Source: a virus
DNA: 41,122 bases
Direction: 5' to 3' (one strand)
IMG/VR virus record: IMGVR_UViG_3300017991_000195
Span: 1 to 41,122 of that record
Under the pieces are notes generated by a model, which was given only the letters and a program-made list of their open reading frames with translations, was not told where the DNA came from and did no database searches. Of the stretch, positions 1-41,122 are shown piece by piece. Each line of letters starts with the position of its first letter. Within the stretch, counting starts at the first letter, position 1. A program made the position numbers and the translations under genes.

Positions 1-168
1 CCATGCTCTTTTTTTCTACCCGAATTAATCTGAGGGGGGTCCCCGACGAACGTACTAGATCTAGTGGTCGAACGTTCGTCGAACGAACGAACGAACGGAA
101 TCGCGGTTCGGCGAATAGGCGCCGAATTCTTGAGCGTATCGCCAAACGGTGAACGAAGGGAGGTCGAG
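1..168. other. left-end non-coding region
   Basis: No credible gene is seen here. The stretch holds a T7 run near base 9, a CCGAATT box at 20-26, a perfect 12-base palindrome (ACTAGATCTAGT, 54-65), a short CGAA tetranucleotide run at 80-95, and one copy of the dispersed GGCGCCGAATT element at 118-143. The Shine-Dalgarno sequence of the first small gene lies at its right edge (AAGGGAGG near 157-163). Lying just upstream of the terminase genes, it could be one flank of a cos site; that is inference from lambda-type gene order. Confidence 0.6.
118..143 (+). repeat. dispersed non-coding element, copy 1
   Basis: The sequence GGCGCCGAATTCTTGAGCG followed by TATCGCC matches the element at 25232-25254 with one mismatch over the first 19 bases. 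It also resembles 40951-40974, which reads GGCCGAAT-A-CTTGAACGAATCGCC. All copies lie outside genes. A protein-binding role (promoter, operator, terminase or replication site) is inferred, not shown. Confidence 0.6.
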
Positions 169-276
169 GTGAGCGTGTTCATTCTAGGGATCGGGATCGC
201 GATCGGTATGATCGCCGGGTTCGCGCTCGGGGTCTGGTTCGCGGCGGAGATCGAACGAGACGGGAGGTCGTGGTGA
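169..276 (+). CDS. small single-pass membrane protein (35 aa)
   Basis: The predicted 35-residue protein is almost entirely one hydrophobic helix (residues about 3-26, rich in Ile, Gly and Ala) followed by a short charged tail, ERDGRSW. I chose the GTG at 169 because AAGGGAGG lies a few bases upstream; an in-frame GTG at 64 would add an unlikely Arg-rich leader without a ribosome site. The stop overlaps the next start (TGATG). It opens a chain of three tiny membrane proteins ahead of the terminase genes. Holin-like or membrane-anchoring roles are possible, but no family is recognised. Confidence 0.55.
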   Translation: MSVFILGIGIAIGMIAGFALGVWFAAEIERDGRSW

Positions 277-623
277 TGAACGTTCCGGGTCTCGTGATCA
301 TGCTCGCGCTCGGGGTCCTCGTGGGACTCGACCTCGCGCTTCGAGCGGGACGCCTTGAGACGGAGAGGGATCGAACGATGAGACTCGCGCTTGATCGACT
401 CACGACGATCGAGAGGATCCTTCGGGGCGAGGAGAAGACTCAAGGGATCGTCGTCGAGTTCCGAGCGGAGACGACGGGGGTCGAACGAGCGATCGAACGA
501 GTGAACGAACAACTCGACGAGACGCGGTCGAAGCTTCGTTCGCTCAAGGCGCCGACGTTCGACGCGGACCTCTTCGAACGAACGGCGAAGGAACAGATCA
601 AACGAGAGGCGGGTGAGTCTTGA
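276..623 (+). CDS. membrane-anchored coiled-coil protein (115 aa)
   Basis: An N-terminal hydrophobic segment (residues about 5-22) is followed by about 90 residues of charged, helical sequence with heptad-like spacing (ERILRGEEK..., then RAIERVNEQLDETRSKLRS). The layout is one membrane anchor with a cytoplasmic or periplasmic coiled coil. I took the ATG at 276, which overlaps the upstream stop, with GGGAGG about ten bases before it; two GTG codons just upstream are alternatives. Membrane plus coiled coil resembles i-spanins and small lysis accessories, but there is no sequence motif to prove this. Its gene is followed by an overlapping TTG-started gene. Confidence 0.6.
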   Translation: MNVPGLVIMLALGVLVGLDLALRAGRLETERDRTMRLALDRLTTIERILRGEEKTQGIVVEFRAETTGVERAIERVNEQLDETRSKLRSLKAPTFDADLFERTAKEQIKREAGES

Positions 624-727
624 TCGTTCGAGCGTTGTCGACCGCGTTCCTTCTCGGGGTCGTGGTCGGGTTCGTCGTTCGTGTCTGGTTCGGTCTTCAA
701 GAGATCGTCGATCGGAGTGAACTATGA
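620..727 (+). CDS. tiny membrane protein, TTG start (35 aa)
   Basis: A 35-codon frame starts with TTG at 620, overlapping the upstream stop, and ends in an ATGA overlap with the small terminase gene. The product is one hydrophobic helix (residues about 5-25, Val-rich, ending RVWFGLQE) with a short acidic tail. It resembles the 169-276 product in size, layout and the VWF motif after the helix, so the two may be distant duplicates. The purine-rich GAGGCGGGTGAG just upstream could serve as ribosome site. Support is the fit between two genes at both ends; function unknown. Confidence 0.45.
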   Translation: MIVRALSTAFLLGVVVGFVVRVWFGLQEIVDRSEL

Positions 728-1356
728 GCAAACGACCGAAGGCGTCCGCGACGGAGATCGCGAAGCGTCAGAGATACAAGGTCCTCGCGGAGAAGCTCAA
801 GGCCTCGATCGAGCAAGGCGGACCGAGACTCACTCGCGCCGAGGCGAAGGACCTCGAACGGATCGAGTCCGAGCTTCGAGCGAACGAACCCGATCGACGA
901 TGGATCGTCACGACACAACAAGAGGCCGCGCGGTTCTTCGGGATCACGTCCGCGACTCTCCGCGACTGGTTCGAGACCGGTTGTCCGAGGAAGAACGTCG
1001 GAGGTCGGTCGTATGAATACGACCTCTCGGCGATTGCGATCTGGAGACACGACCGCGACCTCTCGATCGGAGGGAACGGATCGAACGACGCGAAGAGGGA
1101 ACTCGACAAGCTTCGAGCGGATCGTCTCCGCTTGAAGGTCGCGATCGAGTCGGGAGAGACCGCGTCGATCGAAGAGGTCGTCCGAGACCTTCGTGAACTC
1201 TACACCGCGACGAAGACCGGACTTCTCTCCGCGAGAGCGGAGTTCCCTCCCGAGTTCCAGGATCAATACGACGAGATCGTTCGCGCCTCCCTCGCGGGAG
1301 TCGTCGCGGATCTCCAGAACCGACTAAGGTCGAGAGAGAAGGGGAAGGCGACATGA
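724..1356 (+). CDS. terminase small subunit
   Basis: This 210-residue protein is predicted to recognise the packaging site and recruit the large terminase. Residues 63-82 form a MerR/Nu1-type helix-turn-helix (TTQQEAARFFGITSATLRDW) followed by a wing-like stretch and YDLSAIAIW, the usual layout of lambda Nu1-like DNA-binding domains. The second half is a charged helical region (RELDKLRADRLRLK) typical of the oligomerisation and large-subunit-binding part. It starts at an ATGA overlap with GGAG upstream and lies two small genes before the large terminase. The family call is from the motif and gene order. Confidence 0.8.
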   Translation: MSKRPKASATEIAKRQRYKVLAEKLKASIEQGGPRLTRAEAKDLERIESELRANEPDRRWIVTTQQEAARFFGITSATLRDWFETGCPRKNVGGRSYEYDLSAIAIWRHDRDLSIGGNGSNDAKRELDKLRADRLRLKVAIESGETASIEEVVRDLRELYTATKTGLLSARAEFPPEFQDQYDEIVRASLAGVVADLQNRLRSREKGKAT

Positions 1357-1571
1357 GAGACGGAGACGTGTTCACGTTCGAGGACTTCAAGCGGGAGAGG
1401 CGAGCGGGAGTCGAGACGCTCGCGAGTCGAGCCGTAAAGCTCGCTTATAGCTTCGGCCTCGAATCTCACGAGATCTATCTCAAGGTCCGCAAGGTGAGAC
1501 GCGCCTCGTGGGGGATCGCGGTCGGAGTCTACAGAAGAGACAACGCTCAAAGGATCGGAGAGGTCTCATGA
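1353..1571 (+). CDS. hypothetical protein in terminase operon (72 aa)
   Basis: The 72-residue product is soluble and basic, with no recognised domain. It starts in an ATGA overlap with the small terminase and ends in an ATGA overlap with the next gene, so it is translationally coupled within the packaging operon. The middle (LASRAVKLAYSFGLESHEIY) looks like a helical pair. A role in packaging is inferred only from position. Confidence 0.65.
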   Translation: MRDGDVFTFEDFKRERRAGVETLASRAVKLAYSFGLESHEIYLKVRKVRRASWGIAVGVYRRDNAQRIGEVS

Positions 1572-1762
1572 GAAGCGAACGCGAGAGAGCGATCCGCAAC
1601 GCGACGCGATACGCGAGGCGCGTCGAGAAGGGATCGGGGGAACGGGTCGGGAAGAGACGGACCTTCGACGAGAGACACCGGGGGATCGAAGACGATCTTC
1701 AACGTCTCGCCGAGGCGGTCCTCTTCCTCGCCTCGGTTCTCGAAGAGGGGAGCGACGAATGA
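1568..1762 (+). CDS. small basic helical protein before large terminase (64 aa)
   Basis: The product is a 64-residue, Arg/Glu-rich helical protein ending in an acidic tail (LEEGSDE). The ATG at 1568 overlaps the preceding stop; an upstream in-frame ATG at 1508 would lie inside the previous gene and is unlikely. Its stop overlaps the start of the large terminase. No family recognised. Its place between the two terminase subunits suggests a packaging or coupling role, by position only. Confidence 0.6.
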   Translation: MRSERERAIRNATRYARRVEKGSGERVGKRRTFDERHRGIEDDLQRLAEAVLFLASVLEEGSDE

Positions 1763-3600
1763 GGGATCCGATATGGTCGAAGGTCTTCGACGTTCTCTCT
1801 CCCCCCGAGCGCCTCTCCGTCTCCGAGTGGGCGGAACGATACCGCGTCCTCTCCCCGCAATGGTCGCGCTTCCATGGGCGATGGAAGAACTCGACGACTC
1901 CATGGCTCGTCGGAGTTATGAACGCCTTCTCGACCGCGACCGTTCGACGGGTCTCGATATGCAAGGCCGCGCAAGCCGCAGGAACCGAGGCGCTCATGAA
2001 TATGCTCGGCTTCGCCGTGTGGGGGGACCCCGGTCCGGCTATGTGGGTTTATCCCGCTCACGCCGACGCGAAGCGTCTCCTCGACCGGATCCGTCACCTC
2101 TCGTCGGCGACTCCCGTGATCGGAGAGCGTCGAGCGAAGGACCGATACGATCAATCGCTTCTCGGTTGCAAGTTCCGGAATATGTCCCTCTGGTTCGCGA
2201 GCGCGAAGACTCCGCGATCTCTCGCTCAAGTCCCGTGTCGATACGTCTTCCTCGACGAGGTCGACAAGTACGACCGATGGAGCGGAGACGAGTCCGACCC
2301 CGTCTCCCTCGCGTCGCAACGGACCCAGACGTTCACGGGGATCGAGAAGGTCGTCGAGGACTCGACCCCGACGACCGAGGACGGATATATCTCGCGAGGC
2401 CTCGACGCCTCTCACCGTCTCAAGTTCGTCGTCCCGTGTCCCGAGTGCGGAACGTTTCAAGAACTCGTATGGTCTCGCGTGAGGTGGAACGACGGAGACC
2501 CGACGACCGCTCGATATCTCTGTATCGAGTGCGAGTCTCCGTGGGAAGACGAGGAGAGGTGGAAGGCGGTCGAGCGTGGTCTATGGGTTCCCTTCCACGA
2601 CGAACCGACGAAGACTCCGACTCCCGACCCCATGAGGGAACCTCACCTCGGGTTCCAATGGTCGCGACTCTATTCGAAGATCCACCGACTCGCGCCTCTC
2701 GCGAAGGAGTTCCTCGAAGCGAAGAACTATCCCGAGAAGCTCATGTCGTTCGTGAACAACGTTCTCGCGGAACCGTTCGCGGAGACGATCGACAACGTCG
2801 ACCCGATCGCGATCAAGACTCGGAACGCGGACGACTACATTCGAGGACAAGTCCCTCGCGACGTTCAAGTCCTCACCGCCGGGATCGACGTTCACGACGA
2901 CAACTTCCGATGGGTCGTTCGCGGTTGGGGGAAGCTCTCGACTTCGTGGCTCGTCGACTATGGATGGATCATGTATCACGGCGAACCCGACTTCGACGAA
3001 CTCGAACGAACGATCTTCTCGGCGAGAGTGAAGGTCGACGGATCTCCGATCATGCCGTCGCTCGCATTAATCGACGCAAGCTATAAGCCGGCGACCGTGT
3101 ATCCCTTCGCGAGAGCGAACGCGTCGAGGATCCGGGCGGTGAAGACGGACGGACAGATTCCGCAACCGTGGGTCCCGCGCTCTCACAAGAATCACGGGAT
3201 CATTCTATGGCACGTCCGGACGAGCTACTACAAGGACTTGATATTCGGTCGCTTCACTCGGGACCCCCTCGAAGACGGAGCGATTCACTTCCCCGTCGAC
3301 ACGGGCGACGACTACTTCGACGAGTTGTTCGCTCAGAGGAAGGAACGGGTCACGAACCGACGGACGGGTCGCGTTCGTTACGAGTGGACGCTCAAGCGCG
3401 GAGTGAGGAACGATCACTTCCTCGACTGTGAGGTCTTGAACTTCGCGGCGGGGGATATGCTCGACACGACTTCGCTCGGATCGGTCGACGCGCCGGGGCG
3501 CCTCGCGCCGGCGGAAGTTCGGCAACTCGAAGAAACGATCGAGAGAATCGAGGGGGACGACTGGATCGAGGACGCTCGGGGCGACTGGCTCGAATGGTAG
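1759..3600 (+). CDS. terminase large subunit, GpA family
   Basis: This 613-residue protein is the ATP-driven packaging motor and genome-cutting nuclease. Residues 69-77 (KAAQAAGTE) align with the deviant Walker A of lambda gpA relatives, where the lysine sits at the start of the motif. Walker B is YVFLDEVD at 162-169. A zinc ribbon follows (Cys227, Cys230, Cys255, Cys258). The nuclease half has GIDVHDD near 375-381 and LIDASYK near 437-443, the expected acidic clusters of an RNase H-like fold. Length is near that of lambda gpA (about 640). GpA-type terminases normally cut cohesive ends. Confidence 0.93.
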   Translation: MRDPIWSKVFDVLSPPERLSVSEWAERYRVLSPQWSRFHGRWKNSTTPWLVGVMNAFSTATVRRVSICKAAQAAGTEALMNMLGFAVWGDPGPAMWVYPAHADAKRLLDRIRHLSSATPVIGERRAKDRYDQSLLGCKFRNMSLWFASAKTPRSLAQVPCRYVFLDEVDKYDRWSGDESDPVSLASQRTQTFTGIEKVVEDSTPTTEDGYISRGLDASHRLKFVVPCPECGTFQELVWSRVRWNDGDPTTARYLCIECESPWEDEERWKAVERGLWVPFHDEPTKTPTPDPMREPHLGFQWSRLYSKIHRLAPLAKEFLEAKNYPEKLMSFVNNVLAEPFAETIDNVDPIAIKTRNADDYIRGQVPRDVQVLTAGIDVHDDNFRWVVRGWGKLSTSWLVDYGWIMYHGEPDFDELERTIFSARVKVDGSPIMPSLALIDASYKPATVYPFARANASRIRAVKTDGQIPQPWVPRSHKNHGIILWHVRTSYYKDLIFGRFTRDPLEDGAIHFPVDTGDDYFDELFAQRKERVTNRRTGRVRYEWTLKRGVRNDHFLDCEVLNFAAGDMLDTTSLGSVDAPGRLAPAEVRQLEETIERIEGDDWIEDARGDWLEW

Positions 3601-3743
3601 CGTTCGGGCGGAACGCTCCAGAATAGCCGAAGAACGACGAATTCGGGGGGCGGAGATTCTATCGGGGGGTCTGGACTTTTCTCGTTCGTTGTGCGTTGCT
3701 AGATCGTAGGATCAAGAAACGAACAAACGGGAGGCCTCGAACC
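3601..3743 (+). other. intergenic leader before gpW gene
   Basis: These 143 bases hold no gene. A small hairpin, GCGTTC (3600-3605) with GAACGC (3611-3616), begins at the terminase stop but lacks a T-run. Fragments of the CCGAA/GAATTCGG theme occur near 3627-3645. GGGAGG at about 3729-3734 is the ribosome site of the next gene. A promoter cannot be assigned. Confidence 0.4.
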
Positions 3744-3947
3744 ATGGCGACGCCGGCGGAACGTTTGCAGATCGTGAGGGACGCGATCGACGCCTTGATC
3801 ACGGGACGGGTTCGGTCGTATACGATCGCGGGTCGGACCGTGACATACCTCGACTTGAAGGATCTCCGCGCTCAGGAAGAAATGCTCGCCGCAGAGGTGA
3901 GCGGGGGAGTCGCCGAGAACCTCGTCGAGTTCGAAGAGGTCCTATGA
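3744..3947 (+). CDS. head-to-tail connector, gpW family
   Basis: The 67-residue product matches the lambda gpW family (68 residues), which joins the portal vertex to the tail after DNA is packaged. The diagnostic layout is an N-terminal helix (ERLQIVRDAIDALITG), a beta hairpin (SYTIAGRTVTY) and a second helix beginning DLKDLRAQEEML. I chose the ATG at 3744 because GGGAGG lies about nine bases before it; longer in-frame starts lack a site. It overlaps the portal gene by an ATGA. The gpW-portal order is as in lambda. Confidence 0.85.
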   Translation: MATPAERLQIVRDAIDALITGRVRSYTIAGRTVTYLDLKDLRAQEEMLAAEVSGGVAENLVEFEEVL

Positions 3948-5515
3948 TGAAAGAGCCGAAGCGCGGACGAGTCGCGAAGTTCCTTGACGAGTTGATCGAG
4001 ACCGTCGCTCCCCGACGAGCGTTCAAGAGGAAGGCCGCGCGGTTCGCGTCGGAGTTCGCCTTCGCCTATTCGGGGGGCGGATACTCCGGCGCGAAGAAGA
4101 AGAGGACAACGGCGGACTGGATCCCCGGGGGAGGATCCGCCGACGCGGACACGCTCCCCGACCTCGAAGCTCTCCGCGATCGCTCCCGCGATCTCGTTCG
4201 GAACGACGCTCACGCTCACGGGATCGTCTCGACGATTCAGTCGAACGTGATCGGGTCCGGGATCAAGCCGCAAAGCATGATCCCCGGCGAGCTTCTCGGG
4301 ATCGACGAGGAGACGACGGAGTTCATGAGGCGAGCGACCGAGAGAGAGTTCGCGAGGTGGAGTCCCTTCGCCGACGCGACGGGACGACTCGACTTCTTCG
4401 AGCTTGAGTCCGTCGCCTTCCGTCAAGTTCTGGAGAACGGCGAGGCCTTCCTTCTCCGACGAATGATTGACGACGACAGTCGTCGACCGTATTCGTTCGC
4501 GTGGGAACTCGTCGAGGCGGATCGGGTCGACACGCCGACGGGGACGAGGACGGACGACGACATTCGAGCGGGGATCGAACTCGGAGACAATGGCGCCCCC
4601 GTCGCCTACCACGTCCGGAAGACTCACCCGGGCGACTGGCCTATCTCGGGGACCTTGAGGACGAACGCGAACGTCGAGTTCGTTCGTGTCCCCGCCTTCG
4701 ACGACGACGGTCGTCCGAACATGCTTCACCTATACTTCGCGGAGAGGCCGGGGCAGACGAGAGGCGTCCCGATCCTTGCTCCGATCCTCTCCCTCTTCCG
4801 TCACCTCGGAGCGTTCGTCGAGTCTAAGGTGATGAGAGAGCGAATCACCTCGGCGATCTCGATCTATATCGAGACTCCCGACGCGGTGAGCGCGGCGACC
4901 GCGAGAGCGACGGGGACCGACGCGAGCGGGAAGAGGAAGGAAGGGATTCAACCGGGGAAGATCACCTATCTGAATCCAGGGCAAAAGATGAGCGCCTTCA
5001 ATCCCGTCACGCAAGCGGGGGACTTCGATATGTTCGTGAACTCGATCGTCCGAATGATGAGTTCGAGCGTCGGCCTCTCGTATGAACTCACCTCGAAGGA
5101 CTACACGAAGACGAACTATTCGTCGGCGCGAGCTTCGCTCCAGCAGTCCTATCGGCAATTCCGAACGATGCAAGCGTGGATCTCGCGGAAGTTATGCTCT
5201 CCCTCGTGGCGCCTCGTGATCGAGGAAGCGATCCTTCGAGGGAGACTCTCGATCCCTCGCGACTTCGCGAAGACCTTCGACGACTGGGCGGCGGTCCGAT
5301 GGATCTCCCCCGGTTGGGAGTGGATCGACCCCCTCAAGGAAGCGCAAGCGTCGAGAATCGCGGTTCAATACGGGTTCTCGTCCACGGTCGACGAGAACGC
5401 TTCGCGAGGGAAGGACGTAGACGCGACGCTCGAAGAAGAGGCGCGAGTGAAGGCGAAGCGCGAAGAACTCGGACTCTCCGACCCATACGCGAAGCCGACG
5501 ACGGGGGGCGCTTGA
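3944..5515 (+). CDS. portal protein, lambda gpB family
   Basis: The 523-residue protein forms the dodecameric ring through which DNA enters and leaves the capsid. The N-terminal block with DLEALRDRSRDLVRNDAHA and the nearby VIGSGIKPQ is characteristic of lambda-type (HNH-like) portals. The middle has the usual NGEAFLLRR and WELVEADRVDTP, and the later ILSLFRHLGAFVESKVM matches the stem and crown helices. The length is typical (lambda gpB 533). It starts as an ATGA overlap with gpW and is followed after two bases by the protease gene. Confidence 0.92.
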   Translation: MMKEPKRGRVAKFLDELIETVAPRRAFKRKAARFASEFAFAYSGGGYSGAKKKRTTADWIPGGGSADADTLPDLEALRDRSRDLVRNDAHAHGIVSTIQSNVIGSGIKPQSMIPGELLGIDEETTEFMRRATEREFARWSPFADATGRLDFFELESVAFRQVLENGEAFLLRRMIDDDSRRPYSFAWELVEADRVDTPTGTRTDDDIRAGIELGDNGAPVAYHVRKTHPGDWPISGTLRTNANVEFVRVPAFDDDGRPNMLHLYFAERPGQTRGVPILAPILSLFRHLGAFVESKVMRERITSAISIYIETPDAVSAATARATGTDASGKRKEGIQPGKITYLNPGQKMSAFNPVTQAGDFDMFVNSIVRMMSSSVGLSYELTSKDYTKTNYSSARASLQQSYRQFRTMQAWISRKLCSPSWRLVIEEAILRGRLSIPRDFAKTFDDWAAVRWISPGWEWIDPLKEAQASRIAVQYGFSSTVDENASRGKDVDATLEEEARVKAKREELGLSDPYAKPTTGGA

Positions 5516-5517
5516 TC

Positions 5518-7074
5518 ATGCCATATCCGAACGAACACGCCGCTCGCTTGAGGGATCCGGGAGAGTTCGATCCGAAGTCCTTCCGTCGCGTGAACGGCGG
5601 GACGATCTTCGGAACGATCAAGGTCCCGAAGACGGTCGCGGTGATATGGGGAAAGCTCAAAGGGAAGGCGAAGCCGTCCGACTCCGTGATCCCTCAAGCG
5701 CTTCGCTTCCCCGTGAAGAACTGGACGGTCGCCGAGGCGCGACGATGGATCAAGGAGAACAACGTGAAGACGAAGTCGTTCGAACCGGCCTCGAAAGAGA
5801 AGCAAGGCGAAGGAACCTATTCGGAGAGGATCCTCTCTCTCTCGAAGAACGGCGGAGTCGCCGAGCTTCCCCTCGGGGCGTTCCGTTGCTCGGAGGAAGA
5901 GGACCTCGGAGTCGAGGACTCGCGAAGGGACGAGGGAGCGTCGACGATGAGAATGAAGATCGTCGCGAACTCGGGTCGCGAGTTCTCTCACTGGTTCTGG
6001 AAGAAGCTCGTCCTCGATATGTCGGGAGCGAGGATCGGTCGACAAGACAAGCCGCTCTTGAGGGATCACGATCCGAAGAGGATCGCGGGAGCAACTACGA
6101 GACTATGGGTCGACGGTCGGGGGCGCCTCATGTCCGAGGCGCTCTTGACGGGAGTCACGGAAGACGGACGCGAGGCGATCGCTCTCACGGAAGAGGCCGG
6201 CTATCCCTGGCAATCGTCCGTCTATGTTCCACCGAAGCGCGTCCGCCTCTTGAACGAAGGGGAGTCCGTCAAGGTGAACGGAAGGAAGTTCGAAGGTCCC
6301 GGCGCCGTGTTCGAGGACTTCGAGATTCGCGAGGTTAGTCTATGTGCGCTCGGAGCCGATGAGAACACGAGCGCGGCCGCTATGGGCGAAGGGGGTCGGA
6401 CGACGATCCGGTTCGTCCTCGGCGGAGAGACAGAAACGGAGGAAGGAATGAAAGTGCTAGAAGGCGAAGCGTTGAGCAAGCTCGACGGGACGGTCTTCGA
6501 GAACTCGGAGGCGGTCGCCGACGAGGATCCCGAAGAGACTCCCGAGGAGACCCCCGCCGAGGAGACTCCCGAGGAGACCCCCGAGGAAGAGACCCCCGAA
6601 GAGACTCCCGCCGAGGAGACCCCCGAGGAAGAGACCCCCGACGAGGGGGAAGAGGCCTCGCCTTCCGGCGGGACCCAGAACGTCGGCCTCTCTGGAGCCG
6701 CTGAGAGCGTCGAGGACGAACGCGAGCGAGCGATCGGGATATTCTCCCTCGCCGGAGATCTCGGCCTCTACAAGCTCGGAGAGGACCTCGTGAGAGAAGG
6801 CGCCTCGCTCGAAGAGGCGACCGACAAGCTCAAGGCCGCGAAGCTCGACTCGATCACGGACGGGGCGCCGAAGTCTCCGGGTCCGAACGAGACCGAGTCC
6901 CCTCCGTCGAAGAATGATCCCGTCTCGTTCGAGGACGAGATCCAGAGAGAGTGGGAGTCGAGCGAGGAGACGAGGGAAGAGTTCGGAGGATCCTTCGACG
7001 CGTTCGCCGCATACCGTCGAGCGGAGTCGAAGGGATTGATCAAGTTCTACTCTCGCGAAGACGAGAGCGAATGA
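5518..7074 (+). CDS. head maturation protease fused to scaffold
   Basis: This 518-residue protein appears to combine three parts. Residues 1-95 (YPNEHAARL, IKVPKTVAVIWGKL, WTVAEARRWI) form a domain I have seen in other phage head proteins. Residues about 145-290 look like a serine prohead protease, with LLRDHDPKRIAG supplying the likely catalytic His184 and PWQSSVYV the likely Ser near 233. From about residue 337 a Glu/Pro/Thr repeat (EETPEETPAEETPEE type) leads to a charged helical tail like a scaffold. Start is ATG 5518 after GGGGGGCG; the longer upstream frame lies inside the portal gene. An in-frame internal start at 6448 could give free scaffold. Confidence 0.82.
   Translation: MPYPNEHAARLRDPGEFDPKSFRRVNGGTIFGTIKVPKTVAVIWGKLKGKAKPSDSVIPQALRFPVKNWTVAEARRWIKENNVKTKSFEPASKEKQGEGTYSERILSLSKNGGVAELPLGAFRCSEEEDLGVEDSRRDEGASTMRMKIVANSGREFSHWFWKKLVLDMSGARIGRQDKPLLRDHDPKRIAGATTRLWVDGRGRLMSEALLTGVTEDGREAIALTEEAGYPWQSSVYVPPKRVRLLNEGESVKVNGRKFEGPGAVFEDFEIREVSLCALGADENTSAAAMGEGGRTTIRFVLGGETETEEGMKVLEGEALSKLDGTVFENSEAVADEDPEETPEETPAEETPEETPEEETPEETPAEETPEEETPDEGEEASPSGGTQNVGLSGAAESVEDERERAIGIFSLAGDLGLYKLGEDLVREGASLEEATDKLKAAKLDSITDGAPKSPGPNETESPPSKNDPVSFEDEIQREWESSEETREEFGGSFDAFAAYRRAESKGLIKFYSREDESE
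6448..7074 (+). CDS. nested in-frame scaffold (Nu3-like)
   Basis: An ATG at 6448, in frame with the protease gene (codon 311), is preceded by GGAGG at 6438-6442 with five bases of spacing, one of the best ribosome sites in the window. Initiation here would make a 208-residue protein holding only the Glu/Pro repeat and the helical tail (DAFAAYRRAESKGLIKFY). Lambda makes its scaffold Nu3 in this way from the end of protease gene C. The start site is seen; its use is inferred. Confidence 0.6.
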   Translation: MKVLEGEALSKLDGTVFENSEAVADEDPEETPEETPAEETPEETPEEETPEETPAEETPEEETPDEGEEASPSGGTQNVGLSGAAESVEDERERAIGIFSLAGDLGLYKLGEDLVREGASLEEATDKLKAAKLDSITDGAPKSPGPNETESPPSKNDPVSFEDEIQREWESSEETREEFGGSFDAFAAYRRAESKGLIKFYSREDESE

Positions 7075-7089
7075 GTCGCGACACGCGAC
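7075..7089 (+). other. small hairpin before decoration genes
   Basis: GTCGCG (7075-7080) and CGCGAC (7084-7089) form a six-base-pair stem with a three-base loop directly after the protease stop. No T-run follows, so it is more likely an RNA-stability or processing element than a terminator. Confidence 0.35.
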
Positions 7090-7111
7090 AAGACAGAAGG
7101 GAGAATGAACC

Positions 7112-7528
7112 ATGGCGGCACTCACCGACGACATAGTCCTCACTCAGGAGACGGGGGACTTCAACGAATACCCGATCGCGGCCGATACCTTGATCTACAA
7201 GGGGGCCGCAGTCGGGGACAACGGGAGCGGATACGCTCGACCCCTTGAGGCCGGCGATCGGTTCCTCGGACACGCGCTCGCAAAGGCCGACAACTCCGGA
7301 GGCGCGGCGGGAGACCTTCGCGTGAGGACCTACGGTCCGAACGTCTACCGTCTCAAGCATACCCTTTCGGGGGCGGCGATCACGGACGTCGGAACGGCGA
7401 TCGCTTGTTCCGACGACAACGTGATCACGACAACGCTCGCGGGAAGCTCGATCGCCGGTCGTATCGTTCGATACGTCGAGACCGACACGGTGATCGTTGA
7501 GTTCACGCCGTGCGTTGATCCTTCGTGA
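7112..7528 (+). CDS. capsid decoration protein, copy 1
   Basis: The 138-residue product has the conserved pattern of small phage head-decoration (cement) proteins of the DUF2190-like type: TGDFNEYPIAADTLIYKGAA, then a GYARPL-GDRFLGHA segment and a beta-rich remainder. These proteins bind capsid hexamers and stabilise the DNA-filled shell. It lies between protease and major capsid genes, where lambda has gpD. It is followed 18 bases later by a clear paralogue. It has two Cys residues (IACSDD, TPCVDP), while the paralogue has one. Confidence 0.75.
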   Translation: MAALTDDIVLTQETGDFNEYPIAADTLIYKGAAVGDNGSGYARPLEAGDRFLGHALAKADNSGGAAGDLRVRTYGPNVYRLKHTLSGAAITDVGTAIACSDDNVITTTLAGSSIAGRIVRYVETDTVIVEFTPCVDPS

Positions 7529-7546
7529 TCATAGAAGGGAAGACTC

Positions 7547-7972
7547 ATGGCGGCACTCACTGAAGATCGAGTTCTCGTTCAAGAGACGGGGGACTTCAAC
7601 GAGTACCCTATCGAGGCGGGAGCGAAGATCTATCGAGGCTCGTCGGTCGGGCAGAACGCGTCCGGATATGTGCGGCCGCTCATCCAGGGAGACCGATTCC
7701 TCGGACACGCGGTCGCTCACGCGGACAACTCGGACGGGGCGGACGGAGATCTCTCCGTTCGTGTTCATGGTCCGAACCGGTATCGACTCAAGGTCGTCGT
7801 CCCGAGTCTCGTCGCGGATCAAGTCGGGAACCTCGTCGGATACGAGAACGACAACGATCTCACGACGAGTTTTATCGGAGGCGCGTCGATCGCCGGTCGG
7901 ATCGTTCGGATCGTCGACGTGAGTTCCGAACTCGCGATCGTCGACTTCTATCCGTGCGTTGATCCCGTGTGA
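7547..7972 (+). CDS. capsid decoration protein, copy 2
   Basis: This 141-residue protein is a tandem paralogue of the upstream one: both begin MAALT, share QETGDFNEYPI, GDRFLGHA, SIAGRIVR and the ending PCVDP. The middle has diverged (LKHTLSGAAITDVG versus LKVVVPSLVADQVG). Two different decoration subunits may occupy distinct capsid positions or form hetero-oligomers; this is inference. The ribosome site AAGGGAAG lies just upstream. The same operon continues into the major capsid gene. Confidence 0.75.
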   Translation: MAALTEDRVLVQETGDFNEYPIEAGAKIYRGSSVGQNASGYVRPLIQGDRFLGHAVAHADNSDGADGDLSVRVHGPNRYRLKVVVPSLVADQVGNLVGYENDNDLTTSFIGGASIAGRIVRIVDVSSELAIVDFYPCVDPV

Positions 7973-8036
7973 TCGAAGGAAGGGAAGACGTGAAGACCGA
8001 AGCGAAGAACAAGGATCGAACTAGAAAGGTAGAACA

Positions 8037-8993
8037 ATGGCGAACCAGTATCCGGGAATAAGCACGAAGGGAATCATCGGGTCTTTCTACATGAAGCTCG
8101 AAGCCGTTCTCGGGAGCGGGTGGGCGAGCGCTCTCTCCGCAATGTTCGAATCGACTCAGGAGACCGAAACCTACAAATGGCTCGGGATGACGCCGGCGAT
8201 CCGCGAGTGGATCGGAGGCCGACAGGCGAAGGGGTTCCGAGAGAACGGACTCTCGATCACGAACAAGAAGTGGGAAGGGACTCTCGCGGTCGAGGTCGAC
8301 GATCTCCGTCGGGACAAGACTGGACAACTCGACGTGAGAATCGGAGAGCTTGCGACCCGAGCCGGCCAGCATTGGGAGAAGCTTCTCTCGATCTTGATCG
8401 ACGAAGGCGCCTCGCGTGTCTGCTATGACGGCGAGAACTTCTTCGACACGGATCACGAGGAAGGCGACTCCGGCGCCCAGTCGAACCTACTCGACGCCGG
8501 GGACTACTCTCAGTTGAACGTTGTCACGCCGGCGAACCCGACTCCCGCCGAGTTCGTCGATGCTCTCATGGTCGTGATCCAGCATCAGTATTCGTTCCTC
8601 GACGATCAAGGCGAGCCGATGAACGGGAACGCGAAGAACTTCCTTTGCATGGTTCCCGTGAACTACTGGGCGGCGGCGGTGACGGCGGTCTCGACGAACA
8701 TGCTCGCGGCCGGCGGTGCAACCGTCGACAACGTTCTCACGAAGCAAAACGCTTTCGACGTGAGCGTCGTTCCGAATCCTCGTCTTACATGGGACGATCA
8801 ATTCGCGATCTTCCGGACCGACGGAGACGTGAAGCCGCTCATTCGGCAGGAAGAGGAAGGCGTAACGATGAAAGTCCAGGGAGAGGGATCGCCGGAAGAG
8901 TTCCACAACGACCGGCACCTCTACGGACTCAAGATGATCGGGAACGTCGGATATGGTTACTGGCAGTACGCCGTTCACGCGACGCTCTCGTGA
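8037..8993 (+). CDS. major capsid protein, Mu gpT-like
   Basis: The 318-residue protein resembles the Mu-like major head subunit gpT, not lambda gpE. Diagnostic parts are [20 protein letters not shown], the [18 protein letters not shown] segment, LLIDEG-like helix text ([22 protein letters not shown]) split over residues about 120-145, and the late [20 protein letters not shown]. Length agrees with Mu gpT (about 305). It follows the decoration genes and is followed by a strong hairpin, fitting a highly expressed unit. A tiny lead frame (GTG 7990) is not credible. Confidence 0.88.
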
Positions 8994-9015
8994 TCGTTCG
9001 AAGACCCGGGGACAA

Positions 9016-9047
9016 GGCGGCGACTTCGGTCGTCGCCTCTCCCCTTC
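9016..9047 (+). terminator. UUCG-capped hairpin after capsid gene
   Basis: GGCGGCGAC (9016-9024) pairs fully with GTCGTCGCC (9029-9037), with one G-U pair and a TTCG loop; this is the very stable C(UUCG)G tetraloop. A pyrimidine tract, TCTCCCCTTCTCTC, follows. This fits a rho-independent (perhaps partial) terminator or a 3' stability element that keeps capsid mRNA abundant. The T-run is interrupted by C, so read-through is likely. Confidence 0.6.
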
Positions 9048-9071
9048 TCTCGCACTAGGAAGGAAGACACA

Positions 9072-9641
9072 ATGAGGCGCTCGACCTTGTCGGTTCTCGG
9101 GGCGCTTGTGATCGGGTGCGGAGTCGCGTTCGCGCAACCGACGGACACGCCGACCCCGACCCCGACCCCGACGCCTACACCGACGGACACTCCGACCGAT
9201 ACGCCGACCGACACGCCGACGGACACGCCGACGCCGACTCCCACGCCGACGCCGACGGATACTCCGACGGATACACCGACTCCGACTCCCACGCCGACGC
9301 CGACGCCGACTCCCACGCCGACGCCGACTCCGACCCCGACTCCGTTCGCGGAGATCTCGGGGGCGGCGACGACGACGGTCTCTCCGACCCCGAACGCCAC
9401 GGCGGGAGTCTACTCGTTCACGACCTCACAACGGAAGATCTTCGTCTCGAACCTCACGGGACAAACGGTGATGATTCGAATCAATCAGCTATCGAGCGCG
9501 GCCGCTCACGACCTTCTCCTCGCGAGTGGGTCGTCCGTCGTGATCGACGTCGATCTCGTCGGGATCCGAAGATTGAAGGCGGTCTCGATCTGGTTCCCGT
9601 CGGGGGCGGACGTTTCGAAGCTTGTCGTTCGAGGACTCTGA
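9072..9641 (+). CDS. exported PT-repeat protein with beta domain
   Basis: The 189-residue product begins with a signal-like sequence (two Arg, then a hydrophobic stretch). Two processing readings exist: a lipobox VIGC with Cys16, or signal peptidase I cleavage after AFA at about residue 21. Residues about 24-92 are a Thr/Pro repeat ([14 protein letters not shown] type). The last 90 residues look like a compact beta domain ([37 protein letters not shown]) of a kind found in virion proteins. It could be a surface lipoprotein affecting superinfection, or a flexible head or tail adornment. Confidence 0.7.
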
Positions 9642-9671
9642 GGAAGGAAGGACCAAAGGAAGGACCGGAAC

Positions 9672-9914
9672 ATGAGAGAAGCGAAGAGAGTGAGACAGGA
9701 GAAGCAAGGGAAGGGAGAGGTCGTTCGTCTCGTCCTCACGGTCGAGAAGAAGATTCGCGGAGAGGTTCGGGAACCGGAGTTCGTTATGCTCGACGGTTGT
9801 TGTCGGGAGAACGTAACGGGGAAGGATATCTCGAAGGCGATCCAACTCGGACAACTCAAAGTCGTCTCGAAGCCGACGAAGACGGAACCCGACGCCGGGG
9901 AAGGGGAGACATGA
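9672..9914 (+). CDS. hypothetical basic protein (80 aa)
   Basis: The 80-residue protein has a Lys/Arg-rich start, a beta-like centre (VVRLVLTVEKKI, PEFVMLDGCC) and an acidic end. No family is recognised. Its position between capsid and head-completion genes suggests a head or neck role, but it may be a moron. It ends in an ATGA overlap with the next small gene. Confidence 0.6.
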   Translation: MREAKRVRQEKQGKGEVVRLVLTVEKKIRGEVREPEFVMLDGCCRENVTGKDISKAIQLGQLKVVSKPTKTEPDAGEGET

Positions 9915-10066
9915 ACGGGAGTTCCGGTCCTCTCCCGTGTCTCCCCGAACGGGGCGAGGGAATGAACGCGTCGCGAAGGACCTCTTCGCTCGGACGAAGG
10001 CGACGCGAGAAGGAAGTCGACCGTCTCTCCGAGGAGACGGTCTCAACTTCGAGGAGTGAGAGGTGA
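9911..10066 (+). CDS. small hypothetical protein (51 aa)
   Basis: This frame starts in an ATGA overlap with the preceding stop and ends in a GTGA overlap with the next gene, so both ends fit coupled translation. The 51-residue product is Arg/Ser-rich (SLGRRRREKEVDRLSEETV) with no recognised domain. An inner perfect repeat, CCGTCTC (10021-10027) with GAGACGG (10034-10040), could form an RNA hairpin near its end. Support comes from gene fit rather than protein similarity. Confidence 0.45.
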   Translation: MNGSSGPLPCLPERGEGMNASRRTSSLGRRRREKEVDRLSEETVSTSRSER

Positions 10067-10431
10067 GCTTCCGCGAGAACATGGTTCACGACTTCGAAGA
10101 GGTGATCTCGAATCCGGAAGAGTACGCTCGTCCGATCGAATACTTCTTCGACGACTCGACGAGCGAGACGTTCGACGCTCCCCTCTTCTTCGACGAAACG
10201 GAGCGCGACAACTACACGGGACAAGGTCGACAAGAGGCGTCGACCGCCGAGGTCGCGGTTCCATATTCAATCGTCCCGACCCCCTCGCTCGATCACTGGG
10301 TCGTCTTCGAGGGGGAGAAGTGGTTCGTCGTTTCGATAGACGACGAGGACAGGATCGCGGCCTCGCGGTTGCGACTTAGGAGACGAACGATCCGCGAACG
10401 TAGCGGCGAAGAGTTTAGGAGAACGGGATGA
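10063..10431 (+). CDS. head-tail joining protein candidate
   Basis: The 122-residue protein has the size and layout of small head-completion proteins (lambda gpFII, Gifsy-2-like) that cap the connector and receive the tail: an N-terminal helix (SFRENMVHDFEEVI), then a beta-rich core with DHWVVFEGEKWFVVSIDDED. The start is GTG at 10063, overlapping the upstream stop. It precedes a large virion protein and the tail genes. The role is inferred from layout and gene order. Confidence 0.5.
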   Translation: MSFRENMVHDFEEVISNPEEYARPIEYFFDDSTSETFDAPLFFDETERDNYTGQGRQEASTAEVAVPYSIVPTPSLDHWVVFEGEKWFVVSIDDEDRIAASRLRLRRRTIRERSGEEFRRTG

Positions 10432-11852
10432 GCTATCCGATCGGAAGACCTCGCTTCGCGTATCCCTTCGGGGTCCCGGAGTTCCGTCCGAAGAACGACT
10501 ATCCTCGGGACTATGATCCGCCGAACGGATTCGTCTCGGTCCTCGTTGCGGTCGAGGTCGAGATCGAGATCCCGATCGCGAATCAACAAGTCGTCCTCGA
10601 CGACTATCCGTCCGACGACTACTCGTTCGAGGTTTGGACGGAGACGGGGAAGACGGGAACACAACTCACGGAGAGGACCGACGGAGGGACTCTTCTCCCC
10701 GACGAGTTCGCTCTCGACTGGGAGACGGGAACCGTCGCCTTCGCCGAGGAAGACGCGACTCACACGGTCTTCGCGAACTACTATCGAATCATGTCGATCG
10801 TTCAAGGAACCGAAGCGACCTATCTCGACGCGAACGTGAAGTTCATAGCCGACGGACTCTTGAACGGGTTCCTTCACGGATTGAAGTTCCGTCTCGATTG
10901 GGGCGCCGCGTCAAGCGTGAAGCTTATAGATATCACGGGAATGAGCGGAGTTCCGTCGACCGAAGACTTCGTCTTGTATGGCGGCGACGCCGGCGGAGTC
11001 CTCGACCATCCCTTCGGAATGAGAGGGGACGGACAACTCTTCGGCCTCGGACTTATGCCGGCGCTCGAAGGCGTCGGGAACATCGGCTCGACTTCCGATC
11101 CCGCGAACGTATGGGGCGGAGTCGGCGCGAACTTAATCGTCGCGAGGACGAAGATCGAATCTCCGTTGATCGAGGCCGTCGAGATACAAGGTCCCGCCGG
11201 TCTCGCCGTGAACATTGATCAAGGTCTCGTGATGACGGACGGATCGTTCCTTCTCGACGGAGACGACGCGAGCTTCGTCGAGATCACCGAAGACGGAGAG
11301 ACGACGATCAACGCCTACGACGACGGAGGATCCGACGCTCGTATCGCCTTGAATATCGGAGAGCTTCACGTTACGAGACAAGGTGTTATCACAACCGGCG
11401 AAGACCCGGCTCACACGGAGACACACTTGATTCTCGCGCCGATGAGAGGCGACTTCGACTTCGGTCCGGGGGGCGACGTTTCGAACTCAACGAACGCGGT
11501 CGGATATGCTCTCTCCGACGGGGCGTTCCTTCAACTCTACGGGGCGAGGATTAAGCCGTTCCGAATCTTCGTCGAGTTCGAGACGACCGTCGGCGCCGAC
11601 TACATCTCACAAGTTCGGTTGATATCGAGAGACCCCGACTCGATCACGATCCTTCAACTCTTCACCTCCGGCGCTCTCACTTGGGGACAAGGGGACACGG
11701 ACTTCCACCGTGAGTTCTTGGACATATCCCCGGCGATCGGACTTCACCGGCCGGGGCGACTCTTCGGGGTCGAGATAACATGCTCGAACACGACCGCGAA
11801 TTCGATCCGAGTCGGAAGCGCGTTCGTCGTGTGTCGATTCGCGTTCGCGTAG
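10428..11852 (+). CDS. large beta-rich virion protein, possible head or neck appendage
   Basis: The 474-residue product begins with a Pro/Tyr-rich strand-like segment and a domain rich in Asp/Tyr (DDYPSDDYSFEVWTETG). The middle has Gly-rich turns resembling beta-helix or fibre shaft (IESPLIEAVEIQGPAGLAVN; VITTGEDPAH). The end (residues about 340-474) looks like a jelly-roll or lectin-like domain (GAFLQLYGARIKPFRIFVEF). Such shaft-plus-lectin layout is common in receptor-binding or decoration fibres. Its place upstream of the tail terminator suggests attachment at head or neck rather than the tail tip. No exact family recognised. Confidence 0.55.
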   Translation: MSYPIGRPRFAYPFGVPEFRPKNDYPRDYDPPNGFVSVLVAVEVEIEIPIANQQVVLDDYPSDDYSFEVWTETGKTGTQLTERTDGGTLLPDEFALDWETGTVAFAEEDATHTVFANYYRIMSIVQGTEATYLDANVKFIADGLLNGFLHGLKFRLDWGAASSVKLIDITGMSGVPSTEDFVLYGGDAGGVLDHPFGMRGDGQLFGLGLMPALEGVGNIGSTSDPANVWGGVGANLIVARTKIESPLIEAVEIQGPAGLAVNIDQGLVMTDGSFLLDGDDASFVEITEDGETTINAYDDGGSDARIALNIGELHVTRQGVITTGEDPAHTETHLILAPMRGDFDFGPGGDVSNSTNAVGYALSDGAFLQLYGARIKPFRIFVEFETTVGADYISQVRLISRDPDSITILQLFTSGALTWGQGDTDFHREFLDISPAIGLHRPGRLFGVEITCSNTTANSIRVGSAFVVCRFAFA

Positions 11853-11864
11853 AAAGGCGAGATA

Positions 11865-12170
11865 ATGACGGACGGACAAACGGTCGCGGCCGCAATCGGC
11901 GGACTCGTGACGGGGATCGGAGCGCTCGCGACGACGGTGAAGGTCCTCGCGAATCGGAAGAACGGGAGCGGACACTCGGCGCCGTGCGACTCTCTCGTCG
12001 AGGTTCTTCGGAAGCAAGGCGAACAAGACACGGCGATCGAGGTGATCAAGGTTCGACAAGAGAACGCGAACGAGTCGATCGAGAGGATCGAGAGGAACGT
12101 CGGGAGACTCGTCGACGGACTTCTCCAGAAGACGGACCCCGGCATAACAGACAGGAGGACCGAAGGATGA
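11865..12170 (+). CDS. small membrane / coiled-coil protein (101 aa)
   Basis: An N-terminal hydrophobic Gly/Ala-rich segment (residues about 7-25, AAAIGGLVTGIGALATTVKV) leads to a charged coiled coil (RQENANESIERIERNVGRL). The topology resembles small holin-associated proteins such as XhlA, in which the order is reversed, so the match is weak. It overlaps the next gene by ATGA, and that gene is also amphipathic, so the pair may act together. Confidence 0.5.
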   Translation: MTDGQTVAAAIGGLVTGIGALATTVKVLANRKNGSGHSAPCDSLVEVLRKQGEQDTAIEVIKVRQENANESIERIERNVGRLVDGLLQKTDPGITDRRTEG

Positions 12171-12565
12171 ACGAGGAACGGACCGAGAGGAAGTTCGAGA
12201 TCCGCGACGTGATAACGATCATTGGCGTGATCGTGAAGCTCGTCTCGTGGATCGCGAAGCATGTGAAGCGCGGGAAGAAGTCGAAGCTCGTCGCGTGGCT
12301 CACGAAGAACGAGGACGCGGATCTCGTCGCGTTGATCCAGACGGACAAATGGGTCGCCGACATGAAGGAACTATTCGAGTTCTTGAAGAGGCTCTTCAAG
12401 GATCCGATCGAGACGATCGAGGAACTCACGGACGGAGGATACTTCGTCGGCGAGGTCCTCTACCTCGGAGACGCCGAGGAAGCGCTCATCTGGATCGAGA
12501 CGTTCGACGAAGAGAAGCGCTTCGTCGGGATCATGCTCGACGGAGCGGACGACTTGAACTTGTGA
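12167..12565 (+). CDS. hypothetical helical protein with hydrophobic N-terminus (132 aa)
   Basis: The ATG at 12167 overlaps the preceding stop and follows AGGACCGAAGG. Residues about 13-32 form an amphipathic or membrane-associated helix (DVITIIGVIVKLVSWIAKHV) followed by KRGKK. The rest is acidic and helical with many aromatic residues (ELFEFLKRLFKDPIETIEEL). No family recognised. A membrane role with its overlapping partner is possible. Confidence 0.55.
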   Translation: MNEERTERKFEIRDVITIIGVIVKLVSWIAKHVKRGKKSKLVAWLTKNEDADLVALIQTDKWVADMKELFEFLKRLFKDPIETIEELTDGGYFVGEVLYLGDAEEALIWIETFDEEKRFVGIMLDGADDLNL

Positions 12566-12575
12566 GGTGAGGAGA

Positions 12576-13391
12576 ATGGTCGGGTCTGGATTCGGATCGC
12601 CTCTTCGACAACCGATGGACGAAGCGCTCTCGATCAACGGGGGCGCCTCGAACATTTTCACGACCGAGATCCGTCTCAATCTATTTTGTCGCGCCGCGTG
12701 GAAGGTACAAGTCGCGAACGGTCCGGACCCGACCTCCGCTCCCTGGATTGAATACGAGGACGAGATCCCGTGGACGGTCCCGAGCGGGGACGGATCGAAG
12801 ACCGTGTCCGCTCGATATCGTCTCTTCCCCGGAAACTATTCGACCATAGTCGAAGCGACCGCGACGCTCGAAGAGAGCGACCTCCCCTTCGTGTCCGCTT
12901 GTGATCTCGCAATGGAGAACCTTCAAGACCTCGTCGCGAATTGCGAGTCGTTCCAGGATTGGACGGGGACGGTCTCGGCGGCCGAGGCGTTGTCCTATGT
13001 GAAGCGATACGTCTATCCGATCCCGCTCGTCCGGCCTTACGCGTTGATAACCGAGCTTCCCGATTGCGACGCGGAGTTCATCGGGGCGGGACCGAAGAGA
13101 GTCTTCGAGCATACGGGCGGACTCTCGCTCATGTTCGAGGCGGATCCTCAGAACACGACTCCCCCGATCGACTGGGAACGAGAGTGCTTACTCTTCAATC
13201 TCGACGTGGGGAAGATCGTCGCCGAGATGAAAGAACTCTCGTGTCGTCCTCGCGACACGGGTCCGTCGTTCCTTTGTATCGAGAGACTTGAGAAGTCCGT
13301 TCCGACAATGATCCCCGACGAGGACGAACTCGTCGAAGGGAACACGGACGACCTAAGCTTGAACGTAGCGTTCAACGTCTACTGGAGGTGA
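12576..13391 (+). CDS. possible tail terminator with N-terminal beta domain
   Basis: I placed the start at ATG 12576 behind GGTGAGGAG. The 271-residue protein seems bipartite. Residues about 30-95 look like an Ig-like or Fn3-like domain (KVQVANGPDPTSAPWIEYED; VSARYRLFPGNYS). The remainder resembles tail-terminator proteins in length and style (SFQDWTGTVSAAEALSYVKR, RPYALITELPD, and a late LEKSVPTMIPDEDE). Tail terminators stop tube growth and bind the head; the call rests on layout and on the tube-protein gene directly downstream. Confidence 0.45.
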   Translation: MVGSGFGSPLRQPMDEALSINGGASNIFTTEIRLNLFCRAAWKVQVANGPDPTSAPWIEYEDEIPWTVPSGDGSKTVSARYRLFPGNYSTIVEATATLEESDLPFVSACDLAMENLQDLVANCESFQDWTGTVSAAEALSYVKRYVYPIPLVRPYALITELPDCDAEFIGAGPKRVFEHTGGLSLMFEADPQNTTPPIDWERECLLFNLDVGKIVAEMKELSCRPRDTGPSFLCIERLEKSVPTMIPDEDELVEGNTDDLSLNVAFNVYWR

Positions 13392-13395
13392 TCCG

Positions 13396-14313
13396 ATGGG
13401 AGATCAAAAAGTCTACTATCTGTATTCGGTCGCGCTCGGCGCGTCGATCGTGAATCAAACGAGAATGGAGCGCTTGAACCCGGCGATCTCCCTCACTCGT
13501 CAAGGCCACGGCGGACACGTCGACGACAACTTCGCCGCGATCGCCGCAGCACAACCGGCGATCCAGTTCTCGACGACCGCGATCGCCCGGGCGTTGAACA
13601 CGCTCGGCGATATCAACGGACTCGCGATCACGACGACCCCCTTCGACGCGTTCTTCTATCAAGGCGAACTCGGAGGAACTCGCGCGGCCTCGGGGCACCT
13701 CAAGATGAGCTTGTCGAAGGGGATCATTGTCCCGACGACTCTCCGCGCTCCACATAATCCGCCGGCGACGATCGACTATCAAGCCGTCGGCAGGATGGAC
13801 GGGGAGAACTCTCCGCTCTCGATCGCGGGGTCGGTCGTCCCGGACGTAACTCTCGATCCTTCTCAATTCTGCGCGGGACCCGTCGTGATCAACGGGACGG
13901 AACTCGACGGAGTCCAGGATATAACCTTGAACTTCGGAATCACTCTTGAGATCCGATCGGATAAGGGGAACGTTTGGCCTCGATATGTCGGGATCCGTCG
14001 ACGGGTTCCGACCGCGACGGTGAGGTTCACGAACTCGGAACACTTCGTCGGAGTCGTGGATCCGGACGGAACCGCGATCACCTCGGCGACGGCGGTCTAT
14101 CTCCGAGCGGTCGAGCAAGGCGGAACGCGTGTCGCGGACGCAACCGCCGCACATATCGAAGCTCTCTTCGCCGAGGGGATCGTCACGATCGGAGACGCGA
14201 ACGCAACGGAACCGAACCCGTTCGACAACTCGATCACGATCTCGCCGAGGATCGACTCGGGAGCGGACCCGGATCCGATCATACAGTTCGACACAACGGC
14301 GACTCTTCCATGA
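13396..14313 (+). CDS. major tail tube protein candidate
   Basis: The 305-residue product lies where siphophages encode the tail tube: after the terminator candidate and before the chaperone and tape measure. It is beta-rich with few charged helices (DGVQDITLNFGITLEIRSDK; VGIRRRVPTATVRFTNSEHF), as expected of the tube fold. Size is larger than lambda gpV (246), so an extra domain may be present. Ribosome site GGAGGTGATCCG precedes ATG 13396. The call is by position and general fold. Confidence 0.6.
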   Translation: MGDQKVYYLYSVALGASIVNQTRMERLNPAISLTRQGHGGHVDDNFAAIAAAQPAIQFSTTAIARALNTLGDINGLAITTTPFDAFFYQGELGGTRAASGHLKMSLSKGIIVPTTLRAPHNPPATIDYQAVGRMDGENSPLSIAGSVVPDVTLDPSQFCAGPVVINGTELDGVQDITLNFGITLEIRSDKGNVWPRYVGIRRRVPTATVRFTNSEHFVGVVDPDGTAITSATAVYLRAVEQGGTRVADATAAHIEALFAEGIVTIGDANATEPNPFDNSITISPRIDSGADPDPIIQFDTTATLP

Positions 14314-14399
14314 AGTTCGCGTTCTTTCTAATCATTGCGGCGGCGATCGTTGCGGGTCTCCTGTATCGGGAGATCGACAAGCGCGAGCGCGGGAGGTAA
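14310..14399 (+). CDS. tiny membrane protein (29 aa)
   Basis: A 29-residue frame starts with ATG overlapping the tail-tube stop (ATGA) and ends three bases before the next ATG. The product is one hydrophobic helix (residues 2-18) followed by a basic tail. The sequence GGGAGGT near its end doubles as the ribosome site for the chaperone gene. It could be a real micro-membrane protein or simply a coupling device. Its composition is clearly that of a membrane anchor. Confidence 0.45.
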   Translation: MKFAFFLIIAAAIVAGLLYREIDKRERGR

Positions 14400-14401
14400 G
14401 A

Positions 14402-15250
14402 ATGGCGCCCCCTCGATACTTCGTTCCCGGCGACTTCCCGAACGTGGTGAACGTCGATCTTCTCATGGGAACGCTCGAAGAAGTCGGCCTCGACTATATC
14501 TTCGACACGCGAGCGAACGCGCTTCTCTGTTCTCGGAAGGTTCTCTCGAACGGACCGAGCGGGGGACCCGGGATCGTGATCGTCTCGACGCCTCGCGGGA
14601 AGTCCAGAGTCGAGGACGCCTTCGGATACTTCCCCGAGCGGCAAGAGTGGACGGAGGAGAAGGAAGGCCGGTTCTGGATCGGAGTCGAGAACGAGGATCC
14701 GCCGCAGTCGTCGGACTTGCTCCGATACGATCCGATCCCGGGTCACTGGGTCCGATTGAACGGGGGCGGCTCTTGGATGATTCCGCTCGCGAGAGTCTAT
14801 CCTTCGGGAGTCTCGAATCTCCCGACGGTCGTTCTCCCCGAGGACGACGGGTCGATCTCGTATGAGGTAAAGTCGGAGTTCCGTTCGATCTCCGAGGCGG
14901 CGGACAAGTTCGCCTCGTTCTTCTTCGGGACGATCGACGAGGACGAGCTTCGAGAGACGGGACAAGTCTCGATCCCGACCGATATCGGAGACGAAGAGTT
15001 CGCGAGAGTCGCGGTCGAAGCTCTCGCCTTGAACTATCGAGTCTCTCCCTTCGAGGTCCGTGTCCTTGAGCTTCTCACCGTCGACGATCTCCGCGAGGTC
15101 GGACTCGCGCTCGTCGATTGGCCGACCGTCGTCGCCATGGTTCACGCCGCAAAAAAAAAAGGGGACTCTTCCGACTCGCCGAGATCCGGTGGAAGTGGGA
15201 CCTCTTCAAGCGAAGACTCTATCGACCGACCTTCGGAGAACTTGAGGTGA
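14402..15250 (+). CDS. tail assembly chaperone, zero frame (G-like)
   Basis: The 282-residue product is likely the tail-assembly chaperone that coats the tape measure. Residues about 1-160 form an unidentified beta-rich domain. The C-terminal third (FARVAVEALALNYRVSPFEV; LELLTVDDLREVGLALVDW) is the helical pattern typical of such chaperones, which are usually only 100-150 residues. A run of ten A bases (15151-15160) encodes Ala-Lys-Lys-Lys; beyond it this frame ends in a Ser-rich tail, while the -1 frame continues in protein-like sequence. The gene sits between tube and tape measure, as lambda G/T does. Confidence 0.7.
   Translation: MAPPRYFVPGDFPNVVNVDLLMGTLEEVGLDYIFDTRANALLCSRKVLSNGPSGGPGIVIVSTPRGKSRVEDAFGYFPERQEWTEEKEGRFWIGVENEDPPQSSDLLRYDPIPGHWVRLNGGGSWMIPLARVYPSGVSNLPTVVLPEDDGSISYEVKSEFRSISEAADKFASFFFGTIDEDELRETGQVSIPTDIGDEEFARVAVEALALNYRVSPFEVRVLELLTVDDLREVGLALVDWPTVVAMVHAAKKKGDSSDSPRSGGSGTSSSEDSIDRPSENLR
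15151..15160 (+). other. A10 slippery site for -1 frameshifting
   Basis: Ten consecutive A bases are read GCA-AAA-AAA-AAA-GGG in the zero frame. Such runs allow tandem tRNA-Lys slippage, or slippage by RNA polymerase. The -1 frame downstream stays open for 39 sense codons and reads like a chaperone T-domain. Confidence 0.75.
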
Positions 15251-15279
15251 TCGAGAGACTATGTCTGTACCGAGAATAA
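15160..15279 (+). CDS. tail assembly chaperone -1 extension (T-like)
   Basis: Reading in the -1 frame from the last A gives 39 codons before TAA at 15277-15279. It starts RGLFRLAEIRWKWDLFKRRL and continues YRPTFGELEVIERLCLYRE, with Trp and Phe placed like a folded helical domain; the zero frame there is low-complexity Ser/Gly. The fusion product would be about 292 residues. The extension overlaps the next start at 15261. It matches the established lambda G-GT scheme, in which the T part contacts the tail tube and tape measure. Confidence 0.7.
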   Translation, partial: RGLFRLAEIRWKWDLFKRRLYRPTFGELEVIERLCLYRE

Positions 15280-15740
15280 AGATCTTGATCCGAGAGAAGG
15301 GAGTCCCGAAGCAACTCGTCGGGAAAGCTCTCACGAGAATTCTCAAGGCCACGATGCAAGACACCGGGCGATCGTGGCATTCCGAAGTTCTCCCTCTTCA
15401 CTTCGACCCACAAGCTCATCGAGTCTACGGATACCGCGAGCGCTCGCCCGGTTGGGTGAAGAGAAAGAGAATGAGAGGGATCCGCGAGCAACTTGTTTGG
15501 ACGGGGAACATGAGAGCGCAAATGGTACACCGAAGGAAGGTCTCGGGATCGAGTAAGAAAGTCCGAGTCCGAGTCCCCGCTCCCCCTCACCTACACTTCC
15601 ACAACAAGGACGACGAGGTCGGTCGTCTCTCGTCGAAGGACGAGGCGCTTCTCCAGAAGGCCGGCGACGCCGCGCTTCAAAAGAACCTCGACGAAGTCGT
15701 CGACTCAATGCAAGAAGAGATCGAAGAGATCACGAGGTGA
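15261..15740 (+). CDS. tail/morphogenesis protein, unknown (159 aa)
   Basis: The 159-residue product is basic, with a pattern recalling small phage morphogenesis proteins (gp10/gpG-like): HFDPQAHRVYGYRERSPGWV, then LVWTGNMRAQMVH and a basic strand KKVRVRVPAPPHLHFHNKDD. The C-terminus is an acidic helix. It starts inside the -1 chaperone extension and ends five bases before the tape measure gene. A head-tail or tail-completion role is plausible; its place between chaperone and tape measure is unusual for that. Confidence 0.5.
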   Translation: MSVPRIKILIREKGVPKQLVGKALTRILKATMQDTGRSWHSEVLPLHFDPQAHRVYGYRERSPGWVKRKRMRGIREQLVWTGNMRAQMVHRRKVSGSSKKVRVRVPAPPHLHFHNKDDEVGRLSSKDEALLQKAGDAALQKNLDEVVDSMQEEIEEITR

Positions 15741-15744
15741 ACCT

Positions 15745-17304
15745 ATGCCGGGTAATTACGAGATGGTATTCAAAGGGGAAGAGGCCGACCTCGTGAACTC
15801 GTTCCTCAAGATCAATCGACAATTCGACCAAGTCAAGACGCGAGCGACGGAGTCGACTCGGCGAACGCGAGAGTCTCAAGGCGCGTTCCGTCAAATGGGG
15901 AACGAGGTCGCGGGAAGTCTCTCGTCTATGGTCGCCGGGTTCGTCTCGATTCAAACGGGGATCCAGGAAGTCCAGAGAATGTGGCAAGACTGGAACCGGC
16001 AGATCGAGGAGACGGGGGAGTCGATAAACAACTTCACGAACCGACTCGTCGGTCTCACCTCGGGAAGAGGCGATCCGATCTCCGAGGTCGGTCCTCGGAT
16101 CCTGGAGATCGGGGAGCGCTTCGGTATGTCGCAACAACAAATCCTCGAAACATACGACGCCGCCGGCGGTGCTATGCCGTTAGCTTCGACGGAACAGATC
16201 TTGAGAACGTTCGAGGCCGGCGCCCCCTTCGCCGCGCTCGGACTCGATCCGAGGATCGCGGTTCGTGCGATGGGTCTTCAACAACGGTTCGCGCCTCGTG
16301 GCGCCGACATTGATCCGATGGAACAACAGAACTTGATTCTCGCCCAGATGCAACTAGCCGGCGAGAACGTTGAGCAGTTGACAAGTCAACGAGCGATCCG
16401 CGCTCAATTCCAGATGCAACGCCTCGGCTTCGAACCTCGCGAGATCACGGAGATCATGCTCGCCGCGTCTCAAGCGGGAGAGCGTCCCGCGACGATCACG
16501 ACCCAGATCGCGGGGGTCGCCGAGATGGGAGTTCAAGCGCCGAGGCCTCTCTCGCGAGAGCAGCAAATGGACCCGAGAGCGAGACAACGCTTCGACGTTC
16601 TCACCCGGTATTCTCAGATGAGTCGAGAGGATATCGCTCGGAACTTGCTCGTCGATCCCGAGGGACAAGAGTTCCTTCTCGGACGAGAGGCGGTCGCTTC
16701 AATGAGAGCGGTCGCGGACGCGAGACAAGTCGTCGCGCCTCTTCTCGAAGACGCGCTCGCGGGAGACCTTCTCGCGGAGACACGACAACAGATCGAAGAG
16801 GATCCTCAAGCGCGACTCGCGGAGAGGTCTCGACAAGCGAAGGCGCGGAAGGATATCGCTCCCCTTCTCGGGGGAGAGGCCGCGACGGAGAGACAAGAGA
16901 TTCAGACGTTCATAGAACAAGAGGCCGCGAGAGAACAACGGGCGATCGAGGCGGGGGAGATGCACCCTTCCGCCGCTCGATACACTCGCTTCGCTCGACG
17001 CGTCGGGATCGCGGCGGAAGGCGTCGCGCCGAGAGGGATCGGAGGCGTCGCCGCGCTCGGGGTGGGAATGGCTCTCGCTCCAGGGATCGGAGCGGGAATC
17101 GGGCTCGCCGCTCAAGCGGGAGCGCAATCGAGAATGGTTCGACAACACGAAGCGAGGTTCGGGTTCGGGGCGGCGAGTGCGGGTGGAGCGGAAGACGCGT
17201 CGACCGAGGCCGGTCGTCTCGCGGAGAACTTGAAGCAAGTAAACGACGAGGTTCAAAAGACGATCCACGTCGGACACGGGATCTCGATCCCCGTGAGGGA
17301 GTAG
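15745..17304 (+). CDS. tape measure protein
   Basis: This 519-residue protein is the likely tail-length ruler. It begins with a long charged coiled-coil (residues about 15-55), then a hydrophobic stretch (GSLSSMVAGFVSIQTGIQEV), Gln/Arg/Ala-rich helices, and a Gly/Ala-rich membrane-like segment (residues about 424-455, GVAALGVGMALAPGIGAGIG). That mix of coiled coils and hydrophobic segments is the family signature. At lambda's ratio of roughly 0.15 nm per residue the tail would be about 75-80 nm, which is short for a siphovirus. It follows the chaperone as expected. Confidence 0.8.
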   Translation: MPGNYEMVFKGEEADLVNSFLKINRQFDQVKTRATESTRRTRESQGAFRQMGNEVAGSLSSMVAGFVSIQTGIQEVQRMWQDWNRQIEETGESINNFTNRLVGLTSGRGDPISEVGPRILEIGERFGMSQQQILETYDAAGGAMPLASTEQILRTFEAGAPFAALGLDPRIAVRAMGLQQRFAPRGADIDPMEQQNLILAQMQLAGENVEQLTSQRAIRAQFQMQRLGFEPREITEIMLAASQAGERPATITTQIAGVAEMGVQAPRPLSREQQMDPRARQRFDVLTRYSQMSREDIARNLLVDPEGQEFLLGREAVASMRAVADARQVVAPLLEDALAGDLLAETRQQIEEDPQARLAERSRQAKARKDIAPLLGGEAATERQEIQTFIEQEAAREQRAIEAGEMHPSAARYTRFARRVGIAAEGVAPRGIGGVAALGVGMALAPGIGAGIGLAAQAGAQSRMVRQHEARFGFGAASAGGAEDASTEAGRLAENLKQVNDEVQKTIHVGHGISIPVRE

Positions 17305-17307
17305 ATC

Positions 17308-17703
17308 ATGGCGAGCATAGGTTCGATCAACTTCGTCGCGCTTGACTGGAGTCGATCGGAGCAAGCGGAAACTATGCGCGAAGTCACGCGACCCGGATCG
17401 AACGGGGTCGCCTTTCAACGTATCGGACAACGGTCGAGGCCGACGAGAGGAACCACGTTCGCAGACTACGCGACGAAGGAAGAACTCGAATCCCAGTTCG
17501 TCGAATACGCGAAGCTCAAGGGGACACTTCAAGATATCGTCGACGACTTCGGGAACGTCTATATCTCGGTTGCGATCCTCGACGTGATCGCGTCCGACGA
17601 GTTCCGAGTGATCACTCCGAGCGGCGGACTATCGAGCGGACAATGGGTCCTCGTCGCGGAGTGGATCCTACAAACAACGAACACGAACAAGGTCACGCCG
17701 TGA
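17308..17703 (+). CDS. small tail protein after tape measure (131 aa)
   Basis: The 131-residue product has a strand-rich start (SIGSINFVALDWSRSEQAET) and a helical middle (ATKEELESQFVEYAKLKGTL). It lies right after the tape measure, where distal-tail or tail-tip proteins usually start. No specific family recognised. The stop overlaps the GTG start of the next gene. Confidence 0.55.
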   Translation: MASIGSINFVALDWSRSEQAETMREVTRPGSNGVAFQRIGQRSRPTRGTTFADYATKEELESQFVEYAKLKGTLQDIVDDFGNVYISVAILDVIASDEFRVITPSGGLSSGQWVLVAEWILQTTNTNKVTP

Positions 17704-18230
17704 CGACAGAACTTCCCCCGATCCAGCTATCGAGCCGAGACTATCGTCTCAACTGGGAGACCGACGCTCCCTCGGGAACGGTCTTCCGAGTCTATCGAGA
17801 CGGAAGCTTGATCGGGACAACGATCGAGACGTTCTTCGACGTGTTCGTCGAGAACCGACCCGGAGAGCGATCGGTCTTCGAGATACGCGAAGACGACTCG
17901 CCTCCGGTCTACAATGTTCCGGTGAGCTTGTCGTTGTGGTGGCAGGGATCCCCCGACGCTTCGAGGTATCGTGTCGAGAAGTGGAACGGGGTCGACTGGG
18001 ATCTTCTCGCGGAAGTCTTCGAAGAGGGAGCGCCGGTCTACAAGTACAAGACCGAGCCGCTTGAGAACCTCACGGAACACACGTTCCGAATCGTTGCGAT
18101 CGACAAGAGCGAGAACGAGTCTCCCGATCCCTTCCCGATGACGATCTACACCGCACAACGTCCGGCCTCGCCGACATGGGACGGGGTCTGGAATCCAGGG
18201 ACCGGAGAACTACAGATCACCATTACTTGA
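17700..18230 (+). CDS. tail protein with two Fn3/Ig-like domains
   Basis: The 176-residue product starts with GTG at 17700, overlapping the preceding stop. It holds two fibronectin-III-like repeats: residues about 15-70 (YRLNWETDAPSGTVFRVYRD) and about 75-150 (SLSLWWQGSPDASRYRVEKW, then HTFRIVAIDKSENES). Such domains are frequent on phage tails, where they are thought to bind cell-surface carbohydrates weakly. The C-terminal tail is strand-like. The tail location fits. Confidence 0.65.
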   Translation: MTTELPPIQLSSRDYRLNWETDAPSGTVFRVYRDGSLIGTTIETFFDVFVENRPGERSVFEIREDDSPPVYNVPVSLSLWWQGSPDASRYRVEKWNGVDWDLLAEVFEEGAPVYKYKTEPLENLTEHTFRIVAIDKSENESPDPFPMTIYTAQRPASPTWDGVWNPGTGELQITIT

Positions 18231-18241
18231 GGGAGGTCGAG

Positions 18242-18793
18242 ATGAACTTGAAGATCAATCGCGAATGGGTGAAGCCGAACGGGTCGCTTCTCTTTCGAGG
18301 AGTCTATGAACTCGAACACGTTCGATATCGAGACGTGTCGAGGAAGGACCTCGGACTCGAAGCGAACTTCGGGAAGTGGGAGGAAGAGAACCTCGTCGTC
18401 GCCGAAGGGATAAACCGGATCTTCGACGTAATGTTCCACGCGGACACTCAGGTTACGACGTGGTATCTCGGATTGATCTCCGGGGCGACCGCTCCGATCG
18501 ACGGAGACACGCTCGCCTCTCACGGGTTCACGGAGTACAAGAACTACACCGGCGACCGGAAGGAATGGATCGAAGGCGCCGCGTCGAACAAGGTGATCGA
18601 GACCGCGACTCCCTCTCAGAGAGCGGAGTTCGACTTCACGGAGACGATCGAGATCACCGGCGGTCTACTGTGTTCCGTCGAGACGGGAGACGTGGGAACG
18701 CTATTCTCCGCCGCTCTCTTCACGACCTCGCGAACGTTGAACGACGGGGACACGCTCCGACTCAACTACAAGCTCACCGGATCCTCGACGTGA
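18242..18793 (+). CDS. beta-rich tail protein (183 aa)
   Basis: I start this 183-residue protein at ATG 18242 behind GGGAGGTCGAG. It is rich in strands and aromatic residues (HADTQVTTWYLGLISGATAP; LTDT-like repeats are absent). The segment SHGFTEYKNYTGDRKEWIEG and the later FSAALFTTSRTLNDGDTLRL resemble a jelly-roll structural protein found beside phage tail-fibre genes. The gene shares an operon with its neighbours. Function is otherwise unknown. Confidence 0.5.
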   Translation: MNLKINREWVKPNGSLLFRGVYELEHVRYRDVSRKDLGLEANFGKWEEENLVVAEGINRIFDVMFHADTQVTTWYLGLISGATAPIDGDTLASHGFTEYKNYTGDRKEWIEGAASNKVIETATPSQRAEFDFTETIEITGGLLCSVETGDVGTLFSAALFTTSRTLNDGDTLRLNYKLTGSST

Positions 18794-18808
18794 TCGGAGG
18801 TCGGAACC

Positions 18809-19864
18809 TTGCCGGACGAGAAGACTCACGGCGACTCGGTTCGATGGTATCTCTCGGGAGCGACCTTCGACGGAGAAGAACAACTCGACCCGAACCTCTC
18901 ACTCGGGAACTATCGGTCTTCGACTGAGGTTCGAGAGATCGGGTTCGAGCCGTTCTCTATGTTGTCGGGTCTCACGATCGAGCGCGTCTCCGGGGGAGTG
19001 GGTCCCGGAGGCGCGGTCCTTCGTGGCCTTCCTCCGAACCGACTTCGCTTCAAGGCGCCCGGGGGAGACTACGGGAACACGGTCGAGATCGGGGTCGGAG
19101 AGACGAAGGTCGTCGAGGACCGATATCGAGAGACCGCGTTCCTTCGCGTTCGACGATGGGGGACAACGGACCTCGACGGATCGACGCTTCTCCGTTGCGC
19201 TCGTCGATACGGGAACGCGATCGGGATGAGCGATATCTCGGACGCGGAACGGGCGGCGGGAGTCGAGAAGGTTCGAGCGATCGTCGCGAAGGTCGAGTCG
19301 TCCTCTTCGGTCGAAGTCGAGATCTGGATCCGTCCCCTCGCGGATCCCGTCGTCTCCGATCAAGACTATCTCCCCGCGACGGGGACGGGGACGATCGAGA
19401 CGAGCGAGGACCTCTCCCTCTTCCGACCGTTCGGGTTCGCGAGAGTCGAGACCTCAGTCGGAGCGCTTCGCGAGATCGTGTTCTATTCGGGGGACCTCTC
19501 GAACGGGAAGCTCAACGTTGTCGACTCCGCTCACCGTGGACTCCTCGGAACGACCCCCTCGGCGGGAGCGTTCGACGACGTGATCTATCCGGTTCCCGGA
19601 CTTCGAATCTCCGGGGAACCTCCGGTCGGAGGGAAGTTCGAGGAAGTCCCGAACGAGAACACTCTCCCGACGGGTCCGTTCATCTCGTGGAGATCGGGGA
19701 TCTCGCCGACTCCCGGTGAGTCGGTTCAATTCGGAGGAATGGCGCCCGGGGAGATCAAGGCGCTTTGGATTCGACTCACGCTTCCCCCGATTGCCGGGTC
19801 GACTTACATGAGCGACGTTGAAGCTCTCAACTCGCTCGAATACTCTCTCTTGTCGAACGGGTGA
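18809..19864 (+). CDS. tail protein, TTG start (351 aa)
   Basis: The frame has no nearby ATG; a TTG at 18809 with CGGAGGTCGG upstream gives a 351-residue protein. It is beta-rich and Gly/Pro-rich. Segment LREIVFYSGDLSNGKLNVVD followed by SAHRGLLGT looks like a small recurring phage domain, and the C-terminus (SVQFGGMAPGEIKALWIRLT) resembles a collar or baseplate structural domain. It lies in the tail operon. No exact family recognised. Confidence 0.55.
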   Translation: MPDEKTHGDSVRWYLSGATFDGEEQLDPNLSLGNYRSSTEVREIGFEPFSMLSGLTIERVSGGVGPGGAVLRGLPPNRLRFKAPGGDYGNTVEIGVGETKVVEDRYRETAFLRVRRWGTTDLDGSTLLRCARRYGNAIGMSDISDAERAAGVEKVRAIVAKVESSSSVEVEIWIRPLADPVVSDQDYLPATGTGTIETSEDLSLFRPFGFARVETSVGALREIVFYSGDLSNGKLNVVDSAHRGLLGTTPSAGAFDDVIYPVPGLRISGEPPVGGKFEEVPNENTLPTGPFISWRSGISPTPGESVQFGGMAPGEIKALWIRLTLPPIAGSTYMSDVEALNSLEYSLLSNG

Positions 19865-19867
19865 ATC

Positions 19868-21088
19868 ATGGCGCTTTACATTGAAGCGATCGAAGAGACG
19901 ATGAGCTTCGACGACGACCCAGTCCGAAGCTTGATCGCGAACAAGCGGAACGACGAGACGTTGAACATGATCGACGAACTCGTTCACTCTCTCATCGTGA
20001 ACGAGGAGAACGCGGAAGCGATCGCGCTCGTCGACGAGCCGGTCGGAACGCTTCTCACATATCCCGAACTCGACGAGTCTCTTCTCCTCGATCCAGAGGA
20101 AGACGACGACCTCGTGTGGTGGGCGGAACTCAACGAGCCGCTCATGTTCCCCGTCTCGTTCCCGGCGAACTACGAGTTCGAAGAGTTCGTCGAACTCACG
20201 GTGAGAGTCGAGGAAGATCTCGAACTCGACGCCGAGCATGAACCGAACAAGGTGATAAACGAAGAGAGCGCCGAGGCGTTGAACATGATCGACGAGGTCG
20301 ACGGAGTTCGGACGGTCGACTTCGAAGAGGCGGAGACGCTCGCGCTCGTCGACGACCCGGACGCGTTCGCGTTGATCTTAGGACATAGGCTCGAAGGCCG
20401 ACACCGGATAGAGAATGAGGACCTCGACCGATACGAGGTCTTCGTCGGAGTCGACGAGCTTCCCGACCTTCCCGACGATCCAGTGAACGAACCTCCCGAC
20501 GCCGTGTTCACGGGGACGAGCGGAACCGTCCCGCTCACGCTCGACGCCGAGAACTATGTCGTCGTGAGGAAGAGGGATAAGTCGGGACTCGTCGATCTCG
20601 GGAACGACGCGAAGGTCTATCGGATCGACGCGTCGGGGAACCTTGTCGCGCCCCGAGCGACTCCGCCTTCCTTCGTGTCTCTCAGAGGTGCGGCGGACGG
20701 AAACATATTGATCGAGGCGGAGTACAATCCCGCCCCCGACGATCCCCCCGCGAATCAATGGCAGATCTATTTGACGGACGACGGGAGCGATCCAGTCCTC
20801 GAACCTCCCGAGGCGCCGTGGGATCTCTACGCGGGGGGGGCGATGGATCCGATCGGAGAGGATCCGCAACCGATCAAGCATCTCTCGTTCACGACGGTCG
20901 GACCCGTTCCTCCGGGCGGCGGCGGTTGGCCGACGGGAACCGTCCTCAAGGTCGTCGTCGGGACCTTCCCGACGGGACATATCGGGTGGAGAGGAATCGG
21001 ACATTCTGAGATCTACACATGGACGATCGACGCCGAAGGATTCGACGTTGAAGACGCGGACATATCAATCGGAGGGAACGTCGAATGA
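19868..21088 (+). CDS. acidic repeat tail protein (406 aa)
   Basis: The 406-residue protein begins with an unusually acidic half (residues about 1-200) made of degenerate repeats: DETLNMIDELVHSLIVNE, EAIALVDEPVGTLL, EALNMIDEVDGVRTVD and ETLALVDDPDAFAL share E-x-L-x-(M/L)-(I/V)-D-(E/D). The second half is Fn3-like (FVSLRGAADGNILIEAEYNP) with a Pro/Gly-rich end. The repeats might form a charged stalk or bind Ca2+ or Mg2+. The stop overlaps the next start by ATGA. Virion location is inferred from the operon. Confidence 0.55.
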   Translation: MALYIEAIEETMSFDDDPVRSLIANKRNDETLNMIDELVHSLIVNEENAEAIALVDEPVGTLLTYPELDESLLLDPEEDDDLVWWAELNEPLMFPVSFPANYEFEEFVELTVRVEEDLELDAEHEPNKVINEESAEALNMIDEVDGVRTVDFEEAETLALVDDPDAFALILGHRLEGRHRIENEDLDRYEVFVGVDELPDLPDDPVNEPPDAVFTGTSGTVPLTLDAENYVVVRKRDKSGLVDLGNDAKVYRIDASGNLVAPRATPPSFVSLRGAADGNILIEAEYNPAPDDPPANQWQIYLTDDGSDPVLEPPEAPWDLYAGGAMDPIGEDPQPIKHLSFTTVGPVPPGGGGWPTGTVLKVVVGTFPTGHIGWRGIGHSEIYTWTIDAEGFDVEDADISIGGNVE

Positions 21089-23505
21089 GCGTGATCGAAG
21101 GGAACCCGGCCGCAGTATCCGGAGACTTGCTCGATCGGTTCTCGGGATCCGTTCTCGTCGCGGACTCGTGGGGCGGTCCGTGGTTTCAAGTCTCGTTCCT
21201 TCACCCCGTCGCGTTCAATCATGTGATTGCCCCCGAGGTCTCGTCGGCTTCGTTCGTCTACGACTACGGGGTCGTGAAGCGTGAGCCGTTCCCGTTCTTC
21301 GGGATCGGGGGTCCGATAGATATCGGGAACCTCTTCGTCCGGATCGTCGCGTCGAACTCGTTCGCTTCGTTCGATCTATGGCAGGGATACATCCCGGACT
21401 CTCATCTCGCTCTCATGGGGAACGATCAAGACGCCTCCGGAGAACAGACGATCACCGCCTATGGGCTGGAGTACCTTCTCACGAAGACGAAGATTCTCGA
21501 AGCGTGGGCGGTCGTCGATCGAAGGAAGGCCGACACGGTTCAACTTCTCGACTACGTTCCACAGTTCAACAACTCCGCGATTCGAGGGATCTCGGAGAAC
21601 ACGCTCGGAAACAAGGCGCCGATTCCGGTCGACGTGGGAGGCGTCGGTCCGGTCTGGGCGTGGAAGTTCTCGAACGATCGCGCCGAGGTTCAAACGTGGA
21701 ACGCGACAAACTGGATCGACAACTTGATCTCGTGGTATCTCAAGGACCTCGGGTTCCCCCTCGTGATCGGGGGGGCGATTGAGCTTCTCGATCTACAGGA
21801 ACCGATGAACCGGGTCGACGGTATGACCGCGTGGGAGTCGATCGCGTCGGTCGCGCCTCGGAACCGAGGGATCGCGTTCTCGATCCGTCCGTCGTACCCG
21901 GGGACTCCCACGCTTTTCGTCTCGTCCGTCTTCCGTGAACCGTTCGAACTCGGGGGGGTCGAATACCCGGGGAACCCGGAAGTCTACGACCTCGACTTCG
22001 ACGCGGCGATCGACCTCGATCGAGCGTCGATCTACTTCACGACTCAAGACCGATATCGAGAGGTCGTTGTTACGGGCGACCTTGTTCGGTCCGTGTTCAC
22101 TGGGAACGTCGACGCGGCGAACTCGACGGGGAACGTCTTCGGGAAGGGATGGACGCCGCTACAAGAGGCGGAGTATAAGCTCACGGGAATCACCCCGAGC
22201 GGGTCGATATGGGAGAAGCGTCAAGCATACGACGAAGCGCGAGCGCGATTGAAGACGGAGAGAGAGAGGCCGTTCACATACTTTGTCTTGAACCCGTCCT
22301 TCTCCGGACTCGTGAACGGAACGTCGATCTTCCCGGCGATCATAGACGACGGGTCCGTCGACTTCGATGAAGTCGTTTGGCCGGCGAACGGAACGACCGG
22401 ATTCATGAGATCCCTTCCGCTCCCCGAGGGAGAAGGGAATCCTCTCTCGTCTATGTCAGACATGAGGCGACCGTTCGGAGTCGTGAAGAACGTCGGCGAC
22501 GCGGAGTATATTATCGGCGACGAAAAGTTCCGGTATCTTCACGACATTCGACTCCAGGGAGTCCCGAGCTTCTCGCTCCGACTCGTCGACAACGAACACG
22601 CGGTCGAGCTTCCCGACGCGGGTCACTGGTTCGCGCTCAATCACTGGGATCTCGGAGACCCGGCGGATCAAGACAAGACGCTCGTCTATCCTCAATTCGA
22701 CTACGACGAATTACTCTTCACGGTTTGCACTCGACTAGATCAACGCGTCAAGGTGAAGCTCGCGATCTCGGAGAACGAGAGCGACCCGGTCCTTCGCCTT
22801 CACGTTCCCCGCGCTCAACTCTGGATCCTTCACCCGGACACTATCATCGACCTCACCGAAGAGGGAGATCCGATCTTCGCGACGGACGTTTATCCGAACC
22901 CGTTCCTTCGGGACGATACGGACGTTCTATGGAACGTCGCCGCGCTTGCTCAAACGTGGTACGACCGGAAGAGGACGCTCACGCGTTATCGAGTCCGAGG
23001 CCTTTATCCTCATATCCCAGTCGGCGCCATGATCGGAGTCGGATATACCGGCGGATATTGGGCGGAGATCAATACGATCGTCACGAAGAAAGAGTATTCG
23101 TTCACGGACGAGCCGAGCTTCACCGTCCAGACGGGATACGCGAATCTCGACGTTGTCGGGATGGGTCGCGAAGGTCGGTCGTCTCGGGAGTCGGTCGATA
23201 CGCGGATCCCCGAGTCGCCGACGCTCGGCGCCGTGATCCGACAAGGGAACGAGAGGAACGAGAGGATCGACAAGATCGACGACAACACGAAGAACCTCCC
23301 CGTCCAGATCGGGGGCGGACAATGGTCCGGGGGCGCCGAGACCGGTCTACACTGGCACGACGGAGCGACCTCGAATCACTCGCTCGTCCTCGAACGAACC
23401 ACGATGGAATCGGAGGTCGACCCCGACGCAACGCGAGCGAAGCTCGGACACTATCTCGACGTGGGTCTCAATCGGTATTGCGCGATCCGTGCGCTTTGGG
23501 GGTGA
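21085..23505 (+). CDS. large tail hub / tip protein candidate (806 aa)
   Basis: At 806 residues this is the largest predicted product. The N-terminal region (ADSWGGPWFQVSFLHPVAFN), a mid block (AYGLEYLLTKTKILEAWAVV) and a late barrel-like segment (VRGLYPHIPVGAMIGVGYTG) fit a tail-hub or baseplate protein that oligomerises at the tail end. The C-terminal 90 residues carry a coiled coil (RQGNERNERIDKIDDNTKNL) and His/Trp-rich HWHDGATSNHS. It sits near the end of the tail operon, where hub and receptor-binding proteins are usually found. Assignment is by size, layout and position. Confidence 0.55.
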   Translation: MSVIEGNPAAVSGDLLDRFSGSVLVADSWGGPWFQVSFLHPVAFNHVIAPEVSSASFVYDYGVVKREPFPFFGIGGPIDIGNLFVRIVASNSFASFDLWQGYIPDSHLALMGNDQDASGEQTITAYGLEYLLTKTKILEAWAVVDRRKADTVQLLDYVPQFNNSAIRGISENTLGNKAPIPVDVGGVGPVWAWKFSNDRAEVQTWNATNWIDNLISWYLKDLGFPLVIGGAIELLDLQEPMNRVDGMTAWESIASVAPRNRGIAFSIRPSYPGTPTLFVSSVFREPFELGGVEYPGNPEVYDLDFDAAIDLDRASIYFTTQDRYREVVVTGDLVRSVFTGNVDAANSTGNVFGKGWTPLQEAEYKLTGITPSGSIWEKRQAYDEARARLKTERERPFTYFVLNPSFSGLVNGTSIFPAIIDDGSVDFDEVVWPANGTTGFMRSLPLPEGEGNPLSSMSDMRRPFGVVKNVGDAEYIIGDEKFRYLHDIRLQGVPSFSLRLVDNEHAVELPDAGHWFALNHWDLGDPADQDKTLVYPQFDYDELLFTVCTRLDQRVKVKLAISENESDPVLRLHVPRAQLWILHPDTIIDLTEEGDPIFATDVYPNPFLRDDTDVLWNVAALAQTWYDRKRTLTRYRVRGLYPHIPVGAMIGVGYTGGYWAEINTIVTKKEYSFTDEPSFTVQTGYANLDVVGMGREGRSSRESVDTRIPESPTLGAVIRQGNERNERIDKIDDNTKNLPVQIGGGQWSGGAETGLHWHDGATSNHSLVLERTTMESEVDPDATRAKLGHYLDVGLNRYCAIRALWG

Positions 23506-23508
23506 GCC

Positions 23509-25122
23509 GTGGGACTCTGGCAGGAACCGAGAGTCTACCAGTCGAACGAGAGACTTCTCATCCCCGGCTTCAACTACGGACTTCACTTCTTCCCGACCGA
23601 CTATCAAGCGGCCGCGCAACTCGCGAAGCCGATGTTCGCCTTCGACCTCGACGACTGGTTCCGACCTCCGACCGTGAATCCGTCGCTTCTCTTTTGGCGG
23701 GACATGATCAACGCGAGAGCATACGACGCCGGGGTCACGCTTCCCGCCGACTGGTTCACGTCGATCGCGCTTCCGAAGTATGGATATCCGATCGAGGACA
23801 CGCTCGACCGTCTCGCCGACTTTATCAACTATGTGATTGACCCGATCCGAGCGGCGGAAGGTTGGCGGCAGTTTGAATATCAACCGAGCGACTATCGGAG
23901 AGACACGACGGACGGAGTTACGGGGGCGACGGAGTTCTATCCGTCCGCTCGATACCCGACCGACGTTCGGATCGCGACGGAACTCTATCAGAGTCCAACG
24001 TTCCCATGGACGAAGGTCCTCCTCAAAAACGGGATCGGAACTCGATACTATGAGAAGTGGGACTTCGATCCGCCCGGAACGGCGGGATGCCACGGTCGAC
24101 CGATCAAGTCGCCGAGCGATATGTGGGGCGTGGTCGGAGGTCTCTTCAACGACTTGAAGGCGCGACTCTTGTCCATGGCGCCCCCATACGACTTTAGCGA
24201 TTCGGGAGGTCCCGCGTTCAATGGTTACCGGTGGGAACTCGACTACTTCACCGGCGGGACCGCCTTCCCCCCGGTCTCTCCCGAGATCGGGTTCGAGATA
24301 TTCTACAACGTCGACTCGACACGCCAACATTATTGGGAGGCGTTGTCGTGGTCTCTTCGTCGAACGTTCATGACATACACGTTCCCGATCCCGAGCGATC
24401 AACTTCCGACCCAGAACTTCGAGGTCCGACTCGAACTCGACGGGATCGACTCTCTCGCTTCGAACTATAACGCGTGGGCGAGTACGTGGGGGAGAAACTG
24501 GGTTATCGAGATATGGCTCGTCGATCCTTCGTTGTCGTCGGGAAGTTCCGGCTTCGACCTTTGGGATTCGCCGTGGCTTGAGATCACGCCGGGATTCACC
24601 CCCTACCAGATCGGACAAGTCACGGCGGAAGAGATCAAGGAACGGATCGACGCCGGGATCTCGACGATCCCTCTCACGCTCACCGAAGTTCCGGTGAACG
24701 ACGCCGGATATAACCGAGCGAACTTCCTTCTCAAGATGAGTTACGACAAGACGCGAGCCGGCGCCGGCGGTTCGTTCGACTACGCGTTCTCGGACGTTTC
24801 GATTCACGATCTCCCATGGTGCGACGTTCGCCACAACTACGACTTAACGTGGTGTTGCGATCGTTCATACTGGGTCCCGCCGCAGCAGGGCTGGACGTGG
24901 TGCGTCTCCCCTCATCCCGACCCATACGGGAACGATGTTTGCGCTCCCGGTTGTATCATGGGCGTTACGGGAAGTCCGATCAAGGATTGGTGCAGGAACC
25001 CCGAGACGGGGTGGGGGGGATACGCCGAAGGAATCTCTCTCAATACGGGAACGGACTCGCGTCTTCGCGTCGCCGTGTACCGATGGTACAAGGAACTAGT
25101 CGGCCTCGACTTCGAGCCGTGA
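23509..25122 (+). CDS. distal tail protein with Cys/Trp-rich C-terminus
   Basis: The 537-residue product starts with GTG at 23509, three bases after the hub stop. It is rich in Tyr, Trp and Phe throughout. Near residues 440-515 lie seven cysteines among many Trp residues (LPWCDVRHNYDLTWCCDRSY; GWTWCVSPHPDPY; DVCAPGCIMG; DWCRNPETG). That cluster suggests a disulphide- or metal-stabilised binding module, uncommon in phage tails. As last gene of the virion operon it is the best candidate for receptor binding. No family recognised. Confidence 0.55.
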   Translation: MGLWQEPRVYQSNERLLIPGFNYGLHFFPTDYQAAAQLAKPMFAFDLDDWFRPPTVNPSLLFWRDMINARAYDAGVTLPADWFTSIALPKYGYPIEDTLDRLADFINYVIDPIRAAEGWRQFEYQPSDYRRDTTDGVTGATEFYPSARYPTDVRIATELYQSPTFPWTKVLLKNGIGTRYYEKWDFDPPGTAGCHGRPIKSPSDMWGVVGGLFNDLKARLLSMAPPYDFSDSGGPAFNGYRWELDYFTGGTAFPPVSPEIGFEIFYNVDSTRQHYWEALSWSLRRTFMTYTFPIPSDQLPTQNFEVRLELDGIDSLASNYNAWASTWGRNWVIEIWLVDPSLSSGSSGFDLWDSPWLEITPGFTPYQIGQVTAEEIKERIDAGISTIPLTLTEVPVNDAGYNRANFLLKMSYDKTRAGAGGSFDYAFSDVSIHDLPWCDVRHNYDLTWCCDRSYWVPPQQGWTWCVSPHPDPYGNDVCAPGCIMGVTGSPIKDWCRNPETGWGGYAEGISLNTGTDSRLRVAVYRWYKELVGLDFEP

Positions 25123-25230
25123 TCGTCCCCTCGGAAGCCGACGAGACGCCGAGTCGGGGGGGGGCGAAGGGGAGCGTTCCGGGGGGGCGTGATCCAGACG
25201 GTCGCCGAACGGCGGTTCCGGAGCCGAATT

Positions 25231-25266
25231 CGGCGCCGAATTTTTGAGCGATCGGGGCGCCGTTTT
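25231..25266 (+). terminator. terminator-like hairpin ending the virion operon
   Basis: CGGCGCC (25231-25237) pairs with GGCGCCG (25256-25262) across an 18-base loop, followed by TTTT (25263-25266). The loop holds the dispersed TTTTTGAGCG element. A GC stem followed by a T-run, just before a promoter candidate, fits a rho-independent terminator, though the T-run is short. Confidence 0.5.
25232..25254 (+). repeat. dispersed non-coding element, copy 2
   Basis: GGCGCCGAATTTTTGAGCG followed by ATCG matches copy 1 at 118-143 with one mismatch in 19 bases. It lies directly upstream of the promoter candidate, hence a possible operator or initiator site. Confidence 0.6.
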
Positions 25267-25269
25267 CGC

Positions 25270-25300
25270 TTGACACGACCCCCTTGAACGGCGGCAAAAT
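25270..25300 (+). promoter_or_regulatory. promoter candidate for second operon
   Basis: TTGACA at 25270-25275 is a perfect sigma70 -35 hexamer; CAAAAT at 25295-25300 is a fair -10 after 19 bases, slightly longer than the usual 17. It is the clearest promoter-like sequence noticed in the window and lies right after a terminator-like hairpin and before the first non-structural gene. This would be an early promoter read by host polymerase. Confidence 0.5.
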
Positions 25301-25417
25301 ATGAACATGCTCAAGCTCACGATACAAACAACGACCGACCGACGGAAGGGAGGCGACGCCGACAACTCTCTCAGAGATCCCGAGACGACGATGAACCCGA
25401 ACGACAAGGAGACGACG

Positions 25418-25801
25418 ATGAACACAACGACGACGATGAACCGTTCAATCTTCGCAGGAAGAATCAAGCCGACGAACAAGTTCCGAAGAGAAGAGATCAT
25501 TCGACAAGCGCGGAACATAGACGAGCTTCACCTCGCGCTCCCTCGCGCTCACACGAGAGGCGCGATCGACTCATGGCAACGCGAGAAGATCTCGGAGTCG
25601 CTCGACGAGGCGAAGAGAATTCTCGCGGCCGCGCTTCTTTACCTTGAGATGAACCCGAAGAGTGGTCTTCGTCCGACGCTCGTCGACGGAAGGATCCGCG
25701 ACGCGAGAGCGTTGATCGGAATCGCGTGGCCACAAATCCGAAGAGGTTCCGACTTGACGATCGACGAGAACGGATTGATCGTCGACCGCGACGAGGTGTA
25801 G
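25418..25801 (+). CDS. hypothetical helical protein, first gene of second operon
   Basis: I start this 127-residue protein at ATG 25418, six bases after AAGGAG. In-frame ATGs at 25301, 25391 and 25436 are alternatives; the longest would begin almost at the -10 element. The body is helical (IDSWQREKISESLDEAKRIL) with an acidic end. No domain recognised. First place after the promoter suggests an early, perhaps host-directed function; that is inference. Confidence 0.6.
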   Translation: MNTTTTMNRSIFAGRIKPTNKFRREEIIRQARNIDELHLALPRAHTRGAIDSWQREKISESLDEAKRILAAALLYLEMNPKSGLRPTLVDGRIRDARALIGIAWPQIRRGSDLTIDENGLIVDRDEV

Positions 25802-25805
25802 ACCG

Positions 25806-26204
25806 ATGAACGAGACGACGAACTCGAACACGGAAAGAGAGACGACGATGAACACGACGAAGACGAACCGCATTCCCACGACGAAGACGACACGCCGCGC
25901 GAGCTTCGGCAGAACTCGGAAGGCCTTCCCGAAGACGGTGAGCGGACGAAGCGTCGTTCCGATGGACGACGGCGACGCCGAGATCTTGATCACGAACCTC
26001 GACCGGATCTCCGACCTCGCGAGAGACCTCGCTTCCGCAATGAGAGAGAGTCGCTTCCGCGAGGATCACGTCGAGGACTATCTCGAAGGACTCGACGCCG
26101 ACAAGGTCGTCGCGTGGCTCGAAAGAGTCGCGAGCGACGGACGCTTCGTGAAGGCGGTCTTCGAGGACCGAGCGCGGGACGCGTGGCGAGACCCCGTCAA
26201 CTAG
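25806..26204 (+). CDS. hypothetical early protein (132 aa)
   Basis: The 132-residue product has a Thr/Arg/Lys-rich, probably disordered start and a helical second half (LITNLDRISDLARDLASAMR; VVAWLERVASDGRFVKAVFE). An internal ATG at 25848 also carries the GAGACGACG start sequence, so a 118-residue form is possible. The basic start could contact nucleic acid. No family recognised. Confidence 0.6.
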   Translation: MNETTNSNTERETTMNTTKTNRIPTTKTTRRASFGRTRKAFPKTVSGRSVVPMDDGDAEILITNLDRISDLARDLASAMRESRFREDHVEDYLEGLDADKVVAWLERVASDGRFVKAVFEDRARDAWRDPVN

Positions 26205-26222
26205 GGAAGGGGAGAGACGACG

Positions 26223-26465
26223 ATGAGGAACACGCTTCACCGAATTCGAGTCGGCGGGACGATGAGGACGGGACGGGGGAAGAGGAAGTCGGTCGTCCTC
26301 GTGAACGCGAAGAGGATCCCCTTCCTCTCCGGCGAGTGCTACGTCGGAGAAGAGTACGGACACCGGTTCTCGGTTCATGTGGTCGACGTTGCTCTCGTGA
26401 AGAGAGTCGAAGAACTCGACGTGATCCGAGGCGAACTCAAGACGGTCGGAACCGTCCAACTGTAG
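26223..26465 (+). CDS. small basic protein (80 aa)
   Basis: The 80-residue product looks like a compact beta barrel (HRIRVGGTMRTGRGKRKSVV, then FSVHVVDVALVKRVEELDVI). ATG 26223 follows GGGGAGAGACGACG, the start sequence shared by this operon. SH3- or OB-like small barrels can bind nucleic acid or host proteins, but no family is recognised. Confidence 0.6.
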   Translation: MRNTLHRIRVGGTMRTGRGKRKSVVLVNAKRIPFLSGECYVGEEYGHRFSVHVVDVALVKRVEELDVIRGELKTVGTVQL

Positions 26466-26479
26466 AGGGAGAGACGACG

Positions 26480-26869
26480 ATGAAACAACCGACAATGAAG
26501 CACGACCCGAACACGATCCGACGCGGACTCGAAACTCTTCAACGCCGAGTCGACCGAGCGCTTCTCATGATCGAGGAGAAGGACACGTTCGCGAACGCGT
26601 CTTCTCGACGCGAGGCGATCTCCGTGAACCAGTGGGACTGGGATCGACTCCGCAAGATCGACGAGCTTCTCGAAGAGGCCGCGACGGAGGTTCACCGACT
26701 CACGACTCGACGGTTCATGATCAAGCGCGGGATCGACGAACCTCGCGACGAGATCGAGAAGCAACTCGCGAAGGCGCTCGAAGAAGAGGAACTCCGAAGG
26801 ACCTTCCGACCGGCGGTCGTCGACTTTGTCGAGGCGCTCGCCATGGGCGGAACCACGAACCTCGCTTGA
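26480..26869 (+). CDS. hypothetical helical protein (129 aa)
   Basis: The start is ATG 26480 behind GGGAGAGACGACG. The 129-residue product is mostly helical with coiled-coil character (TIRRGLETLQRRVDRALLMI; RLRKIDELLEEAATEVHRLT). No motif recognised. It is followed by a 121-base gap containing two strong alternative hairpins. Confidence 0.6.
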   Translation: MKQPTMKHDPNTIRRGLETLQRRVDRALLMIEEKDTFANASSRREAISVNQWDWDRLRKIDELLEEAATEVHRLTTRRFMIKRGIDEPRDEIEKQLAKALEEEELRRTFRPAVVDFVEALAMGGTTNLA

Positions 26870-26911
26870 AGGGAACGAAGCGTGAAGACGACGACACGCT
26901 CTCAGATCAAC

Positions 26912-26977
26912 GACGACCGACTCCTCGCGGTTTATTCATCGTCGTCTCACCGCGAGTCGAGTCGGTCGTCTTCCTTT
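26912..26977 (+). terminator. 20-bp stem-loop followed by T-rich tract
   Basis: GACGACCGACTC plus CTCGCGGT (26912-26931) pairs with ACCGCGAG (26949-26956) and GAGTCGGTCGTC (26959-26970): twenty base pairs with a two-base bulge and a 17-base loop. TTCCTTT follows. It may be an intrinsic terminator or attenuator. Its last six stem bases are also needed by the next hairpin, so the two cannot form together. Confidence 0.65.
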
Positions 26978-26989
26978 GAAGGAGACGAC
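26965..26989 (+). promoter_or_regulatory. hairpin covering a Shine-Dalgarno sequence
   Basis: GTCGTCT (26965-26971) pairs with AGACGAC (26983-26989) and CCT pairs with AGG, with one bulged T and a TTGA loop. The stem buries AAGGAG (26979-26984), the ribosome site of the gene at 26991. Since 26965-26970 also closes the preceding stem-loop, the leader can adopt an open or closed form. Confidence 0.55.
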
Positions 26990-26990
26990 C

Positions 26991-27182
26991 ATGAACGCGA
27001 AGCAACGACGGACACTCGAAGAGGCGAGAAGCGTGATCGAAGAGATCGCGAGCGAAGAGAGGGACAAGAGGGAGAACGCGCCGGAGAACCTCTACGACTC
27101 CGAGCGATACGAGAACATGGAAGCGAGCGCGGACCTTCTCGACGAAGCCGTCCAGAATATCGAAGAGGCGCTCGAATACTAG
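26991..27182 (+). CDS. small acidic helical phage protein (63 aa)
   Basis: The 63-residue product matches, in pattern, a small protein common in diverse phages: a helix with EEARSVIEEIASEE, then ENLYDSERYENMEASADLLD and a closing EAVQNIEEALE. Such proteins are acidic helical hairpins of unknown function. I start at ATG 26991 with AAGGAG seven bases upstream; a TTG at 26976 would only translate the ribosome site. The start lies immediately behind the sequestering hairpin, so its translation may be regulated. Confidence 0.75.
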   Translation: MNAKQRRTLEEARSVIEEIASEERDKRENAPENLYDSERYENMEASADLLDEAVQNIEEALEY

Positions 27183-27215
27183 GACCCCCGAGGACCACAA
27201 CGAACGGAGACGACG

Positions 27216-27605
27216 ATGAACGAAGACACGACCGCAACCGAGACGACGAACACTTGCTCCCCGTATCGGGACCTCCCTCCCGAGACGACGACCGTGAACT
27301 CGTGGGCGACCTTCTGGGTCGAGCGAATTCGGAACATGATCCGAACCGTTCACGTCTACACGATGAGCGAACCGAACCTTCTCCGATCCGACCTCGACTT
27401 CCTCGACGTGCTTCGAGTCTTCGAGAGAACGATCCGCTCTCACTGGATCGAGTATCTCCAGGACCCGAGCGAGTTGAGACTCTCGATCCTTCTCGGACGG
27501 ATCGACGACGGACTCGAAGAACTACGACCTCAACTCGAACGGAAGCTCGTCGGACTCGGGTCGAATTATCAAGTCTACGAGGACCGAGACACGATCTACT
27601 ATTGA
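27216..27605 (+). CDS. hypothetical protein (129 aa)
   Basis: The 129-residue product begins with a Thr-rich disordered stretch, then helices with many aromatics (NSWATFWVERIRNMIRTVHV; RVFERTIRSHWIEYL). The ribosome site is GGAGACGACG before ATG 27216. No family recognised. A double hairpin follows its stop. Confidence 0.6.
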   Translation: MNEDTTATETTNTCSPYRDLPPETTTVNSWATFWVERIRNMIRTVHVYTMSEPNLLRSDLDFLDVLRVFERTIRSHWIEYLQDPSELRLSILLGRIDDGLEELRPQLERKLVGLGSNYQVYEDRDTIYY

Positions 27606-27614
27606 ACGTCGGTC

Positions 27615-27639
27615 GGTCGCTCATCCCTCCCGAGCGACC
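27615..27639 (+). other. intergenic hairpin 1 of a pair
   Basis: GGTCGCTC (27615-27622) pairs exactly with GAGCGACC (27632-27639), with loop ATCCCTCCC. The loop contains CCCTCC, complementary to a GGAGGG ribosome site. It may be a stability element, part of a terminator pair or an RNA that interacts with Shine-Dalgarno sequences; the last is speculative. Confidence 0.5.
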
Positions 27640-27645
27640 TTCCAC

Positions 27646-27698
27646 CGGGGCGAGCGTCGCGAGCTTGAGCAACTTCGACGCTCGCCCCGTCTCTTCTC
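27646..27698 (+). terminator. 14-bp perfect stem-loop with pyrimidine tail
   Basis: CGGGGCGAGCGTCG (27646-27659) pairs exactly with CGACGCTCGCCCCG (27676-27689) with a 16-base loop; TCTCTTCTC follows. This is the longest unbroken perfect stem seen in the window. It is a strong terminator candidate between two gene groups, although the tail is a T/C mix. Confidence 0.65.
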
Positions 27699-27782
27699 AC
27701 CATGGGGGACACGGAGGAACGGAGGAAGGCGGGACCGCGTCGACGCGAAGGACTGAGGAACGAACGACAGAAAGGCGACGAC

Positions 27783-28331
27783 ATGATCGAAGCGAAGGAC
27801 CTTCTCGGAATGGAGATCTCAGAACTCGACCGGCTCGAAGCGTTGATCCCTCTCGTGAGGGAGCGCCTCGAACTCGAAGCGAAGATCGAGGCGGTCTATC
27901 TCAGGGAACCGAAGGCGAAGAAGACCGCGACGATCGACGGAGCAAAGGTCGAGCTTCCCGCCGGCAAGATCCCCGGGTCGCAACCCGACACAATGGTCGA
28001 CGCGGCGAAGCCGAAGAACGAGGCGCCTCCCGAGGTCTCGGACGATCCGTTCCCCGAGGAGACGACGGAGGATCCTCCCCCTCGGAAGAAGACCTCGTCG
28101 CGAGCGACGGGAGCGGAGAAGGAAGAACTCATCGAAGCGACGAGCGACGCGATCAAGAACCTCGGAGAACCTTCTCGCGTGAAGACGATCGCGGAAGAGG
28201 TCGCGAGGATTCTCGTGATCGACGACCCGAAGTCGATCGAGGGGAAGATCAAGGGGATCTTGAGTCGGTCGCGAATGGACGAGAACGGACGGTTCGTTCT
28301 CGTGAGTCGCGGACTCTACTCGAACCGATAG
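27783..28331 (+). CDS. possible HARE-HTH winged-helix protein
   Basis: I start the 182-residue protein at ATG 27783 behind GAAAGG; an ATG at 27702 has no ribosome site. The N-terminus is a coiled coil (LDRLEALIPLVRERLELEAK), the centre a Pro/Glu-rich linker. The last 70 residues (AIKNLGEPSRVKTIAEEVAR; KSIEGKIKGILSRSRMDENG; FVLVSRGLYS) follow the HARE-HTH winged-helix pattern found in restriction, chromatin and RNA-polymerase-associated proteins. DNA binding or transcription control is therefore plausible. Confidence in the domain is moderate. Confidence 0.6.
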   Translation: MIEAKDLLGMEISELDRLEALIPLVRERLELEAKIEAVYLREPKAKKTATIDGAKVELPAGKIPGSQPDTMVDAAKPKNEAPPEVSDDPFPEETTEDPPPRKKTSSRATGAEKEELIEATSDAIKNLGEPSRVKTIAEEVARILVIDDPKSIEGKIKGILSRSRMDENGRFVLVSRGLYSNR

Positions 28332-28359
28332 AAGGGAGGAAGACGAACGATCAAACGAA

Positions 28360-28377
28360 GGCGAGCGTTCCCTCGCC
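28360..28377 (+). other. small intergenic hairpin
   Basis: GGCGAG (28360-28365) pairs with CTCGCC (28372-28377) across a six-base loop in the gap before the zinc-ribbon gene. No T-run follows. It could influence translation or RNA stability. Confidence 0.35.
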
Positions 28378-28409
28378 GAACAACGAACAAGCGGACGAAA
28401 GGATTCACC

Positions 28410-29147
28410 ATGGAGACGACAACGAACGACGCTCCGTCGTGCGTGGTATGCGGCGAGTCGAAGGTCTGGAGCAAGCAAGCGGAAGACTGGGTCGACCGAC
28501 CGCTCGACCCGTGCGAGGAGTGCGGGGATCTCGTGTGCGAGATCTGTTCAACGGGGGGCGTGTGTCTCGACTGCTCTCTTCGGGAGAAGGTCTCGGAGGG
28601 AGAGGCCTCGCGAGAGGCGACAGGAGAGGCGGAGAGCGACGATCCCTTCTCGGGGGACGAGGACACGGGGGGCGGGGAGAAGTCCAGGGAGACGGGACGA
28701 GAGGCGCCTCAAACGGGACCCGACGAGATCGAGGTCGATCTCGATCCTCCCTTCGAGGAGACGACGACGATCGACGGGGTCCCGATCGACTCGACAACGC
28801 CTCTCGACGAGTGGGTCGACGAGGACCCAGAGGACGACGAGGACGACCTCGATCCCGAGCGCCTCAAGGATACCGCCGGGAAGCTTGAGTCCGTCTCCGT
28901 CGATCCTGGAGCGTCTCAAGAGGCGTTCGTGATCAACCCGACGAAGACGCTCTCGGGAGCGTTCTCGATCCGTCCGAAGGACCGCCTCTCGCGGATCATG
29001 TCGGAGGTCTTCTTCGCGGTCGACTGGATCGACCGAGAGGACCTCTCGGGGAGGGACGCGGTCCGAGCGCTCTCTCCCTGGATCTTGAACCTCGTCGATC
29101 TCGCGATCGAGTTCTCCGCGTCGGAGATGGAAGGGAGGGACTCATGA
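28410..29147 (+). CDS. eight-cysteine zinc-ribbon protein (245 aa)
   Basis: Residues 11-55 hold four CxxC-type pairs: Cys11/14, Cys35/38, Cys43/46 and Cys52/55 (CVVCG, CEECGD, CEICS, CLDC). That spacing can bind two zinc ions, like LIM, RING or B-box modules. A long acidic, disordered stretch follows (residues about 60-150), then a helical C-terminal domain (RLSRIMSEVFFAVDWIDRED). The layout suggests a host-protein or nucleic-acid adaptor. The stop overlaps the DUF932 gene by ATGA. No family named with confidence. Confidence 0.65.
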   Translation: METTTNDAPSCVVCGESKVWSKQAEDWVDRPLDPCEECGDLVCEICSTGGVCLDCSLREKVSEGEASREATGEAESDDPFSGDEDTGGGEKSRETGREAPQTGPDEIEVDLDPPFEETTTIDGVPIDSTTPLDEWVDEDPEDDEDDLDPERLKDTAGKLESVSVDPGASQEAFVINPTKTLSGAFSIRPKDRLSRIMSEVFFAVDWIDREDLSGRDAVRALSPWILNLVDLAIEFSASEMEGRDS

Positions 29148-30241
29148 ACGATCACACGGTATCGAGAGAGTGGGCGACCCGTCCGGACGATCAACGGTTC
29201 CTCTCCCTCGGAGAGCTTCGCTCGGCGGTCGAGTCGAGGCGCGAACGTTCGAGGGAGATCCCGACTTCGATCGTCGAGATGGAATGTCTTCCGACTCCCG
29301 ACGGTTCGATCGAGATCGCGACCGACGCGGGATCCTTCGAACCGACGAATTGGTCCTTCGGACAACTCTCTCGCCTCGCGGGGGCGCCTCCGAGGTATCT
29401 TCGAACGCTTCCCGCCGAGCTTGCGTGTCGGAACCTCGACGAAGGTCTACGCGTCGCGCCTCGAACCGCGAACGTCTTCCTCGCCGAGCGACGGAAGGGA
29501 GCGCGACAACGCCTTCGGGCGATCGTGTCTCCGAGGTATGGTCGGGTCTGGGATTCGGAGATCGTCCGAGAGGTCGAAGCGTGGAACGATCGCAACGGGA
29601 ACCGATGGACGATCCCCGGCGCGACGTATCAAGGGACGGACCCGAAGCGAGCGACGACTCTTTACGCGTCCGACCGCGACGTGTTCCTCTTCCTCGTGGA
29701 CGAGACCCGTCCGATCGAGGTTCACGGGGACCGTCTCTCGCGTGGTTTCTACCTCTGGAATTCGGAGGTCGGGTCGGCGACTTGCGGTCTTCGGTTCTTC
29801 CTGTATCGGTACGTGTGCGACAACCGAATCATTTGGGGCGTTCAAAACCAGATCGAGTGGAAGTTCAAGCACACGTCCGGCGCCCCCGAGCGCTTCGAGA
29901 TGCTACGCGAAGAGATCGCCCCCCGCGTTCTCGAATACGTTGAGTCGTCGGATCGTCCGACGCTCGAAGCTCTCTCGAAGGCGATGAGGACGCGCCTCGG
30001 GAAGGACGAGGACGAGATCGTCGAGAAGCTCGCGACGAGGAAGCTCGGATCTCATTCGAAGTCCGGCGCTCGACAGATCGTCGCGGACTCGAAGGCCGAA
30101 GGCGGGGACTGGAGAACGTGCTACTCGATCGCGAACGCGATCACCGCGAGAGCGCGGTCTCTCCCGTTCACCGACGCGAGGACGAAGCTCGAACGGTCGA
30201 GCGCTCCGATCCTGGAGTTCGCTCGTTCAACTCAGAACTAG
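29144..30241 (+). CDS. DUF932 domain protein
   Basis: The 365-residue protein matches the DUF932 family common in phages and plasmids. Typical parts are GQLSRLAGAPPRYLRTLP, the central LRAIVSPRYGRVWDSEIV and RGFYLWNSEVGSATCGLRFF near residue 200-220, followed by RYVCDNRIIWG. The function is unknown; members usually lie near recombination or replication genes. It follows the zinc-ribbon gene in an ATGA overlap, so the two are probably made together. Confidence 0.85.
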   Translation: MNDHTVSREWATRPDDQRFLSLGELRSAVESRRERSREIPTSIVEMECLPTPDGSIEIATDAGSFEPTNWSFGQLSRLAGAPPRYLRTLPAELACRNLDEGLRVAPRTANVFLAERRKGARQRLRAIVSPRYGRVWDSEIVREVEAWNDRNGNRWTIPGATYQGTDPKRATTLYASDRDVFLFLVDETRPIEVHGDRLSRGFYLWNSEVGSATCGLRFFLYRYVCDNRIIWGVQNQIEWKFKHTSGAPERFEMLREEIAPRVLEYVESSDRPTLEALSKAMRTRLGKDEDEIVEKLATRKLGSHSKSGARQIVADSKAEGGDWRTCYSIANAITARARSLPFTDARTKLERSSAPILEFARSTQN

Positions 30242-30250
30242 AACGGTGAG

Positions 30251-30298
30251 GAACGACGCCGGTCGGATCGCGTGAGCGGTCCGGCCGTGTCGTCGTTC
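30251..30298 (+). other. long two-part hairpin before 30313 gene
   Basis: GAACGACG (30251-30258) pairs with CGTCGTTC (30291-30298). Inside, CGGATCGC pairs with GCGGTCCG (one G-U pair), and a further few pairs link CGG and GCCG around a GTGA loop. The ribosome site GGAAAGGGGAAAGC follows it directly. It may be an attenuator, RNA stability element or small structured RNA. Confidence 0.55.
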
Positions 30299-30312
30299 GG
30301 AAAGGGGAAAGC

Positions 30313-30789
30313 ATGACGACGATAGATCAAGCATTCGACGCGAAGCTCTCCGCGAGGATCGCTCCCCTCGAAGCGAAGCTCGACCGACTTCTCGCGATCG
30401 CTCAGAACGGATCCGCGAAGAAGACCGAGGAGACGACGGAGACGGACTCGAAGAAGAAGAGGAAGGCCTCGAAAGGTCCCCGGATCCGGTGGGAACCGGT
30501 GATGAGGAAGTTCGAAGAGGCGATCTTCGGGGCGGATCGTCCGATGAAACTTTGGGAAGGATGGAAGGTCGCCGCGAGGGAACTCGACGTGTTCGAGGGG
30601 AACCGAACAACGGAGAAGAAGTTCAACGCTTCCGTCTCGAACTACGCGGACGACTCGGGGCGATACAAGTTCGAGCAACTCTTCGTCCGAGTCGGACACA
30701 AGACCTACGACTCGAAGAGGCGCCTCGATCAACTCGACAAGGAAGCGACCGACTCCTCGGAACTTCCGTTCGGGAAGGGGGTCGCTTGA
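30313..30789 (+). CDS. hypothetical basic protein (158 aa)
   Basis: The 158-residue product has an N-terminal helix (DAKLSARIAPLEAKLDRLLA), a Lys/Glu/Thr-rich linker (residues about 35-55) and a basic compact domain (WEPVMRKFEEAIFGADRP; KKFNASVSNYADDSG; VRVGHKTYDSKRRLDQ). The basic domain may bind DNA. No family recognised. Confidence 0.6.
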   Translation: MTTIDQAFDAKLSARIAPLEAKLDRLLAIAQNGSAKKTEETTETDSKKKRKASKGPRIRWEPVMRKFEEAIFGADRPMKLWEGWKVAARELDVFEGNRTTEKKFNASVSNYADDSGRYKFEQLFVRVGHKTYDSKRRLDQLDKEATDSSELPFGKGVA

Positions 30790-30790
30790 T

Positions 30791-31366
30791 ATGTCGACCC
30801 CGAATGCTCGCGTTCCGTGGCTCCACGAACCGACACGCGAAGAGATCACCGAACACGCCGACGAGGTTCAAACGATCCGAGAGCGGATCGGTCTTCGGAA
30901 GTATCGGACACAAGTCCTCGGAAGCTCGTTCCTCGTCGGGGGAGATCCCCGCGTTCCCTTCGGGTTCGTTGCGATCGACCTTCACCCCGTTCGGTTCCTT
31001 CTCCCCGCGTGGAAGCTTCTCTTCGTTCTCGATCGAAGCGAGTCGGAGGGGAGGGAACTCGGAGAGGTCCTCTCCGAGCTTCACCCGGGGACGACCTCGA
31101 TCGAGTCGTCGCTCGGTCTCGTTTGGCTCCAGTACGTCGCGAGGCCGGGGACGACTCTCGGGACGGTCGTCTCGGATCGTGTCGGAGAGGGAGGGATCTT
31201 CGGTCTACTTCTCACGACGGTCTCCTCGATCTACCTCTTGAGGTCGGGGATCGACGGGGAGGTTCGGAACCTCACTCACGGCGAGGTCCTCTCCGTCGTC
31301 GAAGAGACTCAACTCAAGGAACTCTATCGGCTCGACTTGATCGAGCGGGAGGTGAACCCGATATGA
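30791..31366 (+). CDS. hypothetical protein (191 aa)
   Basis: The 191-residue product has a mixed alpha/beta pattern with hydrophobic strands (FGFVAIDLHPVRFLLPAWKL; GIFGLLLTTVSSIYLLRSG) but no convincing membrane helix. It begins two bases after the preceding stop and ends in an ATGA overlap. No family recognised. Confidence 0.6.
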   Translation: MSTPNARVPWLHEPTREEITEHADEVQTIRERIGLRKYRTQVLGSSFLVGGDPRVPFGFVAIDLHPVRFLLPAWKLLFVLDRSESEGRELGEVLSELHPGTTSIESSLGLVWLQYVARPGTTLGTVVSDRVGEGGIFGLLLTTVSSIYLLRSGIDGEVRNLTHGEVLSVVEETQLKELYRLDLIEREVNPI

Positions 31367-31701
31367 ACGAGGTTCCGGAAGAGAGGCGAGACGCGGTCCT
31401 CACGCTCCGACTCTTCCTTCTCGAATTCGCTCGACTCATGGGAAGGAAGACGAGGACGAAGGACTCGTATCGTCGAATGAATCAGGTAATGGGCGCCGCG
31501 TACTTCGCGACGGGGATCGTCGGTCTCAAGGGGGAACCGTTCCGCGAGTTCCTTCACGAGATTCTCGACGAGTTCATGAACGCCGTTCATGAGTCGGAGC
31601 GCGTGGCCGTGTTCGGGACGTTGAGGTCGATCGTCCTCACGGAGATCGTCGAGGAAGAGATCGAACTCGGAGACTGGGAAGAGAAGGGAGAGCAAGCATG
31701 A
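31363..31701 (+). CDS. hypothetical helical protein (112 aa)
   Basis: The ATG at 31363 overlaps the previous stop and the stop overlaps the next start. The 112-residue product is helical (AVLTLRLFLLEFARLMGRKT; FREFLHEILDEFMNAVHESE) and ends acidic. No family recognised. Its fit in the overlap chain supports it as a real gene. Confidence 0.6.
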   Translation: MNEVPEERRDAVLTLRLFLLEFARLMGRKTRTKDSYRRMNQVMGAAYFATGIVGLKGEPFREFLHEILDEFMNAVHESERVAVFGTLRSIVLTEIVEEEIELGDWEEKGEQA

Positions 31702-32087
31702 ACGAGGAACACACGAACAACGGAGTCGAAGTCGAGGTCGAGGTCTCGGGATTCGAGCGACTCACGATCGGACAACTCGAAGAGGTCGTGAAGCTCTCGG
31801 GAGAATTCCAGAGGATCAAGGCGGAGATCTCCGAGCTTGAGGAAGAGAAGTCCGAGACGAACGAGAAGATCAAGTCGAAGAAGTCGCGTCTCGAAGAGAT
31901 CGCGGATCGCGTGACGAAGCTTCACCTCGGAGTCGACGACGACAAACAACTCACGATTTTCGACAAGGGAGGCGCGAATGAAGAGGACGTTCCGAGCGAG
32001 GAGACGGAGGACGAGGAAGACGACGCTTCACTCGGAGCGATCGAGGAAGAGGCGATCGAAGAGGACTTCGGAGCGTGGGACGAATGA
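31698..32087 (+). CDS. acidic coiled-coil protein (129 aa)
   Basis: The 129-residue product has a central coiled coil (FQRIKAEISELEEEKSETNE; SRLEEIADRVTKLH) and a very acidic tail (SEETEDEEDDASLGAIEEEA). The tail could mimic DNA or bind SSB-like partners, as acidic tails of several phage proteins do; that is speculation. Its stop GAATGA lies at a puzzling junction with the next reading frame. Confidence 0.65.
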   Translation: MNEEHTNNGVEVEVEVSGFERLTIGQLEEVVKLSGEFQRIKAEISELEEEKSETNEKIKSKKSRLEEIADRVTKLHLGVDDDKQLTIFDKGGANEEDVPSEETEDEEDDASLGAIEEEAIEEDFGAWDE

Positions 32088-32286
32088 TCACCTCACGAGG
32101 CGCGATCGGATCGAAGCTCGCTTCGCCGACCGCCTCATGGAGAAGATCGAGGAGAAGAACGGAATCGAGTTCACGGGGATCGTATGGTCGGCAACGATCG
32201 CGCTCGTCTCCGACGAAGCGTATCGGTTCCTCGTGGCGTTGAGAGAACTCCGAGCGATCGGAGAGAAGGGAGAGTCGAATGAGTGA
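32086..32286 (+). CDS. small gene without clear start (66 codons)
   Basis: From about 32086 the frame ending at 32286 has the genome's normal codon style and reads DHLTRRDRIEARFADRLMEK, then IEFTGIVWSATIALVSDEA. Yet no ATG, GTG or TTG opens it here: the ATG at 32084 is in another frame with unusual codons, and the first in-frame ATG (32137) lacks a ribosome site. Either one base has been lost after the ATG, or the upstream protein is extended by a +1 shift at its TGA, or translation starts at 32137 giving 49 residues. Its end overlaps the next gene by eight bases. Confidence 0.45.
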   Translation, partial: DHLTRRDRIEARFADRLMEKIEEKNGIEFTGIVWSATIALVSDEAYRFLVALRELRAIGEKGESNE

Positions 32287-33427
32287 GACGAAGTCGAACG
32301 AGCTTCAAGTTCTGAGCGAGACGAAGCCGAAGCGCCCCGAGGACTTCGCCTATATGGACGAGATGGACGCGAAGCAAATCGTCGCGGAGTATCAAGGTCT
32401 CGTAATGGAAGAGGTTTTCTATTCGTTCGGACACGGGAAGAACCGAGTCGTCGGGATCTCATACAAGGGGACGAAGGAACTCGCGTCGGATCTCGCTCTC
32501 CGTGGGGTGATGAATATCGACGTTGAAGACGTGGAGGTCGCCTCTCAGATCATGGCGCTCGACGATCAAACGAGACGCTCCGTCGCAATGAGGAAGGCGG
32601 GAGGTAAAGGGAACTGGAACAAGATCAAGCCGGACGAGCAACGACAACGCCTCGAAGACCTCGGGGACGAGTGGCCGTTCTTCGTCGCGAAGGCCCACGT
32701 TGTCGACCGTCGAGAGGACGGGTCCGTTCGTCGCGGGACCTACGGGATCGCGGCTTGCGATTCGACCGAACCGTTCGCCATTATCAAAGCGTGTTCGAAG
32801 GCGAAGAGGAACGGGATCCGAGAGCTTCTCCCCGAGGCCTCGATCCTCGCGTTCGTCGGCGAGGCGATGAGATCGACGGGGAGCGGAGAGCTTCGAGGGA
32901 AGCAAGGCGGGACCGCGTCGGACTACGCTCCGAAGGATCCCCCTCCGAAGGCGCCTCCGAAGCAAGCGCCCCCGAAGGCCTCTCCCCCGAAGGCCTCCCC
33001 GCCGAAGGCGAACGGAGTGAAGCTCGCTCCCGACGTTCGCGAGTGGGCGGAGACGGTATGGAAGGGACTCGCGGTCGCGAACCCGGACGACGAATGGAGA
33101 CGCTCGATCCTCTCGGACTGTATGCTCGCGAAGACGAGCGGACGCCTCGACTCGTTCACTCCCGAGAACGTCGCGAAGCTCATGGAGAAAGAGCGAAACG
33201 AGATCTGGGTCTTCGTCGACGAGATCGTCTCCGCTCAACTCGAAGGGGGAGAGGGATTCGTCGTCGACGTTGCGAAGCTTCTCTTCGCGATGAACCGAGC
33301 GGACGAGGCCGGATATATTCTCGCGACGCGTGAGTCTCCCCCCGACGACTCGGACGATCCCTTCGCGGACAAGGGGACCCCGAGCGAAGTCGGGAAGGAC
33401 CTCGCGGAGATAGAGGGGGCGTTCTAG
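32279..33427 (+). CDS. possible ssDNA-binding or recombination protein (382 aa)
   Basis: Residues about 20-195 read like a small phage/plasmid family of suspected DNA-metabolism proteins: VMEEVFYSFGHGKNRVVGIS, YKGTKELA, then FFVAKAHVVDR and PFAIIKACSKAKRNGIRELL. The last motif is reminiscent of Rad52/RecT-type annealing proteins, but this is a weak resemblance. A Pro/Lys repeat (PPKASPPKASPPKA) at about 221-244 links to a helical C-terminal domain. A RuvC-like gene lies right after it, which supports a recombination role. Confidence 0.5.
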   Translation: MSETKSNELQVLSETKPKRPEDFAYMDEMDAKQIVAEYQGLVMEEVFYSFGHGKNRVVGISYKGTKELASDLALRGVMNIDVEDVEVASQIMALDDQTRRSVAMRKAGGKGNWNKIKPDEQRQRLEDLGDEWPFFVAKAHVVDRREDGSVRRGTYGIAACDSTEPFAIIKACSKAKRNGIRELLPEASILAFVGEAMRSTGSGELRGKQGGTASDYAPKDPPPKAPPKQAPPKASPPKASPPKANGVKLAPDVREWAETVWKGLAVANPDDEWRRSILSDCMLAKTSGRLDSFTPENVAKLMEKERNEIWVFVDEIVSAQLEGGEGFVVDVAKLLFAMNRADEAGYILATRESPPDDSDDPFADKGTPSEVGKDLAEIEGAF

Positions 33428-33972
33428 TGGACGCGATCGACTGGATCTTCGCGGTCGATCCGGGGAAGACGTTCGCGATCGCCGCGAAACAACCGGGACT
33501 CGACATGAGTCGGACGGTCGTCGAGAGTCACGACTTCCGATCGCCTCGTGTTATGTGGCGACGCGTGTCGCGGTTCCTGGAGACGTTCGAGATCGCGAAG
33601 GAAGAGAAGATCGTCGTCGTGATCGAGGGGACCTTCCATGGCAAGATGGGACGCGATCAACTCGCGACCTTGAACCGTCGGATCGGTTCCCTCTGGACGC
33701 GCTTCGCTCTCCGTCGAGGGACGGAGATCTACACGGCGAAGGCGGGTCGCGTTCGAGGCGGTGAGGGATGGGTCGAGTCTCTCGGATTGAAAGGGACGAA
33801 GAAACTCGACCGAATGAAGTTCGTCGAGGAGAAGCTTCGAGTCGATATCGCGAACGACCACGAGTCCGACGCGGTTCTTCTCCTCATGTGGTTCGAGACA
33901 CGCGTGAACGCTTCGAGGAACCTTCTCAAGGTTCCGATCGAGGACACGGACGAAGCGATTCGGAAACTGTAG
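33427..33972 (+). CDS. RuvC-like Holliday junction resolvase
   Basis: The 181-residue protein has the acidic residues of a RuvC/RNase H fold in order: Asp11 in FAVDPGKT, Glu67 in VVVIEG, and Asp144/Asp148 in NDHESDAVLL. Phage members resolve branched DNA before packaging. Start is GTG 33427, touching the preceding stop codon; the first residues read DAIDWIFAVDPG. It is near the usual size (RuvC about 170). Family call is good; the exact substrate is inferred. Confidence 0.8.
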   Translation: MDAIDWIFAVDPGKTFAIAAKQPGLDMSRTVVESHDFRSPRVMWRRVSRFLETFEIAKEEKIVVVIEGTFHGKMGRDQLATLNRRIGSLWTRFALRRGTEIYTAKAGRVRGGEGWVESLGLKGTKKLDRMKFVEEKLRVDIANDHESDAVLLLMWFETRVNASRNLLKVPIEDTDEAIRKL

Positions 33973-33984
33973 AAAGGGGACGAC

Positions 33985-34752
33985 ATGGAACACTCAGGAG
34001 ACTTATTCTTCGGGATGAACGAACGCGAGGTCCGAGAGGCGCCTCGCGAAGACCTAGACTTCGCCATGGCCACGGCGAGAGAAGCGAACCGAGACTTCGG
34101 TCCGTGGCGCCTCGGAGGGAGACCGCTCCCTCCCGCCGGGGCGGTCGGAAGTGCGAGGCGGAGAGCGGAGAACCTCGGGGCGATCCTCGCGACCGCGACG
34201 AGCGTCGCGTTCCTCACGGCGGAGACCTACCTCTCCGCCGTGCTTGTCGGTCTCACGTTCGCGGAGTGCGAGCGAGAGATCGGAGAACTCGACCTCGACG
34301 ACCTTGTTCACCACCGGGGGTCGTGCGGGGAGGTCGGTCCTTTTCAGATCATGCCGGTCTATCTCTACGACGCGACGGAGACCGCGATCGGATCTCACTT
34401 CTCCCTCGCTCGTTCATGGGCGGACCCCCTCGAACCGAAGACGCCTCAAGCCGCGCGAGAGGTCGACCCCCTCGGGGACTGGTTCTCTCCCGAGTTCGAC
34501 CTCACGCGTCAAGCGATCACGGTCGTCTCGTATCTCGACCGATGGGGGACGCCTCTCCGTCGAACGATGAACACGACGGAGGGTCTCCGGTGGCGCTTGT
34601 GGTGCTGGGCGGGGATTCACCACCGGGGACCGAACCCAGAGATGGAGAACTTCCCGGCCTCGTATCTCTCCCGATACATGAGCGGGATCGACCTCGCGAA
34701 CCGAGCGCTCCGAGAGACGATCGCGGACGATCGGAAGTGCGGCGAAAGGTAG
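33985..34752 (+). CDS. lytic transglycosylase-like lysin
   Basis: The 255-residue protein has the lysozyme-like SLT core: GEVGPFQIMP at 115-124 matches the G-x-x-G-x-x-Q-x-x-P block, and CWAGIHHRGPNP with SYLSRYM near the end recalls the usual AYNAG and Y-x-x-x-V segments. The catalytic Glu may be in AECEREIGEL or in CGEVG. A hydrophobic segment (residues about 65-90) could be a membrane anchor. It could be the endolysin or a cell-wall entry enzyme; it lies between replication genes and not with the tail. Confidence 0.65.
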   Translation: MEHSGDLFFGMNEREVREAPREDLDFAMATAREANRDFGPWRLGGRPLPPAGAVGSARRRAENLGAILATATSVAFLTAETYLSAVLVGLTFAECEREIGELDLDDLVHHRGSCGEVGPFQIMPVYLYDATETAIGSHFSLARSWADPLEPKTPQAAREVDPLGDWFSPEFDLTRQAITVVSYLDRWGTPLRRTMNTTEGLRWRLWCWAGIHHRGPNPEMENFPASYLSRYMSGIDLANRALRETIADDRKCGER

Positions 34753-34756
34753 ACGC

Positions 34757-36094
34757 GTGAACGAAGCACGAAGAGACGACGATCTATATCCCGTCCGGCG
34801 AACCGCGCTCACGAATCCGGACGCGGAGATTTGCGTTCTCTCGATCCTCTCGTGGCTCGGGGAAGACGCGGTCGACAAGAGGTGGATTCTCTCGGCGCTC
34901 AGTCCGAAGGACTTCTATTCGAAGGACCGTCGGAAGATCTATCAAGCGATCCGGAAGGTTCACGAACGAGGCGAAGACGTGGATCCGTTCACGGTTCAAT
35001 CTCAGTTGACACGAGACGGAGCGTCCGACTCCGTCTCGTTCTTCTATGACACGATCGGGAAGGACTCGCTCGCGATCGCCTCTCAAGCGAAGGGATACGT
35101 CGAGGCCGTTCTCGACGCGAGTCGTCGACGTGTCCTCTTCGCTCACTTCACGACGACCGCTCAAGGCCTCGAAGATCCGACGACGGACTTCGGGGAACTC
35201 ATGTCGGAGACGAAGGCGAGGATCGCCGACGCGGACCTCCCTCTCACCGTCGACCACGAGGCGAAGCTTCGAGCGATCCTCTTGAAGCTCGCGGACGAAT
35301 ACGGAAAGGGGAACGAGAGAACGTTCAAGACGGGATATCCCAGAATCGACTATGAACTCGGCGGTCTCAAGATCGGAGAACTCGCGATCGTCCTCGGTCG
35401 TCCGAAGACGGGGAAGTCGTGGCTCTTGATCAACTTGATCGCGAACCTAATGAGGGGAGGTCGAAAGATCATGATATCGTCGGCGGAGATGAGCGCCGAG
35501 GAACTCGCCGCGCGTCTCGTGTGTCGACTTGGTCGAATCAATCACCGACGCTATAGGAAGGAAGAACTCAACGAAGACGAGATCTCGCGATTCGTCGAAG
35601 CGTCCTCGAAGCTCTCGAACTCGAACGTCGCGATCATTCCGAAGCGCGACGCTCCGTCTCTCCCGAAGCTTCTCTCTCTCGCGCTCGACTTCAAGCCGGA
35701 CATTATCGCGGTTGATTCCGTGTATCTCTACGCGCCGAGGCGAGCGTCCGAGGGATGGGAGTATTACGTCGCGATCTCTCGCGAGTTGAAGAACCTCTCG
35801 CTCGAATGCGAGTCGCTCGTTCTCGCGACTCATCAAAAGAACAAGAGCGGACATATCGCCTACTCGGACGCGTTCTGGCAAGACGCGAACTTCCTTCTCG
35901 AACTTGAGGGGGACGAACTCTCGAAGGTCGTCGACGGGAAGTCGAAGCACTCTCTCGCCGTGAGGGGAAGGGACGGAGGCGCGTTCCGATTCGACCTCTC
36001 GATCAACTTCGACTCGTCGACGATCGGAGAGGCGTCGCGAACGGCGGAAGAGGTGAAGCGCGAGACAATGGGAGTCGAGCCGACTCCCTTCTGA
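34757..36094 (+). CDS. replicative DNA helicase, DnaB family
   Basis: The 445-residue protein has both DnaB parts. The N-terminal domain begins after about residue 20 (DAEICVLSILSWLGEDAVDK; FYSKDRRKIYQAIRKVHERG). The RecA-like motor has Walker A GRPKTGKS (214-221), SAEMSAEELAARL, Walker B IIAVD (316-320) and the ATHQ sensor (357-360). Start is GTG 34757. Length matches DnaB (about 470). Being the only recognised replication enzyme, it probably recruits host primase and polymerase. Confidence 0.92.
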   Translation: MNEARRDDDLYPVRRTALTNPDAEICVLSILSWLGEDAVDKRWILSALSPKDFYSKDRRKIYQAIRKVHERGEDVDPFTVQSQLTRDGASDSVSFFYDTIGKDSLAIASQAKGYVEAVLDASRRRVLFAHFTTTAQGLEDPTTDFGELMSETKARIADADLPLTVDHEAKLRAILLKLADEYGKGNERTFKTGYPRIDYELGGLKIGELAIVLGRPKTGKSWLLINLIANLMRGGRKIMISSAEMSAEELAARLVCRLGRINHRRYRKEELNEDEISRFVEASSKLSNSNVAIIPKRDAPSLPKLLSLALDFKPDIIAVDSVYLYAPRRASEGWEYYVAISRELKNLSLECESLVLATHQKNKSGHIAYSDAFWQDANFLLELEGDELSKVVDGKSKHSLAVRGRDGGAFRFDLSINFDSSTIGEASRTAEEVKRETMGVEPTPF

Positions 36095-36103
36095 GGTGAA
36101 ACC

Positions 36104-36415
36104 ATGGAAGAAGAGAAGGATTCAACGTGGGAGAACTTCGAGAGCGCGTCGAGCTTGACGCCGGAGGTCGTCTTCGGATCGGAAGCGATCTCGAAGTTCT
36201 ATCGGTTCATGAGGAAGTCGTATCACTGGGTCGGCTCGGTCGTGATCGTTGATCGACTCACGGGGAAGATCGTCGAGAGAGAGTTCTTCGCGATGCAACG
36301 CGAGGACGGAACGGAGACGGTCGTCTCGCTCAGGGACGACGGGAGGTGCTTCCCGATCTTCGTCGTCGCGTTGTTCATTCTCGAAGAGGCCGACGTGTCG
36401 TGGTGTATGAACTAA
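36104..36415 (+). CDS. hypothetical protein after helicase (103 aa)
   Basis: The 103-residue product has an acidic start and an alpha/beta core (FYRFMRKSYHWVGSVVIVDR; FPIFVVALFILEEADVSWCM). The ribosome site GAGGTGAAACC precedes ATG 36104. No family recognised. It may assist the helicase, by position only. Confidence 0.6.
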   Translation: MEEEKDSTWENFESASSLTPEVVFGSEAISKFYRFMRKSYHWVGSVVIVDRLTGKIVEREFFAMQREDGTETVVSLRDDGRCFPIFVVALFILEEADVSWCMN

Positions 36416-36429
36416 AGGGAGGTGATTCT

Positions 36430-36852
36430 ATGTGGTGTACTACGTTCCAGGGAGACGCGACGAAGGCCGCGTTCTTCGACGCGGACAAGAGTCGGAGACG
36501 CGTCTACTTTTGCTCGGAGTGCGGGAGTCCGGTCGAGGTCGTCCTCGATCGGACTTGTGATATATGCCGGGGTCGACCTTTTCACCGGTGGGCGTTGCTC
36601 GGAATGCTCCGTCGCGAGTCGTGGGACCTTATCGCCGACGCCGACGCCGTGGTGAAGCCGGTCGTCGCGACTTGTCGGAAGTGCTTCGACCGATACGCGA
36701 CGAAGTCGGCGAAGGCGACCGCCGTGAACTTCGATCCCGAGACGAGTCGGATCGTCGTCTATCCGACGGAAGAGGACTCGTTCCGCGTGAAGTTCCGTCG
36801 GAGGTGGAAGAGGTTCGTCGGAACGTTGGACCTCCGTCTCTTCAATCTGTAG
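36430..36852 (+). CDS. zinc-finger protein (140 aa)
   Basis: The 140-residue product has three CxxC pairs: Cys28/31, Cys43/46 and Cys82/85 (FCSECGSP, TCDICRG, TCRKCFDR). The first two form a likely zinc ribbon. The C-terminal part is basic (DSFRVKFRRRWKRFVGTLDL). Start is ATG 36430 behind GGGAGGTGATTCT, an excellent ribosome site. DNA or RNA binding is likely; specific function unknown. Confidence 0.65.
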   Translation: MWCTTFQGDATKAAFFDADKSRRRVYFCSECGSPVEVVLDRTCDICRGRPFHRWALLGMLRRESWDLIADADAVVKPVVATCRKCFDRYATKSAKATAVNFDPETSRIVVYPTEEDSFRVKFRRRWKRFVGTLDLRLFNL

Positions 36853-36874
36853 ACTAGGAACGGAGGTCGATCGC

Positions 36875-37807
36875 GTGGGAAGAGTGAAGATCATTCAAGG
36901 GAACGCGCTCGAAGCGCTTCGAGGTCTCGAAGACGAGTCCGTTCATTGCGTCGTAACGTCTCCCCCATACTGGGGACTCAGGGACTATCACGTCGAAGGA
37001 CAACTCGGACTCGAACCGACTCCGTCGAAGTATGTCGCGAGTCTCGTCGCGGTCTTCGAGGAAGTCCGTCGAGTCCTTCGGGGGGACGGGACTCTATGGC
37101 TCAATCTCGGCGACTCATACGCGTCGAAGCCGACGGGGTCGAGACCGGGTCCGACTCTCAATCGGAGGAACGACACGGAGGAAGGACCCACGGGGCGACC
37201 GAACAAGATCGTCGAAGGCCTCAAGCCGAAGGACCTCGTCGGGATCCCGTGGCTCGTCGCGTTCGCCATGAGGGGCGCGGGATGGTATCTCCGGCAAGAC
37301 GTGATATGGCACAAGCCGAACACGCTCCCCGAGGTCGTGAAGGACCGACCCGTGAGCGCTCACGAACACGTCTTCCTCTTCGCGAAGTCGGAGCGATACT
37401 TCTTCGACGAGGACGCGATCAAGGTGAGAGTCAAGCGGACCCCGAGGAAGGTCGGACACGACGGAGGGATGAACGACACGGGATGGAACTCGAAGCAAGC
37501 GGGAAGCTTCGGCGCCCCCACGGGGACGAGGAAGTCGCGGTCGGTCTGGACGATCCCGACCCATTGCGTTCGAGGCGCTCACTTCGCGACCTTCCCGAGG
37601 AGACTCGTCGAGCCGTGCGTGAAGGCGGGGAGTCCGGCGGACGGGGTCGTTCTCGATCCGTTCATGGGGTCGGGGACGACTGGGATCGTCGCGCTCTCCC
37701 TCGGAAGGCGCTTCGTCGGGGTCGAACTCAATCCGGAATACGTCGAACTCGCGAGGACGCGGATCGCGAGCGAGACGAAGTTCACGAGAAGGGAGGCGAC
37801 AAGGTGA
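36875..37807 (+). CDS. DNA methyltransferase, beta class
   Basis: The 310-residue enzyme carries the catalytic motif TSPPYW (28-33, within PPYWGLRDY) before the AdoMet-binding DPFMGSGTT (261-269). That motif order defines the beta class of amino-methyltransferases, which methylate adenine N6 or cytosine N4; the sequence does not decide which. Other family parts are VRRVLRGDGTLWLNLGDSYA and GWYLRQDVIWHKPN. No restriction enzyme gene is adjacent, so it is probably a solitary enzyme protecting phage DNA. Start is GTG 36875. It overlaps the ParB-like gene. Confidence 0.9.
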   Translation: MGRVKIIQGNALEALRGLEDESVHCVVTSPPYWGLRDYHVEGQLGLEPTPSKYVASLVAVFEEVRRVLRGDGTLWLNLGDSYASKPTGSRPGPTLNRRNDTEEGPTGRPNKIVEGLKPKDLVGIPWLVAFAMRGAGWYLRQDVIWHKPNTLPEVVKDRPVSAHEHVFLFAKSERYFFDEDAIKVRVKRTPRKVGHDGGMNDTGWNSKQAGSFGAPTGTRKSRSVWTIPTHCVRGAHFATFPRRLVEPCVKAGSPADGVVLDPFMGSGTTGIVALSLGRRFVGVELNPEYVELARTRIASETKFTRREATR

Positions 37808-38463
37808 AGAGGTGGATCGCGAAGCGAGTGAAGATCGAGGCGCTCGTCCTCGACGAGAGGAACCCGAGAACGATCTCCGAAGAGAGAGCGGTCGCGCTCA
37901 CGAGGTCGATCGACCGGTTCGGACTCGTTCAACCGATCGTCGTGAACGGACCGACGGGGAGAGTCGTCGGGGGGCATCAAAGGATAGAAGCTCTCCGGCG
38001 CCTCGGGGAAGAAGAGGTCGACGTGATCGTCGTCGATCTCTCGGAGGTCGACGAGAAGGCCTTGAGCGTCGCGCTCAACTCGACCGAACTACAGGGAGCG
38101 TGGGACCCGTCCCTCTTGTCCGAGCGTCTCTCCGAGCTTGTCGAAGGCCTTGAGACGGACGAGTTCGAGGGACTGAGGTTCGACGCGCTCTCGATCGAAC
38201 TCGAAGGCCTCTTCGACGACTTCCTCGGACTCGACGAGGGAGGGGAGGAAGAGGAAGGCCACGAGAGCGCCGAGGATCCACGGAGAACGACGCGAGTGAA
38301 GTTCGGGGACTTGGAACTCGACCTCGACTCGGAACTCGTGAGTCGCGTCGTGAGCGTCCTCGTCGGACGCTTCGAGGAAGAGGACGAGGACCCGTCGGAG
38401 GCGTTCGAAGAGATCGTCGAGGCGGGTCTCGCAATGTGGAAGCACGAAGGGAGGACCGAATGA
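37804..38463 (+). CDS. ParB-like nuclease-domain protein
   Basis: Residues 8-100 match the ParB/Sulfiredoxin-like domain: LDERNPRTISEERAVALTRS, FGLVQPIVVN, VVGGHQRIEALRRLG and VIVVDLSEVDEKALSVALNS. Phage versions are often paired with methyltransferases and may act as nucleases, nickases or specificity partners. The C-terminal half is acidic. Start is GTG 37804 inside the methyltransferase stop (GTGA). The stop overlaps the Gp157-like gene. Domain call is strong, role uncertain. Confidence 0.85.
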   Translation: MKRWIAKRVKIEALVLDERNPRTISEERAVALTRSIDRFGLVQPIVVNGPTGRVVGGHQRIEALRRLGEEEVDVIVVDLSEVDEKALSVALNSTELQGAWDPSLLSERLSELVEGLETDEFEGLRFDALSIELEGLFDDFLGLDEGGEEEEGHESAEDPRRTTRVKFGDLELDLDSELVSRVVSVLVGRFEEEDEDPSEAFEEIVEAGLAMWKHEGRTE

Positions 38464-38948
38464 ATCTCTACGAACTCGCGAAGGAATGGAACGACGCCGT
38501 CGGAGCGATCACGGACGAGGACTTCGCCGAAGCGCTCAATCGGATCTCGAACCTCAAGATCGACATTCACCGGAAGATCGAGAACACGGTGAAGGCGATT
38601 CGGAACCTCGAAGGGGAGAGTCTCGCGGCGAAGGAAGAGGCGAAGCGCCTCTCCGAACGAGCGAGCATGTTCGCGGGAGAGTCGAGGCGTCTCCGTCTCT
38701 ACTTGGCGCGAATGATGAGGGAATGCGAGGTGAAGAAGTCGAAGTCGTCTCTCGCGACCGTGTCTCTCCGAGAGGGATCGCCTCGGGTCGTGGTCGAGGA
38801 CGAGTCGAAGGTCCCCGACAAGTTCGTCGAGGTGGAAGAGGTGAGGAAGATTCGGAAGAGGGAGATCTCCGACCATATCAAGGCGACGGGAGAGATCCCC
38901 GACGGGATCGACTGGGTCGTCGGAGAGTCGACGATCACGATCCGATAG
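38460..38948 (+). CDS. Siphovirus Gp157-like protein
   Basis: The 162-residue product matches the Gp157 family first seen in Streptococcus phages: an N-terminal NLYELAKEWNDAVGAITDED, a long coiled-coil helix with NLEGESLAAKEEAKRLSERA, SRRLRLYLARMM, and a beta-rich end (GSPRVVVEDESKVPDKFVEV; ISDHIKATGEIPDGIDWV). Family members lie near recombination or ssDNA-annealing genes; their role is unproven, with a proposed link to phage resistance or recombination. ATG 38460 overlaps the preceding stop. Confidence 0.85.
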   Translation: MNLYELAKEWNDAVGAITDEDFAEALNRISNLKIDIHRKIENTVKAIRNLEGESLAAKEEAKRLSERASMFAGESRRLRLYLARMMRECEVKKSKSSLATVSLREGSPRVVVEDESKVPDKFVEVEEVRKIRKREISDHIKATGEIPDGIDWVVGESTITIR

Positions 38949-38961
38949 AAGGGAGACGACG

Positions 38962-39237
38962 ATGAGGAAGTTCCGAAGGAAGGTTCCGACCCGACGCAAT
39001 AAGCACACGTTCCCGGACGGGACTCGCGACCGATACGAACGACTCGCGATCGAGGCGAGGAAGGTCGGTCTTCCTCTTCTCAAGATTCGAGCGAAGAGAG
39101 CGTCGACGCGCCTCGGACGCTTGAGAGCGATCGGGAAGGATCGGATCGAGATCGACCGTGTCGCGGTTGCGAGAGTAGAACTCGCCGCGATCGACTTCGC
39201 GGTCGCCTTGCTTGAGGCGATGGGAGAGGTCGAATGA
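38962..39237 (+). CDS. small basic protein (91 aa)
   Basis: The 91-residue product is strongly basic (MRKFRRKVPTRRNKHTFPDG) with a helical C-terminal half (ELAAIDFAVALLEAMGEVE). The ribosome site GGGAGACGACG precedes ATG 38962. The charge suggests nucleic-acid binding. No family recognised. Confidence 0.6.
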   Translation: MRKFRRKVPTRRNKHTFPDGTRDRYERLAIEARKVGLPLLKIRAKRASTRLGRLRAIGKDRIEIDRVAVARVELAAIDFAVALLEAMGEVE

Positions 39238-39434
39238 GCGATCCCGACTACAGGAACACGGACGAGGGAATGAGGCGCGAACCGACGCAAGCCGACGAAG
39301 CTCTCACGCTCGTCGGAATGATCTCCGCGATCTTCGGGGGAATGCTTCTCTTCGCGTTCCTCGGTTGGATCTCGGACCTCTACGACGAGCGGAAGGCGAA
39401 GAGAAAGGGAGGCGACGATGAGACGGACCTATAA
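39234..39434 (+). CDS. small single-pass membrane protein (66 aa)
   Basis: The 66-residue product has one membrane helix (residues about 24-46, ALTLVGMISAIFGGMLLFAF) between a polar N-terminus and a Lys/Arg-rich C-terminus. A single helix with a basic tail fits a small holin, pinholin or other membrane effector. It overlaps the previous gene by ATGA and the next by 17 bases. A holin role is inference. Confidence 0.6.
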   Translation: MSDPDYRNTDEGMRREPTQADEALTLVGMISAIFGGMLLFAFLGWISDLYDERKAKRKGGDDETDL

Positions 39435-39600
39435 GTCGATCCTCGGGAACATTCGGAAGGCGAGCGATCGTCTCTTGAAGGTTCAAGCGAGATTGATTGA
39501 AGACCCCGAGAAGAACGACGAGGAACTCGACGCGAACGCGAGGATCCTCGTTCATCTCATGGACGCGTCCGACCTCTTGAAGGATCGGATCGGACCTTGA
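39418..39600 (+). CDS. small helical protein (60 aa)
   Basis: The 60-residue product is helical (LGNIRKASDRLLKVQARLIE; ANARILVHLMDASDLLKDR). Its start lies inside the previous gene, behind GGGAGGCGACG. It ends in a TTGA overlap with the last gene. No family recognised. Confidence 0.55.
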   Translation: MRRTYKSILGNIRKASDRLLKVQARLIEDPEKNDEELDANARILVHLMDASDLLKDRIGP

Positions 39601-40559
39601 GGATCGAGGAAGCGATCGACCTTGAGCGTCGGGTCGAAGACTGGGTTCACGAACGCGGGATCCGGATCGGGATCTCGTGGCGAACGATCAAGAGAGTCTC
39701 CCGGTGGATCCGGGAGAGATGGACCGGAGGTAGAACTATGACGACAGGAGAAGAGATTCACCTCGAAGAACTCGAAGGGAAGCTCGCCGACAAGACCGAC
39801 AGGATCGAGGAACTTGAGATCGAACTCGCGGACTCCCGAACGGAGGTCGCGGAACTCACGGAGAAGATCGAGGAACTCTCGAACGACCTTCTCGACTCGG
39901 AGACGGGGCGGGACTGCTACGACGACCGGATCCGCGAACTCGCTCGGGAGGTGAGGCGCCTCGAAGACCTTGTCGAGTTCGTTCAAGTGGACAACGATCG
40001 TCGAGGGAAGTTCGACGGGAAGACGGACCTCGAACGTCTCCTCGACACGAACCGAGCGAAGGGGAAGACGATCAACGAACAAGCGAGGACGATCGAGCGT
40101 CTCGGAGAGGCGCTTCTCCGAGCGAACGAACGACTCGCCGTGTTCGAGCTTGAACGTTCGGACGATCTCCAGGGCGACGCGCTCTCGCGCTTGATCGAGG
40201 CGACCGACCCGGTCTTCGTCACGATCGGACGTTCGGTCGACCGACCCGACTTCGACGTTCATGAGGTTCGCGCCGGCAATCCTCCGAGGACGCTCGGTCT
40301 CGTCGTGTGTCGGAGAGGATCCCGTCCGACGTGGGAAGATCTACACGACCTCGCGAAGGGAATGAGAGAGATCGACGAAGAGGCCTCTCACGTCGACGAG
40401 GACGGACGATCTCCCTCACCCCCGACTGAGAGGACCCCCGAGGGAGAGAGCGTCTCTCGTGGCGCCTCAAGGGGGCGTCCGTTGAGGGAGGTCTTCGCGG
40501 ACGAGGACGACCCCGTCGAGGCCTTCGTGAAGGGACGGGTTCGGAAGGGGGAGAGGTGA
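39597..40559 (+). CDS. long coiled-coil protein, last gene (320 aa)
   Basis: A TTG at 39597 overlaps the previous stop and gives 320 residues; an in-frame ATG at 39738, behind GGAGG, would give 273. Residues about 55-115 and 155-200 are coiled coils (HLEELEGKLADKTDRIEELE; AELTEKIEELSNDLLDSETG). The later part is alpha/beta (PPRTLGLVVCRRGSRPTWED) with a Pro/Ser-rich tail. No family recognised. It may be two genes joined in one frame. Confidence 0.55.
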   Translation: MRIEEAIDLERRVEDWVHERGIRIGISWRTIKRVSRWIRERWTGGRTMTTGEEIHLEELEGKLADKTDRIEELEIELADSRTEVAELTEKIEELSNDLLDSETGRDCYDDRIRELAREVRRLEDLVEFVQVDNDRRGKFDGKTDLERLLDTNRAKGKTINEQARTIERLGEALLRANERLAVFELERSDDLQGDALSRLIEATDPVFVTIGRSVDRPDFDVHEVRAGNPPRTLGLVVCRRGSRPTWEDLHDLAKGMREIDEEASHVDEDGRSPSPPTERTPEGESVSRGASRGRPLREVFADEDDPVEAFVKGRVRKGER

Positions 40560-40668
40560 GACCCACGACTTCGACGGAGAGGCCGTTCAAACGACGGACA
40601 AAGGCCGAACGTCTTCCCGTCCGATACGGAAGACCCCGGGACGCCGCGCGTCGTTCTGGGGCCTCTCA

Positions 40669-40726
40669 GGGACTCGGAGGCGAGAGGGGTCGTTCATCCC
40701 CCCGACCTCGTGTGTCTCCGAGTCCC
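40669..40726 (+). other. long inverted repeat with inner stem
   Basis: GGGACTCGGAG (40669-40679) pairs exactly with CTCCGAGTCCC (40716-40726). An inner GGTCG (about 40688-40692) can pair with CGACC further in, so the arms may form a longer compound stem-loop. No T-run follows. Confidence 0.5.
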
Positions 40727-40783
40727 GCTCCCTTCCTCCCGGATACGTCTCTCCCCTCTCCGGAGACCGAGAGGCGGGGAGGC

Positions 40784-40817
40784 GGGATCTCTCCCCCTAC
40801 GGGGGGAGAGAGATCCC
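40784..40817 (+). terminator. GC-rich near-perfect hairpin
   Basis: GGGATCTCTCCCCC (40784-40797) pairs with GGGGGGAGAGAGATCCC (40801-40817) with one bulge and a tiny loop. It lies downstream of the last gene, so it may end right-arm transcription, but no clear T-run follows. Confidence 0.5.
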
Positions 40818-40905
40818 GACCTTCCTTCGACCTACTACGGAACGAGTCTCGACCATATCTTGTGGTATGGGGTGGGGGTGCGGCAATATCACCCCCGGGG
40901 TCTAC

Positions 40906-41068
40906 CCGAATTTACGGACCTATACCGAAAGTCGCCGAATCGCGATCCAGGGCCGAATACTTGAACGAATCGCCATTCGGCGGAAACGTTCAAAAGAGGC
41001 CGAAAAGTCCCCGAATTCGTGAACGTTCGGGCGATTGGGGGCCGAGTAGAAAAGTAGCCGAATTCGGC
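40906..41068. repeat. CCGAA box array
   Basis: CCGAA occurs at 40906, 40925, 40935, 40953, 41000, 41011 and 41058, giving intervals of 19, 10, 18, 47, 11 and 47 bases, several close to whole DNA-helix turns. One box lies in the palindrome GCCGAATTCGGC (41057-41068), which also occurs at 25223-25234. This is iteron-like and could bind terminase or a replication initiator. Confidence 0.5.
40951..40974 (+). repeat. dispersed non-coding element, copy 3
   Basis: GGCCGAATACTTGAACGAAT followed by CGCC is a diverged copy of the elements at 118-143 and 25232-25254, sharing the CCGAAT-n-CTTGA-n-CG core. It lies within the CCGAA array. Confidence 0.5.
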
Positions 41069-41122
41069 ACCGTAGGGGGGTCTACGGGTCCTTCTGGAGG
41101 GGGTACTCCGAGAAAAAGTTCG

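What the first reader, a model, noticed from the sequence alone, without database searches (positions are those of the whole stretch)
26912..26995. Mutually exclusive RNA hairpins, one hiding a ribosome-binding site
A 20-base-pair stem (26912-26931 with 26949-26970) and a second hairpin (26965-26971 with 26983-26989) compete for bases 26965-26970. The second buries AAGGAG of the gene at 26991. The leader therefore looks like a two-state switch controlling an acidic helical phage protein: first stem formed means an exposed ribosome site, second stem formed means a closed one. The first stem is also followed by TTCCTTT, so it could instead act as an attenuator.
Basis: partly seen in the sequence, partly recalled or inferred. 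Interest (0 to 1): 0.75.

Follow-up and report, generated by a model that had tools for sequence, protein, structure and literature searches.

The report
Phage hairpin complementary to its start sites
A small phage RNA hairpin carries in its open loop the exact complement of the ribosome-landing box repeated in front of a set of the phage's own genes, which suggests one RNA loop that turns down a whole gene set; the same layout occurs in well-studied mycobacterium phages, where the role of such boxes has been open since 2011.

Summary
The 20-bp stem is in the top 0.15% of windows for stability; the second hairpin can bury the ribosome site of gene 26991. They are not a balanced switch: only the bottom ~7 bp compete, stem 1 holds ~99% of the ensemble, and the ribosome site is mostly paired in both states.

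The 17-nt loop contains the exact 14-nt reverse complement of GAGACGACGATGAA, a box spanning ribosome site and start codon that recurs at starts of the same operon (5 exact copies, 2 with one mismatch) and at two starts near 39 kb. It is the only exact reverse copy (expected 0.0006-0.002). None of 38 control contigs has this layout. Mycobacteriophage Adephagia does: its reverse-orientation Start-Associated Sequence, left unexplained in 2011, sits in a hairpin loop that most sampled relatives keep, with modest stem covariation.

Best reading: an antisense hairpin blocking translation of the boxed genes, like P1 c4 RNA but aimed at a repeated box. Expression, processing and repression are unshown; no relative of this operon was found, so conservation of the window's own element is untested.

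The parts
26912..26970 (+). Stable hairpin (stem 1): 20 bp, 2-nt bulge, 17-nt loop
   Evidence: -34.8 kcal/mol; top 0.15% of 59-nt windows
26935..26948 (+). Anti-box: exact reverse complement of start box GAGACGACGATGAA, inside the unpaired loop 26932-26948
   Evidence: only exact reverse copy in the record; Markov expectation 0.0006-0.002; mostly unpaired in the ensemble
26964..26990 (+). Hairpin 2: alternative pairing of the 3' base of stem 1 with the ribosome site of gene 26991
   Evidence: -17.3 kcal/mol alone; about 1% of ensemble
26971..26984 (+). Small 5-bp hairpin covering AGGAG when stem 1 is formed
   Evidence: pair probabilities 0.72-0.85
26880..26899 (+). Possible decoy: small upstream hairpin whose loop holds AGACGACGA, complementary to 9 nt of the anti-box loop (speculative)
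   Evidence: fold and duplex of -14.7 kcal/mol; GAC-rich sequence makes chance likely
26991..27182 (+). Gene directly downstream: 63-aa acidic helical protein, phrog_4068, unknown function
   Evidence: E 1.2e-10
26982..26995 (+). Start box of gene 26991, one mismatch (C before ATG), the base that pairs in hairpin 2
   Evidence: duplex with loop -18.8 kcal/mol
25382..25395 (+). Exact start box, start 25391
   Evidence: duplex -24.9
25409..25422 (+). Exact start box, start 25418 (in frame with 25391)
   Evidence: duplex -24.8
25839..25852 (+). Exact start box, start 25848
   Evidence: duplex -24.9
26214..26227 (+). Start box with one mismatch, start 26223
   Evidence: duplex -24.6
26471..26484 (+). 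Exact start box, start 26480; longest match to loop plus closing pairs (21 of 24 nt)
   Evidence: duplex -25.1
27207..27220 (+). Exact start box, start 27216
   Evidence: duplex -24.8
38953..38966 (+). Start box with one mismatch, start 38962, outside the operon
   Evidence: duplex -24.5
39409..39422 (+). Start box with two mismatches, start 39418, outside the operon
   Evidence: duplex -23.7

Best explanation
The 121-nt gap between genes 26480-26869 and 26991-27182 encodes a stable RNA hairpin that displays an antisense loop. The loop can form about 14 continuous base pairs with the box that spans the ribosome site, spacer and start codon of the phage's boxed genes, and so should block ribosome entry there, either within the same polycistronic RNA or on other transcripts (starts near 39 kb), as part of the mRNA or as a cleaved small RNA. 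The base of the hairpin probably also restrains its own downstream gene, whose box differs at one base that pairs with the 3' arm of the stem. Shown: hairpin, exact complementarity, box set, rarity of the layout, and the same layout in cluster K mycobacteriophages. Inferred: transcription of the element, loop-box pairing in the cell, repression, release as a small RNA.
For: Exact 14-nt reverse copy of the box in an unpaired loop; expected 0.0006-0.002 per genome, and only 0.03% of 14-mers lie in a loop with a stem of 8 bp or more. Loop pairs with boxed starts at -23.7 to -25.1 kcal/mol against background -11.2 (sd 2.7) and -9.1 for shuffled loops. Gap is non-coding in all six frames. Survey of 44 sequences: only the window, Adephagia and one chance hit inside a Keshu gene; 0 of 38 control contigs. 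Adephagia's reverse Start-Associated Sequence lies in a hairpin loop kept in 9 of 15 sampled phages and nearly so in 3 more, stem 98.7% paired with two two-sided changes. Loop pairing that blocks a ribosome site is established for NfeR1 (PMC10746234) and reported for P1/P7 c4 RNA (PMC12197685).
Against: No expression data. No relative of this operon, so loop-box co-variation is untested. The pattern was noticed after the fact and the genome is rich in GAC repeats. AnnaSerena, with start-associated repeats, has no anti-box hairpin; Keshu, Hurricane and SirPhilip have boxes but lack the loop. No promoter or clear terminator for a separate small RNA was found.
Confidence: 0.5

Rival explanations
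1. Two-state leader for gene 26991 alone: exchange between stem 1 and hairpin 2 opens or closes its ribosome site in response to a protein, RNA or condition.
For: Both pairings exist and share 26965-26970; 26912-26918 repeats the GACGACC just before the start codon (sequence); only 3.6 kcal/mol apart.
Against: About 1% occupancy of the closed state and a ribosome site mostly paired in both states; no comparable leader in three distant homologues; does not explain the exact anti-box loop.
Confidence: 0.15
2. Coincidence of sequence bias: a GAC-rich genome makes boxes and their complements often, and this hairpin happens to hold one.
For: At up to 3 mismatches the box has 37 matches against about 22 expected; GAC repeats are everywhere.
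Against: Exact reverse copy expected 0.0006-0.002 times under Markov orders 1-5; position in a loop adds a factor of about 0.0003; 0 of 38 control contigs; independent case in Adephagia.
Confidence: 0.12
3. Relic or live gene start on the minus strand: an inverted copy of the start of gene 26480, with a 10-residue reading frame.
For: 21 of 24 positions match the start of gene 26480 in inverted orientation.
Against: The similarity ends with loop and closing pairs; minus-strand frames score as non-coding; the minus-strand box lacks the usual GGAG; no minus-strand promoter nearby.
Confidence: 0.1
4. Transcription attenuator or RNase III processing site that sets the level of the distal operon genes.
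For: A 20-bp stem in the largest gap of the operon, followed by CTTCCTTT.
Against: Tail poor in T, 17-nt loop, not listed by the terminator scan; does not explain the antisense loop. Processing is compatible with the best explanation.
Confidence: 0.1

Closest known systems
c4 antisense RNA of phages P1 and P7
   Same: Phage antisense RNA whose complementary stretches are thought to lie in loops and which binds the target mRNA around the ribosome site (PMC12197685); from general knowledge it is transcribed on the same strand and from the same promoter as its target.
   Different: c4 acts on one operon (ant); here the loop matches a box repeated at about nine starts, most of them upstream of the hairpin. 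No Rfam family matches the window.
Start-Associated Sequences (SAS) of cluster K mycobacteriophages and cluster EF Microbacterium phages
   Same: A long conserved box at the ribosome site of a subset of genes (PMC3203893, PMC7302621); in Adephagia the one reverse copy lies in a hairpin loop.
   Different: Sequences are unrelated (GGGATAGGAGCCC, GGGAAAGGACCCC, GAGACGACGATGAA); the window box includes the start codon. No anti-box in AnnaSerena.
Alpha-proteobacterial anti-Shine-Dalgarno sRNAs (NfeR1 / alpha-r14, 'cuckoo' RNAs)
   Same: Hairpin loops that pair with ribosome sites of many mRNAs and block translation (PMC10746234).
   Different: Their loops carry CCUCCUCCC against general ribosome sites; the window loop is specific to a phage box and barely touches the GGAG core. 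They are host genes.

Membership tests
c4-type phage antisense RNA | Loop complementary to the ribosome site of a phage mRNA | tested here: met
   Exact 14-nt complement of boxes spanning ribosome site and start codon
c4-type phage antisense RNA | Encoded upstream of its target on the same strand | tested here: inconclusive
   Same strand, but the exact-box targets lie mostly upstream of the hairpin; only 27216 and the one-mismatch own gene 26991 lie just downstream
c4-type phage antisense RNA | Match to a curated RNA family model | tested here: not met
   No Rfam match at gathering and nothing credible at E up to 10
c4-type phage antisense RNA | Accumulates as a small RNA and represses its target | not testable with these tools
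   No expression data for this contig
SAS start-box system | Box conserved beyond the Shine-Dalgarno core at many starts of one genome | tested here: met
   Five exact 14-mers and four near copies at starts; 33 box-bearing contigs hold one or two copies
SAS start-box system | SAS sequence GGGATAGGAGCCC | tested here: not met
   Window box is GAGACGACGATGAA
Anti-Shine-Dalgarno (NfeR1 / cuckoo) sRNA | CCUCCUCCC motif in hairpin loops | tested here: not met
   Loop is UUUAUUCAUCGUCGUCU(C); the Adephagia loop CCUCCUAUCC is closer
Two-state RNA switch | Two exclusive folds of comparable stability, one hiding the ribosome site | tested here: not met
   3.6 kcal/mol apart, about 1% occupancy, ribosome site paired in both
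Two-state RNA switch | Covariation of both structures across relatives | tested here: inconclusive
   No relatives of the region found

The most novel reading that the evidence does not exclude
Unrelated phages have independently evolved start-box regulons: a phage-specific box at the starts of a set of genes plus one hairpin RNA whose loop is the complement of that box and sets their translation together. The reverse-orientation Start-Associated Sequence of cluster K phages, unexplained since 2011, would be such an RNA.
Probability: 0.35. Interest if true: 0.82.

Novelty: new variant of a known kind. Interest (0 to 1): 0.62.

Why it matters
If right, one short loop controls a set of phage genes by pairing with a shared start box, a simple way to coordinate translation that can be predicted from sequence alone. 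It also gives a concrete, testable role to the reverse-orientation Start-Associated Sequence of cluster K mycobacteriophages, and bears on the Start-Associated Sequences themselves, whose role the papers read here call unknown (PMC3203893, PMC11373665).

Tried and rejected
Intrinsic terminator or attenuator: tail poor in T, long loop, not listed by the scan. Known RNA family: no credible Rfam match. Coding origin of the gap: rejected in six frames by codon score. Minus-strand gene start: not coding-like. Covariation in relatives of this phage: relatives were found only for the structural half; four non-structural or tail-end proteins gave no confirmed relatives in viral contigs, and the DUF932-like one none in genome contigs. 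These searches need exact 8-residue matches, so relatives may have been missed. A DNA pattern of loop plus stem gave none. The prediction that Microbacterium phage AnnaSerena, which has start-associated repeats, would carry an anti-box hairpin failed. SirPhilip, Keshu and Hurricane lack the cluster K loop although the locus is partly conserved. A Keshu survey hit lies inside a coding gene and is taken as chance. Upstream regions of three distant homologues of protein 26991 show nothing comparable.

Full report
CONTEXT. The window is the whole of a virus record of 41,122 bases, 60% G+C, with terminase, portal and major head genes at the left and a DUF932-like gene, a DnaB-like helicase and a DNA methylase at the right. 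The finding lies in a run of small forward genes from 25.3 to 27.7 kb. Gaps between these genes are short (4 to 33 nt) except the one holding the hairpin, which is 121 nt (26870-26990).

OBSERVATION. The 20-bp stem is exact at the stated coordinates and folds at -34.8 kcal/mol. The whole segment gives z = -2.7 against shuffles, and only 0.15% of 59-nt windows of this genome are as stable. The second hairpin is real and longer than described (26964-26990, -17.3 kcal/mol). But enforcing hairpin 2 leaves the upper 13 pairs and the loop of stem 1 intact, at -36.1 against -39.7 kcal/mol; hairpin 2 holds about 1% of the ensemble, and in the dominant state the bases AGGAG pair with 26971-26975. So this is not a balanced open/closed switch.

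THE LOOP. The repeat search showed that the hairpin's loop and closing pairs (26928-26951) match the reverse complement of the start region of gene 26480 (I7), at 21 of 24 positions. The core is an exact 14-mer, TTCATCGTCGTCTC, the reverse complement of GAGACGACGATGAA. That box occurs exactly five times on the forward strand, at starts 25391, 25418, 25848, 26480 and 27216, and with one mismatch at 26223 and at the hairpin's own gene 26991. Two further starts near 39 kb carry it with one and two mismatches. The loop holds the only exact reverse copy. Markov models of order 1 to 5 expect 0.0006-0.002 such copies in the window, and only 0.03% of 14-mers of the genome lie inside a hairpin loop with a stem of at least 8 bp. 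These figures were computed after the pattern was seen, so they are a guide rather than a test.

PAIRING STRENGTH. The loop pairs with the boxed starts at -23.7 to -25.1 kcal/mol. The next best, gene 26991's own start, reaches -18.8; the background is -11.2 with sd 2.7; shuffled loops average -9.1 against the boxed starts. The own start differs from the box at one base next to the start codon, and that base pairs with the 3' arm of the stem in hairpin 2. The gap is non-coding in all frames: codon scores -0.23 to -0.49, against 0.17 (sd 0.08) for true 120-nt coding pieces and -0.40 for off-frame reading.

CONTROLS. An automatic survey looked for 10-mers shared by at least four gene starts and for their reverse complement inside a hairpin loop. 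In 44 sequences (1.6 Mb) it found the window, Adephagia, and one hit inside a coding gene of Keshu; it found none in 18 contigs sharing the head protein and 20 other IMG/VR contigs. Thirty-three contigs that contain the box hold only one or two copies each at up to one mismatch.

AN INDEPENDENT CASE. Pope et al. 2011 (PMC3203893; [quoted passage not shown] In Adephagia that reverse copy forms the loop of a -33.7 kcal/mol hairpin between genes 92 and 93, on the strand of the genes. BLAST finds the region in 134 phage records. Of 15 sampled phages, nine keep the loop CCTCCTATCC, three (Ekdilam, DarthP, Hammy) have CCTCCTTCCC, and three (Keshu, Hurricane, SirPhilip) lack it. In 10 aligned hairpins the stem is 98.7% paired, with two pairs changed on both sides; sliding the partners drops pairing to 29-51%. 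This supports a conserved RNA hairpin, though the covariation is modest. The passages read in the 2024 Adephagia paper do not mention it. AnnaSerena, a Microbacterium phage with its own start-associated repeats, has no such hairpin, so the arrangement is not universal.

INTERPRETATION. The simplest account is an antisense hairpin that masks the ribosome site and start codon of the boxed genes. Blocking of ribosome sites by loop pairing is established for NfeR1 (PMC10746234) and reported for the P1/P7 c4 RNA (PMC12197685). What would be new is the target: a box repeated at many starts of one phage, so that a single loop addresses a gene set. The lower stem, shared with hairpin 2, may add control of gene 26991. 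Transcription, processing and repression are not shown. No relative of the non-structural region could be found, so the usual evolutionary test is missing for the window itself.

VERDICT. The hairpins are real; the proposed switch is weakly supported; the loop-box complementarity is strong and unusual, with an independent parallel. I put the antisense mechanism at 0.5 and the broader class at 0.35.

Noticed in passing
L087:31661-31713 (Adephagia JF704105.1, record about 58660-58712): The single reverse-orientation Start-Associated Sequence of Adephagia lies in the loop of a conserved hairpin between genes 92 and 93; unexplained in Pope 2011.
   Followed up: yes
window 25382-25440: Three in-frame start boxes in tandem (25382, 25409, and 25427 with two mismatches) at the first gene of the boxed operon.
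   Followed up: no
window 25226-25305: AT-rich palindrome with a T run (GAATTCGGCGCCGAATTTTT) followed by TTGACA: a terminator-like site and a weak promoter-like site that may separate the tail genes from the boxed operon.
   Followed up: partly
window 27646-27690: Very stable GC-rich hairpin (-32 kcal/mol) just after the last boxed gene of the operon, tail GTCTCTTCTC; possible end of the transcript.
   Followed up: partly
window 40741-40830: Among the strongest folds of the record on both strands (about -54 kcal/mol per 80 nt), near the right end.
   Followed up: no
window 36875-38463: A DNA N6/N4-type methylase gene (PF01555) followed by a reading frame that looks ParB-like by eye (not searched).
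   Followed up: no
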